From contig NZ_PYAS01000008.1 of NCBI RefSeq assembly GCF_003014695.1, positions 62,001-126,000 of the forward strand: a stretch of 64,000 nt of DNA. The letters are read 5' to 3'. The notes beneath the pieces were generated by a model, which was not told the origin of the DNA, searched no databases, and saw only the letters and a list, made by a program, of their open reading frames with translations. Numbering within the stretch: the first letter of the stretch is position 1; each line of letters begins with the position of its first letter. Source of the DNA: Dyadobacter jiangsuensis. Lineage in GTDB: Bacteria > Bacteroidota > Bacteroidia > Cytophagales > Spirosomataceae. Positions 1-64,000 of the stretch are shown here, one piece after another. Made by a program: the position numbers and the translations under genes.

Positions 1-1454
1 TCCGAAAACGACACGAAACCCGAAGCCGGCACATCACGGGCCAGAAAGTAAGCCCCCTTTTTCCAGGGTATTTCCACCACTCCCGACCGCTTCCACGGCA
101 ACGGGTTGTACACAATCATCCGCTTTCCTTCCATACCGACCGACCTGGCCAGCAGATCAAGGTGATTGGCCAACTCGCCCTCCACAATCTGCGCTGCATT
201 CGTCATGTACTGCCGTTTCTCATCATAGGAATGCAGCCATTTTCGCTTGCTGCCCGTCTCGGGGTGGCGGGCGGAGCTATTCTTTAACTGCGAATAATCG
301 CCATTCGCAGGTATCGGTTCGGCCTCTGCTTCCCGCATCCACTTTTTCCAATCTTCACCATAGCTGTAACGCGGCCCGTATTCCGCATTCATTCCCCAGG
401 TGTGTTCGGCGTACAAAAGGCTTTGCTCATATGCTTTTGCCAATTGCGCTGAAACGGACTGAACGGGCAGCTGCCATATTTTCATTTGTGTATTCAAACC
501 TTCCAGTGCAGGAGCCAGGGGCCGTACTCTCCTGGCAACTCCGGTTTCTTTTGGGTTGGCCATAATCCCGTGTATCCAGGTATCGGGCATATCCCCCTTG
601 ATAACAGGAAGTTCCGGGTTCTCTTTCAAAACCGCGCGGGCAAAATCGTCCAGCGTGCCCAAATGCACCCTTACTCCGGGCATATCAGTTGCAATTTTTC
701 TGAGAATAGCGTCCAGGTGCTCCTTTGCCGGAGGTCCCTCATTGTCGTTGGTCATGATCATTCCCAGGTAATTACGGCAGGGCCAATCCACTCCCGGTTT
801 AATCTCCGACCCGTAAAGTGCCGTGTACTGGCACAATATCCTCGAACCGTCGGCACCTTCCCACCAGAACAGCGGCGGCACCCGCGGGTACTGGCTCGCC
901 GGGTTGCACCCCATTTGAAGGAATTTGACGCCCGCGTGATTCAGCAGCGTGGGCAACACCCACGAGTGACTCGGCACATCCGTTAATTTGGCGCTGATGG
1001 GTAAGGGCAGCCCGTAGGTCCGGGCTACTTTGGATGAAAATCCCAGCCCGCGGACGAGATCTTCATAATCCAGCGATTCGGTGTGGGTCGTGAACGGATA
1101 TGCATGCACAGCAATCGCTCCTTCCCTGATTGCCTTTTCTATTTTTTGCTTGCGTTCCGGCGTTTGCAACGGTCCCAGAATCTGCTCGCTGAGCGGCCAG
1201 CCCGGCACGGTCCAGGCAAAACGCTTTTCTGGCGGGAGTTTGGCGTTATCGTCAATTATTTTCAGCGCCCCATCCATCATTTCGCCCCGATACCTTTGAA
1301 ATACATTTTCGGGTAAATCGGTGAAACCGAGGTCAAAATGCGTCTTGAAAACCAGCCAGATATCCGTAACCTTCGGATGATCGGCTGCGCTCTTCTGCGC
1401 CGACGCCGGCAAAGCCAGCGCCATCAAAAACAATAATGTTGCTCTTCTAAACAT
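1..1454 (-). CDS. GH38-like glycoside hydrolase (DUF5054 type), 3' end outside window
   Basis: About 484 codons are visible and the C-terminus lies beyond position 1. The ATG at 1454 is followed by a signal peptide (FRRATLLFLMALALPASAQ), so the product is exported. The mature start reads VTDIWLVFKTHFDLGFTDL, which resembles the GH38 alpha-mannosidase N-terminus with its metal-binding HxD (here HFD). This layout fits the DUF5054 group of GH38-like proteins. It is the last visible gene of a minus-strand operon, 17 bp after the mannose-6-phosphate isomerase gene, so a role in releasing mannose from glycans is a reasonable inference. Substrate specificity cannot be read from the sequence. Confidence 0.75.
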   Translation of the reverse strand, partial: MFRRATLLFLMALALPASAQKSAADHPKVTDIWLVFKTHFDLGFTDLPENVFQRYRGEMMDGALKIIDDNAKLPPEKRFAWTVPGWPLSEQILGPLQTPERKQKIEKAIREGAIAVHAYPFTTHTESLDYEDLVRGLGFSSKVARTYGLPLPISAKLTDVPSHSWVLPTLLNHAGVKFLQMGCNPASQYPRVPPLFWWEGADGSRILCQYTALYGSEIKPGVDWPCRNYLGMIMTNDNEGPPAKEHLDAILRKIATDMPGVRVHLGTLDDFARAVLKENPELPVIKGDMPDTWIHGIMANPKETGVARRVRPLAPALEGLNTQMKIWQLPVQSVSAQLAKAYEQSLLYAEHTWGMNAEYGPRYSYGEDWKKWMREAEAEPIPANGDYSQLKNSSARHPETGSKRKWLHSYDEKRQYMTNAAQIVEGELANHLDLLARSVGMEGKRMIVYNPLPWKRSGVVEIPWKKGAYFLARDVPASGFVSFS

Positions 1455-1471
1455 TTGAATAAACGAAATTC

Positions 1472-3223
1472 CTATTTTCTCACGTAGGCTTTCAGCGTGG
1501 CGCACTTCCCTCCCACACTCGCTCCCGAGGGTGCTATCGTGTACGACGGTACATTTGCCGGCACGATGAACGTCTCGGCATAGTGGATCACATATGGTTC
1601 GAAAAGACCGTCGGGGCTTTCCACCACCGCCTCATCGCCTTCTACCAAATTGACTACGTTCAAATTGCCGTTGGTGTAATGGGTTACTTTGCTGTCGAAC
1701 CAATGCCTTCTGGTTTCAATAAACTGGGTATTAAACAGCCCAGTCGACTCTTCCATCGAATGGCCATTCACCGAAATCTGTTCGACATTGTTGAAAAGGT
1801 TCTCCTTCACCCAATCCTCGTCCCGGCCCCAGTCGATCACTTTTTTACCGTGTTCGATATTGATCGGCCGCGGCTTGCCATCGAGCCCCAGCCTGCCCCA
1901 GTCCCATAGCTTGAATGTAAAAATGTAAGGAGTGGCCGAAATTTCGAGCACCACCGCATTTTTGCCGGAGCAATGGATCGTGCCGGCTGGGATCAGGATG
2001 TGGTCATGCTTTTTGACAGGCATTTTATTGACGTACTTTTCTGCATCGAAATCCGCCAATCCGCCCTGCGCCTTTTCGAGATCAGCAATCATATCGGCCG
2101 CTTTCACGTCCTTGCGCGTACCCAGGTATACGCACGCATCATCCCCGGCTTCCAGAAAGTAATAGCTTTCGTCCTGGGTGTAATCCATTCCAAAATGCTC
2201 CTTGATATACTGCCTCGTAGGATGCACCTGCAAACTCAGATTGCCGCCATCCATGGTATCGAGGAAGTCGAAACGGATCGGGAACTCGGCACCGAACAGG
2301 CCGTAAACGTGCTTACCCAGCAACTGCCGCGGCCGGGTAAGCACCAGGTTGATCGCGGGCAGCTCAAAAATACATTCGCCAAACTTGAAAAGCAGGCTGT
2401 TTTCTTCCGGAACACAGTCGAATCCCCACGCATAGTTCACTTCTCCGCGATCCAGATCAGCCACCTCTTTCAGCCATTGCCCTCCCCACGGTCCGGGATC
2501 GAAAAACGGCACAACTCTGAATGGCCGCCTGACCGCCTCATCCAATCCTTGCTGGTAAAGCTGTGCATCCACCATTTTGGGTTCGTCTTCCTGGCAGGCG
2601 TCAATGAAAAAATCTATTTTATCGAAGAAAAGGAGTTTGTGCCGATCGAAAACCCGCCAATCGAGGAAATAGCCCTGCTTATATTTCAATGCAAACTGGT
2701 CATCGGCATTCTCCATACCGAAGTTGCCGACTATGCCGCGTTTCATTCGCTTCTGAATTTCCCAGCGCGCGAGATCGGCATAGACAAGCAGGTCGGCGTC
2801 AGCAAAAAGGGCCGCGCCTTCGCCGTAAACAACGACTGTGCCCGACGCAATGCTGCGAATCTGCTCGCGTGCCCTTTCCAGCTCGTCGGTGTCAAAAAAA
2901 TCGACCATTTCCAGGTCATTCATTTTCCCGAAAACCTGGTCGTCGGTCACGAACGGGTACACCATCTCCCCGATATCCGCCATACTTTTGAGCATATCGG
3001 TGGTATGGATCACCGCGGCAGGCCCCAGGTACCGCTCGATTGCCTCGTGTATTGAGTCGGTATCGACTCCGTGGTATACATCCAAACAAATCACGCATTT
3101 CGGCCGGCTTGTTTTCTGAACAGAGCATGCTATCTCCCCAAAAATTTCCTCCCAGCCCACAAAGCACATGCAGGATGATTTGCTTACTTCTATAAAAGGG
3201 TATTTATCGTAATTCGAAGACAT
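1472..3223 (-). CDS. Class I mannose-6-phosphate isomerase with long N-terminal extension
   Basis: 583 aa. The C-terminal part is a zinc-dependent cupin isomerase interconverting mannose-6-P and fructose-6-P. Visible signatures are NLSLQVHP (residues 328-335, Zn ligands Gln332 and His334), Glu352 in DESYY, and IPAGTIHCSG (411-420, His417). Classical class I enzymes are about 320-400 aa; here roughly 230 extra residues precede the isomerase domain. That extension looks like a degenerate P-loop kinase-type fold (ALFADADLLVYADL) without a Walker A motif; this is a weak inference. The gene starts 2 nt after the stop of the upstream gene and is followed 17 bp later by the GH38-like gene, so the three are probably cotranscribed and would feed released mannose into glycolysis. 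No signal peptide: cytoplasmic. Confidence 0.85.
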   Translation of the reverse strand: MSSNYDKYPFIEVSKSSCMCFVGWEEIFGEIACSVQKTSRPKCVICLDVYHGVDTDSIHEAIERYLGPAAVIHTTDMLKSMADIGEMVYPFVTDDQVFGKMNDLEMVDFFDTDELERAREQIRSIASGTVVVYGEGAALFADADLLVYADLARWEIQKRMKRGIVGNFGMENADDQFALKYKQGYFLDWRVFDRHKLLFFDKIDFFIDACQEDEPKMVDAQLYQQGLDEAVRRPFRVVPFFDPGPWGGQWLKEVADLDRGEVNYAWGFDCVPEENSLLFKFGECIFELPAINLVLTRPRQLLGKHVYGLFGAEFPIRFDFLDTMDGGNLSLQVHPTRQYIKEHFGMDYTQDESYYFLEAGDDACVYLGTRKDVKAADMIADLEKAQGGLADFDAEKYVNKMPVKKHDHILIPAGTIHCSGKNAVVLEISATPYIFTFKLWDWGRLGLDGKPRPINIEHGKKVIDWGRDEDWVKENLFNNVEQISVNGHSMEESTGLFNTQFIETRRHWFDSKVTHYTNGNLNVVNLVEGDEAVVESPDGLFEPYVIHYAETFIVPANVPSYTIAPSGASVGGKCATLKAYVRK

Positions 3224-3225
3224 TT

Positions 3226-4422
3226 TTATTTTGATTTGGAGCTTTGGCTAAATTGGATCCGCACAAAATGCGGACGGTAAAGATTGGGCTGCTTCGGCAG
3301 CACTTCCAGGAACTTGAATGTATTGACGTTATAAGAAATGAGCAATTCGCCCGGGGCCGACAATGCGGGATGCGCTTTGGCATTGTAGGTAAACAGATCC
3401 GGGTCGCGGATATCCGCGGATGTTTTATACAACACAATTCTCGGCCCGAAAGGCCCGTAAGGCGTCGGTCCTACCTGCATGCAAATCTCCGGAAAAATGC
3501 TGCCAAGCTGATACACCAATGCATATTTACCCGGCGCCAACATACTCACACTTAACTCATTCGAAACCGAGTCGCTTAAAGCTGCGGCCTCACTTGCGTT
3601 CTGCGTCCACCCCCTTTTTCCACGAAACTCCCATTGATCGAACAACGTAAGCCGATCCGGCTTCACCCTCGCTGCAACCAGTTTTTTGGTGGGCCCTTTG
3701 GTACCATAAATGTAGACAAAGCCATCGGGCGAGGCCTCCCCGGCTGCCCGGCTGTTGTTATAAATGCCCGCACCAAACGAAATTGTTTCACCACCGGCCT
3801 GATAGTCATTAAACGGCAGCGCAAATTGCTCCTGACCCGTGTAAGGAAAATGGCTACCGGCGGGTATCCTGATCACCGAATTTCCGGTTTCCTTAAATGG
3901 GAATGCCGAATTATCGTGCGTATTAGTGATTTGGTAAGCAAAAATAAAAAGGTCTTTGCCCGCGTCGGGATTCACGAAGCCATCTCCCAGCCAGAAATAG
4001 GTATCCTTGTCGGGCTTGTCAGATTTTGGAATAAACACAGCCCGGTGCCCCTTCCCTTCGCCGGCAATCCTGAATGTAATTTTGCCCGTATCGGGTGATT
4101 TCCCCCTCAACAATGCCACCGAATTGTTTACCAGTGAGAACCCGGATTTCAGTGCGGCACCATCAATTTCCCCCAGCACTGTATCACTGAAAAGGAAAAG
4201 AATGCTATCCTCCTTCTGTGCGTCGCGGCCGGAAAACGGGATCGCAAATATGCCGTCGCCGCCCAGCCAGCCCGATTTTCTCAGGAACAGGTCCGACCAT
4301 TCCGGCGCGGGTGAAGCCGTGAACTCGTTCACATTCAACCCGTTCACACCGTTGCGTACCTGCCCGGACGCATACGCGAGGCAAGTCAGAATAATCCCTA
4401 AAGTCAGCGTGGTGTTTCTCAT
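3226..4422 (-). CDS. Secreted DUF4185/DUF5005-like protein
   Basis: 398 aa with a clear signal peptide (MRNTTLTLGIILTCLAYASGQ). The segment SGWLGGDGIFAIPFSG followed by DSILFLFSDTVLGE is typical of DUF4185/DUF5005 proteins, which are thought to adopt a five-bladed propeller like GH43-type enzymes. Later FGPRIVLYKT and DIRDPDLFTYNAKAHP fit blades of such a fold. It is the first gene of the three-gene minus-strand operon. Its enzymatic activity is unknown; position next to a mannosidase-like gene suggests glycan binding or hydrolysis. The start ATG at 4422 is divergent from the TonB-receptor gene across about 200 bp. Confidence 0.65.
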   Translation of the reverse strand: MRNTTLTLGIILTCLAYASGQVRNGVNGLNVNEFTASPAPEWSDLFLRKSGWLGGDGIFAIPFSGRDAQKEDSILFLFSDTVLGEIDGAALKSGFSLVNNSVALLRGKSPDTGKITFRIAGEGKGHRAVFIPKSDKPDKDTYFWLGDGFVNPDAGKDLFIFAYQITNTHDNSAFPFKETGNSVIRIPAGSHFPYTGQEQFALPFNDYQAGGETISFGAGIYNNSRAAGEASPDGFVYIYGTKGPTKKLVAARVKPDRLTLFDQWEFRGKRGWTQNASEAAALSDSVSNELSVSMLAPGKYALVYQLGSIFPEICMQVGPTPYGPFGPRIVLYKTSADIRDPDLFTYNAKAHPALSAPGELLISYNVNTFKFLEVLPKQPNLYRPHFVRIQFSQSSKSK

Positions 4423-4564
4423 CCGCAGTCCAATTTTTCCTAAATATAGTGTATATGTACATATGTATATACATTATTTCATTAACCGGCTTGTTTTCAT
4501 TTGCTATGCCTGTGCCCGCAGCGACACCCATCCACTTCCATGTTACCGGAATATTACAAAAACG

Positions 4565-4626
4565 CTTGGAACTCTTGCATTCAGGAAATACTTTTGCAGC
4601 ACTCAAATTATAATAAGTCTAAATAA
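4565..4626 (+). promoter_or_regulatory. Bacteroidetes-type promoter with possible iron-responsive half-site
   Basis: TACTTTTG at 4589-4596 matches the Bacteroidetes -7 consensus TAnnTTTG exactly, and CTTG at 4565-4568 sits 20 nt upstream as a -33 element. Predicted transcription start is near 4603, about 24 nt before the ATG of the siderophore receptor. TCTAAATAA at 4618-4626 matches the right half of the TTATTTAGA/TCTAAATAA inverted motif I associate with iron-regulated TonB receptors in this phylum; the left half is degenerate. The promoter is well supported, the iron box weakly. Confidence 0.5.
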
Positions 4627-7047
4627 ATGAAATATTTACTATCGCTCTCCATTTGGCTGCTTTTACCTTCACTGGTACTTGCCCAAACAGGAAAAGTAAA
4701 AGGAAAGGTTGTTGACAATACGCAAAGCGGGTTACCCGGCGTCAGTATTGTTGTTCAGGGGGCCGGACTCGGTGCTCACACCGACGAAAATGGCATATTT
4801 GAAATATCCAATATCAACGATGGCAGTTACACATTATCCATTTCGTCTGTTGGCTTTAAAACCCGTGAATTACCGATGGCTATTTCGCAGCATGAAGTGG
4901 AGCTTGGATCGATTACGCTCTATGAGGGTGATGAAATTTTGCGGGAGGTAGTTGTGCAGGGTGAAAGGGAGAACAAATTCTCGCGCAGTAACACGGCATA
5001 CGTTGCCAAGCTGCCTTTGAAGGACTTTGAAAATACCCAGGTATACAGCACGATCACCAACTACCTTTTGCAATCGCAGATTGTGACCAATTTCGACGAC
5101 GCACTCAAAAATGCAGCCGGGGTCGATAACCTCTGGACTTCGACCGGCCGCGGCGGAGATGGGGCCGGCTACTATTCGCTTCGTGGGTTCTCTGTGCAGC
5201 CAAAGCTTGTAAATGGCCTTCCGGGGCTAACGAACGGGACGATCAACCCGGCCAATATCGAGCGGATCGAGGTGCTGAAAGGGCCTTCGGCGACGCTGTT
5301 CGGCAATGCGGTGAGTTCCTATGGCGGACTTATTAATGTCGTTACGAAAAAACCTTACGTAGGAACCGGCGGCGAGCTCTCGTTTACGACCGGCTCTTTC
5401 GGCTTAAACCAGATTACCGGCGATTTCAACACCGCTCTGAACAAGGAAAAGAATCTTTACTTTCGTTTGAACACTTCGTACGCCACCGAGCGCAGCTTCC
5501 AGGACGCGGGTTTCAGAAAGTCGTTTTTCGTGGCGCCTTCGCTTTCTTACAAAGTGAACAACAAGTTGTCCTTTTCGTTTTACGGCGAAATCACCCAGGC
5601 CGAGCAAACCAACCCGATGTTCCTTTTCCTGAACCGCGCAGCTCCTTCCGTGGCCAAAAACATGAAGGAATTGGGATACAACTACAAGCTCTCGTTCACC
5701 AGCAACGACCTGACTTTGCAAAATCCTACCCAAAATTACCGGGTTGAAATGAATTACAAGCTGTCGGACACCTGGCAATCCCAAACGCTGGTTTCCAAAA
5801 GCGCCACTTCTACCAAGGGTTATTACACCTATCTCTACGACTACGGTATCCTGCCGGGCAACACATTCTCCCGCTTCCTCAACAAACAGAATGAATACAC
5901 CGGAACATCCGACATCCAGCAGAACTTCATCGGCGATTTCAAGCTGGGCTCGCTGAGAAACCGGGTCGTGTTAGGTTTGGATTATTTTACCGCCACTTTC
6001 ACCAGCAACGGTACGGGCTACGCATTTTACGGGAACGTGACGGCGGACGGCGGTTCCAATGGCGACAATCCATTTACACCAGGTGTCGAAACTACTGCTT
6101 ATCCCCTTTCCGCAGCGGCTGTGGACGCCGTGCTGGCCTCACAAGCGGTGGCTAACGCCAAATCGAAGTACAATATTTACAGCGCCTATGCTTCCGATGT
6201 ATTGAATATTACCAAGGCGCTGTCAGTTATGGTAGGCCTCCGCCTCGACCATTTCGACAACGTGGGCAGCGTGTCCAACCCGGACGATGATTACAACCAA
6301 ACTACGCTTTCGCCGAAGTTCGGGATTTTGTACCAGCCGCTGGTCGACAGGCTCTCTGTTTTCGCCAACTACCAGAATGGCTTCACCAATGTAGCACCTG
6401 AACTCGTCGGTAACCCGGAAGACGGTCCGCAAACCATCAAGACTTTCAGACCTGAGCAGGCAAACCAGATCGAGTTCGGTTTCAAAACCAATCTCATTAA
6501 AAACAAACTGAATTTGACCGTCAGCTACTACGATATCAAAGTGAAAGATCAGGTAATCACCGATCCGGCCTCACCTTTCAACAAAATCCAGGGCGGAGAA
6601 GCATTCAGCCGGGGATTTGAAGTGGAGCTGAATACCAATCCGGTAAAAGGGCTCAATATCAGGGCTGGGTTCAGCAACAATGAAAGCAAGACAACCAAGT
6701 CGGATAATGAGCAGATTCTGAACAAGCGTCCGTTAGGTGCAGGTCCCAAGACACTTTACAATATGTGGGCCAATTACGAGTTACCGGCAGGAAAATTGAA
6801 AGGCTTCGGCATTGGCGCCGGCTTCAATGGCGCGAGCGAGCGGTACGCGATCAACTATACGTCAACCGGCGACTTTATGTTGCCTGCTTACACGGTGGCC
6901 AATGCATCGCTCTTCTACCAGGCTGCGCACTACCGCATCGGGTTGAAACTCAACAATGCATTTGACAAGGAATACTACAAAGGGTGGTCGACGATCGCCC
7001 CACAGACGCCACGTGCATTTCTGGCTAATTTTACCTATTCATTCTAA
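4627..7047 (+). CDS. TonB-dependent siderophore receptor
   Basis: 806 aa outer-membrane receptor. Signal peptide to about residue 19 (LLPSLVLAQ), CarboxypepD_reg-like domain about 24-105 (GKVVDNTQSGLPGVSIVVQG), TonB-box-like REVVVQG near 110, plug domain about 130-245 (YYSLRGFSVQPKLVNG, NIERIEVLKGPSATLFG, GGLINVVTKKP), then a 22-strand-type barrel ending in the terminal aromatic FTYSF. The plug pattern 'RGF...IERIEVLKGPSATLFG' is that of ferric-siderophore receptors rather than SusC. It stands alone between a divergent operon and a hairpin terminator, with no SusD partner, in agreement with siderophore uptake. The specific ligand cannot be deduced. Confidence 0.9.
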   Translation: MKYLLSLSIWLLLPSLVLAQTGKVKGKVVDNTQSGLPGVSIVVQGAGLGAHTDENGIFEISNINDGSYTLSISSVGFKTRELPMAISQHEVELGSITLYEGDEILREVVVQGERENKFSRSNTAYVAKLPLKDFENTQVYSTITNYLLQSQIVTNFDDALKNAAGVDNLWTSTGRGGDGAGYYSLRGFSVQPKLVNGLPGLTNGTINPANIERIEVLKGPSATLFGNAVSSYGGLINVVTKKPYVGTGGELSFTTGSFGLNQITGDFNTALNKEKNLYFRLNTSYATERSFQDAGFRKSFFVAPSLSYKVNNKLSFSFYGEITQAEQTNPMFLFLNRAAPSVAKNMKELGYNYKLSFTSNDLTLQNPTQNYRVEMNYKLSDTWQSQTLVSKSATSTKGYYTYLYDYGILPGNTFSRFLNKQNEYTGTSDIQQNFIGDFKLGSLRNRVVLGLDYFTATFTSNGTGYAFYGNVTADGGSNGDNPFTPGVETTAYPLSAAAVDAVLASQAVANAKSKYNIYSAYASDVLNITKALSVMVGLRLDHFDNVGSVSNPDDDYNQTTLSPKFGILYQPLVDRLSVFANYQNGFTNVAPELVGNPEDGPQTIKTFRPEQANQIEFGFKTNLIKNKLNLTVSYYDIKVKDQVITDPASPFNKIQGGEAFSRGFEVELNTNPVKGLNIRAGFSNNESKTTKSDNEQILNKRPLGAGPKTLYNMWANYELPAGKLKGFGIGAGFNGASERYAINYTSTGDFMLPAYTVANASLFYQAAHYRIGLKLNNAFDKEYYKGWSTIAPQTPRAFLANFTYSF

Positions 7048-7082
7048 AATTCAGGCCAAAGACATTCCGATAAGTAACCGAA

Positions 7083-7108
7083 AGCCGCCTTTTGTGAGGC
7101 GGCTTTTT
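7083..7108 (+). terminator. Rho-independent terminator of the siderophore receptor gene
   Basis: Perfect 7-bp stem AGCCGCC (7083-7089) / GGCGGCT (7098-7104) with an 8-nt loop followed by a T run, 35 bp after the receptor stop codon. Confidence 0.85.
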
Positions 7109-7168
7109 CATTTGTCGCCGCTTTGGCACAATATTTCTAGCCATATTTGCCAAAACAACCTTGATGCT

Positions 7169-9667
7169 ATGAAAAGGATTTCTGAATTGATGAGTGGTAT
7201 CTTGTTCACACTGCTAGCGGTTTCATTGTCTGTTTCAGGACAAAATCCCAACCTTCAAATCACGACCACATCTTCCAGCGAATACAGTAAAAGCCCCAAA
7301 ACTTCGATTTACCCTGCATTCGTCGATAACATCATTTACCAGTCATGGACGGAGGCCGGACCGTCGCCTTTCTTTCAACTGACGGCCCAGGGCGGCACGC
7401 CGCCTTATACCTGGTCAATAGCCAGCGGCAATTTGCCAAAGGGACTCCGGCTGGATAAGACCGGAAAAATTCAGGGTATGGCCAGCAAGGAGGGCAACTA
7501 CGCATTCACCGCCCAGGTAACCGATTCGAAGGGCGCCTCGATTACCAAACCACTTGTTTTTGAAGCGGCCCCGTATCGGTCCAAATGGTTTTCGGATGCC
7601 AAATTCGGCTTATTTATTCAATGGGGAGTCTTCACACAACCTTCGCTCAAAGGAAAGGACGGCATAGCACAGTTTGAGAAAAGAATCACCAAGTTCAATG
7701 CCGACGAATGGGCGCAAAATGTGATCGACCTTGGCGGGAAGGTATTGACCGTCACTATCAATGCAGGCGACGGGGTCCGTTTGTGGCCTTCCACAACTCC
7801 CAGCAAGCTGGAATTGAAAACCCAGCGCAACCTTGTCAAGGAGCTGATCGACGCCTGCCACAAAAAGGGTATCAAGTTCGTGGCCTATTTCGCACCCGAC
7901 AAAGCCTGGAACAAGGATGTGGTCGACACCGGCCTCGACGGCACCTACGGCACGCTCAATCTGGGGTTAATCAAAGAACTTGTGCTGATGGGTGTGGACG
8001 GCTTATGGATCGACATGACCTCGGCAACGGAACTTTATAACTTTGACTACAACTGGTTCCCGTGGAACAAGATGATCCCGATCATGCGGGCCAACAACCC
8101 CAAACTGATATTTGCCAACAACACCGGCATATATAATGGCGGCACGGTACTGCAATATCCCAATACGGACGTAATCATTTATGAAGGCGGTACATCTCAG
8201 TTTGAAACAGCACTGGAAGTGGCTAAACCGACTACGGTCAAGAAAAAGCTGGCTATCGAGGTAGATAATTTGCTGGACAATACGTGGTCATGGCGGGAAG
8301 ATCCCAAGCTCAGGAATCCAAAGCCACTCGATATGATGATCCGTAATATCAAGAAAAACTGGGAGGCGGGCGCGACTTATATACTTAGTTACCCGGTGCC
8401 TGCAAATGGGGATATTTTACCGGAAATCTACCGGGACGAGCTGAAACAGATCGCCAGTTTTGTCAAAAAGAATCAGGGATGGAGTGAGACGCCGCGTGCT
8501 TCCCTTTCCGATACAATTGATTACGACAAAGCACAGAAGTTGACCTTGACTGCATCCGCACGTTCAAAAATATACTATACCGTTGACGGAAACCGGCCGA
8601 CGACCGCTTCCAAACTCTATAAAACGCCTATTCCGGTCAGCAAGACCTGCCGCATACAGGCTATTTCGGTTGAAGCGGGAAAGCCTGCCAGCAAAGTGTT
8701 TGACCAGACGTTCACCGTTTTGACTAACTCGAACAGAACTGCCGCCAATGCCCGTTCCGCTGCTCCCGCCGCCACGCTGGCGACCAAAGAAGCGGCCGGG
8801 AAAACCGAACCGAATGGATTTTACAGAGGGATGCGCATTACTGTAGGCCCTACGCCTATCCGGCTCACGGACATTGGCCGGAAGTACTTGCAGGGAAACA
8901 AGGATCGCCATTCGATCGTCATCAGACGGTTTACCGACGATCAGCCGATTTTGACCGCTTCATTAAATACCGCGATACTCCCTATTGCCGATGACGGCTA
9001 CCAATATGCGCCCATTCCTCCCACCGTGTTGGAAGCCGGGAAAGCCTATTTGATCGGCATCAGCGAAAACGCTACCGATCAGTTTGCACCCGACGATTTA
9101 AAGAATGCACCTTCTTTCGCAGACTATCGGATAGTCCAATATAGCATTCTGAGCGCGCAAGGCACCCGAAAACCCATCGTTGATGACAAAACAGGCCAGC
9201 TACTTGGTTTGAAATATGAAAAGGTGAATGTCAGCGGAGCAAAGATTAACCTGGCACTTGGGAAGCAAGCATTTTTGCGGGCTAACAATGAAGCCGCTCT
9301 CGGCCCGGCGAGCCAAATCTATTTCGCGGAAAACGCCGTCGATGGTGACTTTAATACGATGGCGGCGGCAGGAGGTCAATACCCCTGGACACTATTCTTA
9401 GATCTTACGAAGGTCGAGACCGGCCTCAAACAAGCGAAAATTACCTTTGCCCAAACGGCCTACTCGACGGAATTCCAGGTGATGGCTTCCCCGGATAATA
9501 AAACGTGGACAACGCTGATGGAGAAAAAGAACAATTCGGACCGGACCATTGACATCAAGTTCGACCCCATTGATGCGCGCTACTTTAAAATCAGGTCATT
9601 TAAACCTGAAAAACAGGGCGAAACAGGCCGGGGAATGGGAATAATGGAGTTCGAATTGTACCGGTAG
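7169..9667 (+). CDS. Secreted GH29 alpha-L-fucosidase-like protein, multidomain
   Basis: 832 aa from the ATG at 7169, chosen because it opens with a signal peptide (ISELMSGILFTLLAVSLSVSG); an earlier in-frame start would run through the upstream terminator. Domains: Ig-like putative glycan-binding region about 65-130 (GGTPPYTWSIASGNLPKGLRLD, He_PIG type), GH29 catalytic barrel about 135-470, an Fn3-like or chitobiase-type region with KIYYTVDGNRPT, and a C-terminal F5/8 type C discoidin-like domain about 690-832 (ENAVDGDFNTMA). KFGLFIQWG (145-153) corresponds to the GH29 KFGIFIHWG motif with Gln in place of His; the nucleophile would be Asp282 in DGLWIDM. It probably removes fucose or a related sugar from complex glycans; the His-to-Gln change leaves activity uncertain. 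Confidence 0.8.
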   Translation: MKRISELMSGILFTLLAVSLSVSGQNPNLQITTTSSSEYSKSPKTSIYPAFVDNIIYQSWTEAGPSPFFQLTAQGGTPPYTWSIASGNLPKGLRLDKTGKIQGMASKEGNYAFTAQVTDSKGASITKPLVFEAAPYRSKWFSDAKFGLFIQWGVFTQPSLKGKDGIAQFEKRITKFNADEWAQNVIDLGGKVLTVTINAGDGVRLWPSTTPSKLELKTQRNLVKELIDACHKKGIKFVAYFAPDKAWNKDVVDTGLDGTYGTLNLGLIKELVLMGVDGLWIDMTSATELYNFDYNWFPWNKMIPIMRANNPKLIFANNTGIYNGGTVLQYPNTDVIIYEGGTSQFETALEVAKPTTVKKKLAIEVDNLLDNTWSWREDPKLRNPKPLDMMIRNIKKNWEAGATYILSYPVPANGDILPEIYRDELKQIASFVKKNQGWSETPRASLSDTIDYDKAQKLTLTASARSKIYYTVDGNRPTTASKLYKTPIPVSKTCRIQAISVEAGKPASKVFDQTFTVLTNSNRTAANARSAAPAATLATKEAAGKTEPNGFYRGMRITVGPTPIRLTDIGRKYLQGNKDRHSIVIRRFTDDQPILTASLNTAILPIADDGYQYAPIPPTVLEAGKAYLIGISENATDQFAPDDLKNAPSFADYRIVQYSILSAQGTRKPIVDDKTGQLLGLKYEKVNVSGAKINLALGKQAFLRANNEAALGPASQIYFAENAVDGDFNTMAAAGGQYPWTLFLDLTKVETGLKQAKITFAQTAYSTEFQVMASPDNKTWTTLMEKKNNSDRTIDIKFDPIDARYFKIRSFKPEKQGETGRGMGIMEFELYR

Positions 9668-9674
9668 CGCTCTT

Positions 9675-9694
9675 ATCCTTTGTTTTGAAAGGAT
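9675..9694. other. Short hairpin in the 190-bp gap before the permease gene
   Basis: ATCCTTT (9675-9681) pairs with AAAGGAT (9688-9694). No T run follows on the plus strand, so it is not a typical terminator. The rest of 9695-9857 is GC-rich then strongly AT-rich and presumably carries the permease promoter; no convincing -33/-7 pair was found. Confidence 0.3.
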
Positions 9695-9857
9695 ATTACG
9701 GAGCGAAACGGGAGCGTCCCGGCGCGAACGCGCATTGTTCGTTACCGGACAGTGACTGCGTCTTCTAGATTATTCAAATTACTGATTATCAATTATTTGA
9801 TTTTTTGGCAGACTATTTGATTCAAACTATTTCAGATTTGTCTGGAAGAACAAAAAG

Positions 9858-12212
9858 ATGCTAAAAAACTATCTCAAAATCGCATTCAGGAACCTGCTCC
9901 GAAACAAGGCTTTTTCGGCGATCAATATCCTGGGGTTATCGGTGGGTATGGCGAGCGCCGTGCTGATCCTGTTTTGGATGTACAATGAAATCAGCTACGA
10001 CCGCTTCCATAAGAATAAGGATTACCTCTACGAAGCGTGGAACCGTGGAAAGTTCGATGGGAAACTGCAATGCTGGAATTCCACCCCGCAGGTTCTCGGC
10101 CCTGCTTTGAAAGCAGAATATCCCGAAGTTGCCGACATTTCACGCAATTACTCGCGTTGGTTTGTGACGCGCGTGGGCGACAAGAAAATTTCGAGTGAAG
10201 CCATCATTACCGATCCTGCTTTTCTGAGCATGTTCGACTTCCCGCTGCTGCGGGGAAACGCGGGGACTGCCCTCAACTCGGTCAGCTCGATGGTGGTTAC
10301 ACAGAAAATGGCCATTAAAATGTTCGGCACGGAGGATGTGCTGGGCAAAGTCATATCGATCGACAAGGACAACTTCACGATCACCGGTGTTATGCAGAAC
10401 CTCCCGCCGAACACCGCATTCAGGTTTGAGTACATTCTTCCGATCGAATACCTGAAAAGGATCGGCTCGGCCGATGACGGCTGGGTGTTCAATACCGTGA
10501 ACACCTACGTTCAGTTGAAACCTGGCACCAACCCGGAAGCGTTTGCCGGGAAGATCAGGGATATCACGATCCGCCACTCGAACAAAACCGAAGAACACGA
10601 AGTATTCCTTCACCCCATCAGCCAATGGCATTTGTATTCCAATTTCGAGAATGGCAAAGTCGTTGGCGGGCGCATCGCCATTGTGCGGTTATTTGGCATC
10701 ATTGCAGCGTTCATCCTGCTGATCGCCTGCATCAATTTCATGAACCTGAGCACCGCCAGGAGCGAAAAACGCGCCAAAGAAGTGGGTATCCGCAAAACAG
10801 CCGGAGCCCCCAAAGGCCTTTTGATTGGCCAGTTCATCGGCGAATCGATCCTCATCGCGATGATTGCCGGTACGATCGCCTTGCTGGCAGTTTACCTTAT
10901 ATTACCCGCATTCAATACGCTCATCGGCAAGGAATTGGAAGTGCCGGTTGCCAATCCCGCATTTTGGGCTGCCGCATTTGCCTTTATTCTCTTTACAGGT
11001 ATTGTCGCAGGAAGCTACCCCGCATTCTACCTCTCGTCGTTCAAGCCTATCAGCGTGCTCAAAGGAGCATTTAAAAGGACCCATTCGGCATTCAGTCCGC
11101 GGAAAGTACTGGTGGTTGTGCAGTTCAGCTTTGCGATCGTCCTCATCATTTCCACGCTCATCGTGGTACAGCAGATCCGCCACGCCCAGAACCGCGACGC
11201 AGGTTACGACCGCGGACAGGTGGTGTACCATTGGATTACCGGCGATTTGGGCAAACAATATCCCCAAATCAAACGCGAGCTGTTGAGTGCAGGCATTGCC
11301 ACATCGGTTACCAAAACCTCTTCCCCGCTAAGCAGCGTCTCTTCCGATACATGGGGCATCGAATGGCATGGCAAAAACATGGCCGAAAAAATTGATTTCG
11401 ATATTTTCACCGAAGATGAAGGGCTCGTTAAAACTGCCGGCCTGCAACTCGTCCAGGGCCGCGATATGGACCTTACCAAATTCCCTTCCGACTCTGCGGC
11501 TGCCCTCCTCAATGAAACGGCGGCTAAAATCATGGGCTTCAAAGATCCGATCGGGCAAACGATCAAAGACAACGGTGCTCAATATCAAATCGTTGGGGTG
11601 GTCAAGGACTTTGTGATCCGGTCGCCTTATGACCGCCCGAGCCCCTTGATCATCGAAGGGGCGCAAAGCTATTTCAATGTGATCCACATGAAGCTCACCG
11701 CCGATAAGCCGGCCGCTGACGTCATGCCTGCGGTAGAGGCCATTTTCCGCCGCTATAACCCCGAGTATCCCTTCGAATACCATTTCGTGGACGAGGATTA
11801 TGCATTAAAATTTGAAGATACCCGCCGGGTAGCTAAACTGACCGGGATTTTCGCGGGCCTGACGATCTTCATTTCCTGCCTCGGGCTATTTGGACTGGCC
11901 GCGTATATGGCCGAAAACCGCGTGAAGGAAATCGGCGTACGCAAGGTATTGGGAGCCAGCGTGATGAGCATTGCTGCATTGCTTTCCGGCGAATTCATGG
12001 CATTGGTGATTATCTCCATCGTCATCGCGGTGCCGGTTGCCTGGTATGTCATGGACCTCTGGCTGAATGATTTCGAATACCGGATCGGCATTCAATGGTG
12101 GATATTCGCCGTATCGGGCATTCTGGCGATTGCGGTATCGCTGGCGACTGTCAGCTACCAGGCAATCCGCGCAGCGCTGCTCAACCCGGTGAAAAGCCTT
12201 CGCAGCGAATAA
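9858..12212 (+). CDS. FtsX/MacB-type ABC transporter permease
   Basis: 784 aa. Begins MLKNYLKIAFRNLLRNKAFSAINILGLSVGMASAVLI, the signature of the large Bacteroidetes MacB-type permeases. It has two copies of a MacB periplasmic domain followed by FtsX transmembrane segments: TM1 about 20-42, a three-helix FtsX block about 285-430, a second periplasmic domain, and a last block of helices about 670-775. Both FtsX blocks contain the expected KEVGIRKTAGAP and KEIGVRKVLGAS motifs, evidence of internal duplication within the family architecture. No ATPase gene is adjacent. Such proteins work as mechanotransmission or efflux permeases with a separately encoded LolD/MacB-like ATPase. Substrate unknown. 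Confidence 0.88.
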   Translation: MLKNYLKIAFRNLLRNKAFSAINILGLSVGMASAVLILFWMYNEISYDRFHKNKDYLYEAWNRGKFDGKLQCWNSTPQVLGPALKAEYPEVADISRNYSRWFVTRVGDKKISSEAIITDPAFLSMFDFPLLRGNAGTALNSVSSMVVTQKMAIKMFGTEDVLGKVISIDKDNFTITGVMQNLPPNTAFRFEYILPIEYLKRIGSADDGWVFNTVNTYVQLKPGTNPEAFAGKIRDITIRHSNKTEEHEVFLHPISQWHLYSNFENGKVVGGRIAIVRLFGIIAAFILLIACINFMNLSTARSEKRAKEVGIRKTAGAPKGLLIGQFIGESILIAMIAGTIALLAVYLILPAFNTLIGKELEVPVANPAFWAAAFAFILFTGIVAGSYPAFYLSSFKPISVLKGAFKRTHSAFSPRKVLVVVQFSFAIVLIISTLIVVQQIRHAQNRDAGYDRGQVVYHWITGDLGKQYPQIKRELLSAGIATSVTKTSSPLSSVSSDTWGIEWHGKNMAEKIDFDIFTEDEGLVKTAGLQLVQGRDMDLTKFPSDSAAALLNETAAKIMGFKDPIGQTIKDNGAQYQIVGVVKDFVIRSPYDRPSPLIIEGAQSYFNVIHMKLTADKPAADVMPAVEAIFRRYNPEYPFEYHFVDEDYALKFEDTRRVAKLTGIFAGLTIFISCLGLFGLAAYMAENRVKEIGVRKVLGASVMSIAALLSGEFMALVIISIVIAVPVAWYVMDLWLNDFEYRIGIQWWIFAVSGILAIAVSLATVSYQAIRAALLNPVKSLRSE

Positions 12213-12237
12213 CACGTTTTCAAAATACCTGCTATCA

Positions 12238-12567
12238 TTATTCGGAGCTGGTCTTGCCTTTAAGGGCGATGATCAGCTCCTGTTGCGTTTGGATCAGCTG
12301 ATGTAATACCTGATTGTCATCGCTTTGCAAATCGGCTTTCAAAAACTTCACCTTATGCAGGCTTACCAATGTTTCGACATCTGTTTCCAGCACCGCGGCA
12401 ATCTCCGAAAGCCGGCCCATCGTAATGGAATCCTGCTCTTCATTTTCCAGCTGCCGGTAACGCTGCTTGGAAATCCCCAGCCGCCCGGCCACATATTCCT
12501 GCGAATAGCCCAGGCGGTTACGCACGAGACGTATATTATCACCGATAGGAATTTTATGTTCTTTCAT
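12238..12567 (-). CDS. XRE-family helix-turn-helix regulator
   Basis: 109 aa from the ATG at 12567; the in-frame ATG 39 bp upstream would add residues with no resemblance to the family. Cro/CI-type HTH at about residues 9-65 (NIRLVRNRLGYSQEYVAGRLG, then ISKQRYRQLENEE), followed by a C-terminal helical tail rich in Gln that could dimerise. It is convergent with the permease gene (25 bp apart) and lies upstream, in opposite orientation, of the metalloprotease island, so it could control either its own expression or the island. No target site is evident. Confidence 0.8.
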   Translation of the reverse strand: MKEHKIPIGDNIRLVRNRLGYSQEYVAGRLGISKQRYRQLENEEQDSITMGRLSEIAAVLETDVETLVSLHKVKFLKADLQSDDNQVLHQLIQTQQELIIALKGKTSSE

Positions 12568-12803
12568 GGGGTGCCACTGACAGTTCTTTACATGAATAAA
12601 GGGCATTAGTTACCCTTCGTTCCTACTCCCACTTTTCAATCGGCAACCGATTGATTAGCCTGTGTACACTCCTATTTCTACTCCTGTCAACAACTAGTTA
12701 AAAGTATCACCAGACTGGTTCTTAACCACCGGAAAAAGTGGCAGAATGCGGCGTTTTTTCAGGCTATTTGCAATATGTATTTAGTACAAAAACTACACGC
12801 ATT

Positions 12804-15800
12804 ATGAAGAGAAAATTACTATTGCTTGGTTGCTGCCTATTAAGTTTTTGGATCGGAGCCTCTTGGGTTAATGCACAGCCCATTTACAATCAAAAGAATG
12901 TGACGCAGGACGCTCTGACGACACACTATGACGATTCAAAACCGTTGCGTGTAATGGAATATTCCACAGATCAGGCAGGAACTATAATTCGACGCCAACT
13001 GGAAGTTTTGCCCGAGAATGATCTACCGTCGATAAAGGTCTCGCGGCTAGACGAAAATCTTACAGTATTCCCTTTTGTTAATGCACCACCATTTGACGCA
13101 CTATTCGATGACGGAGCTCCTGACTTTAAAATAGCAGAAACAGCCGCTACGCTACTGCATGGCACCGAAGTATCACTAAATGTAATTAAAGATAAATTAG
13201 GTTGGATCGGAATCGACAATCAGGCCGTCAATGGTAAGCCAATTATATGGAATGTTGTGGAAACGGTCAACCCAAATTCTATCCCGGCGCCCAAGTACGG
13301 CCCCGTCCAACAAGAATTTTTCCTCTTCGCAAACGGAGACGAGCTAGAGAAAGTCACCAGGATCGAAACTGTATGCCATGAGATCGTCCATGCTATCATT
13401 CATTCGAAAATCGGAAATGCGACACTGGTTGGAGTTGACCCTTGTAGTGAAAGGCATGTGTTAGAGGAATCCATTGGGGATATTATCGGGTTATACGTTC
13501 TGAATGAATATGAACAAAATTCTCCCGCGTTATACCAGTGGAACTGGTCCAAGGGCATTGTGTATCAGGGCAGACCTTTTGCCGATCCTAATGCCTCAAA
13601 TCTACCAGACACTTACTACGGAAACTTTTACCTTAGCTCCTGCCCGGAGGACGGCGACTACCCGGTCCATGAAAATGCAACCGTCATAGACCACTGGTAT
13701 TATCTACTGGCAGCCGGTACGACAGGAACAGAAACTAACGACCTGGGCTACTCTTATAAACTGAACGGCATCGGTGTCAGCAAGGCTGTTCAGATTGTCT
13801 GGAAATGCATTGACTTCCTCGACCTGAAATCGAATTTCAACGACCTCAAAGATGCCACGCGCAAAGCGGCCGAACAACTTTATGGCCTGCACTCTACCGA
13901 ATACCTCGCAGTAATGGACGCATGGTGCGCAGTAGGTATTTGTGAAAACAATCTCGGGCCGTTCTCGATGTCCCCGGCGCATGGTACTATCGGCGTCGGG
14001 CCGTGGCCTGGCGTAAATGTAAATGTAACGTGGGAGGGCTTGCCTGTGGATGAATGGGAAGTTCAAATGGCTACCAACGCAGCATTCACCGAAAACGTCC
14101 AGAATGTACTGATCAAAAATTTCAATGTCGTGATTAAGCCGGAAGGAGGAAGTGCCTATTCGGGGTTCGCAACAGGTTACTATCTCCCAGGGACGCGTGT
14201 GTACGCCCGCGCACGCATCACGAAGGCCAATGCCAATTTCTGCAAAGGGTATAACCCGCTCTGCGCGCTATTTCAGCAATATGGCCCGGCTCATGCTTTT
14301 GTACTCGATGACAGACAAGTCAAATTCTGGCATGCAGTCGGCAGCGACCACTGGACCGTCAATCCATGGGATGATCCATCCATTTCATGGAAATCGGTCG
14401 GAAACGCAGAACAATATGTATATGAAGTAGGTGAAGATGAAGCATTCACAAAAATAGCTTTTACAGAAACGACCACAGCTTCCGGCAATTTTACGGCGTC
14501 AGGCACTATTAACACGATGCTGGATCCAGGTAAAACCTACTTTACCCGCGTCAGAGCAAAAAGGTTTAACACACTAAATTTGATCAACAATTATGGCGCT
14601 TGGTCTAAAACGGAGGCGGTCAACGTCTCGACTCCTCAGACTTCTGTTATTCAAGCGCTGAGTCAGAGTGTGAACGATCCTGCGAAAAAGGTATCGAGCC
14701 TTGGTTTCTGGATTACCTGGTATGCCTACGCCGGCGCCACAAGCTATGTCATTCAGGTTGCCAAAGATGCCGCATTCACAAACATTGTCCGGTCTCAGAC
14801 AGTCCCTTCCAATACCACCACAATCGAATTTGCTTTACCCTCATTACCCAACCAAACCGACCTTTTCGTTCAGGTGTTACCGCAAAAAGGGGTCGCATTT
14901 GGCATTTGCAATAATACTTACCGGGTTCAAACAGATGAAAATGCTACCGTCCCAGCGATGAAAAGCCCGGCCAAAGGCACCAATTTCCCATTCAGAAACT
15001 TCGTCTCCGTATTTGGGTGGAAAGGCGGGACTCTCAACCTCAATCTGGTCGATCACTTTGAAGTATGGGTCACCGAAAACACCTTCGGCCTGACATCCAT
15101 CTTTTCTACCCAGGGTAAAGTCTTCGATTTTGCTTTGCAAGATCAGTTCATGTTTGATGACAAAATGGGGATTCAGGTAAAAGTGTTAGCTGTGGGTCCT
15201 CACGGATCCAAGTCGGGATTCTCAGAGACATTTAATTACAATATTTGCCCGGACCATCCGGAAATCATTTTCCCAGTCGATCAGATCAGTAAAGTCGATG
15301 CACTGCAGGATTTCGTTGTCAAATGGAAAGATAGCTTCTGGTTTGATCCCGGAAGCGAATACAAGGTTACTATTAAAGATGGCGGTGTTCCTGTCCCGGG
15401 ATTCAATAATAAATCAACTACTGCCTCCTCAATGCTGGTACCTGCCGGCACGCTCATGAACGGAAAGCAGTATTCGCTAACGGTCCTGAACTCGCCTTCC
15501 TGTGCGGGAATCGTCTTCCAGGCAAACATTTTTTCCACAGTAGGATCAGGAGGCTCCAATCAACCGCAGCCTCCCAAGCTCGTCAATTTCACAATCGAAT
15601 TAAAAGGATACCGAAATGATCAGGACGGCCTCGCATGGGAAACCTCTGATTATGTCCTTGGATTCGAACTACTTGATCCGGATGGGAATGTACTGGGGCT
15701 CATTGATCCCAATGACCCTAATGGAAACCAGATCACTCAACTAGATGTGGATTCCGAAAACTCAGGCGTCATACTGGCCGGCAACAACAAGCCCCAGGGC

Positions 15801-16007
15801 ACATACAAATTGCGGCTCAAAATGAAGGATATTTTCAGCCCTCTCCTTTACTACCCCTTCGATCAGCCCAGGTATTCTGTATTCCTTAACGGGAAGCCGA
15901 TCATAAATCCCCATGTGATCACCGCCAACTTTGCCGATCCCAATTCCTTCTCCCATGAATGGAAAATTGGGTTTCAGTTCGGTGATATCATTTTGGACAT
16001 CAAGTAA
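12804..16007 (+). CDS. Secreted M4 (thermolysin-like) metallopeptidase with repeated beta domains
   Basis: 1067 aa from the ATG at 12804, chosen for its signal peptide (KRKLLLLGCCLLSFWIGASWVNAQ). The N-terminal third is an M4-type zinc protease: HEIVH at 192-196 supplies two zinc ligands and the catalytic Glu193, LEESIGD gives the third ligand Glu222 and Asp226, and VHENATVIDHW (His289) corresponds to the thermolysin catalytic His. The helix pattern GIGVSKAVQIVWKCI...AAEQLYG...AVMDAWCAVG is typical of the M4 C-terminal subdomain. The rest contains fibronectin-like repeats with VQxAxDxxFT motifs and an unfamiliar C-terminal module ending FGDIILDIK. No FTP propeptide was recognised. AT-richer than surrounding genes. 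First of a tandem pair with the next gene. Confidence 0.85.
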   Translation: MKRKLLLLGCCLLSFWIGASWVNAQPIYNQKNVTQDALTTHYDDSKPLRVMEYSTDQAGTIIRRQLEVLPENDLPSIKVSRLDENLTVFPFVNAPPFDALFDDGAPDFKIAETAATLLHGTEVSLNVIKDKLGWIGIDNQAVNGKPIIWNVVETVNPNSIPAPKYGPVQQEFFLFANGDELEKVTRIETVCHEIVHAIIHSKIGNATLVGVDPCSERHVLEESIGDIIGLYVLNEYEQNSPALYQWNWSKGIVYQGRPFADPNASNLPDTYYGNFYLSSCPEDGDYPVHENATVIDHWYYLLAAGTTGTETNDLGYSYKLNGIGVSKAVQIVWKCIDFLDLKSNFNDLKDATRKAAEQLYGLHSTEYLAVMDAWCAVGICENNLGPFSMSPAHGTIGVGPWPGVNVNVTWEGLPVDEWEVQMATNAAFTENVQNVLIKNFNVVIKPEGGSAYSGFATGYYLPGTRVYARARITKANANFCKGYNPLCALFQQYGPAHAFVLDDRQVKFWHAVGSDHWTVNPWDDPSISWKSVGNAEQYVYEVGEDEAFTKIAFTETTTASGNFTASGTINTMLDPGKTYFTRVRAKRFNTLNLINNYGAWSKTEAVNVSTPQTSVIQALSQSVNDPAKKVSSLGFWITWYAYAGATSYVIQVAKDAAFTNIVRSQTVPSNTTTIEFALPSLPNQTDLFVQVLPQKGVAFGICNNTYRVQTDENATVPAMKSPAKGTNFPFRNFVSVFGWKGGTLNLNLVDHFEVWVTENTFGLTSIFSTQGKVFDFALQDQFMFDDKMGIQVKVLAVGPHGSKSGFSETFNYNICPDHPEIIFPVDQISKVDALQDFVVKWKDSFWFDPGSEYKVTIKDGGVPVPGFNNKSTTASSMLVPAGTLMNGKQYSLTVLNSPSCAGIVFQANIFSTVGSGGSNQPQPPKLVNFTIELKGYRNDQDGLAWETSDYVLGFELLDPDGNVLGLIDPNDPNGNQITQLDVDSENSGVILAGNNKPQGTYKLRLKMKDIFSPLLYYPFDQPRYSVFLNGKPIINPHVITANFADPNSFSHEWKIGFQFGDIILDIK

Positions 16008-16033
16008 ACAACATCACTTAACACAACACTATC

Positions 16034-19000
16034 ATGATGAAAAAGCTACACCTCGTCCTAACAGGAGCCTTTCTCCTCTTTCAGCAGTACACGGCAGTAT
16101 CCCAAACTTTGTACAATGCCAAAAATGTCGATCGCACGGCAATGAGTTACTATAACGGGTTAAGGACTTTCAGAGCACTTGAGTACACCATCAATCCTGA
16201 TCCAGTGAGCGAGAAAATCTATCGCTTGCAAACATTACCCGAAAACGGTTTTCCTGGCATTCAAATCTATGGAACAGATAACGGTTCCACCGTATTTTTC
16301 GAAGATAAGACCCCCTATGATAATACGTTTGCGGATAATCCAACCCCCTATCTAAGCACTGAAGCGGTTCAATTATATTTTGGATTCCAAACCGCCATGA
16401 AGATTCTCGATCAACGGTTTGGATGGAAAGGTATGGATGGGACCGACACAAATCCGATCAAAATATCGATTGAGAATTCTGACGGGACCCAGAATGATTA
16501 TAGCTACGCGCGCTTTTCGGGCGATTTAAATAACCCCTTCTTCCGTTTTGGCAAAAGTTTCATACATAATTCACCCCTGCCTTCGTCAATTGATATTGTA
16601 TCCCACGAACTAGGCCATGCGATTATGAAATACCGGAGCAATATTGCCTCCCTTAGTAGCCTATGTACGGAATACAGGTCCATTGACGAGGGCCTCGCAG
16701 ATGTATTTGGGATATATGTGAAGAACAAGTTTCTGCAATCAACTCCTCAAAATTACAACTGGCTACTTTTGAAAGAGATTCAGACAATACCACATGATAT
16801 GTCAAATCCTAAATCACATGGCAGAGCCGATACTTACAGAGGTAAAAACTTCGATAACGGCTGCTCTGATAACTATAACTACGATGCGGGAGCTGGCGTC
16901 TTGGCAAAGTGGTTCTACTTACTTTCTTCCGGTTTTGCAGGCTCAGCGACGAATGATCTAGGTTATCAATACAGCAACCTGACGGGAATCGGTGTTGAAA
17001 AGGCAATTCAAATTGTCTGGGACGCAATCCCTAAACTAAAAAACTACTCCGATTACCCTGCTTTCAAGGCATTTACGCTTGACGTAGCAACGCAACTTTA
17101 CGGCGCAAACTCAACGGAATATCAAGCAGTCGAAAAGGCCTGGTGCGCGGTGGGGGTATGCGATAACAACCTGCCGTTCTTTAAAATCTACCCTCCCAAT
17201 GCATCCTCCAACATCGATCCCTGGCCTGCGGTTAAAGTCAATTTTTCCTGGGATAACGACCCGCGCGTCAAAAAAGTAGAGGTGCAAATGGCCTCTGATT
17301 ACAACTTCACAAACCCGCAGGTATACGAGGTGAACAACTTCGATATGTTTTTCAAGTATGGGGGAGGAGTATTTTACAAAGGCAGTGCGAGCGGTTATTT
17401 TCGGCCTGACGAAACGGTATATGTACGGGCGAGAATAACGCAGGCTGACTCCAACTTTTGCAAAGGGCTGAATCCGCTCTGCCAGATTTATCAACAATTC
17501 AGTCCAACGCATGCCTTTAAACTGGGTGATAAGAAGGTTCAATTCTGGCCCGCCACAACCTATACGTCTGTGAAACCCTGGTATCCGGAAATAACATGGA
17601 AATCAGAGAAAGATGCAGAGCTATACCTAATGCAGGTAGCCAGCGACGCTTCTTTTAATTCCATCGTCTACGAAGGATTTTCACCGCATACCGGCAATTT
17701 TACGGAAACCGGGTTGATTAATGCCACTCTGGAGATCGGCCAGACATACTATGCACGCGTCGCCGCGAAGCGACTGAATAAGCCAATACTCAAAAGTAAT
17801 TATGGGCTCTAGTCCAAACCACTAACCATTAAGGCGTCCACACCTTCCACTACAATCATTCAAGCCAAAACGCAAAAACTAAATGATCCCCCACTCCCCG
17901 TAGGAAGCCTCGGCCGATTCATAAGTTGGGATCCGGTACCAGGGGCAGACGGATTCGTCGTAGAAGTTGCGAAGGACAATGTTTTCGGTAATATTATTTC
18001 ATCGGTAACAATAGGTGGCAATCACACCAGCACGATCCTGCTCTTTCCGCCATTGCCCAACCAAACAAACTTATTTGTTCGGGTGCTACCCAAAAACAAC
18101 TTGGCTTTTGGCATTTGCAGCAATGTGTGGCGGATCAAAATAGACGAAAGTGCCGCATTGCCCGCCATGAAATCCCCTGCAAACGGCACAACCTTCCCAT
18201 TTAAAAACTTTGCCGCCGCCGGTTTTGATTGGATAAGCGGGACGCTGAACATGAATACGGTCGAGCATTTTGAACTTCACCTTACCCAAAAGACATCGGG
18301 GTTGACCTCCATTTTTACTTCGCAAGGCAAGACAATGCAATTATTCGTTCAGGATCCATTGATATTTAACGACCCACAAGGTTTACAGGCAAGGGTGCTT
18401 GCGGTAAACGCGCTTGGCGCAAAAACAGCTCTTTGCCAACCGTTTGATTACGTGATATGCCCTGATCACCCCGCAGTATTCTTCCCCGGTGATTTGGGCA
18501 AAGTCGATCCGACCAAAGATTTTAAAGTTGAGTGGTTTCCGAGCGAGTCGTTTCCTCCCGGCAGCCAGTTTTTAGTAACCATCAAAGAGGCCGGAATCAA
18601 CGCATTGCCAGGATTCACGAACAAACCCACGACCGGCACTTTCATGCTCGTGTCCGCAGGTACGCTTATAAATGGCAAAAACTATACGGTAACTGTTAAA
18701 AATTCAGCCTCTTGCGCAGCATTATCATTGCCTGTAACCTTCTTTTCGGCTGTCGGTTCAGGTGGTTCAAATCAACCCCCGCAGCCTAAGCTTGTGAACT
18801 TCAAGATTGACTTAAAAGGCTTCCGCAACGATCCGGATGCATTATCGATTCCTCCTGCCTATGGGACATCCAATTATGAGCTCGGCATCGCACTCATCGA
18901 CCCCGATGGCAATACGCTGGGACTTTTCGATCCAAATAGTATGCAGGTAACAAGCCTGCTTGTCGACTCTGAAAATTCAGGGGTAATCATTGTTGGCAAC

Positions 19001-19222
19001 AATGTCCCCGAGGGGAAGTACAAACTGAGACTCAAATTGGCCAAAATTTTCCCGCCCAACACCTATTATCCGCTCGATCAACCCCGTTTCTCAGTTTTTC
19101 TCAACGACCAGGTTGTCGTTTTGAACCATGTCATTACGTTCGATATCTTCAATCCAGCGTCAAGCTTTGATGAATGGAAGGAAGGCTTCCAGTTCGCAGA
19201 TATTATCCTGGATATCAAATAA
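16034..19222 (+). pseudogene. Second M4-type metallopeptidase, interrupted by an in-frame TAG
   Basis: Tandem paralogue of the preceding gene, 26 bp downstream. Signal peptide (LVLTGAFLLFQQYTAVSQ), HELGH at 191-195, DEGLAD (Glu219, Asp223) and the M4 helix pattern are intact. Translation meets TAG at 17810-17812 after 592 residues, yet the same frame continues without another stop to 19222. At the stop the first paralogue reads NYGAWSKTEA and this one NYGL[TAG]SKPLT, so a Trp codon TGG has become TAG. Read through, the product would be 1062 aa, close to its 1067-aa neighbour. Either it is a very young pseudogene, or a truncated active protease is made (the catalytic domain is complete), or the base is a sequencing error. 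Annotating 18053-19222 as a separate gene would be misleading. Confidence 0.85.
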
Positions 19223-19247
19223 ATCTTAAAATCTAAACAAACACGCT

Positions 19248-19739
19248 ATGAAAATCTCCCAATTACTATTAACCGCTGGCCTCCTTTCGGCTTCCGCGTT
19301 GACGGCCCACGCGCAACAAATCCGGTACAACACAAAGGCATTGACCATTAACCGCAACGGCGATTTCCTCACTGCCGTTGATGCATCGGGCAAGCACGTG
19401 GCTAATGTAGATCTCACCAAACCGGCATTAAAAGGCAAGGTCGTCGCATTCGTCTATTCCAGCAAAAAGAGAGAAGTAGAAAGCGAGGTAACCGAGCCAG
19501 CTACCAGCCTGACGCTCTTTCCAAACCCTGCCTCCAAAGAGGTCCGGCTTAATTTGAAAGGTAACTGGAAATATCCGGTTGCTGTGCAAATACTCGATCG
19601 TAGTGGGAATTCACTGCAAAACAACAGTATAGAATCTTCTGAGCGCATACTGAACATTTCGTCGCTTCGGCAAGGCATTTACATTTTGAAAGCCGAATCG
19701 GGAGAATCCAGAGCTGTGGAGAAACTGGTGGTGGAATAA
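19248..19739 (+). CDS. Small secreted protein with T9SS type A sorting domain
   Basis: 163 aa. Signal peptide (LLLTAGLLSASALTAHAQ), a short unknown mature region of about 65 residues, then a type IX secretion sorting domain: SLTLFPNPASKEVRLNL, VAVQILDRSGNSL, ILNISSLRQGIYILKAES, KLVVE at the very end. T9SS cargo is exported across the outer membrane and often anchored to the surface. It is 25 bp downstream of the second protease and followed by a strong terminator, so it likely ends that transcript. The proteases themselves lack a recognisable sorting domain of this kind, so this small protein might work with them at the surface; that is inference. Confidence 0.8.
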   Translation: MKISQLLLTAGLLSASALTAHAQQIRYNTKALTINRNGDFLTAVDASGKHVANVDLTKPALKGKVVAFVYSSKKREVESEVTEPATSLTLFPNPASKEVRLNLKGNWKYPVAVQILDRSGNSLQNNSIESSERILNISSLRQGIYILKAESGESRAVEKLVVE

Positions 19740-19769
19740 ATATTCATTTAAAACATTAGTCTGGTTATT

Positions 19770-19804
19770 AAAACAGAAGCCGCTCAATAATTGGCTTCTG
19801 TTTT
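19770..19804 (+). terminator. Strong rho-independent terminator after the protease island
   Basis: Perfect 12-bp stem AAAACAGAAGCC (19770-19781) / GGCTTCTGTTTT (19793-19804), 11-nt loop. Its symmetric A/T arms would allow function in both directions. Confidence 0.9.
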
Positions 19805-19881
19805 AATCCCTGGTCGATGGAGGGAAATTACTGAAATCAATTGCTTACATTTAAGCATGATCAACTTCCTACCTATCCGCC

Positions 19882-20385
19882 ATGAAGTACAGCGCTTCGC
19901 TCGACAACACGACTAAAATTATGACCGCAGCGATTACCCTAATATTCGCGGGAATCCTGGTTTATGAATTGCAAACATTTAACAGAAGTGAGCAAACAGG
20001 TTTTATCATTATTAGCGCCATTCTGGCAATCACTTATGGCTCGGCATATCTTTATCGCCCAACTGGTTACACAATCACGGAACATGAGCTAATTATCCAC
20101 CGGCCTATTAATAATGTCCGCTATGCAAGAGAAGTATTGGAATCGGTTCAGGTAATCGTAAAAAAGGATTTGCAATTCACGATCCGGACTTTCGGTGTCG
20201 GCGGACTTTGGGGGTATTACGGGTATTTTTATAACTCGGTCTATGGTAAAATGATCTGGTTCATCACACGCCGCGACCATTTGGTATTAATTAAAACCGC
20301 CAACAAAAGGGCAATCCTCCTTTCACCGGACGACATCGACTCTTTCACTAACGAATTGAACCCTGTCGCACCGGTGATCAGTTAG
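19882..20385 (+). CDS. Membrane protein with bacterial PH domain
   Basis: 167 aa. Two transmembrane helices near the N-terminus (about 14-30 and 40-57) are followed by a beta-rich domain: YRPTGYTITEHELIIHRP, then VRYAREVLESVQV, and a final LIKTANKRAILLSPDDIDSFTNEL, which is the pattern of bacterial PH (bPH-type) domains. The function of these proteins is generally unknown. Single gene, convergent with the esterase gene 10 bp downstream. Confidence 0.6.
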   Translation: MKYSASLDNTTKIMTAAITLIFAGILVYELQTFNRSEQTGFIIISAILAITYGSAYLYRPTGYTITEHELIIHRPINNVRYAREVLESVQVIVKKDLQFTIRTFGVGGLWGYYGYFYNSVYGKMIWFITRRDHLVLIKTANKRAILLSPDDIDSFTNELNPVAPVIS

Positions 20386-20394
20386 CCTATTCGG

Positions 20395-21429
20395 TTACTT
20401 TGTTGCCAGATTCTTCGAAAAGAACGGCAGCATTTTCGTCTCGATCCGCTCGCCTATTTTATTGATGTGGTCGCCCTGGTATTCTTCATAAGAATGCTCG
20501 ATTTTGTAATTGTCAAGCACCTGGTGCAGGATTTTGATATTGGAAGCAATCGGCTGGTCACGATCGCCGGCATCGAAACCGATCCCCTTCATTTGTTTTA
20601 AATTGGTAATATACTGATCAATGCTCGTCAGCGGCATGTTGGCGTTCCACTTGATTTCCGCGACGGGGTTGAGCTTCCCATTTTCTACAATCGCGTCGGT
20701 GTAGAATGGCGGGCGCAACGGGTTGGGCGACCAGGCGGCGGCATAGGCCAGGGCGGCTTTGGTCATAAAATCAGCCTTCGCGATGTCCTCGGGGGTTTTC
20801 ACTGCCTCTATTTTGGCCAACGCTTCGGCAGAACGTGCGTTCCCTGGCGCCAGACAGCAAGGGCTCAGCAAGTAAATACTCGAAAATACCTCCGGGTGAC
20901 GCTCACCGATGCGGATCGTGCCATAACCACCCATCGAATGTCCGGCCAAACCGCGACTAGCCGCTTTGGCAATCGTCCGGTAATGCTGATCAATGTAAGC
21001 GACGAGTTCTTTGGAAACAAAATCCTCCCAGTTGCCCGCCGTAATGGAATTGGAATAGTAGCTACCGCCGGTGCGCGTGAGCGCGTTGGGCGTGACGATG
21101 ATCATCTCCTGCGCCTGACCCGAAGTAAACACCTTGTCGACAATCACAGGCAGATTGATCCAGTGTTTTACGAACCCATACCACTGCGTATCCGTGAAGC
21201 CGTGCAGCAAATACACAACCGGGTACCGGCGTTTCGACTCCTTTTTATAGCTCGGCGGCAGGTATATCGACACGTCGGGATCAGCCGGATTACCTTCCAG
21301 GTTCCCTTCCAGTGATTTGCCATGTACTTTAACGCGCTCCACCGATCCTTTGAGCGGCGATTGCCCGAATGCGAAAACAGGTGCAAGCAGGATCACAAGC
21401 AAAAAGGCGGTCAATCTTTTTCTTTTCAT
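20395..21429 (-). CDS. Secreted esterase of the esterase D/FrmB-like alpha/beta hydrolase family
   Basis: 344 aa with signal peptide (LTAFLLVILLAPVFAFGQ). VYLLHGFTD forms the oxyanion-hole region and GHSMGGYGTIRIG carries the nucleophile Ser. YQGDHINKIG near the end supplies the His. SVERVKVHGKSLEGNL and DVSIYLPPSYKKESKRRYPVVY are typical of esterase-family (PF00756) enzymes, which act on acyl esters of sugars or small metabolites. Probably periplasmic. Substrate not deducible; it stands in a one-gene unit. Confidence 0.82.
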   Translation of the reverse strand: MKRKRLTAFLLVILLAPVFAFGQSPLKGSVERVKVHGKSLEGNLEGNPADPDVSIYLPPSYKKESKRRYPVVYLLHGFTDTQWYGFVKHWINLPVIVDKVFTSGQAQEMIIVTPNALTRTGGSYYSNSITAGNWEDFVSKELVAYIDQHYRTIAKAASRGLAGHSMGGYGTIRIGERHPEVFSSIYLLSPCCLAPGNARSAEALAKIEAVKTPEDIAKADFMTKAALAYAAAWSPNPLRPPFYTDAIVENGKLNPVAEIKWNANMPLTSIDQYITNLKQMKGIGFDAGDRDQPIASNIKILHQVLDNYKIEHSYEEYQGDHINKIGERIETKMLPFFSKNLATK

Positions 21430-21500
21430 TGCAGATCAGGTTTGAATGTGCCCCAAATTAAGAAAGATTAACCGCCTGTAAAAAAGGTATTCAATGCGGA

Positions 21501-22382
21501 TCAGTAATTAAACCGTTGTCCGTCCGATAACGTCGAAACGTGCCGCATCTTACCATGCCGGAAATCATTGTAAAGATCCTTGATTTCTTCCTGACGATCG
21601 GCAATGAACGGCCCGTGCGAAACGATACTGTCGTTCTGCGGCTCGCCCGCGTACAAGAGCACGCGCGCACCTCCCGCGCCTGCCGTGGCGCTCAACGTGC
21701 TTGACTCGCCCGCCGCGCCGCGGCTCAGCCAACCGATCTGGTTGATGTTCAAAACCTTCCTGTTATCACCTACCACCACATCTCCTTCAATGACATACAA
21801 AAAAGCATTGTACGAAGCCGGCAAAGTTTCGTTGATTGACACACCGCGTTGCAGCTGAATGTCGGCCAAGATGAGCGGCACATAATTCTTCACAGGCGAA
21901 TGCAGCCCGGCAAAAGAACCGCTGTACAAAACCGTTTTCACGCCATTCTTTTCAACCACCGGCGCGTTTTCAAATGCGAGATCCTGCACTCTCGGCGTCG
22001 CCCAACGATCAGCTTTCGGCAGGTTCAGCCACATTTGCAGTAAGCGCATCCGCGATTTACCCTCAATCGTCTCGGTATGTACAATGCCGCTGCCTGCTGT
22101 CATCATTTGAAAATCCCCCTGTTTCATCCTGTGCGTTTCGTCGCCGATTTCGCCTTCCAGCAACAGCGAAACGGTTTCAAAGCCCGCATGCGGGTGCGGC
22201 CCTCCTGCCGGCTCGTCATCTTTCTTATCCAGGAAATCGTCCATGAGCAGAATGAATGGGTCGCTGTGTTCGAATTCACCGTAAACCACCGCCCGCGCAG
22301 TATGGTCCGGACCGAGAAACCCGGGTTGGGCAGGAGGTGTTTTAATGCTGATTATATTTCTGGCAATGCCTTGATTTTCCAT
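21501..22382 (-). CDS. Pirin family protein
   Basis: 293 aa from the ATG at 22382; this start is preceded by a purine-rich AAAAGGAAAA about 9 nt upstream, whereas the frame also opens 57 bp earlier. GGPHPHAGFET (His63, His65) and the later His/Glu of SGIVHTETIEG are the metal ligands of the bicupin pirin fold. Bacterial pirins bind iron and some have quercetinase activity or modulate metabolism. Divergent from the GNAT gene. Confidence 0.88.
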   Translation of the reverse strand: MENQGIARNIISIKTPPAQPGFLGPDHTARAVVYGEFEHSDPFILLMDDFLDKKDDEPAGGPHPHAGFETVSLLLEGEIGDETHRMKQGDFQMMTAGSGIVHTETIEGKSRMRLLQMWLNLPKADRWATPRVQDLAFENAPVVEKNGVKTVLYSGSFAGLHSPVKNYVPLILADIQLQRGVSINETLPASYNAFLYVIEGDVVVGDNRKVLNINQIGWLSRGAAGESSTLSATAGAGGARVLLYAGEPQNDSIVSHGPFIADRQEEIKDLYNDFRHGKMRHVSTLSDGQRFNY

Positions 22383-22681
22383 GATCTGTTTTCCTTTTTG
22401 AATCCATGAAGCCATTTGTAGGCTTCTTTTAGTTAACAAAAAACAGCCCCCCTACCATCCATTCAACCCGCTATACATTTGGTTAGCGCAGCGTCAGGAT
22501 GCCGCATTATGGGTTCCTTCAAGACCAATGGATGACAAAAAATTGTCAACAAATGTGAAAATCCGGCAAACAGCCAAATTCTTTCTGTCAACTTTTTGTT
22601 AAAATAAGTGACAGGGCTACGACACCCAACTCGTCAGCTCCACGCCATGTACCCATTAAAAATCCCATTCTACACTTCACA
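22383..22681. other. Divergent intergenic region between pirin and GNAT genes
   Basis: About 300 bp without a gene. It contains near-inverted motifs GTTAACAAAAAACAG (22432-22446) and CTGTCAACTTTTTGTTAA (22587-22604), plus TTGTCAACAAA at about 22543, which could be sites for a common regulator of the two divergent genes. No regulator is adjacent and the matches are imperfect. Confidence 0.3.
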
Positions 22682-23176
22682 ATGCAGTTTTATTCAGAAC
22701 GTTTACGCTACGAAAAATTCACCCGCGACCATTTCGAAGATTACTTCCGGCTCGTTTCACAGCAGGATGTCATGCTGCATATCAGCGGCACCGGGCTCGA
22801 CATGGAAGGCGCCCGCAAAAGATTTGAAAGATCGCTCCGCGCCGACGGCCAGCAAAGCGAGATGGGCTTTGTGGCTGTTTACGAGCAATGCAGCGATTTG
22901 TATGTTGGCCTAGGCAAAATCGTACCTTTCGAGGACGGTTTTACTGAAATAGGCTACGCATTACTCCCCGAATTCTGGGGCAAAGGTTACGCTTCCGAAA
23001 TCACGAGCAGGCTCATCGCTTACGCCCGCGAATGCGGCAGCGTAGAGTCGCTTGTCGCCCTGGTAGCCCCCGAAAACCAGGCTTCCATTCATGTTCTTAC
23101 CAAACAGCAGTTCCGCTTTTTCCGGGAAGTACCCGAAGGCGACGTGGTGCGGCATGATTACATTCTGGATTTGTAG
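22682..23176 (+). CDS. GNAT family N-acetyltransferase
   Basis: 164 aa. Opens with FYSERLRYEKFTRDHFEDYFRLVSQQDVM, the RimJ/RimL-type acceptor half, and has the acetyl-CoA site in LLPEFWGKGYASEITSRLIAYARE (motif A) with ENQASIHVLTKQQFRF as motif B. It transfers an acetyl group from acetyl-CoA to a protein N-terminus or small amine. Cytoplasmic, monocistronic. Confidence 0.85.
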   Translation: MQFYSERLRYEKFTRDHFEDYFRLVSQQDVMLHISGTGLDMEGARKRFERSLRADGQQSEMGFVAVYEQCSDLYVGLGKIVPFEDGFTEIGYALLPEFWGKGYASEITSRLIAYARECGSVESLVALVAPENQASIHVLTKQQFRFFREVPEGDVVRHDYILDL

Positions 23177-23463
23177 CAAGGCGCATTGGTCCCACACCAA
23201 AACAATTCTGCTGTTAACTAAGAGATAGGCATTTGATAATTAAGTCGTTGCCGATTGAAAAGTCATGCGCTTTTTGACTTGCGCAGCCCCATATTTCTCT
23301 CGAATATGCATGCACCTTTAAAAAACGCAATGACTAATCATGAAAAAACTTGCAAGAAATGCCCTGTTATGGTGCGGATACGACGAAAGTCCCCGGATGC
23401 GGATTGCGTGCATAAAGGCACCTAAGACAGGGCTTTTATCAACACCTTTAAACGCAATAAATT

Positions 23464-23679
23464 ATGAATGCACTATTATCCTCCATTGGCCCCGAAGATC
23501 GCATTTGCATGGCCTATGGCCGGGAAGTAAAAATGTTATTGAATGCGAGTGATCCAGCTTCCGGACGAACGACCCCGGAAAGGCCAACCCCTCTCCTTTT
23601 TTATTCCAATTGGCATAATTGTTTCCGTATCTCAAACCGTGCACTAACCACGAATAGTTACAGAAACGACACCATATGA
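23464..23679 (+). CDS. Small ORF coupled to the NmrA-like gene, possibly a cupin remnant
   Basis: 71 codons; its TGA overlaps the ATG of the next gene in ATGA (23676-23679), an arrangement that favours translational coupling. The N-terminal half (IGPEDRICMAYGREVKMLLNAS) faintly resembles the beginning of small cupin proteins that often accompany NmrA-like genes; the second half has no such pattern. It may be a truncated cupin gene kept as a leader. The preceding 23177-23463 holds no convincing gene; two similar pre-start segments occur there (CACCTTTAAAAAACGCAAT near 23308 and CACCTTTAAACGCAATAAAT near 23444). Confidence 0.35.
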   Translation: MNALLSSIGPEDRICMAYGREVKMLLNASDPASGRTTPERPTPLLFYSNWHNCFRISNRALTTNSYRNDTI

Positions 23680-24584
23680 TTGGACAACCATATACTACAC
23701 CTCAAACAATCGTCGTGGCCGGCGCGACGGGGCATCTCGGAACGTTGATCGTCCAGGAGCTTCTCGCGCGGCATGCGCACGTGAAGGCGCTCGTGCGAAG
23801 AGATACGCAGCTATCCAGGACAGCCCCGCTGGAAAAAGCAGGAGCAGTAGTGATCCCGGTCGATTACCGGAACACGGTGATGCTCACCGAAGCGCTCCGC
23901 AATGCGCAATGCATTGTTTCTGCATTGTCGGGTTTGCAGGAGGTGATCGTCGACACGCAAACCGACCTCCTGAAAGCCGCGTTGAATGCCGGCGTTCCGC
24001 GCTTCATTCCTTCCGACTATTGCATTGATTACACAAAACTGCCAAACGGCTCCAACCGTAACCTCGACCTCCGTCGCACGTTTGCGTCGGTCATAGACAA
24101 CACGCCGATCCACGCTACGTCCATTCTCAATGGCATGTTTACGGACTTGCTCAAAGATCAGGCGCCACTGATCCTTCCCAAACTGAATCGCGTGATTTAC
24201 TGGGGCAATGCCGACCAGCCCATGGATTTCACGACCATGGCCAACACCGCTGGATTTACAGCCGCCGCCGCATTGGATTCGCAGGCGCCGAGGTTCCTGC
24301 GCGTTGCAGGTGAGATAGCAACCATACGGGACGTGCAAAGGGCAGCCAGCCAGGCTTATGGGAAGGAGTTTCGTTTGTGGAGGATCGGCGGATTGGGCTT
24401 TCTCGCAACGATGATCCACATCATGCGCACCATTGCGCCCGCCCGGGACGAAGTATTTCCGCCCTGGCAGGGCATGCAGTACCTTCATGACATGCTCAGC
24501 GGCTTGCCGAAATTGGAGCCGCTGGATAATGCACGTTATCCGGAAATTAAATGGACAAGGATTCGGGAGGTATTGGCCGATTAG
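23676..24584 (+). CDS. NmrA/isoflavone reductase-like NAD(P)-binding protein
   Basis: 302 aa. Rossmann fold with the dinucleotide motif VVAGATGHLG (residues 13-22), then LVRRD at the end of strand 2 (NADP preference) and CIVSALSGLQ. PRFIPSDYCIDY is the isoflavone-reductase-like PSxF/Y segment. Atypical SDR; members act as redox sensors or as reductases of aromatic or quinone substrates. Translationally coupled to the small upstream ORF and overlapping the end of the convergent hydrolase gene by 4 bp. Confidence 0.85.
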   Translation: MIGQPYTTPQTIVVAGATGHLGTLIVQELLARHAHVKALVRRDTQLSRTAPLEKAGAVVIPVDYRNTVMLTEALRNAQCIVSALSGLQEVIVDTQTDLLKAALNAGVPRFIPSDYCIDYTKLPNGSNRNLDLRRTFASVIDNTPIHATSILNGMFTDLLKDQAPLILPKLNRVIYWGNADQPMDFTTMANTAGFTAAAALDSQAPRFLRVAGEIATIRDVQRAASQAYGKEFRLWRIGGLGFLATMIHIMRTIAPARDEVFPPWQGMQYLHDMLSGLPKLEPLDNARYPEIKWTRIREVLAD

Positions 24585-25435
24585 TTTCCTTCCAAAAACT
24601 CCCTGACGAGCGTCGCCGTGATCTCCGGCTGCCTGCTGCCCGCTTTCGCGGTACAAATCTCACCCAGCAATGCACCATGCACGCCGGGAAGGATCACGAG
24701 CTCCGCCTTCGGAATCAGCTTGGAGATTTCGACAATGTGCTCGGTTTTGATCACATCCTTGTCGCCCGTCATGATCAATGCAGGCGCTTGTATGCGCGTG
24801 AGGTCGCTTTGGGGCCAGTCGGCGAAGGTCCGGCGGCGCTCGCGGTCTTTGTTGAACATCGTTTGGAGGCCCTTGGGATCGGGATTCACTTTGAGATAAT
24901 ATTCTTTCAATGGCGCAGGCATATTATCGAGCGATGCATTATCCATCATTTCGAAAAAACCGTCGATCATCCCGGCGCGGGTGTAGTTGGAAGCTACGAC
25001 GATGATCTTGTTAATCAGTTCGGGGTGGCGGCCGGCGAGCTGCATGGTTGTACAGCCGCCGTCGCTGAAACCGAGGATGTTGGCTTTCCCTACTTTCAGG
25101 TAGCGAAGCAATGCAGCCACATCATCCGCATCCTGCTGAAACGACTCGGGCGCGTCGCGGTCGCTCGTGCGCCCATGGGCCTGCAACTCAACGGCAATGA
25201 GCTTACTGAATGCAGCAAGCTTGGGCAGAATGTTACCGAACGTCGTTTCGATCGTCGAGCCGCCGCCGTGAATGAGTACCAGCGGAATAGCACCGTCACC
25301 GTAAATCTCATAATACATTTTCAGCCCGTTCACGGGCGCATAACCGGTTGCTTTTGGCTGTTCCATATGAGTTTGTTGTGCTTGAACGGATAAATTCAGC
25401 ATTGTGCCGAGCAATGTAGCGGCCAGCGTTTTCAT
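24581..25435 (-). CDS. Secreted alpha/beta hydrolase
   Basis: 284 aa with signal peptide (LAATLLGTMLNLSVQAQQ). IHGGGSTIETTF gives the oxyanion loop, ILGFSDGGCTTMQLAGRHPEL the nucleophile Ser, and LPGVHGALLGE the catalytic His. Third gene of an ArsR - SRPBCC - hydrolase operon; its ATG overlaps the SRPBCC stop codon (ATGA at 25432-25435), so translation is probably coupled. Substrate unknown. Confidence 0.83.
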   Translation of the reverse strand: MKTLAATLLGTMLNLSVQAQQTHMEQPKATGYAPVNGLKMYYEIYGDGAIPLVLIHGGGSTIETTFGNILPKLAAFSKLIAVELQAHGRTSDRDAPESFQQDADDVAALLRYLKVGKANILGFSDGGCTTMQLAGRHPELINKIIVVASNYTRAGMIDGFFEMMDNASLDNMPAPLKEYYLKVNPDPKGLQTMFNKDRERRRTFADWPQSDLTRIQAPALIMTGDKDVIKTEHIVEISKLIPKAELVILPGVHGALLGEICTAKAGSRQPEITATLVREFLEGN

Positions 25436-25902
25436 GGCTGCGGTGTAGCTTTCCTGCGTTCCAGATACACCGACAGCTTATCGACATTCTGTTTCAAACC
25501 TTCCGCCGCGTTGGCCGACTTCACGATACGGATCATTTGCTCCGCCGATTCGAACAGCATATGCCAGCGCAGAAACGTCTCCTCACCCTGTGCTTCAAAC
25601 GCTACCGTGGTCAGAAAGTTAGGCGCAAAATGCTGGTATACAATCTTTTTTAAGGGAATAACTTCTTTAAATATACTCCTGTTCTGATAATCTTTTCCAT
25701 CGGGGCCGTGCATGACAAGCTCCCAAACGCCGCCCGGCACAAGGTCCATTGTCGTGATCGTATTCGTAAAACCGTTGGGCCCCCACCATTTGGCAATGTG
25801 CTCCGGCTGGGTCCATACCTCCCACACCAGCTCCACGGGCGCGTTCAGTTTGCGGGTAATGATCAGTTCGCGGTCGTGCGTGCTGCTTTTTTCATTTTCC
25901 AT
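25432..25902 (-). CDS. SRPBCC/AHSA1-type lipid-binding domain protein
   Basis: 156 aa. ELIITRKLNAPVELVWEVWTQPEHIAKWWGPNGFTNTI is the classic AHSA1 (START-like) opening; KIVYQHFAPNFLTTVAFEAQGEETFLRWHMLFES follows in the middle strands. These proteins form a hydrophobic pocket for small molecules, in ArsR-linked pairs of unknown ligand. The ArsR gene upstream overlaps by 11 bp; the downstream hydrolase overlaps by 4 bp. A second ArsR-SRPBCC pair is found at 45.5-46.3 kb. Confidence 0.85.
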   Translation of the reverse strand: MENEKSSTHDRELIITRKLNAPVELVWEVWTQPEHIAKWWGPNGFTNTITTMDLVPGGVWELVMHGPDGKDYQNRSIFKEVIPLKKIVYQHFAPNFLTTVAFEAQGEETFLRWHMLFESAEQMIRIVKSANAAEGLKQNVDKLSVYLERRKATPQP

Positions 25903-26224
25903 ATCGCTCTTTTTTTAGTTGTTCCAAATAGTTTTCCAATGAATCCAATTTGCTCTCCCAATGCTTTTTGTACTGCTCCACCCACACCGACACCTCGCTG
26001 AGGCTATCCAGGCGGGCTTCACAAATGTGATCCCTCCCCTCTTTCCGGATAAAAATCAGCCCGCAATCGCTCAGGATTTTGACGTGCAGCGAAATCGCCT
26101 GCCGGGTCACATCAAACTGCTCGGCAATGGCATTCACATTCTGGGGCTGCTCGGCCAGCATACCGATGATCGCCCGGCGCGTGGGGTCGGCAATGGCCTG
26201 ATATACATCTCTTCGTGCTCTCAT
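25892..26224 (-). CDS. ArsR-family winged-helix repressor (copy 1)
   Basis: 110 aa from the ATG at 26224. An ATG 9 bp upstream lies inside the operator and the paralogue at 46315 starts at the equivalent place, so the shorter start is preferred. RRDVYQAIADPTRRAIIGMLA, then VNAIAEQFDVTRQAISLHVKILSDCGLI, is the winged HTH of the metal-independent ArsR/SRPBCC class; no Cys metal site is apparent. It probably represses its own operon through the two palindromes directly upstream, with a small ligand or the SRPBCC protein relieving repression. Confidence 0.88.
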   Translation of the reverse strand: MRARRDVYQAIADPTRRAIIGMLAEQPQNVNAIAEQFDVTRQAISLHVKILSDCGLIFIRKEGRDHICEARLDSLSEVSVWVEQYKKHWESKLDSLENYLEQLKKERYGK

Positions 26225-26229
26225 AACAT

Positions 26230-26271
26230 GCAAGTATTTGCTTGCAAATATATGTGCAAGTATTTACTTGC
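26230..26271 (-). promoter_or_regulatory. Double palindromic operator and promoter of ArsR copy 1
   Basis: Two palindromes, GCAAGTATTTGCTTGC (26230-26245) and GCAAGTATTTACTTGC (26256-26271), share GCAAGTA/CTTGC arms with 26-bp spacing. Read on the minus strand, TATATTTG between them is an exact -7 TAnnTTTG box with a TTGC about 19 nt upstream, so repressor bound here would occlude the promoter. The nearer site ends 5 bp before the arsR start codon. Confidence 0.75.
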
Positions 26272-26379
26272 GCAATATTTATTTGTTAATTTTGAAGTCT
26301 CGGAAAAAGGGCTTCAATTTGTCGCGACCGCCCCCTGTGAATGTCCGTTTTAGGGAGCATGCGTGACGGTGCAAGTCCA

Positions 26380-26387
26380 TACTTTTG
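26380..26387 (+). promoter_or_regulatory. Candidate -7 promoter element of the VOC gene
   Basis: TACTTTTG matches TAnnTTTG exactly, 52 bp before the ATG at 26439. No good -33 TTTG lies 19-20 nt upstream, so confidence is moderate at best. Confidence 0.35.
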
Positions 26388-26438
26388 CATCCGTCAACAA
26401 TCTAAAATCAAGTCCAATCACCTTTAAATCTTTTAGCT

Positions 26439-26867
26439 ATGCCCAAAATCAATCCTTACCTCAACTTCGACGGAACTGCGGAAGAGGCTTTCAATTTCTA
26501 CAAGTCCGTGTTCGGCGGAGAATTCACAGGTGTTCACAGAATGGACGGCGCACCTGGAACTGAGAATTTGCCCGAAAGCGAAAGAAACCGCATCATGCAC
26601 ATTTCCCTTCCAGTGGGTGACGAGTTGCTGATGGCTTCGGACATTATGCCTTCCATGGGCCAGACGCTCAAAGTCGGCAACAATAACTACATTTCTATTT
26701 TCCCCGACAGCCGCGAGCAGGCCGACGAGTTTTTCAATGGCCTATCGGTAGGCGGTACCATCGAAATGCCGATGGAAGACCAATTCTGGGGCGATTATTT
26801 CGGCGCTTTCCAGGATAAGTTCGGTGTAAACTGGATGATCAATTTCCCCGCGCAGCAAGGCGCATAA
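26439..26867 (+). CDS. VOC-superfamily PhnB-like protein
   Basis: 142 aa. MPKINPYLNFDGTAEEAFNFYKSVFGGEF and ISIFPDSREQADEFFNGLSVGG are characteristic of the PhnB/YjdN-like glyoxalase-fold family, as is DYFGAFQDKFGVNWMINF at the C-terminus. Function of this group is not established; members of the fold bind metals and small molecules. Monocistronic, ended by a strong terminator. Confidence 0.88.
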   Translation: MPKINPYLNFDGTAEEAFNFYKSVFGGEFTGVHRMDGAPGTENLPESERNRIMHISLPVGDELLMASDIMPSMGQTLKVGNNNYISIFPDSREQADEFFNGLSVGGTIEMPMEDQFWGDYFGAFQDKFGVNWMINFPAQQGA

Positions 26868-26883
26868 TGTACAGTTGTAATGC

Positions 26884-26919
26884 AAAAGGCCGGTTCCCGA
26901 AGATGCGGACCGGCCTTTT
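26884..26919. terminator. Bidirectional terminator between VOC and S41 peptidase genes
   Basis: Perfect 11-bp stem AAAAGGCCGGT (26884-26894) / ACCGGCCTTTT (26909-26919), loop of 14 nt. A and T runs on both sides allow it to serve both convergent genes. Confidence 0.9.
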
Positions 26920-26938
26920 TCTATTGAAATCCCTTCCA

Positions 26939-28057
26939 TTACTTTCCCGTATTATCCTTTTCGGCATAATACCGCTGCACAAAAGCGACCCAATCCTTCT
27001 CGCCCGCAGGAATCCTTACGTCAGGCGAGAAGCCCACATTATCGATTCGAAATTCCCGCACCCAGCCATTACGGCCCCACGGTATAGCCAGGCTGAATGT
27101 TCCGTCGCAGAGATCAAAATTCTGATCCGAGCCATAATCCATAACGCCGTGCGAATTAGCCCCGAAAGTAGTTACTTTTTTACTTTGTGATCCCTCATAG
27201 ATAAAAAACTCCGTTGCGCTGCCGCAGCCTTTGTCCATCAGGAAAGCAATGTGCCGCGGATATACCGTAGGATCAATGTCGTAGGTACGCTGCAAATCCT
27301 CACCGTCGGTTACGAGCTTGCCCGGGTTTTCCTTCACTGCCTTCAACAGCCGCTGCGCCCTCGCATAGTAAGGGTTAGTGGTGTCTTTTTGTGATTTGAG
27401 TTCTCTTTCCATGGAGGCGATATACTCCCTGCTCGACCGGTAATCCCACGACGGATAGACAATCGGGTTTGTGTAGATCAGCTTAGCCATTTCGTCGGAA
27501 GTACCGGCATTGCCGCCACCATTGCCACGCAGATCGAAGATCAAATAGGGTGTTTTCGCCAAAAGTGCCTTGTTGGCAACCAGGATGCTGTCCACCTGGT
27601 TAACTTCCCGCTGGTTGAACACGCCCAGTTTCAAATAGAGAAAATCGGCACTCAGCTGTTTGAACTGCACCAGATCCGTGCTCGTAGTATGGCCATGCGT
27701 GGCAGCCGCACCCTGGCCTTTCCATTCCTGCCAGATCATGAAAACATGACTATCCTTGAAAAAGCCGGTGTAATCTTGCAGGATTTTTAGGCATTCGCCC
27801 TCTGTTTTTGCGCCAGGTGCGCGGCGGCGGAGGTCTTTGACCAGTTTATCATAAGCGGGACGTGCCTGTGCTGTCACTTTATCGTCAAATCCGGCGTAAA
27901 TGCGGCCTACCTTGTCGATGGCCTGTTCCAAAGTGCCTTCGCAGCCGCATTTGGCAGTCAGTAACTTCGATTGCGCATGATCGGATTGCGCCATGGCCGC
28001 GTTCATCTGGCATAGCAGACCGAACATGCAGATTTTCAATAAATAAAGAGATTTCAT
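26939..28057 (-). CDS. Secreted S41-family (TSPc) peptidase
   Basis: 372 aa, signal peptide to about residue 23 (ICMFGLLCQMNAAMAQ). DLRGNGGG at 175-182 and KGCGSATE (Ser280) are the core TSPc signatures of C-terminal-processing peptidases; no PDZ domain is seen. The N-terminal helical region begins with a CGCEG cysteine motif. It probably cleaves peptides in the periplasm or at the cell surface. Ends at the shared terminator and is divergent from the LytTR regulator. Confidence 0.82.
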   Translation of the reverse strand: MKSLYLLKICMFGLLCQMNAAMAQSDHAQSKLLTAKCGCEGTLEQAIDKVGRIYAGFDDKVTAQARPAYDKLVKDLRRRAPGAKTEGECLKILQDYTGFFKDSHVFMIWQEWKGQGAAATHGHTTSTDLVQFKQLSADFLYLKLGVFNQREVNQVDSILVANKALLAKTPYLIFDLRGNGGGNAGTSDEMAKLIYTNPIVYPSWDYRSSREYIASMERELKSQKDTTNPYYARAQRLLKAVKENPGKLVTDGEDLQRTYDIDPTVYPRHIAFLMDKGCGSATEFFIYEGSQSKKVTTFGANSHGVMDYGSDQNFDLCDGTFSLAIPWGRNGWVREFRIDNVGFSPDVRIPAGEKDWVAFVQRYYAEKDNTGK

Positions 28058-28079
28058 TGCGTCAGGTGATGTAACTGTT

Positions 28080-28111
28080 TTTGATTTAAATGAAAAGGTT
28101 TGCTACTTTCA
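28080..28111 (+). promoter_or_regulatory. Candidate promoter of the first LytTR/LytS pair
   Basis: TTTG (28080-28083), a 20-nt gap, then TACTTTCA (28104-28111), a -33/-7 pair with two mismatches in the -7 box. The regulator ATG follows 45 nt downstream. Confidence 0.35.
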
Positions 28112-28155
28112 TGCGGTTACCTTCGGCCGTAAGACCGTCACAAATCTGATCCCGC

Positions 28156-28932
28156 ATGTCCCAGACACTTCGCTGCGCCATTATTGAGGACGAACCGCTG
28201 GCGCAGGAACTGCTAGAAAAATATGTCCGCCGAGTTTCGTTCCTGAAACTGGCAGGTACGTTCGACGACGCGATCGTCGCATTTACCGAATTGCCCGCAC
28301 TCGCGCCTCATATCATTTTCCTGGACATCAACATGCCCGAAATGACCGGCATCGAGTTCCTGAAAGCCCTGCCCGCGCCGCACCCGGTTGTGATCATGAC
28401 CACCGCCAACCCAAACCATGCCCTCGACGGCTTTGAACTGGGCGTAGCCGATTACCTGCTGAAACCCATTACTTTCGACCGGTTCCTGAAAGCGATCGGC
28501 CGCGTTCGCGAACGGTTTCCGGCGATGGCCGAGGTTTCTGAAAAACCGGCAGCTCAGGTCACTTCGTCCACAGCCGTTTCACAGCAGGAACCTTTCGTAG
28601 CCGAACTCACCTTTGCCTATTTCAAAACCGACAAACGCATTGAACAGGTACTTTTTGCGGATATCGAGTATGTGGAAGCATTGGGCGACTACCTGCGAAT
28701 TTTCCTGTCCGACCGGAACATCGTTACCCATTTGACCGTCAAGAAACTGCTCGAAATACTCCCCGCCGGGCTTTTCGTTCGTGTACACCGGTCTTATATC
28801 GTACAGCTTCAACATATCCGGAGCATGGAGGGCAATATGCTCCGCCTGTCTTCCGGGAAGGAGCTGCTGATCGGCCCCAATTACCGGGATGAGGTCCGGA
28901 ACCTGCTGAAAAAGTGGCTTGCCAATTCATGA
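28156..28932 (+). CDS. LytTR-family response regulator (pair 1)
   Basis: 258 aa. Receiver domain 5-120 with acidic pocket EDE and phosphoacceptor Asp57 in IIFLDINMPEM, conserved Lys in YLLKP. A Pro/Ala/Ser/Thr linker about 125-150 leads to a LytTR DNA-binding domain about 155-258 (FADIEYVEALGDYLRIF, LPAGLFVRVHRSYIVQL). It acts with the LytS-type kinase encoded about 200 bp downstream on the same strand. Targets unknown. Confidence 0.92.
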   Translation: MSQTLRCAIIEDEPLAQELLEKYVRRVSFLKLAGTFDDAIVAFTELPALAPHIIFLDINMPEMTGIEFLKALPAPHPVVIMTTANPNHALDGFELGVADYLLKPITFDRFLKAIGRVRERFPAMAEVSEKPAAQVTSSTAVSQQEPFVAELTFAYFKTDKRIEQVLFADIEYVEALGDYLRIFLSDRNIVTHLTVKKLLEILPAGLFVRVHRSYIVQLQHIRSMEGNMLRLSSGKELLIGPNYRDEVRNLLKKWLANS

Positions 28933-29135
28933 TATCCGCCTGTTTTTAGCTGCATTCAAATGCAAAACGAAGGTATCGCACCAGCATCAGGGAACTGAAT
29001 TTATTCGACGAACCTGCCCGCGTTTTCGGTAAAAGCCTGGTTTGCATTTTGATCGAAAATCCGGCAGTACTTATCGAAACAATGCGCCTGGCAACGCTGA
29101 AAGAAGATAATTTAGCATGCATTCAAAAATCGCAC

Positions 29136-30287
29136 ATGGCTCAACGCATCCTCAACCTTATCACAGATGAAAACCGCTACCGCGGCCTTACCCGCATTGC
29201 TTTCCATGGCCTGCTGATCGTCGGCGTATTACTGCTGATCATTTCCGCCTACCTCCCGTGGTTTCTCTACCCCGCATCACCCACGGATCTTCCGTTCAAG
29301 ACGTATGCCGGGCCAATTTTGCGGGATGCGTTTTGTGTAATGGTGCAGTATTATATGCTGGTGTACCTGGTGAAGCATTACGCACGGAAGCCGCTCGTAT
29401 TGATCCCGGGATTTGCAGCTTACTATTTTGTGGTTTTCACGTGCTACTATTATGCATCTTATGTGGTGAAGCATTACTTCGGCTTACCTGATGATTATAC
29501 AGGCTCTATTAACCACTTCGAACAGCTGTCGTTCAGCGAAGCGTTGTTCCACCCTATCACCTTTTTCCATTTATTGTTCATCATTGAAAGAGCATTTTAT
29601 CCGCTGGCTCTGAGGTTGTTGATAGAGGTTTACCGTCGGCACACTCGAAATCTTAAACTGGAAAAGCAATACACACGCCTCGAACTGGATTTCCTCAAAA
29701 GCCAGGTCAATCCCCATTTTCTTTTTAATGTATTGAACAGCATTTACGTGCTCACGGAGGAGGACAACCCGCGCGCGGCCCGCATTGTAGATCAGCTTTC
29801 GGCCATGATGCGGTATTCCCTATACGAGACCGACGGTGCCCTCGTGCCTCTTCATAAAGAGCTGTCGTTCATCCGCGATTACGTCGGCCTGGAACAGCTC
29901 CGGACCTCCAAACGGCTGCAACTCGAACTGGTATTCCCTGCACAGCCTGATGAAAATTTGCAGATCGCACCGTTCATACTGATCGCTTTCGTGGAGAACG
30001 CATTCAAACATGGCGTGCACAATACCACCCGGAAATCGTGGGTTAAACTGGAAATCCGTTTGAAAAACAGAGAACTGACTTTGATGATCAGCAACCAGAA
30101 GACACCCAATGCCCCGCAACAAACGGGGGGAATCGGTTTAATGAACGTGCGCAAACGGCTGGATGCATTATATCCCGGTCACGAACTGACGATCCTGAAC
30201 GAGAGCAAAGCCTATCATATTCATTTAAAAATCAAATTGACCAGAAGTACCACGACCAGCGATATCCTTCGTCACACACTCGCCTGA
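29136..30287 (+). CDS. LytS-type membrane sensor histidine kinase (pair 1)
   Basis: 383 aa from the ATG at 29136, which precedes ILNLITDENRYRG and four transmembrane helices (about 22-170); the frame stays open further upstream without family-like sequence. A coiled segment (LKLEKQYTRLELDFLKSQ) leads to the His_kinase domain with phosphoacceptor His in QVNPHFLFNVLNSI. The C-terminal ATPase has FVENAFKHG (N box) and GGIGLMNVRKRL (G box). It phosphorylates the LytTR regulator just upstream. Signal unknown. Confidence 0.9.
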   Translation: MAQRILNLITDENRYRGLTRIAFHGLLIVGVLLLIISAYLPWFLYPASPTDLPFKTYAGPILRDAFCVMVQYYMLVYLVKHYARKPLVLIPGFAAYYFVVFTCYYYASYVVKHYFGLPDDYTGSINHFEQLSFSEALFHPITFFHLLFIIERAFYPLALRLLIEVYRRHTRNLKLEKQYTRLELDFLKSQVNPHFLFNVLNSIYVLTEEDNPRAARIVDQLSAMMRYSLYETDGALVPLHKELSFIRDYVGLEQLRTSKRLQLELVFPAQPDENLQIAPFILIAFVENAFKHGVHNTTRKSWVKLEIRLKNRELTLMISNQKTPNAPQQTGGIGLMNVRKRLDALYPGHELTILNESKAYHIHLKIKLTRSTTTSDILRHTLA

Positions 30288-31700
30288 TTATTCTTTATGC
30301 TGCGCAAACATCCATTCCATGATTCCCTCCTTGCGTACATTCTCCCAGATCCCATGGCCGGCGAACTCGTATTCGGTGTATTTCGGGTTGCCGCCGGCTT
30401 TGCGGATCGCAGCGATCATATCGCGTGAATGCGCCACAGGGGCGAGCTTGTCACGGGCACCGTGAAAAGCCCAAATCGGTACATTCACCAGCTTCGGGGC
30501 ATATTTCGGCTCGCCTCCGCCGCAAATGGGGATCGCCGCGGCAAACATCTCGGGATGGGCGCTGATGAAGTGCCACGAGCCATAACCTCCTCCGGAAACA
30601 CCCAGGACGTAAATACGTTTACGATCGATCGGCAGCTGGCCCTGCAATTGCCGGATCGTCCTGAAAACGAGCGAATCCACACTTGCATTCCCGTACGCGC
30701 CGCTGAAACCCATGTTACGCGGACTTTGGGGCATAAAAATGAATGCAGGATACTTGGTTCTGGTAGGCAGTTCCATAAGAAACGGGGCGGGATCGGCCGA
30801 CAGCTGCTGCATATTGTCATTCCCGTGCGCACCTCCGTGATGCAGGCACACGATGAGCGGATACTGTTTGGTCGAATCGTAGTCGAGCGGTTTGAGCAGG
30901 CGGTAAGGCAAGGAATCACCGCTTTTATCGACAAAATGATACGATTCCATGGCCTTCGAACGACGTATGTCGGTAGCTGAGGGCTTGTAAGGCATGCTGT
31001 ACCGTAATGCTTCCACAGAAAAGTTGAACCCCAGAAACAGCAGCCCGACGAATGCAGTCAGTTTCACGAGTGCGGGAATAGTGGGGGCTGGCCGGTTGTC
31101 GGTAACCGCCAACCGCTCGTTTTCCCGATAAAAATGAATGAGAATGCAGAGCGGCACGGTCAATTCGAAAAACGAAACCCACCTGCTCGTCTTATCAAGC
31201 AGCAGTTTTGTGCTGCCTTCGCCAGTCTGAAAGTAGAGCAAAAATATAGTGGTAAGTAAAAGCGAGAAAAGTACCATCAGGATACCGCTGATCCTCAACC
31301 ACCTGTTCTCCCCTGCTTTTGTGAATATCAGGGTTAAGCCCCATAACACGGCCGTACCAAAAATCGTGAGCGTCACGGCATGGTAATGCTCCTGGTAAAA
31401 TACCCGCAGCTCGCGGTTGAGGATCAACAGATATTGAAAGAGTACAGTCACGCATGAAACCACGCACGCGATGGCTGCCAGCCCGTACCGCTGATGCAGC
31501 AGATAGCGTACTACGGCTCCATTGGTCACCACGAACACCCCAAGAACCAGCCAAACCCAGGAATTGAATGATTCCAGGCCCATCATCGCGGATCCGATAA
31601 CCAGCAACGCCACCGACTGGATCACCGAAACAATAACCAGGATCGACAGAAAGAAAATAATGAAGGAATAAAACTCCTTGCTGAGCGGCTTGGATGTCAT
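30288..31700 (-). CDS. Membrane-anchored PHB-depolymerase-like esterase
   Basis: 470 aa. The N-terminal 210 residues contain about six transmembrane helices and lack an obvious function. The C-terminal alpha/beta hydrolase has LHHGGAHGND, nucleophile Ser in VLGVSGGGYGSWHF, and FAGHGIWE with the His. This C-terminal half matches the esterase/PHB-depolymerase-like 'phospholipase/carboxylesterase' group often found fused to membrane modules in Bacteroidetes. Stop codon directly abuts that of the LytS gene. Confidence 0.78.
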   Translation of the reverse strand: MTSKPLSKEFYSFIIFFLSILVIVSVIQSVALLVIGSAMMGLESFNSWVWLVLGVFVVTNGAVVRYLLHQRYGLAAIACVVSCVTVLFQYLLILNRELRVFYQEHYHAVTLTIFGTAVLWGLTLIFTKAGENRWLRISGILMVLFSLLLTTIFLLYFQTGEGSTKLLLDKTSRWVSFFELTVPLCILIHFYRENERLAVTDNRPAPTIPALVKLTAFVGLLFLGFNFSVEALRYSMPYKPSATDIRRSKAMESYHFVDKSGDSLPYRLLKPLDYDSTKQYPLIVCLHHGGAHGNDNMQQLSADPAPFLMELPTRTKYPAFIFMPQSPRNMGFSGAYGNASVDSLVFRTIRQLQGQLPIDRKRIYVLGVSGGGYGSWHFISAHPEMFAAAIPICGGGEPKYAPKLVNVPIWAFHGARDKLAPVAHSRDMIAAIRKAGGNPKYTEYEFAGHGIWENVRKEGIMEWMFAQHKE

Positions 31701-31921
31701 GACAGGAAGCGGTTGGTGAAGGAAATGTTATGCGTATTCTAATAAAGAAAACATCCTTCACGATTTCACTTTCTCCTACACAGTCGGCTTGTCGTCAGTT
31801 TAAGTGGCCAATCATTACAAATAATTCATTAATAAATACTAAAATCACTACATTTCTATTATCTAATTGACTTGGCTACATAACCTCAATCGATCCTTCA
31901 TATCAAAACCAATTAACGGCT

Positions 31922-33349
31922 ATGAAAAACACGTGTGTTAAAACATTTGTATTGATTTTAATAACCACCCATTTCCTAGCTCCGAAAGCCATGTCGCAAT
32001 CGGCACCTGCGGATACACCCAGCGATTACTTTAATCGTTTTAACACATTCACTCAAAAAAATCTGAATGAAGCCTCGGCATTACTCAATATTCGAAAACT
32101 GGCATCGAATAAGAAGGCGATCGAATCCGTTAGATTTATTATACACAACTCCTATGCACAGGTGGTTATCAATCGTCCTTTTCCACCCGGGATGGACAGC
32201 ACTGTAATCCGCGAACGAATGAGGGTACGGGACTTCAACAAAATACTGCTAATCAAGATTATGGAGGACACCAGCAAGGTGCTACCCCAAACAACTAACA
32301 CGCTTTTTCTCTATTCCAAAATTGAAGATGCTGCTGGAAACAGTGCCCAGTTGGCCCGTCTCACGGAACAATTCATTCAAGAAGAATTGTCGGATTCCGA
32401 TATTTACTCCAACCGTGCCGGCCGATATGGGTTGATGATTTATAAAAAGATCAATTCAATACCGGAATTGAAATCGCTATCCCAAAAACTTGTTCAGACA
32501 GTGTATAATCATCTTGAAAAAGGGCAAATACCGGCTTCGGAAACACTCGATCGGTTCAAGTCGGAGGAGCGTGCATGGTACAGATATCTTTATGCCTATG
32601 CTAATTATCTTCAATCTGGAAAAGAAACAGATTTGTCCAAAAAGAAGGACTATCTCAAAAAAGCGTTCGATTATAGTCCTGATCTGGCCGACATCAATCG
32701 CAAGACGGCTTATTTCTATGATATGATTTTGATCCTGGAAAAAGAGAAAGATTCTTTTCGGGATGACTACCTGACATTCTTAATTGATCATGCCGCAAAT
32801 CAGAAAGATTTACTTTCCGTTTTATTACAAATCACATTGCAGCAGCCGGAATACAAAGAAAAGCTCAAAGCTGCCTACATTAAAGTAAAAGGTAGTGACG
32901 CAAATTTTGGAAAATATTGGATAGAAAATGTCAATCAGCATGCGAAAGCAGCCCATCCTATTTCGCTATCGATGCTTGACAAATCGACGTTTTCGAGCAA
33001 ATCCGGAGCAGGCAAATGGCTGCTGGTTGACTTTTGGGGCACCTGGTGCGGACCCTGCTGCAGCGAACATCCCGATATGCAAAAATTCTACGATTCGACG
33101 CTCAAAAATAACGCCGACAAAATCACGTTCTTGACAATCGCCTGTCACGATACCGAGGATAAAGTAGTGAATTACATGGCCGAAAAGAAATTTACGTTCC
33201 CGGTAGCGATGTCGGATAATCAAATTGAAAAAACCTACAAGGTGGCCGGTTACCCTACCAAGCTGTTAGTAACCCCGGAAGGTAAGTACCTTATCGTCCC
33301 TTTCGGCGCGGATTGGGTCAGTTTTGTGAAACATTACGTTGATCTTTGA
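31922..33349 (+). CDS. TlpA-like thioredoxin-fold protein with long N-terminal region
   Basis: 475 aa, signal peptide to about residue 25. The C-terminal 140 residues are a TlpA/ResA-type thioredoxin domain with the active site LVDFWGTWCGPCCSEHP (WCGPC). The preceding 310 residues are helix-rich with no recognised domain (possible TPR-like repeats). Likely a periplasmic disulfide reductase. The gene is AT-richer than its neighbours (a sampled 60-nt line is about 45% G+C). Divergent from the esterase gene across 221 bp. Confidence 0.82.
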   Translation: MKNTCVKTFVLILITTHFLAPKAMSQSAPADTPSDYFNRFNTFTQKNLNEASALLNIRKLASNKKAIESVRFIIHNSYAQVVINRPFPPGMDSTVIRERMRVRDFNKILLIKIMEDTSKVLPQTTNTLFLYSKIEDAAGNSAQLARLTEQFIQEELSDSDIYSNRAGRYGLMIYKKINSIPELKSLSQKLVQTVYNHLEKGQIPASETLDRFKSEERAWYRYLYAYANYLQSGKETDLSKKKDYLKKAFDYSPDLADINRKTAYFYDMILILEKEKDSFRDDYLTFLIDHAANQKDLLSVLLQITLQQPEYKEKLKAAYIKVKGSDANFGKYWIENVNQHAKAAHPISLSMLDKSTFSSKSGAGKWLLVDFWGTWCGPCCSEHPDMQKFYDSTLKNNADKITFLTIACHDTEDKVVNYMAEKKFTFPVAMSDNQIEKTYKVAGYPTKLLVTPEGKYLIVPFGADWVSFVKHYVDL

Positions 33350-33362
33350 CGCCTTCACGGCA

Positions 33363-36173
33363 TTATTTACCGGCCAGCTTCTTCGCCTGGGCTTCCAGGA
33401 TAAGTTGCAGATCGGCGCTGGCGTCGGTTACGTGGGCGTAGGAGCCCATGCCGAGTTGGCTTAGTTTTTTGAGTTTCTGACCGGTATGCTCGTTGCGTCC
33501 GAAGGTAAAAACACTTAGATACACGTCCTGACGGGCATTCTGACGAATCATATCGACCACCTCGTCGCTGACGGGGAACTCGCCGTCGGTTGCGAGTACA
33601 ATGCGGTTATTGCCAGCCCGGATGTATTGTTTGTTGGCAGTTTTGTAGGCAAGCTTAATACCCTCATTACCATCGGTGTCGCCGTCCGATTGCAGCAGGT
33701 CGATCATCCTTGAAATTTCGGATGCCTTGGCGCCCGAAGTGGGTTTCAGCACGACCCTCGCCTTGCCGGAATAAAGCACGATGGAAATCATATCCTCGGG
33801 CCGCACGAGCGTCAGCAGTGATTTGATGGAGCATTTCAGCAATGGCAGCTTATAAGGCGAGTTCATCGACGACGATACATCGAGCAGGAGAACCATATTG
33901 TTCGGCGCAAATCCTTCGAGCGATCGGGTAACGTTTTGCAGCTGTGCATTGCGGTCGACGTACACCGTATCCACGCGTACGCGCTCCACGTACACGGTAT
34001 CGCGCTTCACCTGTGCTAAGGGCGAAGGTGCTCCCTCGTTCGTGAGCGGGCGTGTATCCTGGCGCACGGGAGGCTTCGGCGCAGCAGGGACTTCGCTGGT
34101 ATTGGTTTGAACCTGCGCCGTGGTTTCGACCGGCTTTTCCGCTTTGGGTTTTTCGACTTTCGGCTCCTCAATTTTCACCGGAGGCGCATCCGTTTTTTGA
34201 GGGTTAGTCCGCCGGAATGCGAAAACATCAGGCTGGTTAATCGTTTTCAGAAGCCCGGCTTTCGACAACTCTATAAAGTTATTGTATTCATAAACCAGCT
34301 CATTGTTATAGAAATAATAAAACGACTCATAAGGATGCGCCGCATAACCGGATCTGGCCGGTTTGTATTTCTGAACGCTCTCGGCAAACCGGCCCGCATT
34401 GGCACCCAGATCCTCGTAAGGGGTGTACGGACAAAGCCCGTTGCTTCGACCGTAGCGTTGCAGTCCTTTCATGTTCTTGTACTCGTCCGCGATCAACTGG
34501 CGACTATCGGCCTCCAACCGGTCGGTTTCCGGGAGTTGGGAAGCCTCTCCTTTCAGATAATCCCGCATACCGAACATCACATCATGCCCATTATCAATGG
34601 TTTTCAGCATGGCACTCCCCGCGATGTACCACGAACTTGTGGGTGTAGCATTGGGGTAGCTTTCGTGAATGCGGCGGATGTCGTTGTAGAGCAGCTCTTT
34701 CTTTTTATCCAAAACATCGAAAAGAACGAGGTAGCGATCGAGAATGGCGTCGGATCGTTTGAGCTGGTCTTGCAGGTATCGTTTTTCGGAAGTATAACGG
34801 ATCAGTTCGATGCTCAGGCCGTCCATTTCCTGTAAAACATTCATGAGCACTTCCGTCTGGCCGGTCACCGATTTGCGGTAAGGCTCAGGAATGGCCGAAC
34901 TCGCATTCAGAAGTAAGGTATATTCCGAGAACGGCAGCTTAAAATCGTCATGCGAATAGCTGAGATTGGCCCGCTTCTGCGCCTTGGACGGGTCGCGGTA
35001 ATATTCCGCCGAACTCTGGTAATTACGGACGATCATTTGCAGCAAATGCATTTGCCGCAGCGACTGGTTGATCCAGTCCACATATTGATTCAAAGTTTTA
35101 ATGATCGCAGCGCTGGCAGGCGCATTGGCCTTTTTCACATTCAGCGGCTGAAAGGATTTATCCTGAAATGGCGGGGTGCCCCTGCCTGCATCTGCAACCT
35201 CCGCCGAACCCTCCGCCTTCATGACCGGGCTGAAAAACGGATAGTTCAATAACAGGTGCCCGGGTTTGCTGTACCCGACAAACGCCTTGTAAAATTCGAG
35301 CATATCATGATTAAATTGCTCTACCAGCGACAGATACACCGCATTGCCATGCTGCGCCGACTGTTGCGCCGCGAAGTTGTGATCATCCAGAGCCCGTCGT
35401 TTGATATCCTGCATCGAAGCCAGCGCCGATTTGAAACTTCCTACCATATCCGACGCCGGATATTGAAGCTGCGAGGCGGTATTGCCGATGGTCGCCAATG
35501 CCTTTTCGTCGTCCAGCATGCTTTGCCGCACGAGCGCAACCGGCCATTCTGCTTTGTTTTCTTCGTTCAGGTAATAGGGTAATGCTTCCAACAGGCGTTG
35601 CTGAGAAGCGATCACCTCGCCCATTGCTTTCTCCGTTACAACGTACGGATCGGTAACCGGGCGGTTCTGAACATCGCCATAAACCTGCCTGATTTGCGTG
35701 TACAATGCGTTCTTATCGTGCGCATAGCGCTCAAAAAGCGACTGTATTTCCGTGCCCAGCGCATCCGATTTTTTCAGATTGTCGCGTTCGTAGTCTTTCA
35801 GGCGTACATAGGTTTCCAGCGTTTTGCAGGTTTCATCGAGCTTGTTAAGCACGTTCCAGACATTTTCCAATCCGGCGTTGAGCTGCTTCCGCTTCCCGGC
35901 CTCGACACCCAGCCCTCCCATTGCCTTTTTGTAATAAAATTCTTCCAATGGCCCCGACGACGGCAAGCGCAAGCCATAATCCGGCTTTTTCCGGTAACGG
36001 GTCACGTCGTCCTGGTAATTGCGAAGCATTTTGAACCGGTAAATAACCAGTTCCGACGACTGGCTCAAAAACTCGACATAATGGTTCAGTGAGGTCTGCG
36101 GCGCTTCCTGCTGCGCGGCAACCGGGCTGATAATGAATGCAAAAAGAATGATCAGGATGGAGAATCGCCTCAT
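33363..36173 (-). CDS. Secreted von Willebrand factor A protein with duplicated helical module
   Basis: 936 aa from the ATG at 36173, chosen for its signal peptide (FSILIILFAFIISPVAAQQ). The N-terminal two thirds consist of two related helical modules, about 29-330 and 361-600: each starts LNxYVxxxxQS...RNYQ and contains SDAxxxxYxxLFxxxDKKxxL-like helices. A Pro/Glu/Lys-rich linker (about 660-735) leads to a vWA domain about 760-936 with MIDAS motif LLLDVSSSM (Asp765). vWA domains bind proteins through a metal ion. Role unknown; surface adhesion or complex assembly is plausible. Single gene. Confidence 0.8.
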   Translation of the reverse strand: MRRFSILIILFAFIISPVAAQQEAPQTSLNHYVEFLSQSSELVIYRFKMLRNYQDDVTRYRKKPDYGLRLPSSGPLEEFYYKKAMGGLGVEAGKRKQLNAGLENVWNVLNKLDETCKTLETYVRLKDYERDNLKKSDALGTEIQSLFERYAHDKNALYTQIRQVYGDVQNRPVTDPYVVTEKAMGEVIASQQRLLEALPYYLNEENKAEWPVALVRQSMLDDEKALATIGNTASQLQYPASDMVGSFKSALASMQDIKRRALDDHNFAAQQSAQHGNAVYLSLVEQFNHDMLEFYKAFVGYSKPGHLLLNYPFFSPVMKAEGSAEVADAGRGTPPFQDKSFQPLNVKKANAPASAAIIKTLNQYVDWINQSLRQMHLLQMIVRNYQSSAEYYRDPSKAQKRANLSYSHDDFKLPFSEYTLLLNASSAIPEPYRKSVTGQTEVLMNVLQEMDGLSIELIRYTSEKRYLQDQLKRSDAILDRYLVLFDVLDKKKELLYNDIRRIHESYPNATPTSSWYIAGSAMLKTIDNGHDVMFGMRDYLKGEASQLPETDRLEADSRQLIADEYKNMKGLQRYGRSNGLCPYTPYEDLGANAGRFAESVQKYKPARSGYAAHPYESFYYFYNNELVYEYNNFIELSKAGLLKTINQPDVFAFRRTNPQKTDAPPVKIEEPKVEKPKAEKPVETTAQVQTNTSEVPAAPKPPVRQDTRPLTNEGAPSPLAQVKRDTVYVERVRVDTVYVDRNAQLQNVTRSLEGFAPNNMVLLLDVSSSMNSPYKLPLLKCSIKSLLTLVRPEDMISIVLYSGKARVVLKPTSGAKASEISRMIDLLQSDGDTDGNEGIKLAYKTANKQYIRAGNNRIVLATDGEFPVSDEVVDMIRQNARQDVYLSVFTFGRNEHTGQKLKKLSQLGMGSYAHVTDASADLQLILEAQAKKLAGK

Positions 36174-36281
36174 ACGTAAACTACTGGAAGTATGTGTGTT
36201 ATCGAATGCACGAAGGTCGGGATTTTTACCCGGAATTCGCCAGGGCACATACTTCCGTAAAATAAGTCAGATGCGGGCTTT

Positions 36282-36815
36282 TTATTTTCCCTTCGTAAAA
36301 GACATATAATTGCGGAGGCCTGAATACATTCCCTCGTCAATGGAGGCTTGCGGAGATGTCATATTCAGGTATTCCACTCCGGCGCTGGCCGACATGGAAA
36401 TTACAAATCTCATGGAACCATCCTTTTCCAGAACACCCGTATCGGCGATGTCTTTAAAAGTATCACTGAAAAGGAAAAGAGTGGCTAACTCAATGTTTTT
36501 GCCGTCAAGCGATTTAATTTCCATTCTCCAGGTGCCCTTCACAGCCGGCAGTTTCCCGGTGAGATCGTAGCTGATGAAGCTTTTATCCGGCAGGAATTCA
36601 TAAGCGATCACGCCTGGATTAATAGTCGCTTTTTTCACCCATTGATCCTCGGTATTCCGTTTCAGCCACTCCGAATGGCCTTCTTTCAATTTCCAATAAC
36701 CTAACAGGGCGGAGTTATCCGGTTCGGGCGTCGTCGCCTTTTTCTCGCTGCAACCCGCGCTCACATTCAGCAAGCCGCAAACCGTCACCAGTGCATAAAA
36801 AACCAGCTTTTTCAT
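36282..36815 (-). CDS. Lipocalin-like lipoprotein
   Basis: 177 aa. Signal peptide ends in a lipobox (LNVSAGC, Cys22), so it should be lipid-anchored. The mature part (ALLGYWKLKEGHSEW, YEFLPDKSFISYDLTG, KGTWRMEIKSLDGKNIELATL) has the strand pattern of the lipocalin-like DUF family common in Bacteroidetes. No ligand can be proposed. Confidence 0.6.
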   Translation of the reverse strand: MKKLVFYALVTVCGLLNVSAGCSEKKATTPEPDNSALLGYWKLKEGHSEWLKRNTEDQWVKKATINPGVIAYEFLPDKSFISYDLTGKLPAVKGTWRMEIKSLDGKNIELATLFLFSDTFKDIADTGVLEKDGSMRFVISMSASAGVEYLNMTSPQASIDEGMYSGLRNYMSFTKGK

Positions 36816-36921
36816 AGCAATTCACATTTAGAACATTTGAAATACACCGGGCATTTACCCGACGAATTCAAATCTAAATGTGCGAATGGCCGGCTTCAAC
36901 CAGCAATCGACAAGCGACGTT

Positions 36922-37731
36922 TTAAATAGACAAATGAGGCGTTTGCTGGCCGCCCGATTGCAGATAGCCGGTGAGTTCCGAAATGTCGATTTTCAGCATT
37001 CTGCTTTTGAAAAGGTCGGCCTTGTATTTGAAAATGAAGTTGCGGAGCGACATTCCGGTCTGGTTGAGCACGCAGAGATTGGCGACGTCCTCGGAGATAT
37101 TGAAGCGCATGAGCAATTCGGGCACCCGGATGTTCTTGTTCTGATGCAATTCCTGCCGCAGGTAATCGATAATGGCCCCGGCCAGGCGCTGGCGCGAAGT
37201 GGCTTCCTCGACCTTTTTACTCTCAAAATTATTCCGGGCGAGAATGGTAACGATCAGGTCGATGCTTCCGCGGATCAGCTTGTTATGCGATGTGGGCTGT
37301 TGGGTTACTTCAAAAAGGATCTGGTTGATCAGGTAGGTAATCGTTTGGGCGTCGCGCTCGTTTTGGAGCGGTTTGCCCTGGGTAAGGCGTAGGCCGTCGC
37401 AGAGGTGTTCGGCCTGTTTGTAAATGTCGGCAAAATCGGGACTGAACTCCTTTTTTTGTAAAAAATCCTCGGAAAGCCAGGTATCGAATGCAATAAGGAA
37501 GATTTCGGCACTGCTGTCTTCCTGGAATATCGGATGTTGTCCGGGGCGGAGCAGAATGACGCCGTGCTCAGCATAATCATGCAATTTCCCGTCGAGACTG
37601 AAATGCCCCTCCCCGCTGCGGATAAAAAGGATGCGATAATGCGGGGTCAGATCATTGTGGGTTTCCCAAACGCGGGTTTTACTTTGAAGCACATGGTACT
37701 TCTTGTGGGCATTAAACTGAATTACTGACAT
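36922..37731 (-). CDS. AraC-type regulator with short C-terminus
   Basis: 269 aa from the ATG at 37731, which follows the point where family-like sequence begins (MSVIQFNAHKKYHVLQ). N-terminal cupin-like ligand domain (GEGHFSLDGKLHDYAEHGVILLRPGQ), C-terminal AraC first helix-turn-helix (RVPELLMRFNISEDVANLCVLNQTG). The second helix-turn-helix appears to stop early: after SRMLKIDISELTG the protein ends within 15 residues instead of the usual 30 or so. It may still bind DNA or may be slightly truncated. The next genes downstream are lipocalin-like and vWA genes on the same strand. Confidence 0.7.
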   Translation of the reverse strand: MSVIQFNAHKKYHVLQSKTRVWETHNDLTPHYRILFIRSGEGHFSLDGKLHDYAEHGVILLRPGQHPIFQEDSSAEIFLIAFDTWLSEDFLQKKEFSPDFADIYKQAEHLCDGLRLTQGKPLQNERDAQTITYLINQILFEVTQQPTSHNKLIRGSIDLIVTILARNNFESKKVEEATSRQRLAGAIIDYLRQELHQNKNIRVPELLMRFNISEDVANLCVLNQTGMSLRNFIFKYKADLFKSRMLKIDISELTGYLQSGGQQTPHLSI

Positions 37732-37856
37732 AACACAAACCTCCTGCTGTTTGAACCCAATTTGGTCAAGCCATATTTGGAATGAAAATGCAAATCGCGG
37801 AACGCCCGTTTTCCGGGGCTGAAACGGCAATTTTAAATGCAGAAGTCAACGAGAGG

Positions 37857-38603
37857 TTATTTCCCGAGCCAGCTTTTGAACTCCGTCATCCGCTCGGAGC
37901 TCACATATGTCTCCTGCGCAGCGGCCGGATTCAGATCAATTTTCAGCTTTCCGGCCGACATCGCATGCATTTCACGGATCGCGTGGAGCGATAGCAGCAT
38001 GGTACGGTTAATGCGAAAAAACTCGGCGGGGTCGAGCATTTGCGAAAGCTTTTCCAAACTATATTCCACAGCAAAATGCCGCCCGTCGTACAGCCGCAGG
38101 AATGTGGCGCGTTCTTCGATGGTGAAATAGGCGATTTCAGATGTTTTGAAAGTGAACATCCGCGTGCCGGCGCTTACAAGGAAGCGATCCTTGTATTTCT
38201 CGTGCGAATGTATGATTTCCTCTGTAGGCTGGCCCTCATTCGTTCTGATTTTCCTGAACTTGTTCAGCGAAGCTTGCAATTCGAGCGGATTAATGGGTTT
38301 CAGCAGGTAGTCGATGCTATGCACTTTGAATGCTCGAAGCAGGTAATCGTCGAATGCCGTTGTGAAAATAACCGGGGTCATGAGCCCCTCGCTTTCGAGG
38401 ATCTTGAAACCATTGTCGTCTTCGAGGTGAATGTCCAGGAAAATAAGGTCGGGTTGCGTGTTGGCCTTGTTTTGTAAATAAGCAATGGTTTCGAAAACCG
38501 ACGGAATAATGCCGAGCACGCAAATGGAAGGATCTATATGGTGGATCAGGTTTTGCAGGCGCTCGGCACTCAGTTCCTCGTCCTCGACAATCAGTACATT
38601 CAT
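37857..38603 (-). CDS. LytTR-family response regulator (pair 2)
   Basis: 248 aa from the ATG at 38603 (MNVLIVEDEELSAERL). Receiver with acidic EDE and phosphoacceptor Asp57 in LIFLDIHLED, Lys in YLLKP; LytTR domain about 145-248 (TSEIAYFTIEERATFLRLYDG, LDPAEFFRINRTMLLSLHAI). Its ATG overlaps the kinase stop codon (38600-38603), so kinase and regulator are coupled. The gene order is kinase-regulator, the reverse of pair 1 on the other strand. Confidence 0.92.
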   Translation of the reverse strand: MNVLIVEDEELSAERLQNLIHHIDPSICVLGIIPSVFETIAYLQNKANTQPDLIFLDIHLEDDNGFKILESEGLMTPVIFTTAFDDYLLRAFKVHSIDYLLKPINPLELQASLNKFRKIRTNEGQPTEEIIHSHEKYKDRFLVSAGTRMFTFKTSEIAYFTIEERATFLRLYDGRHFAVEYSLEKLSQMLDPAEFFRINRTMLLSLHAIREMHAMSAGKLKIDLNPAAAQETYVSSERMTEFKSWLGK

Positions 38604-39688
38604 GACAACAAAGGGATTTTGACAGTAAAATGGGTGGCTGTCCTTTCGATCACCACACATCTGTCCTGCAACAGATTATAACGGCTGATAATGTTTTTTA
38701 ACCCAAGACGCGTTGTAGGCTGATCTTGTTGCCTCAATTGCAAAGGATTGCTGACCACAAGCATTTGATCAATAATTTTAATGCTGATAATCAAAGGATT
38801 GAGCAACGACATCGTATTGTGCTTCACTGCATTTTCCACCAACAGCTGTAAAGTCAACGGAATAATGGCATACCGTTCCTGGTCCGCAGGCGAAAGCGTC
38901 GAGTCGAGCACGACCTTTTCCTTGAAACGCGTCCGCAGCAGGTACATATAAGTATCGAGGAACTTCATTTCCTCCTTCAAACTAATCTTATCCAGTTCCG
39001 ATTGTTCCAGAATATAACGGTACGCCGCCGATAGCTCCTGTATAAACTCCCCCGATTGCTCCGGCCGCGACTCCACCAGCGACGATAGCACACTGAGGTT
39101 GTTGAACAAAAAGTGCGGGCTGACCTGGTTTTTCAATGCCAGAAAACGCGCATGCATATTCTCTTTTTCCAAACGCTCGGAGTCTACAAGCAGCTTTTTC
39201 ATCTTTTCCTGCACCTGATTGCTCACGCAGAGGTAATAGGCGGCGATGAGCGCGAGGATCGTGAGCGCCTGCCCCGCACGCCAACGCGTATGCATGAGGT
39301 CGCGCGTGCGAAGGTCCCCCCAGATAGGCCTGGGGTAAGGGTTCCACCATTGGCTCATGAGGCCCCAGGTGCGCGCCAGGATCATATTGAACAAAACAGC
39401 GAGCAGCACGGCGGGTATCAATGCAATGAGCTGATCACGGATACTGAATGCGGGTGACTTGTCGGTGCCGGTGAGGGAGGCCTGTTTTCTCAGGAACCAG
39501 TCCATCAGGTAAATCCATGAGGTATAAAAAACGGTGCTGATCACGATTTCCAGCCCAAACAGCGGCAGGTTACGCGGGATGGTATGCCAATATTGCTGGG
39601 GGACGTTTATATAGGTTCGGAGCGGAATGTAAACCAGTGCAAGGGCGAAACCCAGCAGCCATTTTTGCCCGAAAAGATAAGGCCGCAT
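38600..39688 (-). CDS. LytS-type membrane sensor histidine kinase (pair 2)
   Basis: 362 aa from the ATG at 39688. Four transmembrane helices about 9-175, a coiled stretch (LLVDSERLEKENMHARFLALKN), His box QVSPHFLFNNLSVL, N box LLVENAVKHNTM and a short C-terminal ATPase region. Overlaps the regulator gene by 4 bp. Divergent from the DUF1080 gene (103 bp apart), which it might control. Confidence 0.9.
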   Translation of the reverse strand: MRPYLFGQKWLLGFALALVYIPLRTYINVPQQYWHTIPRNLPLFGLEIVISTVFYTSWIYLMDWFLRKQASLTGTDKSPAFSIRDQLIALIPAVLLAVLFNMILARTWGLMSQWWNPYPRPIWGDLRTRDLMHTRWRAGQALTILALIAAYYLCVSNQVQEKMKKLLVDSERLEKENMHARFLALKNQVSPHFLFNNLSVLSSLVESRPEQSGEFIQELSAAYRYILEQSELDKISLKEEMKFLDTYMYLLRTRFKEKVVLDSTLSPADQERYAIIPLTLQLLVENAVKHNTMSLLNPLIISIKIIDQMLVVSNPLQLRQQDQPTTRLGLKNIISRYNLLQDRCVVIERTATHFTVKIPLLS

Positions 39689-39791
39689 AGTTAAGAGGTC
39701 AGTTAGGATGCCCAAAAATAAGGTAATTTCATGAAAATTTATCAGTATTTTGCAAGACTCAAATGAACCAGAAACACTTAAATCTGCCCCT

Positions 39792-40514
39792 ATGACCCGT
39801 TTTTTCGTTACCGCAGCTGCTGTGCTGCTTTCCCTGAACACCTACTCGCAAGCACTCAACACCCTCACCGCCACTGAGAAGAAAGAAGGCTGGAAATTGC
39901 TGTTCGACGGCAAAGATCTGAAAGGCTGGCATGCATACAATGGCAAGGCACCCGGCTCCGCCTGGCTGATCGAGGATGGCGCCATTAAACTGAATGTGCC
40001 CGAAAGAGCAGGCAACAAGGCCAAGAACGGCGGCGACATCGTGATCAACGAGGCCGTAAATGGCGATTTCGAGTTCAAAGCCGAATGGAAAGTGAGCAAA
40101 TATGCCAACAGCGGCATCTTCTTTTTTGTACAAGAATCCCCTACCTACAAAAATATGCACGATACCGGGCTGGAATTGCAGGTGATCGACGATAAAATTT
40201 ATGAAGGCGCCAAAGAAAATACGCACCGCGCAAGCGACTTTTTCGGTGTTGCGAATGCCCGCCTCCGCGAAGGCAACCCGCAAGGCGAATGGAACAAGAT
40301 CCATTTCATTGTCAAAAAAGGCAAACTGACCGTGTACCAGAACGAGTTCACGGTGCAGGAGCACGACCTCAACGGCACCGATTGGAAACAGCGCATTGCC
40401 AACAGTGGCCTGAAAGCGGCGCCAATTTCCAAGGGCAATTACAAGGGACGCATCGGCTTGCAGGACTGGGGCAGCACCGTTTGGTACCGCAATATCAAGC
40501 TGAGGAAATTGTAG
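39792..40514 (+). CDS. Secreted DUF1080 (3-keto-disaccharide hydrolase-like) protein
   Basis: 240 aa with signal peptide (RFFVTAAAVLLSLNTYSQ). EGWKLLFDGKDLKGWHAYNG at the mature N-terminus and FEFKAEWKVSKYANSGIFFFVQE, then DTGLELQVIDD, and YKGRIGLQDWGSTVWYRNIKLRKL at the C-terminus are the full DUF1080 signature, a concanavalin-like beta-sandwich. Members act on 3-keto-glycosides or bind glycans. Another DUF1080 protein is encoded at 58.5 kb, with a different N-terminus. Confidence 0.9.
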   Translation: MTRFFVTAAAVLLSLNTYSQALNTLTATEKKEGWKLLFDGKDLKGWHAYNGKAPGSAWLIEDGAIKLNVPERAGNKAKNGGDIVINEAVNGDFEFKAEWKVSKYANSGIFFFVQESPTYKNMHDTGLELQVIDDKIYEGAKENTHRASDFFGVANARLREGNPQGEWNKIHFIVKKGKLTVYQNEFTVQEHDLNGTDWKQRIANSGLKAAPISKGNYKGRIGLQDWGSTVWYRNIKLRKL

Positions 40515-40520
40515 GAAGTA

Positions 40521-40546
40521 AGCCGGGGCCATGCTCCGGCTTTTTT
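40521..40546 (+). terminator. Terminator after DUF1080 gene
   Basis: AGCCGG (40521-40526) pairs with CCGGCT (40536-40541) followed by a T run, immediately after the stop codon region; the convergent lipoprotein gene ends 2 bp beyond it. Confidence 0.7.
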
Positions 40547-40547
40547 A

Positions 40548-40961
40548 TTAGTCGCCCTTCAAAAAGCGCTCCTGCAAATACCAACGCACGCACGAATCGC
40601 CGTCCATCCGCCGGACGAAGCTGAAATACATATCCGACGGGCATCCGTAGGCACCCACAAACATGACTCCTATTTTCGGGTATTTCCGGACAATACTATC
40701 CGGCACAACCAGCTGATTCGACGTCGTGCTTGCGTAATAGGGCACGTACGTCTGCGCGCCAGAAGTATCTTTTAACGGCGCCAGCACCCAATCGAGGGCT
40801 ACGGAGGAAGGTGAATCGGCCGTGAGCAACAGCCCGTCGGTACCCGAGTAACAATTCGCCGAAACCGCCACCTGCTCCACCGGCACGCAACTATCACGTT
40901 TATCCACTTTCTTTTCGGAACAGGCCAGAGCAATGGCGGCGAGGGCCAGGAGTTTTTTCAT
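40548..40961 (-). CDS. Small unknown lipoprotein
   Basis: 137 aa from the ATG at 40961 (MKKLLALAAIALACSEKK), a lipoprotein signal with Cys14. The remainder contains four further Cys (CVPV, NCYS, GCPS, SCVR), possibly disulfides, and no recognised domain. Convergent with the DUF1080 gene. Function unknown. Confidence 0.6.
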   Translation of the reverse strand: MKKLLALAAIALACSEKKVDKRDSCVPVEQVAVSANCYSGTDGLLLTADSPSSVALDWVLAPLKDTSGAQTYVPYYASTTSNQLVVPDSIVRKYPKIGVMFVGAYGCPSDMYFSFVRRMDGDSCVRWYLQERFLKGD

Positions 40962-41268
40962 AGAAATAGCAGTTTTAATGCATGACACAGCTCTTCATGC
41001 CATGGTTGTCATCGCTAAAAGCCACTATCCTATCACCCTTACCTATTCATGATTGCCCGGATCTGTTGCAGATGATTAATGTCATACCCTGCATAATACA
41101 ATGCAATGTCACAGATACTTCCCTTGCCCAGTTCCGCCTGATGCCAAAATAGTCCATTGGTGGCTTCCGGCAGACGTAACAATTGCAGGTTTGCTTGGCG
41201 CAATATGACGAATAATAAATCCGCTTTTGTTGGAACAAATACGAGCAATAGTTATTTTTGATACCAAA
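40962..41268. other. Gap upstream of imuA with an unassigned short frame
   Basis: No recognised gene. On the minus strand 41039-41248 a 69-codon frame ends with GKGSICDIALYYAGYDINHLQQIRAIMNR, which looks protein-like but matches no family I know; it may be a gene remnant or chance. The rest is non-coding. Confidence 0.25.
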
Positions 41269-41293
41269 TTATTGATATCAAAAATATCAATAA
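41269..41293. promoter_or_regulatory. imuA: Palindromic operator of imuA (putative SOS box)
   Basis: Perfect 10-bp inverted repeat TTATTGATAT (41269-41278) / ATATCAATAA (41284-41293) with a 5-nt spacer, 17 bp before the imuA ATG. The core GATA-N7-TATC (GATATCAAAAATATC, 41274-41288) recurs upstream of imuB. A partial TTTTGATAC lies just upstream. No LexA-like gene is in the window, so the cognate regulator is not known. Confidence 0.65.
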
Positions 41294-41310
41294 GTAACTC
41301 AAACGTTCCT

Positions 41311-42051
41311 ATGGCACTCCCCCTCCTGAAAAACGGCATGTTTAGCAGGTTGCAAGAAGATATTCTTGCATTGCAGGGCTTTCGTGCGCCTGTTGGGGCC
41401 AGGAAGATCGATTTCGGATTAGGGGCTATGAATACCTCGTTTCCCAATCATACATTTCCTACGGGAGCTGTACATGAGTTTATCAGTAACGACCCTGAAA
41501 GCGCTGCGGCGACGACCGGCTTTATCGCAGCGCTGCTGGGGAAACTGATGGGGGAATATGGTATATGCCTGTGGATCGGCATACGGCCTATCGTGTTCGC
41601 GGCGTCATTGAAAGCATTTGGCGTGGAACCGCACCGCGTAATTTTCATTGACCTCAGTAAAGAGAAGGATGTGATATGGGCCGTGGAAGAAGCATTGAAA
41701 TGCGAATCGCTGGCGGCCGTGGTCGGGGAGCTTCGTGAAATCACATTTACGGAATCCCGGCGCCTGCAACTGGCTGTGGAGCAAAGCCGGGTTACCGGTT
41801 TCCTGCATCGCTGCAATCCGCGCACAGTGAATACCCTTGCGTGTGTATCACGCTGGCAAATCACCCCGATAGCCAGCCAACTGGAAGAAGGCATGCCCGG
41901 CGTGGGGCATCCGTGCTGGCGTGTGCAGCTGCAAAAGATCCGGAATGGAGAGCCGGGAGAATGGGAAATGCAATGGGCTAGCGGGCAATTCGAATACCTC
42001 CAAAAAGAGGTTGCGGAAACGCCGCCGGTTTATTTGCGACAAACCGGTTGA
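41311..42051 (+). CDS. imuA: ImuA-like RecA-fold protein of the ImuA-ImuB-DnaE2 mutasome
   Basis: 246 aa from the ATG at 41311, directly after the operator; an upstream in-frame ATG would put the palindrome inside the gene. PTGAVHEFISNDPESAAATTGFIAALLGKLM has the shape of ImuA proteins, RecA-related but with a degenerate Walker A; FIDLSKEKDVIWAVEEALKCESLAAVVGELREI corresponds to the rest of the ATPase core. ImuA helps ImuB and DnaE2 replicate across DNA damage. Unusually, imuB and dnaE2 are 5.3 kb downstream instead of next to it. Confidence 0.8.
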   Translation: MALPLLKNGMFSRLQEDILALQGFRAPVGARKIDFGLGAMNTSFPNHTFPTGAVHEFISNDPESAAATTGFIAALLGKLMGEYGICLWIGIRPIVFAASLKAFGVEPHRVIFIDLSKEKDVIWAVEEALKCESLAAVVGELREITFTESRRLQLAVEQSRVTGFLHRCNPRTVNTLACVSRWQITPIASQLEEGMPGVGHPCWRVQLQKIRNGEPGEWEMQWASGQFEYLQKEVAETPPVYLRQTG

Positions 42052-42139
42052 TCGAATACGCATTAAGTTTGTTTCAATTATTTAATTTATATATATAATT
42101 TTATTTTATATTTATAAACTAAAAATTGACTGAACAGCC

Positions 42140-42670
42140 ATGACGCGTTACTTACTGCTTCCATTCGCCTTCGTTTTTCATGCAGCATTGCTGACTTGCG
42201 AAAAATCGGCTCCCAACGTCGCCACAAACAAAGCAACCGACACAACCGGCACTATCATCGAAGAAATCGGTACACAGGCGTTCGAAGGCGAGTTTTACGA
42301 CAATATGCCCAACGCCTTTGACGGAGAATTAATGATGGTCCCCGAAGACTTTGTGCCTATTGATGTGGATACCGAGCCTCAATTTCCCGGCGGTCAAGTC
42401 GCTCTTCAAAAATACATTAACAAATACCTCGAAATACCACGCGCAGTCCGGCGCCTGAAAGTGACCGGTAAGGTATACACGTCGTTTATCATCTCAGAAA
42501 CAGGCGTAATCGAAGAAGCCTCGATCGTTAAAAGTCTGCAATACAACTGCGATCAAGCTGCATTGGACCTGATCAATCACATGCCCAAATGGAAACCGGC
42601 AGTCAAAGACGGCATACCGGTGAGTGTCAGGCATTATCTTGAAATACCTTTTGATTACCGTGACCGCTAG
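42140..42670 (+). CDS. Lipoprotein with TonB C-terminal domain
   Basis: 176 aa. The N-terminus (YLLLPFAFVFHAALLTCEK) looks like a lipoprotein signal with Cys20. The last 90 residues are a TonB C-terminal domain: EPQFPGGQVALQKYINKYLEIP, GKVYTSFIISETGVIEEASIV, and AALDLINHMPKWKPAVKDGIPV. TonB normally has an inner-membrane helix and a Pro-rich spacer; here the spacer is absent, so it may be a stand-alone TonB-like module with a peptidoglycan or receptor-binding role. It lies between imuA and imuB, in an AT-rich setting. Confidence 0.75.
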   Translation: MTRYLLLPFAFVFHAALLTCEKSAPNVATNKATDTTGTIIEEIGTQAFEGEFYDNMPNAFDGELMMVPEDFVPIDVDTEPQFPGGQVALQKYINKYLEIPRAVRRLKVTGKVYTSFIISETGVIEEASIVKSLQYNCDQAALDLINHMPKWKPAVKDGIPVSVRHYLEIPFDYRDR

Positions 42671-42674
42671 GCCG

Positions 42675-43547
42675 TTATCTTCCTATTTGTCGTTTAAAAA
42701 ACTTCCACGACTCCTCGAACATATCGAAATCCGTCACGAACTCGTGCTTACCGTTGATTACTTTCAGCAAAGTGACTTCGGGCTTGCCTTTCTTTTGATA
42801 GGTGTATTTCTCCACCGTGATATTGTTGGAAGTATCGCCATCCGGCATGATGGATTTCACCGGCTCACCGGAATACCCGTCCAGCTTTGCCCAGTATCGG
42901 AATGATTGGTCCGTAGACCGTACCGTTCCCAACGTAACACCCGGCGTTGTTACCTCACCTCCATTGTAAGGATTGGTCTGATCCGCCGTGCCGTTGGTGA
43001 TCATCACCGGAAGCGGCACATTCATGGAAGCACAATCCATATTTTCATCGGTAGGAAGGTTGGCTACGATCGCCGAAACCGCCCGGATTTTCCCAGGCAT
43101 CGTGAGTGCGAGCTTATAGGCCATATGTCCGCCGCCCGAAAAGCCCGTTGCAAAAACCTGCTTCTTATTAATTTTGTATTTTGAAGCAAAAAGGTCGATC
43201 AACGCGGTGAAAAATGCCTCCTCGTTCAGGTTTTGCGTATTCGCTATTGCTGTGGAAGCCTTGCGGCATTCGTTCCAGTACTTTTTATATCCGCCCGGAT
43301 AAACCACCAACACGTTCTCCGACTCCGAAAGCGATTCCAGTTTCGCGCCCCTGCGCGCAAAGCCCAATGGCTCTCCACCGGACCCGTGCATGACAAACAC
43401 CATACTGGCTCCCTGCTTCACTTTCACAGAAGGATTATAGGCATACACCCGGTAATGTCCATCGATTAATAATGAATCCAGCACGTGCTGGGCATTGGCG
43501 GAAAACGCAACGAGGATCAGGAGTGTGAAAAGTAGCTGCTTGAACAT
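42675..43547 (-). CDS. Secreted PHB depolymerase-like esterase
   Basis: 290 aa from the ATG at 43547 with signal peptide (QLLFTLLILVAFSANAQ). SMVFVMHGSGGEPLGFARR, nucleophile Ser in VFATGFSGGGHMAYKLAL, and NGKHEF with the His are typical of the LpqC/PHB-depolymerase (CE1-like) family. It may hydrolyse feruloyl or acetyl esters of polysaccharides. Confidence 0.82.
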   Translation of the reverse strand: MFKQLLFTLLILVAFSANAQHVLDSLLIDGHYRVYAYNPSVKVKQGASMVFVMHGSGGEPLGFARRGAKLESLSESENVLVVYPGGYKKYWNECRKASTAIANTQNLNEEAFFTALIDLFASKYKINKKQVFATGFSGGGHMAYKLALTMPGKIRAVSAIVANLPTDENMDCASMNVPLPVMITNGTADQTNPYNGGEVTTPGVTLGTVRSTDQSFRYWAKLDGYSGEPVKSIMPDGDTSNNITVEKYTYQKKGKPEVTLLKVINGKHEFVTDFDMFEESWKFFKRQIGR

Positions 43548-43614
43548 GGACGATGAAATTGAATTGTGCTCATGCAAGTTACATAGCGGGCAGGAAATTT
43601 TGGACCAAAATCAA

Positions 43615-44007
43615 TCAAATCCTGCTTTCAAACATCCATACATGCCCAAAAGGATCCATTACATCTCCCTGCCGGTAGCCATAGTCGTAATCCTGCACCG
43701 GCGAGGTAACTTTTGCTCCTGCGGCTACTGCCCTTGCCATGTAGGCATCCACATCGTCTACAAATAACCCGATCGTCACCGTCGATCCCTGATGACGTAA
43801 CGGGCTGAATGAAGCGGGGTTTCGGGTTTCCTCATGCAAATGGAAAATTGCGCCGTTAATCGATAGCTCCGAAACATGAATGGTGCCGTCGTCGTTGCTG
43901 AAACGGCGAAGCTCAACCGCTCCAAGGCCATTAATGTAAAAATCGACATCCCTCACACCATTCGGGATGTAAAGCTGAGGCGCAAAAACGGGTCTAACTG
44001 TTTCCAT
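43615..44007 (-). CDS. VOC-superfamily glyoxalase/bleomycin-resistance-like protein
   Basis: 130 aa from the ATG at 44007 (METVRPVFAPQLYIPNGVRDVDFYI); an ATG 15 bp upstream is equally possible. Two beta-alpha-beta-beta-beta halves: GAVELRRFSNDDGTIHVSELSINGAIFHLHEE, then VTIGLFVDDVDAYMARAVAAGAKVTSPVQDYDYGYRQGDVMDPFGHVWMFE. The second His/Glu of the vicinal-oxygen chelate is visible. Function unknown. Confidence 0.85.
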   Translation of the reverse strand: METVRPVFAPQLYIPNGVRDVDFYINGLGAVELRRFSNDDGTIHVSELSINGAIFHLHEETRNPASFSPLRHQGSTVTIGLFVDDVDAYMARAVAAGAKVTSPVQDYDYGYRQGDVMDPFGHVWMFESRI

Positions 44008-44076
44008 AATAGCGTTTTGCATTAATACCGTTATGATAAGCGCTTTCCCTTTACTCCCTACTCCTTTCTCCCTTTA

Positions 44077-44679
44077 CTACCTTTTCAACATTCGTTCGAT
44101 AGCCTTCAGAACCGCCTCCCGGTTCTTCGCGGCTTTAATAAATTGCGGAAGTTTCTCGACCATCGTCGTAATTCGCATCGTTTGCCTTTCCCGCAACCTT
44201 GCGGTTACGTAATTACGGATTTCGAGCAAATGCTCCCTGTTACTGGCCCAAAGCGTATCGCTTTTCACATTTTCCTGAAACCAAAGCGGCAGACCAAATA
44301 CCGGGTCCGTAAGCCTTTCTGCGCTATATTTCAATCGATAAGGCACATTATTGGGCTTATACACTTCCGGCACATGACAATGCGGACAAGAATATTTCAG
44401 CTCGGCGACTTTCTCCCTGTTATTCGGAATACTCACCTCGATCGACTCCCCGCAATGGCCGCAAGCGCGACTGATAGTTGCCGTGTATCGCAAACGTTTG
44501 TCGGCAGTTTCCGAATAGTTGCAATGATGGCACACCAGCTTGTCGTCGCCAATCCCCACAAGGTCTTTCTTAATCACCCGCGCTGCTTGGACACATTTCG
44601 GGCATTCCACCCAAAATTCCTTTGCATACGCGTAACGCGTCGTAGGCGGGCCTACGTAACGGTTAGCTTCACTTTCCAT
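44077..44679 (-). CDS. Cytoplasmic zinc-ribbon protein of unknown function
   Basis: 200 aa from the ATG at 44679. Four CxxC knuckles (CPKC, CHHC, CGHC, CPHC) can form two zinc ribbons in the first half; FGLPLWFQENVKSDTLWASNREHLLEIRNYVTARLRER and a Lys/Arg-rich C-terminus follow. Proteins of this architecture are conserved but uncharacterised in Bacteroidetes. It starts 4 bp after the stop of a secreted-protein gene with which it may form an operon. Confidence 0.65.
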   Translation of the reverse strand: MESEANRYVGPPTTRYAYAKEFWVECPKCVQAARVIKKDLVGIGDDKLVCHHCNYSETADKRLRYTATISRACGHCGESIEVSIPNNREKVAELKYSCPHCHVPEVYKPNNVPYRLKYSAERLTDPVFGLPLWFQENVKSDTLWASNREHLLEIRNYVTARLRERQTMRITTMVEKLPQFIKAAKNREAVLKAIERMLKR

Positions 44680-44683
44680 GTCG

Positions 44684-45295
44684 TCACTTTTTAATAGTAA
44701 TATCGGGAACAGATGCCTTGGCAACGTCTGCGATCAATGCCTTACGTTCAACTTTAAGCCGGGTCAGAAACGGCTGAATGTCTTTGCCGTAAGCGCGGTT
44801 ACTAAGTGCATACAGCAATATCCCCTTTTGCCCCAACTTCGCCGTAATTGCTTTGAAACGATATACATCGTGTTCGTAAATGCTTTTTGCGTCGTCGGCC
44901 GCCGTCTGCCCGAGCAGGCAATCGATGATCTTTTCGCCGGTAGCTGCATTGCCGATCACCTCGTAATTAACATCGAGCGTCTTTTTCAACTGATCCAATT
45001 CACGGAGCTTGGTCCGTACCGCATCATCCACGCTCGCCGTTGCCACTACAAAATCAATCGTAATCATTGATTTGTAATTCGGAAAATCATCGCCGGCCAC
45101 CAGGTACTCCTGCTTGTAAAGCGAAACATCCGGATGCGACGACCATTTCAACGGGTAGCTTTTCTTTTGGAATAGAATAGGTCCGGGAATGCCCATGTAA
45201 TTGACCGCCGGCTTATTGCTCTGGCCAAAACTTTGAACCGAGGCCAACAGCAGAGAAGCTGTGGCCAGGGTAATCGATTGAATGATCACTTTCAT
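44684..45295 (-). CDS. Secreted protein of unknown function
   Basis: 203 aa with signal peptide (SITLATASLLLASVQSFGQ). Mature sequence begins KPAVNYMGIPGPILFQKKSYPLKWSSHP; it has no domain I recognise. Contains one Cys (IIDCLLG). Likely cotranscribed with the zinc-ribbon gene 4 bp downstream. Confidence 0.5.
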   Translation of the reverse strand: MKVIIQSITLATASLLLASVQSFGQSNKPAVNYMGIPGPILFQKKSYPLKWSSHPDVSLYKQEYLVAGDDFPNYKSMITIDFVVATASVDDAVRTKLRELDQLKKTLDVNYEVIGNAATGEKIIDCLLGQTAADDAKSIYEHDVYRFKAITAKLGQKGILLYALSNRAYGKDIQPFLTRLKVERKALIADVAKASVPDITIKK

Positions 45296-45462
45296 GCGTG
45301 TATGGATGATGTGCGAAACAAGATTGCAGTGTCCGGCTCATTGTTGAACCGGACCGCAAACTTATCATGTCAATCAACCAAACGCAATATACACAAGGGC
45401 ACAACCTCGCCACAAAACCATTGATTCACAATAAATTGAGTTAACGGCACATCCAAAAGACA

Positions 45463-45972
45463 TTACCCCTGCACTTTGGCAAGATAAGTATCCAACTGTC
45501 CCCAGGTACCTTCGTATCCCTGGTTCATGCTGGCATTCAAATCCGCGAAAGTTTTTTCCTGTTCAGGTGTCGCATTGACCGGCTCGGCGTAAAGGGTCAG
45601 TGTGGTAACGCCATTGGCCTCACTCAGAGTAATGCGGTTATGCACTTCCAATGGGAAATCGATCGGGAATGGCGACGAAGTAATATTACCCTCCGGATCG
45701 GTGAAAGAGCTCAGGAATTCGATAGAATCCGGCTGTTGAATTTTTTGATAGCGAAAGAGTGCCCACATCAGCAATCCGTTGTTATCGAGTTTGTAATGGG
45801 TCCTCCCTCCTTCACGAAAGTCAAAACTCAGCACAGTGAGTGTAGATCCCGCCGGCCCCCACCACGCTGCAAACGCCTCCCTGGAAGCGAAAGCATTGTA
45901 CACTAATGGCTGTGGCGCTTTGAATTGGCGTACGATTTTTAATTCCGCTTTGGGTGTTATCTGGTTTTCCAT
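45463..45972 (-). CDS. SRPBCC/AHSA1 protein of ArsR pair 2
   Basis: 169 aa. AELKIVRQFKAPQPLVYNAFASREAFAAWWGPAGSTLTVLSFDFREGG is the AHSA1 opening and VHNRITLSEANGVTTLTLYAEPVNATPEQEKTFADLN the middle part. It ends MNQGYEGTWGQLDTYLAKVQG, typical of SRPBCC proteins. Separated by 1 nt from the upstream ArsR gene. Paralogue of the protein at 25.4 kb, but more divergent than the regulators. Confidence 0.85.
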   Translation of the reverse strand: MENQITPKAELKIVRQFKAPQPLVYNAFASREAFAAWWGPAGSTLTVLSFDFREGGRTHYKLDNNGLLMWALFRYQKIQQPDSIEFLSSFTDPEGNITSSPFPIDFPLEVHNRITLSEANGVTTLTLYAEPVNATPEQEKTFADLNASMNQGYEGTWGQLDTYLAKVQG

Positions 45973-45973
45973 G

Positions 45974-46315
45974 TTATTGATCGGATTGATTGTTGTTTTG
46001 AATTCGGTTCAGATAGTGATCGAGTGAATCGAACTGCGTGTTCCAGAACTGCCGGTACTGGTCGATCCACGTAGATACTTCTTTCAAAGCATCCAGCTTC
46101 GCCTCGCAATACCGCTCACGCCCTTCCTGCCTCACCATCACCATCCCACATTCCATTAAAATCTTAATGTGCTGGGAAACAGCAGGCCTGCTGATCGAAA
46201 AGTTCTCAGCAATAGCATTCAGGTTCATGGATTGATAGGCTATGAGGTTAATAATCTGCCTGCGGGTAGGATCTGCAATCGCCTGAAAAACATCTCTTCT
46301 TGCTTCAACGGACAT
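45974..46315 (-). CDS. ArsR-family winged-helix repressor (copy 2)
   Basis: 113 aa. RRDVFQAIADPTRRQIINLIA, then LNAIAENFSISRPAVSQHIKILMECGMV, closely parallels copy 1; the recognition helix differs (SRPAVSQHIK vs TRQAISLHVK), in step with different operator bases. The start ATG is 4 bp from a double palindrome that it probably recognises. No Cys metal site. Confidence 0.88.
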   Translation of the reverse strand: MSVEARRDVFQAIADPTRRQIINLIAYQSMNLNAIAENFSISRPAVSQHIKILMECGMVMVRQEGRERYCEAKLDALKEVSTWIDQYRQFWNTQFDSLDHYLNRIQNNNQSDQ

Positions 46316-46319
46316 ACAT

Positions 46320-46363
46320 GTAAGTATTTGCTTACATAATAGTATATGTAAGTATTCACTTAC
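46320..46363 (-). promoter_or_regulatory. Double palindromic operator of ArsR copy 2
   Basis: GTAAGTATTTGCTTAC (46320-46335) and GTAAGTATTCACTTAC (46348-46363), 28 bp apart. Compared with the copy 1 operator, the arm base C/G next to the outermost position has changed to T/A (GCAAG to GTAAG), while the arrangement upstream of the regulator start is the same. Confidence 0.75.
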
Positions 46364-46416
46364 GCAAATTTCCGAAGCAGAATTTTTTCAAAAATTTGTC
46401 AATCATGAAAATCAGG

Positions 46417-47253
46417 CTATTTGAGGCGCCTCCTCGACCCTTTATCGAGTTTTTTGATATTTTCCGCAGGCGGAAGGTTCTCAGGCATGGTACCACCCAG
46501 CTCCTGAATCGTTTGACGCACCTTGGCGCCCACTTCGAAATGCGTTTGATTGGCTTTATCCTTCCCAACTATATTCTCTCTCCTCAATTTATCGTCGGTC
46601 TGCGTAGCTCGAAAGACATTTGCAGCTAATTCGGAACTACCCATATGATCAGGCAGATTCTGGCTGTTTTTCAAACCCTTTCTCTCACGGATTGCTTTGG
46701 CATCAAGCCCGCCATACAGCCCCATGTAGCCATGATTTTGGAAAATCGCATAGTCGATCGGCTCAACAACGCCCGCCGTCTTAGCGGCTTCTGCTAAAAG
46801 TAGGTTATTCCGCGTCAGTTCGCCTCGCAGGAAAACCCGCTTTTCGTCTTCGGTATTCAACCGGTTGTACTCCTCCATTTGCCGGATTTCCTGCAAACGG
46901 GTTTGTACAGCGAAGTAAGTCTGCCCCAGGGCAACTACTTCTTTTGCGGGATCCGCATTCTGGACAATCAGGTAGCAGGCGTAGCGGGAGAGCTTGATAT
47001 CATCGACACTTCGTTTTCCTCCTTTTCCCAATTCGATCATTCCGAGCATATCCTCGAAATGATCCTTGACGTTCTGTCCACTATTCGCACATGCCTCCTT
47101 GGCACGTTCAACCGCTGGTTTAAAATGCCGATACTCTGTGTATTCCAGCACTTTTGCCAAATCTCTGGCACTCCAAAACTCGTTACCGTTGTCGTCGGAT
47201 TTTCTGATTTGCTCGAAGAGCGAGGGGCCTTGATGTGAAGTCATACTATTCAA
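46417..47253 (-). CDS. dinD: DinD-like DNA damage-inducible protein
   Basis: 278 aa. FEQIRKSDDNGNEFWSARDLAKVLEYTEYRHFKPAVERAKEACANSG followed by DIKLSRYACYLIVQNADPAKEVVALGQTYFAVQTRLQEI is the BRO-N-like and DinD-typical sequence; NHGYMGLYGGLDAKAIRERKGLK and HMGSSELAANVFRATQTDDKLR complete it. E. coli DinD is SOS-induced and inhibits RecA-mediated strand exchange. It is divergent from imuB; the operator at 47341 lies 88 bp upstream of its start, so both could be controlled together. Confidence 0.85.
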   Translation of the reverse strand: MNSMTSHQGPSLFEQIRKSDDNGNEFWSARDLAKVLEYTEYRHFKPAVERAKEACANSGQNVKDHFEDMLGMIELGKGGKRSVDDIKLSRYACYLIVQNADPAKEVVALGQTYFAVQTRLQEIRQMEEYNRLNTEDEKRVFLRGELTRNNLLLAEAAKTAGVVEPIDYAIFQNHGYMGLYGGLDAKAIRERKGLKNSQNLPDHMGSSELAANVFRATQTDDKLRRENIVGKDKANQTHFEVGAKVRQTIQELGGTMPENLPPAENIKKLDKGSRRRLK

Positions 47254-47314
47254 ATTTTAAGTGTGTAAAAAGCTTTCAACAAAGCAAAAAAATTGCTGGC
47301 AATTTTCAAAGTGT

Positions 47315-47355
47315 TTTGATATTATTGTAATCTATTTTAAGATATTAAAAGTATC
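47315..47355. promoter_or_regulatory. imuB: Promoter/operator of imuB with GATA-N7-TATC element
   Basis: GATATTAAAAGTATC (47341-47355) has the same GATA-N7-TATC form as the imuA operator. A degenerate copy GATATTATTGTAATC lies at 47318-47332. TTTG at 47315-47318 is a possible -33 box and TAAGATAT at 47338-47345, 19 nt later, a weak -7 box overlapped by the operator. The imuB ATG follows 36 nt after. Confidence 0.6.
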
Positions 47356-47391
47356 ATAAATAATTAATAACCTCATCAACAGAATATTAAA

Positions 47392-48903
47392 ATGCCATCC
47401 CGCTTCATTTCCATATGGTTCCCTAACCTCGCAACGGACCGCCAGATTCGGGTCAGACCGGAGCTATATGGGCTTGAATTTGCGCTTGCAGCACCCGAAC
47501 GTGGGCGAATGGTAGTGACCGCGGTAAGTGCCGAAGCCCGGGCATTAGGCATTGAGCCTGGTATGGTCGTGGCGGACGCCCGGGCCATACTCCCCTCATT
47601 GATAGTCCTGGACGATGAGCCGGAGGTTACCAGGCAGGCGTTGCAGGCCCTCGCCGAATGGTGCCTGCGTTACACCCCGACCGTCGCGCTGAATGCGCCG
47701 GATGGCCTTATTCTCGACGTGACCGGGTGCGCGTACCTGTGGGGAGGCGAGCGTGCGTACATGAATGATCTCATAAGCAGGCTTAACCAGGCTGGCTTCA
47801 CAATACGTGCCGCTATGGCCAATACCATTGGAACAGCCTGGGCCCATGCGCATTATGGACGCCTGGGCGCAATTATTCCGCCGGGGGAACAACACAATGC
47901 ACTGTTGAAACTTCCTCCCGCAGCACTTCGTCTCCCACCCGAAACGTTGGAAAAATTGCAGAAGCTGGGATTTTACACCATCAGCAGTTTCATACAGATA
48001 CCTGCCAGAATGCTACGCCGACGCTTTGGGGAAGATTTGCTGGAAAAACTGAACAAAGCGCTCGGGTACTCGCAGGAATTCATCGAACCAATCCGGCAGG
48101 CTATCCCTTACCAGGAACGGCTTCCCTGCCTGGAACCCATTGTTACTGCCACAGGCATTGAAATAGCTTTGCAAAAACTACTGGAAATGCTTTGTACCCG
48201 CCTCGTAAAGGAGGGTAAGGGGCTGCGCAAAAGTGTTTTAAGCTGCTTCCGCGTGGATGGCAAAACGCAGCAAATCGATATAGTAACGAACCGCGCATCT
48301 CATCATATCAAGCACCTTTTCAGGCTTTTTGAATTGAAAATCAAAACCATTGCGCCCGGTTTTGGAATCGAGTTGTTCCTTCTTGAAGCGCCCGAGGTAG
48401 AAGACATGAACGTGACACAGGAAACGATGTGGGACACCACAGGCGGTTTTGAAAATGCGGCCATTACCGAATTACTCGATGCCGTCATAGGACGGACCGG
48501 GACCGACACGGTTCACAGGTATTTGCCTGATGAACACCATTGGCCCGAAAGGTCCGTCAAAACAGTGACCTCCCTGCGCGAAAAGCCGCATACAAGCTGG
48601 CGTACCGACCGGCAAAGGCCTGTTTTCCTGCTCCCAAAACCCGAAAGTATACAAGTGACCGCACCGGTCCCGGATTATCCTCCTACCGTTTTCAGCTACC
48701 AGGGTAAGGTACATTACATAGGTAAATCGGAAGGCCCCGAGCGCATCGAGCAGGAATGGTGGTTGCAACAGGGCCTGCACCGCGACTATTATACATTGGA
48801 AGATCAGGAGGGACAGCGTTACTGGGTTTTCAGGCTGGGCCCATATTCCGAAGAAGCGGAAGATAAAAAGCCTGAATGGTTCATACATGGTTTTTTCGCC
48901 TGA
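47392..48903 (+). CDS. imuB: ImuB, Y-family polymerase-like mutasome scaffold
   Basis: 503 aa. SRFISIWFPNLATDRQIRVRP begins a Y-family polymerase fold. The palm residues expected for catalysis are replaced (MVVTAVSAEARALGIEPGM, LNAPDGLILDVTGCAYLWGG), as usual for ImuB, which is an inactive Y-family homologue. It has a helix-hairpin-helix-like LEKLQKLGFYTISSFIQIPARMLRRRFG and a C-terminal region with an OB-like part (FSYQGKVHYIGKSEGPERIEQEWW). ImuB bridges DnaE2 to the beta clamp in translesion synthesis. dnaE2 follows 36 bp downstream. Confidence 0.85.
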   Translation: MPSRFISIWFPNLATDRQIRVRPELYGLEFALAAPERGRMVVTAVSAEARALGIEPGMVVADARAILPSLIVLDDEPEVTRQALQALAEWCLRYTPTVALNAPDGLILDVTGCAYLWGGERAYMNDLISRLNQAGFTIRAAMANTIGTAWAHAHYGRLGAIIPPGEQHNALLKLPPAALRLPPETLEKLQKLGFYTISSFIQIPARMLRRRFGEDLLEKLNKALGYSQEFIEPIRQAIPYQERLPCLEPIVTATGIEIALQKLLEMLCTRLVKEGKGLRKSVLSCFRVDGKTQQIDIVTNRASHHIKHLFRLFELKIKTIAPGFGIELFLLEAPEVEDMNVTQETMWDTTGGFENAAITELLDAVIGRTGTDTVHRYLPDEHHWPERSVKTVTSLREKPHTSWRTDRQRPVFLLPKPESIQVTAPVPDYPPTVFSYQGKVHYIGKSEGPERIEQEWWLQQGLHRDYYTLEDQEGQRYWVFRLGPYSEEAEDKKPEWFIHGFFA

Positions 48904-48939
48904 AAGGAAGGCGATTTACCCGAATTACACTTCATCATC

Positions 48940-51900
48940 ATGCATTACACTGAATTACAGGTCACCACCAATTTCAGCTTCCTCCGCGGCGGGTCGCACC
49001 CCGAGGAACTGGTGGCACATGCCATTGAACTGGGTTACAAAGCCATTGCCATTACCGACCGCAACACGCTCGCGGGCATTGTACGCGCGCATGCGGCCGC
49101 GAAGGGCAAGGACTTCCGCATTATCCCCGCCTGCCGCCTGGACCTGCTCGACGGCCCCAGCCTGCTTGCCTACCCTACCGACCGGGAGGGTTACAGTCGC
49201 CTTTCCGCGTTGCTGACCGAAGGCAACCTCCGCACCGAAAAAGGCAAATGCGACCTCTATAAGGCCGACGTTTTCAGCCATTCGGCGGGGATCAAGTTCA
49301 TCGCGGTACCGCCGTCCGCATTAAATGAGTCTTTTGACTTTGACCCTTCCTTCGCCCGAAACCTGAAAGAATACCGCGAGGCATTGGGCAACAACCTCTA
49401 CCTCGGCGCTATACGCTCGTACCAGGGCGATGATATGAAAAAACTCTATCGCCTCGACCAGCTCTCCCAACGATTCAACATTCCGCTGGTCGCGACCAAC
49501 GATGTGCATTACCACAACCTGCAAAGGCGTGAATTACAGGACGTGCTCACGTGCGTCCGGGAGAAATGCACCATTTACAATGCCGGTTACCGGCTGCATG
49601 AAAACGCGGAAAGGTATTTGAAACCAGCCGCCGAAATGCAGCGACTGTTTCTAAAATTCCCGGAAGCCATCGAACGCACGCAGGAAATCGCGGATGCCTG
49701 CCGGTTTTCGTTGAGCAGTTTGAAATATGTATACCCGGAGGAGCTGACTACCGAGGGGCGGACGCCTTTACGGGAACTTGAAATTCTGGCCTGGAAGGGA
49801 GCTGTTGACCGGTTTGATGCGTGCATTCCTCAAAAAGTAGAAGATGCTATTGAACATGAGTTAACATTCATAGAAGAGATGGATTATGCTCCATATTTTC
49901 TGACTGTCTACGACATTGTCAGGTTCGCAAGGTCCCAAAATATTCTTTGCCAAGGAAGAGGTTCCGCAGCCAATTCTACGATATGCTACTGCCTTGGCAT
50001 TACAGCTGTGGATCCCGTTGAAATTGACCTGCTTTTCGAACGCTTTATTTCTTCCTCCCGAAATGAGCCGCCTGACATTGATGTTGATTTCGAGCATGAG
50101 CGACGGGAAGAGGTAATGCAATACATTTACAACAAATACGGCCGCGACCGGGCTGGCATAGTCGCTACCGTTACCCAAGTGCATCAAAAAGGTGCCGTGC
50201 GGGACGTAGCAAAGGCCATGGGCATGTCTATGGATGCCATTAACCGTCTTTCGAGCTCGTTATGGGAATTTACCGATGAATGGTTTGACGGCAAGATCAT
50301 TACCGAGCATGGTTTCAATCCCAATGACCCGCATTTGATTAAAATCCTTGACCTCACCAAGCAATATATGGGCTTCCCTCGCCAATTGGGCCAACATACC
50401 GGTGGTTTTGTGATTACGCAAGGTAAACTTTCGGACCTCTGCCCTATTCTTAATGCAAGAATGGAAAACCGCACTTGTATTGAATGGAACAAAGACGATA
50501 TTGATGCATTGGGATTTCTCAAAATAGATGTGCTGGCCTTGGGTATGCTTACATGTTTACGCAAAGCTTTTGATTTGCTTAAAGCGCATTATAATATAAG
50601 CCACAACCTCGCAAGTATTCCTCCAGATGACAAGGCCGTCTATGATATGATCTGCAAGGCCGACACAATCGGTGTTTTCCAAATCGAAAGCCGAGCCCAG
50701 CAGTCCATGCTGCCCCGATTAAAACCAAGGTGTTTCTACGATTTAGTAATAGAGGTCGCCATCGTCAGACCCGGCCCTATCCAAGGCGATATGGTACATC
50801 CCTATTTAAGGCGACGGGATAAGATTGAGGAAGAAGAATATCCCAGTGAAGAACTGAGGAAAATTCTGGAAAAGACCAAAGGAGTCCCCCTTTTTCAGGA
50901 GCAAGCGATGAATATTGCCATTGTTGCTGCCAATTTTACTCCCACAGAAGCAGATGAGCTAAGAAGAAGTATGGCAACTTTTAAAGCCAAAGGAGTTGTA
51001 TCCAGACTAAGAGATAAATTGGTGTCAGGTATGATAAAAAAGGGCTACGAAAAAGACTTCGCCGAGCGCATTTTCAAGCAACTCGAAGGCTTCGGGAGCT
51101 ACGGCTTCCCGGAAAGCCATGCAGCCAGTTTTGCTTTGCTGGTTTACGTTTCTTCGTGGATCAAATGCCACCATCCGGATGTCTTTGCGGCGGCGCTGCT
51201 CAACAGCCAGCCCATGGGTTTTTACCGCCCGGCGCAGATCGTGATCGATGCCCGGAACCATGAGGTGAAAGTAAGGGAGATCGATATTAATCACTCCTTT
51301 TGGGATAATACCCTTGAAAATATTCCCGGCGAACGATGTGCATTAAGACTGGGCTTCCGACAGGTGAAAGGGTTGAAGGAGGAAGAAATGCAAATTCTGA
51401 TCGCTGCCCGCACCAGGCCATTCACCCATATTCATCAATTGCTCGAAACCGGAATTTCACATACCGCATTGGAAAAACTGGCTGACGCCGACGCATTCCG
51501 GTCTATCGGCTTCGACCGCCGGCAGGCATTCTGGGAAGCCTCCGCTCTGGCCGACCGGCCTATTGGCCTCTTCCAGGGACAACCGTCGGCCAGCGCCAGT
51601 GAAGAGAATGTGCAGTTACCGCAAATGACGCTCTCCGAGCACGTCATCCATGACTATGCCGCCACGTCGCTTTCGCTGAAACAACACCCGGTCAGTTTTG
51701 TGCGCGAGCAATTGAATGCGCTCGGCGCGGTAACCAGCAAGGAGCTCGAAAATATCGGCGATGGCAAAATCGTGAAAGTAGCGGGCCTGGTACTGGTGCG
51801 GCAGCGACCGGGCACAGCCAGCGGCATTTGTTTTATCACCATCGAGGACGAAGCCGGCACGGCAAACCTGGTCGTTTTTCAAAATATGTTCGATACCTAT

Positions 51901-52170
51901 CGCAAGGAAGTGCTGCGCTCCAAATTGCTGATGGTCGAGGGCAAGGTACAAAAGGAGAGCTCTGTTATCCACGTCGTGGTGAGTAAATGCATCAACGCAT
52001 CCGGACTATTGCGAAATCTTGCGGCAAGCGGGGAACAGGAGCCCGATGTGCTCACATTGTCGCGGGCCGATGAAAAGGATGAATACGAATCACAAGCCAA
52101 AGCCCGGAAGTTACAGCCCCACAGGAACGTGCAGGCAGAAATTTTCCCGGCATCCCGGGATTTCCGGTGA
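48940..52170 (+). CDS. dnaE2: Error-prone DNA polymerase III alpha subunit DnaE2
   Basis: 1076 aa, the usual DnaE2 length. N-terminal PHP domain (YTELQVTTNFSFLRGGSHPEELV, then VATNDVHYHNLQRRELQDVLTCVRE), C-family polymerase core (CQGRGSAANSTICYCLGITAVDP; PPDIDVDFEHERREEVMQYIY with catalytic Asps; GGFVITQG), helix-hairpin-helix and OB-fold region (GKIVKVAGLVLVRQRPGTASG). With ImuA and ImuB it forms the mutagenic translesion complex. Its middle (about 49.83-51.06 kb) is AT-richer, about 44% G+C by hand count over 480 nt, versus about 60% near both ends. Confidence 0.92.
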   Translation: MHYTELQVTTNFSFLRGGSHPEELVAHAIELGYKAIAITDRNTLAGIVRAHAAAKGKDFRIIPACRLDLLDGPSLLAYPTDREGYSRLSALLTEGNLRTEKGKCDLYKADVFSHSAGIKFIAVPPSALNESFDFDPSFARNLKEYREALGNNLYLGAIRSYQGDDMKKLYRLDQLSQRFNIPLVATNDVHYHNLQRRELQDVLTCVREKCTIYNAGYRLHENAERYLKPAAEMQRLFLKFPEAIERTQEIADACRFSLSSLKYVYPEELTTEGRTPLRELEILAWKGAVDRFDACIPQKVEDAIEHELTFIEEMDYAPYFLTVYDIVRFARSQNILCQGRGSAANSTICYCLGITAVDPVEIDLLFERFISSSRNEPPDIDVDFEHERREEVMQYIYNKYGRDRAGIVATVTQVHQKGAVRDVAKAMGMSMDAINRLSSSLWEFTDEWFDGKIITEHGFNPNDPHLIKILDLTKQYMGFPRQLGQHTGGFVITQGKLSDLCPILNARMENRTCIEWNKDDIDALGFLKIDVLALGMLTCLRKAFDLLKAHYNISHNLASIPPDDKAVYDMICKADTIGVFQIESRAQQSMLPRLKPRCFYDLVIEVAIVRPGPIQGDMVHPYLRRRDKIEEEEYPSEELRKILEKTKGVPLFQEQAMNIAIVAANFTPTEADELRRSMATFKAKGVVSRLRDKLVSGMIKKGYEKDFAERIFKQLEGFGSYGFPESHAASFALLVYVSSWIKCHHPDVFAAALLNSQPMGFYRPAQIVIDARNHEVKVREIDINHSFWDNTLENIPGERCALRLGFRQVKGLKEEEMQILIAARTRPFTHIHQLLETGISHTALEKLADADAFRSIGFDRRQAFWEASALADRPIGLFQGQPSASASEENVQLPQMTLSEHVIHDYAATSLSLKQHPVSFVREQLNALGAVTSKELENIGDGKIVKVAGLVLVRQRPGTASGICFITIEDEAGTANLVVFQNMFDTYRKEVLRSKLLMVEGKVQKESSVIHVVVSKCINASGLLRNLAASGEQEPDVLTLSRADEKDEYESQAKARKLQPHRNVQAEIFPASRDFR

Positions 52171-52935
52171 TCAATGCACGGCCATATCGAGGTCAATAAC
52201 CTGCATTTTGTAGTTTTCGGGCAGGAGCATGTTGCGAAAAAATGTACCGACACCCAGTCGCCGGCTGAATTTGTAAGCAGGAAGCAACAAATCCACAACC
52301 CAGCCTTTCCCCAGGCCGAGCAATGCATTCACGCGCTCGGGGACGAGCCGCATTTGCACATTCCGCAGCAAATGATACCGGTACCACCCAAGATGTTTCC
52401 GGTATTGTTGGTAAAGATCAATGGTAAAATGGCTTTGGACGAGGTTTTCCTGCAAATGCTCCGCACGCATCCGCTCCCACATGCGCAGGCTCGCGGGTAG
52501 GCCTTGCACGCCCATCCCCTCGCCCACCGCGTGAAAAACGTTGAACAATTCCTCCTTCTCCGCGATGGTCAGTTTCCTTTCCAGTAGCTCAAACGAACGG
52601 ATCGAATAGTCGATGAGCATGAAAAGCACGTCGCGGTAGGCGCTGTCGGGAATACGCGCATTGCGGCTCCGCTCCACGCCCTGATGTATCGCTGCAATCT
52701 GGTGAATAGCCCGCATCGCATCATCATATTCTGAGAATACGATCTGCCTCGCGTAGCCCACGGTCGAAAACAACCTTCCCAACGGGTCCGCAGGAAGCCT
52801 TCCGGTAAAATAGAGCCAGTCGACGGACTTGTTAAGTGCAAATTCGGCTGATGCCCCTGCGAAAATGAACAATATCGTATCCGCCTTTCCCCAGATTTCC
52901 CGCACAATCGAACCTTCTTCCACAAACCATTTCAT
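52171..52935 (-). CDS. MpaB-like oxygenase (DUF2236 type)
   Basis: 254 aa from the ATG at 52935, which overlaps the stop of the DUF2809 gene (ATGA). FVEEGSIVREIWGKADTILFIFAGASAEFALNKSVDWLYFTGRLPADPLGRLFSTVGYARQIVFSEYDDAMRAIHQIAAIHQGV is the DUF2236/MpaB helical sequence, including the conserved HxxV heme-region histidine. MpaB-type proteins act as oxygenases. The gene abuts the dnaE2 stop convergently. Confidence 0.75.
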   Translation of the reverse strand: MKWFVEEGSIVREIWGKADTILFIFAGASAEFALNKSVDWLYFTGRLPADPLGRLFSTVGYARQIVFSEYDDAMRAIHQIAAIHQGVERSRNARIPDSAYRDVLFMLIDYSIRSFELLERKLTIAEKEELFNVFHAVGEGMGVQGLPASLRMWERMRAEHLQENLVQSHFTIDLYQQYRKHLGWYRYHLLRNVQMRLVPERVNALLGLGKGWVVDLLLPAYKFSRRLGVGTFFRNMLLPENYKMQVIDLDMAVH

Positions 52936-53357
52936 ACTGCTTGCCTTTTGCTCATCATCACTTCTACTCCAATCACCAATACAATGCCCAATGTATAAGC
53001 AACGATATCCGACCACGAGAAGGTCGTCCCGATGATCGTCCGGGCAAATGCATTACCTTCCAAACCGAGTATTCTGACGATTTGCAGGTATTGCAGTATT
53101 TCTATCAACCAGGAAAATACCAAAACCACCAATGCCGCCGACAGTACATTCAATCGGGTAACACCACGTACAAAGCAGTATAGCAGCACTACCACCAGCA
53201 CATCGCCTCCCCAGGGCCGCACGAAATCGTCGTGCACGTAAAGCGCAATGAACACTTCAACAAAGAAAATCACCAGTGCAGCAGTTAAATAAGCCTCCAC
53301 AGCGAACTCTCCGCTTCTGTCAGTACCGGCAAGATCATTTTTACTTTTATATTGCAT
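52932..53357 (-). CDS. DUF2809-type membrane protein
   Basis: 141 aa from the ATG at 53357. About four transmembrane helices, with GGDVLVVVLLYCFVRGV, LVFSWLIEILQYLQIV, and TFSWSDIVAYTLG as the family signature. Translationally coupled to the downstream MpaB-like gene by an ATGA overlap. Function unknown. Preceded by a palindromic operator. Confidence 0.72.
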   Translation of the reverse strand: MQYKSKNDLAGTDRSGEFAVEAYLTAALVIFFVEVFIALYVHDDFVRPWGGDVLVVVLLYCFVRGVTRLNVLSAALVVLVFSWLIEILQYLQIVRILGLEGNAFARTIIGTTFSWSDIVAYTLGIVLVIGVEVMMSKRQAV

Positions 53358-53365
53358 AACAAAAA

Positions 53366-53382
53366 GTACTTTGTATAACAAA
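53366..53382 (-). promoter_or_regulatory. Palindromic operator upstream of DUF2809-mpaB pair
   Basis: ACTTTG (53366-53371) and CAAAGT (53377-53382) form perfect inverted arms with a 5-nt spacer TATAA, within AGTACTTTGTATAACAAAGT. It lies 9 bp upstream of the start, so it is likely a repressor site. No regulator is adjacent. Confidence 0.5.
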
Positions 53383-53423
53383 GTAAACTAATGCTTTTGA
53401 CATAAACAATACCCGGGTCCTTC

Positions 53424-53451
53424 AAAAAAAGAGCCCCCGGAAACCGGAGGC
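53424..53451 (-). terminator. Terminator of the minus-strand gene at 53483
   Basis: On the minus strand GCCTCCGG pairs with CCGGGGGC (8 bp, one G-T) around a 3-nt loop and is followed by TCTTTTTTT; the opposite strand also has a short T run. Confidence 0.8.
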
Positions 53452-53482
53452 CGTTTTTCAATTCACAAATCTGACTACAACA

Positions 53483-54166
53483 TCATTTTAAATCTTCAAG
53501 CCGGTAGCCGAGAAAATCGTCGACAACCAACTTGTAATTCAATTTTTTCCTCGGACTCGCGATGTGCACGCTGTATGTCCCTGCCGCGAGTTTCGACACA
53601 TCAAACCAGCGCCCGTAACTGAGATCCTTGATCTGCTCGTGGTAAATCATGCGCAGATCGCTGTCGACAATTCGGATATCGTAACTTTCCTGCGCAGGGT
53701 TTTTAAGAATGACTTTCATTTTCCCCTTCTGCACCACATACACGTTCGAAGTGGCCGTCTTCATGGTTACACTGGGTTCGGCCCATTCCGGTTCCGACAT
53801 GCTCCGGTAATCTGTCCGGCTATCGGCCACGATATCATAGGCTTTCACCTTCTCTGACAACAATTCGCGCGCCATCAATTTGGCCAGCAAATCATCAAAA
53901 AGCCGGACATTCCGCCTCGACAGCTTAACATACTTGCGCGCCATTGATTCCTGGTACAACAATTGATTACTGCCGTCGAAGAACTGTACTACGGTGTTGC
54001 GCGAGTTCGGGTCGGTGTGGACCTGCCAGTAACCTTTATCGGATTCAACATAGGACTGCCCGGCGGCGAGCTGCCCGGCGGTAAGCTGCCCGGCGGCAGG
54101 TACAAAGCTGGCCAGCCAGAGGGCGGGCGCCAGCAAAAGGGCAAAGTGGATTCTTTTCGTTTTCAT
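53483..54166 (-). CDS. Secreted unknown protein with possible T9SS-like or beta-sandwich C-terminus
   Basis: 227 aa from the ATG at 54166. Signal peptide (IHFALLLAPALWLASFVPAAGQ) is followed by three repeats of AGQL encoded by 15-bp tandem repeats. The C-terminal 90 residues (MKVILKNPAQESYDIRIVDSDLRMIYHEQIKDLSYGRWFDVSKLAAGTYSVHIASPRKKLNYKLVV) look like a beta-sandwich sorting-like module but lack the FPNP motif. Function unknown. Confidence 0.6.
   Translation of the reverse strand: MKTKRIHFALLLAPALWLASFVPAAGQLTAGQLAAGQSYVESDKGYWQVHTDPNSRNTVVQFFDGSNQLLYQESMARKYVKLSRRNVRLFDDLLAKLMARELLSEKVKAYDIVADSRTDYRSMSEPEWAEPSVTMKTATSNVYVVQKGKMKVILKNPAQESYDIRIVDSDLRMIYHEQIKDLSYGRWFDVSKLAAGTYSVHIASPRKKLNYKLVVDDFLGYRLEDLK
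54057..54101 (-). repeat. Three 15-bp tandem repeats in the start of the 53483 gene
   Basis: Copies TGCCCGGCGGCGAGC, TGCCCGGCGGTAAGC, TGCCCGGCGGCAGGT follow one another without spacer. They encode repeated AAGQL/TAGQL units at the signal-peptide junction. Copy-number change would not break the frame. Confidence 0.8.
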
Positions 54167-54344
54167 GGCTATCAAGGGGTGGAATATTTTTTGAACAAAA
54201 ACACAAAAAGTACTCAATGGGAAGAGCTTTCCCATTCCTTTGATTGATGGCCATCAATTTGTTTCAAAGAGGACGTTTCAAATATGAAAGTTGCAGCGAA
54301 TGTAAATTCTTTTCGAGATTGGGTAACAAAACAACCGAACGACC

Positions 54345-54641
54345 ATGGTAACTATCACACAATTTGTCTATATCAAAGAAGGTAAGGAGGATATTTTCCA
54401 GCAATTCGAGTCAATGGTGCTGCCCTTGATACCCCGATATAACGGAAAACTGCTCCTGAGGCTGCGCACCGGCCCGGAGCAGTTGATAGAAGGCGAGCTT
54501 GACGCGCCTTATGAAGTACATTTGGTCAGTTTTGAATCGGAGGCGGACCTGGAAGCCTACATGGCCGACCAGATCCGCGAACAATATCTCTATTTAAAAG
54601 AGGATTCGGTACTGAAAGTAATGACTGTCAAACAGCCGTAA
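54345..54641 (+). CDS. Small DUF1330-like protein
   Basis: 98 aa. MVTITQFVYIKEGKEDIFQQFESMVLPLIPRYNGKLLLRLRTG with EVHLVSFESEADLEAYM is the ferredoxin-like alpha/beta dimeric fold of DUF1330. Function unknown. Convergent with the cytochrome c gene 5 bp downstream. Confidence 0.7.
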   Translation: MVTITQFVYIKEGKEDIFQQFESMVLPLIPRYNGKLLLRLRTGPEQLIEGELDAPYEVHLVSFESEADLEAYMADQIREQYLYLKEDSVLKVMTVKQP

Positions 54642-54646
54642 CCCAC

Positions 54647-55255
54647 TCAGGGCGCCGGCGGAATGTACGATGGTACAACATTCGAGACCGGCTTAATGGA
54701 TTTCAGGTAAGCAAAAATGGCGCGCATATCACCGTCGGCCATATTCACGTAGTTGAACCAGGGCATTGGCGGCATGAGCGGGCGGCTGTTTTCCAGACCT
54801 TTGAACTTCCCTTTGCGCATCGCGGTATTGAACTGCTCGAACGACCAGTTACCGATACCGGTTTCGTCGGGCGTCAGGTTAGCAGCGAACGACATACCCC
54901 AGGGCCCTGCGAACGCCGTGCTCTGCCCGTTGAACACCACCCATTCACCGGTTTTGAGAATGCTTTTGTCAAACGTACCCAGTGGCTGGGCACTATTGTG
55001 TCCCGACAAAAAGCGGTCCATATCCGGTGCGGGGCCTTGCGCCGTCATTTTCTTGGGAGCATGGCAATCCGCGCAGCCCATGATGGTAACGAGGTATTGT
55101 CCTCTTTTCACAACGTCGTCTTTCGAATCGGCAACGGTTGGCTTCGACACGCTTTCAGCCGGGGCAAGCATTACGCTTTTGGGTGCTTCCCGTTGTTTTG
55201 TAAAAGCACAAATGGACCATACAGCCGCCGAAGCAGCCAAATAAACAAGTTTCAT
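54647..55255 (-). CDS. Cytochrome c family protein
   Basis: 202 aa with signal peptide. One heme-attachment motif CADCH at residues 61-65, preceded by RGQYLVTIMG and followed by HAPKK; possible axial Met in RPLMPPMPWFNY. GNWSFEQFNTAMRKGKFKG is the typical class I cytochrome c segment of alcohol-dehydrogenase-associated dihaem proteins, though here only one heme site is seen. Periplasmic electron carrier; partner unknown. Confidence 0.85.
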   Translation of the reverse strand: MKLVYLAASAAVWSICAFTKQREAPKSVMLAPAESVSKPTVADSKDDVVKRGQYLVTIMGCADCHAPKKMTAQGPAPDMDRFLSGHNSAQPLGTFDKSILKTGEWVVFNGQSTAFAGPWGMSFAANLTPDETGIGNWSFEQFNTAMRKGKFKGLENSRPLMPPMPWFNYVNMADGDMRAIFAYLKSIKPVSNVVPSYIPPAP

Positions 55256-55285
55256 GGTAAATAGATTTAAAGTTAAAAACTGGGA

Positions 55286-56125
55286 TCAGGCAAACCGCAC
55301 CTGCTTGTCGGGCAACCTGAAATACTGATATTGATCCTGAAATATATTGGTTGGTACTTCCCGGGTAAATTCTTTAAAGTCACGGATAAAATGCGCCTGG
55401 TCTGAATAGCCAAATTTATACGAAACCTCGGCCCAGTTGGGCGTCGACGACATGCCTGAAAACGATTCATACGCGTTCCTGAAACGGATAATAGGCTGGT
55501 ACATCTTGGGCGTCGTACCGTAATGGTCCTTGAAAATCCTTTCCAGCTGACGTTTGCCGATGTATAAATTCTCGCTCAGCGTATCGATGGATATTCGGCC
55601 CTGCGTTTGACGGATCAGCCGCGAAGCTTGTGAAATATGGTGCTCCTTCGAACGGGTGTTTTTCAAAAGCCCGGACAGGAACTTCTCCGTAATACGCACG
55701 ACCTCTTCCATGTCCTGTACTCCATATACGTCGTCCACGAGTCTGTTTATCTCGCTTCCGAAATAGCTCTCGACATCGGTGAACTGGTTGAACAGCGGCG
55801 CGATTGGTATCCGGAACAATTCCAGCGCACTTTCCGGCCGCAGCCGTATCCCGAATTTCCTGCACGACCCGACCGTTTTCCATTGCACGGCATCGCGGTA
55901 CAATCCTACCAGGAACGCGGGCGGTAACTTCTCCCACTGCCCGTCGAAAAACGCATTGCAACGGTTATCATCCAGGTGAAGAATCAACTCCAACGTACCG
56001 AACGGCATGCAGCGCTGTACCGGCGACTCACACTCGCCCACCGTTTCGAACCGGTGTAGCCAGTAGCACTCCACATAGGGCTGTAATTCGGCAGATGGTT
56101 TAAATTCCTGATAACCTGAGCTCAT
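55286..56125 (-). CDS. AraC-family transcriptional regulator
   Basis: 279 aa. The N-terminal half (YQEFKPSAELQPYVECYWLHRFE) is the DUF6597-like ligand domain. C-terminal AraC double HTH is complete: ISIDTLSENLYIGKRQLERIFKDHYGTTPKMY, then WAEVSYKFGYSDQAHFIRDFKEFTREVP. It lies 30 bp upstream of the cytochrome c gene on the same strand and could control or be cotranscribed with it. Confidence 0.87.
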   Translation of the reverse strand: MSSGYQEFKPSAELQPYVECYWLHRFETVGECESPVQRCMPFGTLELILHLDDNRCNAFFDGQWEKLPPAFLVGLYRDAVQWKTVGSCRKFGIRLRPESALELFRIPIAPLFNQFTDVESYFGSEINRLVDDVYGVQDMEEVVRITEKFLSGLLKNTRSKEHHISQASRLIRQTQGRISIDTLSENLYIGKRQLERIFKDHYGTTPKMYQPIIRFRNAYESFSGMSSTPNWAEVSYKFGYSDQAHFIRDFKEFTREVPTNIFQDQYQYFRLPDKQVRFA

Positions 56126-56277
56126 CGTTTGCGAAAAGGGCTTTTACATTGACGCTACAAAACTAGGCTTATTCCTGACGCCTGTATTGTAAAAAAGCGA
56201 CATCCCACTGCGAATTACCTAAAAACCAATGCATTATTGGATATTGCAGTTAGTAAGCGGTGTTGAAAACTCGCAAA

Positions 56278-56325
56278 GTGCCGGAGGCACGTCCGATTTT
56301 CTAACCCGGGCCTTCAGTCCCGGGT
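56278..56325. repeat. REP-like paired hairpins
   Basis: In the 280-bp gap 56126-56406, GTGCC-GGA-GGCAC (56278-56290) and ACCCGGG (56304-56310) / CCCGGGT (56319-56325) form two adjacent stems. The first shares the pattern gtgccNNNggcac with hairpins at 62958 and 63011. Such elements are widespread intergenic repeats in Bacteroidetes. The remainder of the gap shows nothing. Confidence 0.5.
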
Positions 56326-56406
56326 ACCCAAAAGCTCACCAAACACCCCTAACGCCCCCGAACCGCAATGCAAGGCCCCCCTGTCTCAGTATCGTGTCCC
56401 TTTGCT

Positions 56407-57141
56407 TTAATCAACCACATCAAACCCCTTTCCATGGTTCAGCACCACGTGCGTGCTCACCGCCCTGCCTTCCAGCTCTATAATGCGGTAGCCATAGTAC
56501 CGGCTGTGGATCACAATTTCCAACGGATTCTTTTCCATTTGCACTGATGCCGCAGGCGTCACGTATTGGGTAATGTTCTCTTCCTTGGTAAAATCGTCGG
56601 TATGATAATGCCCGCAAAAAATCGTGACCTCGCGCCCGCTGCGCACGAGCACTTCTTTCACCGCATCGCGGTTCAATAATGGGTATTTAAAATCTACGGC
56701 CGTAATGACCTGCAAAACGGGATGGTGAATAAAAAGCAGCACGTGTTTGGCCGTAACCAATTCATTTTCCAGCCATTGCAATTGAATCGCGCTGATGGAA
56801 TCGGACGAAGAATCGAGGAAAATGTATTTAAAATGCTCATCCTCCGTGGAATGGAACATTTCAGGTTTCGTTTTCAGATACTCCGGAAAATAATGCGGCT
56901 TAATGTCGGCAAACTTGTCGTGATTGCCTGGAATAACTGTAAAATGAAAGTCTTTCAGCAATGCAAAAAATCGCTGGTAGGCATCCGCATGTCCGATATC
57001 ACCTGTAAAAATCACATCCCGGATCCCACGCGCACCCACATCCTGCAAAATCAGTTTTAAGTTCGAATCCGTATCAGCCCCATGCCTGGCCGACCATTCC
57101 TCCATCAAATGAATATCCGTTATCTGCGCAATCTGTTTCAT
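56407..57141 (-). CDS. CpdA-like calcineurin-type phosphoesterase
   Basis: 244 aa. All metallophosphoesterase motifs are present: DIH (residues 8-10), GDIGH, GNHD, HHP and GHYH, giving a binuclear metal site. Similar to cyclic-AMP phosphodiesterase CpdA and small DNA-repair-like phosphoesterases, but substrate specificity cannot be inferred. No signal peptide, hence cytoplasmic. Confidence 0.85.
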   Translation of the reverse strand: MKQIAQITDIHLMEEWSARHGADTDSNLKLILQDVGARGIRDVIFTGDIGHADAYQRFFALLKDFHFTVIPGNHDKFADIKPHYFPEYLKTKPEMFHSTEDEHFKYIFLDSSSDSISAIQLQWLENELVTAKHVLLFIHHPVLQVITAVDFKYPLLNRDAVKEVLVRSGREVTIFCGHYHTDDFTKEENITQYVTPAASVQMEKNPLEIVIHSRYYGYRIIELEGRAVSTHVVLNHGKGFDVVD

Positions 57142-57319
57142 AGCTGTCAGTTTGTTACTTCAAATTTCGTCAGAAAATTCCTGCAATAACTGATCCAATC
57201 CAGCGATTTACGAGGTGCCAATATCATGGTAATGGAGTCAGATGTTATCTGGAATAGGCAGGTATTGTCGGAGATAGATAAGTGTACTGTTCCTCGCTAT
57301 CAAGTTCCTGCTTGATTTT

Positions 57320-57394
57320 TTTGAGCCGAATAATTGAGCTATTCGGCTCAAATTTTATCTATATTTGAGCCGAATAAGATTCCTATTTGGCTCA
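57320..57394. promoter_or_regulatory. Two long palindromes before the Fic gene
   Basis: Palindrome 1: TTTGAGCCGAATA (57320-57332) and TATTCGGCTCAAA (57340-57352), 13-bp perfect arms with a 7-nt spacer. Palindrome 2: TTTGAGCCGAATA (57364-57376) and TATTTGGCTCA (57384-57394), same spacer, one mismatch in the right arm, overlapping the ATG. The two centres are 44 bp apart (about four helical turns). This is the shape of a repressor operator, likely bound by the Fic protein's own wHTH. Confidence 0.75.
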
Positions 57395-58506
57395 TGACTT
57401 ATATCTGGCAACATCCTGAATGGCCTGAATTCCTATATGACTTGACCGGCATGGAGGATCTACTATTCGTTTTTGCCGAAGAAACGGGGCATATCAGTGG
57501 AATTTTAAAGGGTGCATCTAATGCGCTTCAAATTGAAACGCTGATCAACACACTTGTTGCCGAAGCCATCAAAACTTCTGAAATCGAAGGCGAGTTCCTG
57601 AGTCGGCAAGACGTAGTTTCCTCTATCAGAAACAACCTTGGCATTCCGCAAAAACCAGAACCCGTCAAAGATCGCAAAGCGCAAGGCGCTGCCGAGCTTA
57701 TGGTGAATGCGCGGAATTCCTATGCAGAGCCACTCTCGGAAGCAATGCTTTTTTCCTGGCACAACACACTCCTGAAAGACAGTAAAACCATCACCACCGG
57801 TGCCTGGCGGAAGGATACAGCTCCTATGCAGGTGGTTTCCGGCTCAATAGGTAAGGAAAAAGTGCATTTCGAAGCACCTCCTTCCGAGCGCGTAGCTGTT
57901 GAAATGGCGCGGTTTATCGAATGGTTCAATAATACCGCGCCAGGCGGCTCGAAAGAAATCACCAAAGCGCCTGTTCGCTCGGCCATTGCGCATTTGTATT
58001 TTGAAACTATTCACCCTTTTGAAGATGGTAACGGTCGGATCGGGCGCGTAATTGCCGAAAAAGCCTTGTCGCAAACACTCGGCAGGCCGGTTACGCTCAG
58101 CCTGTCGCGGACCATTGAAGCGAAGCGTAAAAAGTATTACCAGTCACTGGAAACAGCACAAAAGAACATCGATATTACCGCGTGGATTCGCTATTTCGCA
58201 CAAACCATTGTCGACGCCCAGGTCGAGACACGGAATATGCTGGACTTTACCTTGAAGAAAACCCGGTTTTTCGATCAGTTCAAGGATTTACTCAACGACC
58301 GGGAGGCGAAAGTTATCCAGAAAATGCTCGAAACCGGCCCTGATGGCTTCGAAGGTGGCATGACTGCAAAAAAATACATGTCGATCGCAAAGACTTCCAA
58401 AGCCACGGCTACGCGTGACTTGCAACACCTGGCAGAAATTCAATGCATTGTCTCTTCCGGCGGCGGTCGCAGTACCAGTTATCGCCTAAGTATTCCTGAA
58501 AATTGA
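57394..58506 (+). CDS. Class II Fic-domain protein with C-terminal winged helix
   Basis: 370 aa from the ATG at 57394 (MTYIWQHPEWPEFLYDL, DUF4172-like opening); the longer frame from 57334 would start inside the operator. Fic core HPFEDGNGRIGR at 207-218 is complete, with His207 for AMP transfer. TSEIEG at 61-66 is the inhibitory T/SxxxEG helix of class II Fic proteins. The C-terminus (REAKVIQKMLETGPDGFEGGMTAKKYMSIAKTSKATATRDLQHL) is a winged helix for DNA. Fic enzymes AMPylate proteins; together these features suggest a self-regulated Fic, possibly of toxin-antitoxin or stress character. No antitoxin gene is adjacent. Confidence 0.88.
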   Translation: MTYIWQHPEWPEFLYDLTGMEDLLFVFAEETGHISGILKGASNALQIETLINTLVAEAIKTSEIEGEFLSRQDVVSSIRNNLGIPQKPEPVKDRKAQGAAELMVNARNSYAEPLSEAMLFSWHNTLLKDSKTITTGAWRKDTAPMQVVSGSIGKEKVHFEAPPSERVAVEMARFIEWFNNTAPGGSKEITKAPVRSAIAHLYFETIHPFEDGNGRIGRVIAEKALSQTLGRPVTLSLSRTIEAKRKKYYQSLETAQKNIDITAWIRYFAQTIVDAQVETRNMLDFTLKKTRFFDQFKDLLNDREAKVIQKMLETGPDGFEGGMTAKKYMSIAKTSKATATRDLQHLAEIQCIVSSGGGRSTSYRLSIPEN

Positions 58507-58549
58507 TTTTTATCTCTAACTTTCCCACCCTTTAATACCTAAAAAATTT

Positions 58550-59518
58550 ATGAAGAAAGTATTCCAAACCAACCTGTACCGGATTTCCCGGAACTTGATG
58601 CTCTCAGCAGGTGCTCTGCTGATGGCAACCTTTTCGACCAAAGCTGACAATGCTCCCCTTGCCTCGCCGATCGAAGGGCGCTGGGACATTTCCGTAGATG
58701 CGAACGGCAAAGTATTGCCGTCGTGGCTGGAAGTGCGCCACTCAGGCACCAAAACGCTCGTAGGCCAGTTTACCGGTTTCTCGGGCAGCGCGCGGCCTAT
58801 TTCCGTAATCCATTTCAAAGAAGGTAAATTCGATTTCGCGATCCCGCCGCAGTGGGAACGTGGGGAAAGCGACCTGAAAGTGGAAGGAACCGTTTCGGGC
58901 GATGCCATTACAGGGTCATTGACCACACCCGATGGAAAGACGTACAGCTACAAAGGCGTACGCGCGCCGTCGTTGCGCGGAAAAGCTACACCCGCCTGGG
59001 GAACGCCGATCAAACTGACGGCCGGCAACGAAATCAAGGGATGGCACGCAACCAGCGAAAACCAGTGGATTGCCGAAAACGGCATTCTCCGCAGCCCGAA
59101 ATCGGGTGCTAACCTGGTTACCGACCAAAAATTCAATGATTTCAAACTGCATATCGAATTCCGCATTCCCAAAGGCAGCAACAGCGGCGTGTACCTGCGC
59201 GGCCGCTACGAAGTGCAAATCACCGACGGCAAAGGCATGGAGCCGGCCCTCGACCAGATGGGCGCCATCTACGGTTTCATTACGCCAAGCGAAATGGTAG
59301 CCAAAGAAGCCGGCGAGTGGAACACATTCGATATCACATTGGTGGGCCGTATGCTTACACTCGTGGCGAATGGCAAAACGGTGATCAGCAACCAGGAAAT
59401 CCCCGGCATTACCGGTGGTGCATTGGACAGCAATGAAGGCGAAGCGGGCCCGCTTTACATCCAGGGCGACCACGGTCCGGTTGAATACCGCAACATCGTA
59501 ATCACACCAGCGAAGTAA
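58550..59518 (+). CDS. Secreted DUF1080 protein with extra N-terminal domain
   Basis: 322 aa with signal peptide. Residues about 40-130 form a small domain (SPIEGRWDISVDANGKVLPSWLEVRHSGTKTLVGQFTGFSGSARPI) similar to the lipocalin-like domain often preceding DUF1080 in these bacteria. The DUF1080 part contains NDFKLHIEFRIPKGSNSGVYLRGRYEVQI and ends VEYRNIVITPAK. Likely a secreted sugar-modifying or glycan-binding protein. Paralogous to the product of 39792-40514 in the C-terminal domain only. It lies 43 bp after the Fic gene, so some readthrough is possible. Confidence 0.85.
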   Translation: MKKVFQTNLYRISRNLMLSAGALLMATFSTKADNAPLASPIEGRWDISVDANGKVLPSWLEVRHSGTKTLVGQFTGFSGSARPISVIHFKEGKFDFAIPPQWERGESDLKVEGTVSGDAITGSLTTPDGKTYSYKGVRAPSLRGKATPAWGTPIKLTAGNEIKGWHATSENQWIAENGILRSPKSGANLVTDQKFNDFKLHIEFRIPKGSNSGVYLRGRYEVQITDGKGMEPALDQMGAIYGFITPSEMVAKEAGEWNTFDITLVGRMLTLVANGKTVISNQEIPGITGGALDSNEGEAGPLYIQGDHGPVEYRNIVITPAK

Positions 59519-59547
59519 CCAGCCAGGAGGCAACCATTCAACAGCCG

Positions 59548-60309
59548 CTACCCTGCCCTTTTCAAACCCATATAATGACTGCGCAAGGGCGTATCGAAAT
59601 GCTCGATTGCGTAACGCAGGAGGGTTCGGGGCATGGTAGCGGCATATTTATCCAGAAACTTCTGCAACTGAGCCCGGTTCACTTGTCCGGCGCTCCTCAG
59701 CATCCAGCCGGTAGCTTTGTGAATAAGATCTTCCCGGTCGTTTAACAGCAGCTCCGCGATTCGGAAAGTATCTCCGATATCCCCTTTTCGGATAAAATGA
59801 CCCGTGGCAACGATGGCCGTCCGGCGTTCCCAGATATTTTCGGACACCGCCAGTTTGTAAAGCACATCTCTCGGCTCTCCCGAAACATATAAATACCCTC
59901 CTACTACATGCGGCGCGCAAATATCCACGAGATCCCAGTTATTGATCCGGTGCGTGTTACGCAAATACAACTCATATAGCAGCTTCCGCTGATCCAGCGT
60001 GGTCTTTTTACTTCTGGCCTGCTTATCGATAATGCTCAATGCACCCGTGCGGATTTCATGAACAGGACTTTGAAGCAGCACCTCGATTTCCTCCAAAGGC
60101 ATATGAATATAGGCTTTCGCCATTTCAAAAATCTGCCCCATACGCACGCCCATGAACACATCGCCCTCGCCATATTGCCCCTCGCCGGTTTTAAAATAGC
60201 GCATCAACTTCATGGCCTCAACCGGTGAACGGAATGCTTCGATGTGCTCAATGAACTGCCCGGCCGTTGGATTCAGCGGTTTTTCCCTAATTAATTCGAT
60301 GGCTGCCAT
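59548..60309 (-). CDS. AlkD-like DNA alkylation repair protein
   Basis: 253 aa HEAT-repeat protein. YGEGDVFMGVRMGQIFEMAKAY, VHEIRTGALSIIDKQ, NNWDLVDICAPHVVG and SENIWERRTAIVATGHFI are the DNA-contact and active-site elements of AlkD glycosylases that remove alkylated bases without extruding them. Acts in the cytoplasm. Single gene, convergent with the DUF1080 gene. Confidence 0.88.
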   Translation of the reverse strand: MAAIELIREKPLNPTAGQFIEHIEAFRSPVEAMKLMRYFKTGEGQYGEGDVFMGVRMGQIFEMAKAYIHMPLEEIEVLLQSPVHEIRTGALSIIDKQARSKKTTLDQRKLLYELYLRNTHRINNWDLVDICAPHVVGGYLYVSGEPRDVLYKLAVSENIWERRTAIVATGHFIRKGDIGDTFRIAELLLNDREDLIHKATGWMLRSAGQVNRAQLQKFLDKYAATMPRTLLRYAIEHFDTPLRSHYMGLKRAG

Positions 60310-60432
60310 AGATATGCTGTTGAAAGTGCTTTTCTCAAATATAACGATATAAAAATGATCAAATCATAACCCTCGGGTAACAACCGGTAACGGTACCGCC
60401 GGTAATTTTGACATCCTAAACTCACCGATTTA

Positions 60433-62940
60433 ATGGATTCGAGAAGAGACTTTCTTAAAAAAGCGGCCCTGCTCGCGGGCACGGGCGCAATGGCGAACAC
60501 ACTCCCGCCGGTTATACAAAAAGCCCTGGCCATCGATCCCGCACCGGGCAGTACGTTTTACGATGCCGAGCACATTGTGTTCCTGATGCAGGAAAACCGC
60601 TCGTTTGACCACCAGCTGGGTATGCTGCAAGGTGTGCGGGGTTTTAACGATCCGCGGGCCATCGACCTGGCCGATAAAAACAAGGTCTGGTTCCAAACCA
60701 ACAAAGCGGGCGAAACTTACGGCCCTTTCCGGCTCAATGTGAAAGATACCAAAGTGGCATGGATGGGCTCCATTCCCCACGGCTGGACCGACCAGACCGA
60801 CGCAATGAACAACGGCAAATACGACCGCTGGCTCGACGTGAAAGCGCCCCGCAACAAACAATATGCGCATATCCCGCTCACCATGGGCTATTGCGACCGT
60901 TCGGACTTCCCGTTCTACTACTCCCTGGCCGATGCATTCACCGTTTGCGACCACAATTTCTGTTCGAGCATCACCGGTACACACCCGAACCGCTATTACT
61001 GGATGACGGGCACCGTGCGCGAGAAAAACGAACCCAACGGCCTCGCGCATTTGTGGAATATCAGCAATTACGAATACCCCGAACTCGAATGGAAAACCTA
61101 CCCCGAACGCCTCGAAGAGCACGGCATCAACTGGAAAGTGTACCAAAACGAGCTCACAATGGGTTACGGCCTCAAAGGGGAGGAAAGCGCGTGGCTCAGC
61201 AACTTTGGCACCAACGTGTTGGAGTATTTCAAAGCTTACAATGTGCGGTTCCATGAAGGCGGGATCGCCAATCTTGAAAGCAAACGGCAGACGATAGTCC
61301 AAACCATTGCAGACCTCGAAAAAGAGGCGGCTAACGATTCCCGCGTGGCCACAAAACTTGCGGCAGCTAAAAGGTTATTGAAAAACATCGAAACAGCCCA
61401 GACCAAATTTAACAAAGACACTTACGCCAGCCTTTCAGACAAGGATAAAAAACTGAATGACAAGGCATTCAGCACAAACATCAAAGATCCCCATTTCCAT
61501 GAGCTCACTTCGATGCAGTACTCCGACAATGGTACCGAAAGGACATTGCAAGTGCCCAAGGGAGACGTGTTCCACCAGTTCCGGGAAGATGTGAAGAATG
61601 GCACACTGCCCACCGTTTCATGGCTGATGCCGCCTGCGCATTTCTCCGATCACCCGGGTGAGCCGTGGTTCGGGCCGTGGTACGTGAGCGAGGCGATGGA
61701 GATTTTGCTACAAAATCCGGAGGTTTGGAAAAAGACTATTTTCATCGTGACCTATGATGAAAACGACGGCTATTTCGACCATTTGCCACCCTTTACGGTC
61801 CCAAATCCTTATAAAGAAAACACCGGCAAAGTATCAGCGAGTATCGATCCGAAAATGGATTTCGCGCTGGCTGACCAGCAAACCAACCCATCGGCCAATC
61901 CGGCCAGCATCCGCGAAGGCTCTATCGGCCTCGGTTACCGCGTGCCGATGATCATCGCCTCACCCTGGTCTAGAGGTGGTTATGTCAATTCCGAAGTATT
62001 CGACCACACCTCGTCACTCCAATTCCTGGAAAACTTCCTGGAAAAGAAGTTTAATAAAAAGGTCCACGAAGAGAATATCACCCAATGGCGGCGCACCATC
62101 TGCGGCGACCTCACGTCGGTGTTCCGGCCTTACAACGGGGAAAAAATCGAAAAACCGGTTTTTCTGGAACAAAAGCAGTTCATCGAAAGCATTCACCAGG
62201 CGCAGTTCAAACAGGCTCCCGAAAATTTCAAAAAGCTTGGCACCACCGAATTGGCTGAATTGAATAAGGATACGCGAAAGTCGGCACTATTTCCGGTTCA
62301 GGAAAAAGGCGTGCGCCCTGCCTGCGCGCTGCCGTACGAACCGTTCGTGAATGCGCAGCTTAGTAAGGGCGGAAATGCATTGCAGCTGTCGTTCAAGGCG
62401 GGCAATCAGCTTTTCGGTACCAGGGCCAGCGGTATTCCGTATCGTGTGTATGCGATGAATCCATACCGCAAAGAGGCGCTCCGCTCCTGGGATTACAGCG
62501 TCGCTGCCGGCGACAAACTCACCGACGACTGGCAACTGGCCGACTTTGAAAACAATGCCTATCACCTGCGCGTTTACGGACCGAATGGTTTCTACCGCGA
62601 ATTCACCGGCAATGCAGCCAACCCGAAGCTGAAAGTGAGCTGCGAGTACGAGTTGAAATTCTCAAAACCGACTGGTAATGTGGTGGTAACAATCGAAAAC
62701 CTGGATTCCAAATCACATGAAGTATCCATCGGGGATAATAGCTATAAAGCAGCTGTTAAGAACAAAACTTTCGCCGTCGGCGGCAAGGCTTCGCTCGTGC
62801 TGGACTTGGGCAAATCATTTCAATGGTACGATTTCAGCGTCAAAGTGAAAGGTTATGACGATTACGAAGAACGTTTCGCTGGACACGTCGAAACCGGCGC
62901 CGTTACGAAAACCGACCCGCTGATGGGTGGCGTTGTTTAA
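60433..62940 (+). CDS. Tat-exported phosphocholine-specific phospholipase C
   Basis: 835 aa. Tat signal SRRDFLKKAALLAG (3-16). The phosphoesterase core begins HIVFLMQENRSFDHQLG (Glu54, Asn55), continues with CDHNFCSSITGTHPNRYYWMTG and VTYDENDGYFDHLPP, and ends in two DUF756-like C-terminal domains (VKVSCEYELKFSKPTGNVVVTIENLD). This is the layout of PlcN/PlcH-type enzymes (acid-phosphatase superfamily) that hydrolyse phosphatidylcholine or sphingomyelin; in Bacteroidetes such enzymes probably serve phosphate or choline scavenging. Confidence 0.92.
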   Translation: MDSRRDFLKKAALLAGTGAMANTLPPVIQKALAIDPAPGSTFYDAEHIVFLMQENRSFDHQLGMLQGVRGFNDPRAIDLADKNKVWFQTNKAGETYGPFRLNVKDTKVAWMGSIPHGWTDQTDAMNNGKYDRWLDVKAPRNKQYAHIPLTMGYCDRSDFPFYYSLADAFTVCDHNFCSSITGTHPNRYYWMTGTVREKNEPNGLAHLWNISNYEYPELEWKTYPERLEEHGINWKVYQNELTMGYGLKGEESAWLSNFGTNVLEYFKAYNVRFHEGGIANLESKRQTIVQTIADLEKEAANDSRVATKLAAAKRLLKNIETAQTKFNKDTYASLSDKDKKLNDKAFSTNIKDPHFHELTSMQYSDNGTERTLQVPKGDVFHQFREDVKNGTLPTVSWLMPPAHFSDHPGEPWFGPWYVSEAMEILLQNPEVWKKTIFIVTYDENDGYFDHLPPFTVPNPYKENTGKVSASIDPKMDFALADQQTNPSANPASIREGSIGLGYRVPMIIASPWSRGGYVNSEVFDHTSSLQFLENFLEKKFNKKVHEENITQWRRTICGDLTSVFRPYNGEKIEKPVFLEQKQFIESIHQAQFKQAPENFKKLGTTELAELNKDTRKSALFPVQEKGVRPACALPYEPFVNAQLSKGGNALQLSFKAGNQLFGTRASGIPYRVYAMNPYRKEALRSWDYSVAAGDKLTDDWQLADFENNAYHLRVYGPNGFYREFTGNAANPKLKVSCEYELKFSKPTGNVVVTIENLDSKSHEVSIGDNSYKAAVKNKTFAVGGKASLVLDLGKSFQWYDFSVKVKGYDDYEERFAGHVETGAVTKTDPLMGGVV

Positions 62941-62957
62941 CCAGGATTTGTTGTTGC

Positions 62958-63170
62958 ATGCCTACGGCATTTGGAAATCGTGTCGCAAATATGTTTGCTA
63001 CCAATATTACGTGCCTAACGGCACTCGGCGACTGTCAGTTTCAGTCATGTCGGACATTACCCGACGGAATAACCTGCGCAGTCATATGACCGGACCGTAA
63101 AATCGCGTTAGCGATGCAAATTTGGTAGAAAACAATATGCCAATATAGATCACCGAAATGCCATAGGTAT
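62958..63170. repeat. Cluster of REP-like short hairpins
   Basis: In the 300-bp gap after the phospholipase gene: ATGCC-TAC-GGCAT (62958-62970), GTGCC-TAAC-GGCAC (63011-63024), GTCGG/CCGAC (63049-63065), the palindrome GTCATATGAC (63081-63090), ATCGC-GTTA-GCGAT (63102-63115) and ATGCC-ATA-GGTAT (63158-63170). The first and last are exactly 200 bp apart. No ORF is convincing here. The set is typical of intergenic repetitive extragenic elements. Confidence 0.55.
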
Positions 63171-63183
63171 GTAACAACAAAAC

Positions 63184-63210
63184 GGCCGGAAAACACGAAT
63201 GCTCCCGGCC
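63184..63210 (-). terminator. Terminator of the DoxX gene
   Basis: Minus strand GGCCGG/CCGGCC 6-bp stem (63205-63210 with 63184-63189), followed by GTTTTGTTG. It lies 35 bp after the DoxX stop. Confidence 0.6.
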
Positions 63211-63244
63211 TCATAAATTTTGTCGATGAAATGTAATCTGACTG

Positions 63245-63649
63245 CTACTTTTTAAACGGAATCATTGCACGCACCCGCTCGTCGCGCAAGTACAAGCCCG
63301 CCCACACAAGGACACCGAACCCGGACGCAAAATACAGCGGCTGCCCTGCGCGCACCATCACCGCGATCGCCCCGCCGAGGTACCCGGTGATCAAAATGGC
63401 TCCCAGAATGGATGTGCGGGGAATAATATAAAGGATGGTGGAGATCAGCAGCGCGATCCCGATGCTCTGAACCTGGTCTGCCGGCCAGCCGAGCGCAACG
63501 GAGCCTTCCATATGATGCGATTCTTTGAATACTTTCCCTAATGCATCGAAAAGGAGAAACAAAATGCATAATGCGCTGATGATCTTGCCGGTGAGCGCGG
63601 CCTTATCAATACGAGTTTTTGTGACTGGGGGAACGAATGCAGCTTCCAT
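63245..63649 (-). CDS. DoxX-like membrane protein
   Basis: 134 aa. Four transmembrane helices: KIISALCILFLLFDALGKVF, IGIALLISTILYIIP, ILGAILITGYLGGAIAVMV and ASGFGVLVWAGLYL. GWPADQVQSIGIALL and TGYLGGAIAV are the DoxX-like (PF13564) signatures. Function unknown; family members are often linked to redox or quinone metabolism. Confidence 0.8.
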   Translation of the reverse strand: MEAAFVPPVTKTRIDKAALTGKIISALCILFLLFDALGKVFKESHHMEGSVALGWPADQVQSIGIALLISTILYIIPRTSILGAILITGYLGGAIAVMVRAGQPLYFASGFGVLVWAGLYLRDERVRAMIPFKK

Positions 63650-63894
63650 GATTTCTTTTGGTTTATAAAGGTTTTGTTTGATTGATTGGTTGATACAAAA
63701 CTAATAGGTGCCAAAAGGTTGGGCGCTGTGTAAAAACGGCAGTATTAGGGGGCGTTTGCGCCACCGTCAGAACGTTATATGTATAATTCGACACAATTGG
63801 ATTCGTTTCTACTGCGTTGTAGGTTACAAAAAGTAGAAATTATTAGTAACTTGCTTATATCTGAAATTCAAACGTAGCCCGCAAAACCTGAAAT

Positions 63895-64000
63895 ATGAAA
63901 GAACCGATCATGCAGGATCATATCCTTGCAGCAAGCATCCGAAATGGCGACATACCCTCTTTTACAAGGGTTTACGAAACCTATCACGCCTATTTGTTCC
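63895..64000 (+). CDS. ECF-type RNA polymerase sigma factor, 5' part only
   Basis: Starts at the ATG at 63895 and runs off the window after 35 codons. ILAASIRNGDIPSFTRVYETYHAYLF corresponds to the first helix of sigma-70 region 2 in Bacteroidetes ECF factors, which typically precede an anti-sigma factor and a SusC/SusD-type locus. Only the beginning is visible, so the call rests on this helix pattern. Confidence 0.6.
   Translation, partial: MKEPIMQDHILAASIRNGDIPSFTRVYETYHAYLF

Follow-up and report, generated by a model that had tools for sequence, protein, structure and literature searches.

The GATA-N7-TATC boxes located before imuA and imuB of Dyadobacter jiangsuensis are, with a probability that we estimate from sequence comparisons at roughly 0.85, the start-proximal halves of tandem operators bound by the Dyadobacter SOS repressor, an XRE/S24 protein of 273 aa resembling non-canonical LexA. 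The imuB pair sits between imuB and the divergent dinD and would probably serve both genes. Candidates for the operator, the regulator and the regulon are thereby available for a group left unassigned by Sanchez-Osuna et al. (PMC8565304), and the results bear on the old question of how such drastic differences in SOS operators arise among lineages.

Paired boxes before imuA and imuB

In the window (the whole 64,000-nt stretch of DNA that was analysed), GATATCAAAAATATC occupies 41274-41288, separated by 22 nt from the imuA ATG (41311), and GATATTAAAAGTATC occupies 47341-47355, separated by 36 nt from the imuB ATG (47392), as described in the initial annotation (Table 1). A LexA motif of the E. 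coli kind had been described there as missing; the best match to CTGT-N8-ACAG in either promoter has 2 mismatches out of 8. GATA-N7-TATC occurs three times in the window (the third copy at 12101) versus 0.54 expected, a count reached by 2 of 100 shuffles, and a perfect single box was found in the 150 nt before imuA and imuB in 10 and 12 of 5000 dinucleotide shuffles, respectively. The whole genome contains 184 single boxes versus 66 for the reversed control, a number that led us to drop the single box as a mark of the regulon. A perfect 25-bp palindrome (41269-41293, arms of 10 bp) has the imuA box at its core. A scan for this extended palindrome with up to 3 mismatches was too loose (910 matches versus 185 reversed); in two places it returned two matches 23 bp apart, which led us to the paired box.

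Each box before imuA and imuB is indeed accompanied by a second, weaker box exactly 23 bp upstream. The shared SOS-like operator that had been proposed is strongly supported at the sequence level, but the element is larger than initially described. Searches with the pair pattern placed the imuA pair at G000:C8:103251-103288 (2 mismatches of 16 overall) and the imuB/dinD pair at G000:C8:109318-109355 (1 mismatch of 16). For the imuA, imuB and repressor promoters alike, none of 5000 shuffles produced a pair as good as the observed one. Allowing up to 2 mismatches, the pair is present six times in this genome, once inside a coding sequence and five times before genes, namely those of the repressor, imuA, imuB/dinD, a 2'-5' RNA ligase-like protein and a small uncharacterised protein. 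It was found 112 times in 48 Dyadobacter genomes versus 6 times for the reversed control, and 13 versus 10 times in the remaining 174 genomes of the family.

The spacing was then measured on 51 promoters that had not been picked by the pattern. At up to 2 mismatches, 43 of them carry the pair at offset 23, whereas every other offset between 11 and 60 stays at 2 of 51 or fewer. They comprise all 9 imuB promoters, 3 of 8 imuA promoters and 31 of 34 promoters of repressor orthologs, so that the repressor gene is itself preceded by the predicted operator of the regulon. The 34 were drawn from 47 orthologs (the 30 best-scoring and 4 hand-picked), and the three without a pair at this threshold are among the hand-picked four. 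If 3 mismatches are tolerated, the number of imuA promoters with the pair rises to 7 of 8, but other offsets climb too (25 of 51 for offset 32 versus 47 of 51 for offset 23).

The consensus of the -7 element is TAnnTTTG, and a similar sequence overlaps the upstream imuA box; none was detected in the 138 nt preceding imuB. The imuA product gave no Pfam match and aligns with named ImuB-linked ImuA genes of related loci. The imuB product is 86-91% identical to L018-L022, and dnaE2 starts 36 nt 3' of imuB. In 7 of 9 Dyadobacter loci dinD is divergent from imuB at a distance of 138-151 nt. Another ATG of dinD is present at 47244.

Table 1. Predicted operator boxes and genes of the imuA and imuB-dnaE2 regions (window coordinates)
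Feature	Position	Strand	Evidence
imuA operator (predicted), upstream box GTTATTTTTGATACC	41251..41265	+	2 mismatches to GATA-N7-TATC
TAnnTTTG-like -7 element (putative), TATTTTTG	41253..41260	+	-58 from imuA ATG; overlaps upstream box
imuA operator (predicted), downstream box, core 41274-41288	41269..41293	+	within 25-bp perfect palindrome; pattern matches
imuA, 246 aa	41311..42051	+	NCBIfam NF033429 ImuA, E 2.9e-17, below its cut-off
dinD, DNA damage-inducible protein D	46417..47253	-	NCBIfam NF008573, E 6.4e-120, above cut-off; Pfam Bro-N
imuB/dinD operator (predicted), upstream box GATATTATTGTAATC	47318..47332	+	1 mismatch
imuB/dinD operator (predicted), downstream box GATATTAAAAGTATC	47341..47355	+	sequence and pattern matches; pair kept in 9 of 9 Dyadobacter imuB promoters at up to 2 mismatches
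imuB, Y-family polymerase-like, 503 aa	47392..48903	+	Pfam IMS, E 1.2e-14
dnaE2, error-prone DNA polymerase, 1076 aa	48940..52170	+	NCBIfam NF004225, 1386 bits vs cut-off 939

A candidate repressor and its predicted regulon

Since the paired box also precedes the gene of a phage-like repressor of the LexA kind, it is most likely the SOS operator of Dyadobacter. This gene (G000:C7:105784-106602, outside the window) has orthologs of at least 78% identity in 47 of 48 Dyadobacter genomes. Its product contains an HTH_3 domain (PF01381, E 5.3e-12, 46 bits, cut-off 23) and matches S24 weakly (PF00717, 15.7 bits, below the cut-off of 23.3, which the paralog L260 passes with 26.9 bits); the winged HTH of canonical LexA (PF01726) is absent from its Pfam matches at E up to 1. 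In an alignment of 31 chosen rows, the Ala-Gly cleavage bond and the Ser-Lys dyad are kept in all 10 repressor orthologs, and one of the 12 paralogs (L251) has Met-Gly instead of Ala-Gly. A search of solved structures returned 18 weak matches at E up to 1, the best at 0.0013; the P22 C2 and 434 repressors are among them. The initial annotation had envisaged the operator of an unrecognised repressor: the best candidate repressor shares its features with the non-canonical LexA family described from Bacteroidetes in PMC8565304, and an unrecognised kind is unlikely.

We propose that two repressor dimers, bound side by side on or close to the promoter, would block imuA, imuB-dnaE2, dinD and the gene of the repressor itself. 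Upon DNA damage, RecA filaments would trigger cleavage of the Ala-Gly bond, after which the repressor would leave and the error-prone mutasome would be made.

Neighbouring genes were listed for 75 of the 112 genus matches (58 read as loci, 14 put to the repressor by coordinates and 3 from this genome). The XRE/S24 repressor gene is the commonest neighbour among them (26 of 75), and the genes adjoining the pair are mostly damage-response or uncharacterised ones, including dinD, FAN1 (a Pfam match in locus L179, assigned by eye in L145), AlkB-like genes and a GIY-YIG exonuclease. The enrichment before repair genes expected from the initial annotation is thus present for the paired box in related genomes, and the proposal does not fall for want of it. 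Judged by the operator, the regulon would reach imuA, imuB, dinD and repair genes, with recA included in 12 of the 47 Dyadobacter genomes having a recA match. No pair precedes recA in 35 of these 47 genomes, this one included, and recA was rejected as a member here. Genome G008 has one pair, no close repressor ortholog and no recA match; as recA is also missing, its assembly may be incomplete. The regulon further points to two uncharacterised protein families that may have a role in responding to damage. Pfam searches covered a single protein from the 140-aa family, L144 and L151 from the 180-aa group, and the looser L178; the 180-aa group is itself loose, L165, L178 and L199 joining it at 26-47% identity only through L151.

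The composition of this neighbourhood, with the XRE/S24 gene foremost, argues against the boxes being bound by another regulator, which we consider unlikely. Two proteins could play this role: a MerR/B12-domain protein, whose gene is divergent from that of the repressor and has a common promoter region with it in loci that showed both genes, and a second S24 protein, L016 at C6, which gives the single PF00717 match at E 0.001 in this genome. The cassette repressors described below have similarly placed palindromes, yet no MerR/B12 match was found in their loci; the 150 nt before L016 contain no pair (5 mismatches at best), for which reason L016 was rejected. It is more improbable still that the boxes are targets of the XRE/S24 protein and that this protein responds to a signal unrelated to RecA and DNA damage. 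The position of recA outside the regulon in this genome and the polymerase genes adjoining all 15 paralogs read would fit such a case, but the residues of RecA-provoked self-cleavage are kept, dinD, FAN1 and AlkB-like genes adjoin the pair and, in PMC8565304, the genes of published relatives were examined under mitomycin C treatment, with induction reported for one of them. A chance likeness, conceivable for single boxes that are common in the genome and for AT-rich promoters, is contradicted by the shuffles, the offset-23 peak and the genus counts, and can practically be dismissed.

Relation to published SOS systems

Sanchez-Osuna et al. (2021; PMC8565304) described a non-canonical LexA and SOS regulon of Bacteroidetes, with Cytophagaceae members left unassigned. 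The family resembles the Dyadobacter system in its CI-like HTH, its S24 domain (weakly matched in Dyadobacter), the Ala-Gly bond with Ser and Lys, an operator in front of the repressor gene, regulation of polymerase cassettes (predicted in Dyadobacter), the inclusion of recA in some species and a GIY-YIG exonuclease. The operators differ in lettering from both published motifs: the predicted Dyadobacter operator is a GATA-N7-TATC pair at 23-bp spacing, whereas those motifs are CTAA-N5-TTAG or GGA-N5-TCC, some promoters having two or more sites, with no fixed spacing noticed in the sections read. Before imuA, imuB and the repressor gene, the best matches to CTAA-N5-TTAG have 3, 3 and 2 mismatches of 8 and those to GGA-N5-TCC 1, 2 and 1 of 6, respectively, which suggests that the repressor belongs to neither operator group. 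CTAA-N5-TTAG stands before imuA in 29 of 43 promoters outside Dyadobacter and in none of 8 within it, so that Dyadobacter appears to use another operator than its relatives at the same gene.

Neighbouring operators of lambda-type CI lie about 23-24 bp apart. The Dyadobacter system resembles it in having a CI-like repressor and neighbouring operators at similar spacing, but differs in that it would govern a chromosomal damage regulon, with no phage genes alongside in the loci read.

Paralogous repressors in mutasome cassettes

All 15 paralogous repressor loci read, out of 44 paralog matches counted, have a private error-prone polymerase cassette alongside. The cassette repressors show similarly placed palindromes with the same layout and other arm letters, and these paralogs constitute natural pairs for direct operator-switching tests. 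One cassette is located on a plasmid and carries its own divergent XRE/S24 repressor. A plasmid search with one cassette repressor gave six records, five of them below 35% identity; in one of these five, from Runella, no imu genes were found near the repressor match. Rhizobial plasmids carry imuABC cassettes as well (Remigi et al. 2014; PMC4151985), a likeness that concerns the plasmid-borne polymerase cassette itself.

We tentatively raise the possibility, at somewhat less than even odds, that Dyadobacter obtained its global SOS repressor by domesticating a cassette repressor, which would have left its cassette, replaced the CTAA-N5-TTAG system and recruited genes. Its source would be transferable mutasome islands, in which a repressor faces imuA-imuB-dnaE2, with private operators of the same layout and different letters; the recruits would be imuA, imuB-dnaE2, dinD and other repair genes, and recA in one species group. 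If true, this would make visible a path by which SOS operators change lettering. A tree of 54 of 80 proteins (20 of the 30 listed repressor orthologs, 4 duplicates and 2 partial rows being left out) does not single out the cassette repressor nearest to the global repressor and carries a long-branch warning.

Paralogous repressors next to an error-prone polymerase gene, with diverged operators, also occur in Weeksellaceae, for example TTAC-AAATT-GTAA in E. anophelis (PMC8565304). A single site is described there, unlike in the present systems, where the arms are different, the layout recurs with varying arms in several cassettes and one relative would govern a regulon.

A generic dyad score, which was rejected as a measure, gave no offset peak in 24 promoters of other repressors. 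In 30 ortholog promoters several offsets nearly tie, 23 being best in 21 and 18 in 18 (ties counted). Among the 15 paralog promoters, 6 have their best score at offset 23, more than at any other offset, and 9 score at least 11, against a shuffle mean of 0.16.

An operator pair before imuA and imuB

The initial annotation had placed GATA-N7-TATC boxes 22-36 nt before the start codons of imuA and imuB, and both were found at these distances. Each box is the half nearer the start codon of a pair whose partner lies exactly 23 bp upstream, and the imuA box forms the core of a longer palindrome (table). A gene absent from the initial annotation, dinD, a damage-inducible gene under LexA control in E. 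coli, is divergent from imuB; as the imuB pair lies between the two, it may serve both directions. The dnaE2 gene starts 36 nt after imuB. The ImuB protein is up to 90-91% identical to those of named Dyadobacter loci and, judged by its sequence, the source genome is Dyadobacter-like.

Features of the operators and of the genes beside them
Feature	Position or loci	Remark
imuA upstream box	41251-41265	two mismatches
Perfect palindrome	41269-41293	25 bp; imuA box is its core
Genes between imuA and imuB	42052-47253	several, including TonB-C-like, esterase-like and ArsR-like regulator genes (named by eye)
dinD	46417-47253	divergent from imuB, operator pair between them; NCBIfam DNA damage-inducible protein D, 6.4e-120
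imuB upstream box	47318-47332	one mismatch
~180-aa family loci	L144, L147, L151, L153, L157, L165, L175, L178, L180, L190, L193, L194, L199	downstream of pair
~140-aa family loci	L150, L185, L187, L191, L200	downstream of pair

The single box occurs 184 times in the 8.27-Mb genome, against 66 for the reversed pattern. At up to two mismatches among its 16 scored letters, the pair has six matches. Two are at imuA and imuB/dinD, and three at the genes of an XRE/S24 repressor, of a 2'-5' RNA ligase-like protein (Pfam 1.2e-20) and of a small unknown protein; the sixth falls within a coding sequence and is regarded as chance. Three mismatches give 37 matches versus 11 reversed. When the 150 nt preceding imuA, imuB or the repressor gene were dinucleotide-shuffled 5000 times, no shuffle equalled the observed pair. 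Among 51 promoters picked by gene, without using the pattern (8 imuA, 9 imuB, 34 repressor), 43 carried the pair at offset 23 when up to two mismatches were allowed, and every other offset between 11 and 60 was seen in two promoters at most; with three mismatches, offset 23 reached 47 promoters versus 25 at the runner-up, 32. Across 48 Dyadobacter genomes, at up to one mismatch, 112 pairs were counted versus 6 reversed, and 47 genomes had at least one. The excess is limited to the genus, since 174 other genomes of the family gave 13 versus 10. At least two of these 13 are not chance; in G154 the pair forms a cassette repressor's operator (cassette repressors being paralogs beside error-prone polymerase genes), and in G051, from another genus, it directly precedes an S24 repressor match.

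A candidate repressor and its predicted regulon

On contig C7, some 5 nt separate the end of the pair from a downstream 273-aa ORF, which has an HTH_3 domain and matches S24 weakly, under the Pfam cut-off; by sequence, the arrangement is that of an SOS repressor controlling its own gene. Orthologs at 78% identity or more were found in 47/48 Dyadobacter genomes, and the Ala-Gly bond, Ser and Lys, described as self-cleavage residues in section 13 of PMC8565304, are kept in all ten aligned. The operator had been tentatively ascribed to an unrecognised damage-responsive repressor: a candidate does stand at its own operator pair, but it retains the self-cleavage residues of non-canonical LexA. The pair is missing from 3 of 34 repressor promoters, and genome G008 has one pair with neither a close repressor ortholog nor a recA match. 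A second XRE/S24 protein (L016:1369-2136) has a clear PF00717 match and relatives of similar size, at 32-38% identity, in most of the Dyadobacter genomes listed; its promoter contains AAATATT-N4-AATATTT, and the operator pair was not found there.

Comparison of the sequences demonstrates the operator's sequence, pairing, position and conservation, and the kept cleavage and catalytic residues. In the proposed mechanism, repressor dimers would bind neighbouring boxes and RecA filaments would provoke their self-cleavage. Blocking of the promoter by bound repressor is plausible for some targets only, because TAnnTTTG-like elements overlap or abut box 1 at imuA and at the repressor gene, but none was detected ahead of imuB, recA or the gene resembling 2'-5' RNA ligase. 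The spacing of lambda operators resembles these 23 bp.

By adjoining gene, the 75 pairs listed of the 112 in the genus comprised the repressor gene (26), imuB (11, eight with dinD), recA (5), 2'-5' RNA ligase-like genes (3), a small unknown gene (5), FAN1 (2), an AlkB-like oxygenase (1) and other or chance sites (4). Two families also lie downstream of listed pairs: a loose one of ~180 aa, with no Pfam match at cut-off (13 loci), and one of ~140 aa, without Pfam match (5 loci). At the sole ~140-aa locus read further (L266:2076-3973), an exonuclease-GIY-YIG gene follows; passages of PMC8565304 report a GIY-YIG exonuclease under both published motifs. The pair stands before recA in 12 of the 47 genomes in which recA was matched (11 of 46 promoters tested, plus G014), but not in most of the genus nor in D. 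jiangsuensis itself, whose recA promoter was checked. On contig C8, near-identical pattern matches at L102:991-1836 (G000:C8:3306), inside an ORF resembling by eye a mobilisation protein, and at G000:C8:318037 suggest a repeated mobile element.

A proposed operator switch at imuA

Two operators of Bacteroidetes non-canonical LexA, CTAA-N5-TTAG and GGA-N5-TCC, are described in the 2021 study PMC8565304, which considers Capnocytophaga and Cytophagaceae homologs too diverged for assignment; its main text names neither Dyadobacter nor Spirosoma. Among the papers searched in full text, none dealt with Dyadobacter together with the SOS response and LexA, and for the SOS regulon and binding motif of Bacteroidetes LexA from 2021 onward this paper was the only one found. 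We compared imuA and imuB in 56 loci and the window. At the 43 evaluable of 48 loci outside Dyadobacter, the genes are adjacent, with starts ~715-812 nt apart; exact CTAA-N5-TTAG occurs in 29 imuA promoters (0.28 expected from shuffles) and the pair, at up to three mismatches, in none. At eight of nine Dyadobacter loci evaluated, imuA and imuB are 3.9-7.3 kb apart, exact CTAA-N5-TTAG is found before no imuA and the pair (same threshold) before seven; from this separation and these pairs, both halves of the split cassette are seen to carry the genus operator.

The closest repressor relatives in Terrimonas, Lacibacter, Ferruginibacter and Niastella (L288-L291; 34-38% identity) have CTAA-N5-TTAG in their own promoters. 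At 12 loci of other families and of genus g2 of Dyadobacter's own family (L272-L283), exact CTAA-N5-TTAG was found in none of the 150-nt stretches before the closest S24 repressor relative; ten of these relatives have in their vicinity a second gene of Y-family polymerase type, 22-25% identical to ImuB.

Cassette repressors

Paralogs of the repressor (E 1e-60 or better) occur besides or instead of the ortholog in 27/48 Dyadobacter genomes, and such relatives in five genomes of other genera. Error-prone polymerase genes adjoin the paralog at all 15 loci read, of 44 matches: imuA at 12, 11 of them also with imuB, and a dnaE-like gene at three, joined at L247 by a Y-family polymerase gene (Pfam IMS 2.3e-46). 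In the paralogs' promoters, palindromes with different arms (TTTGACAC, TTTGTTGC, TTTGATAC and others) occupy roughly the same position, and a second site 23 bp on scores well in 9/15. The tree unites global and cassette repressors in one group (100/100) and places the Dyadobacter global repressors in a single clade (100/99). At starred branches, cassette repressors from Dyadobacter and from other genera are intermixed; this mixing suggests that they moved by transfer. The linkage suggests that the global repressor may have descended from a cassette repressor; the tree does not resolve the base of the group. A plasmid of Dyadobacter chenhuakuii that was typed as non-mobilizable also bears such a cassette (NZ_CP099631.1:25805-40602): its repressor faces imuA and the genes of a Y-family and an error-prone polymerase, and thpR, exodeoxyribonuclease III and the gene of an SOS response-associated peptidase lie nearby.
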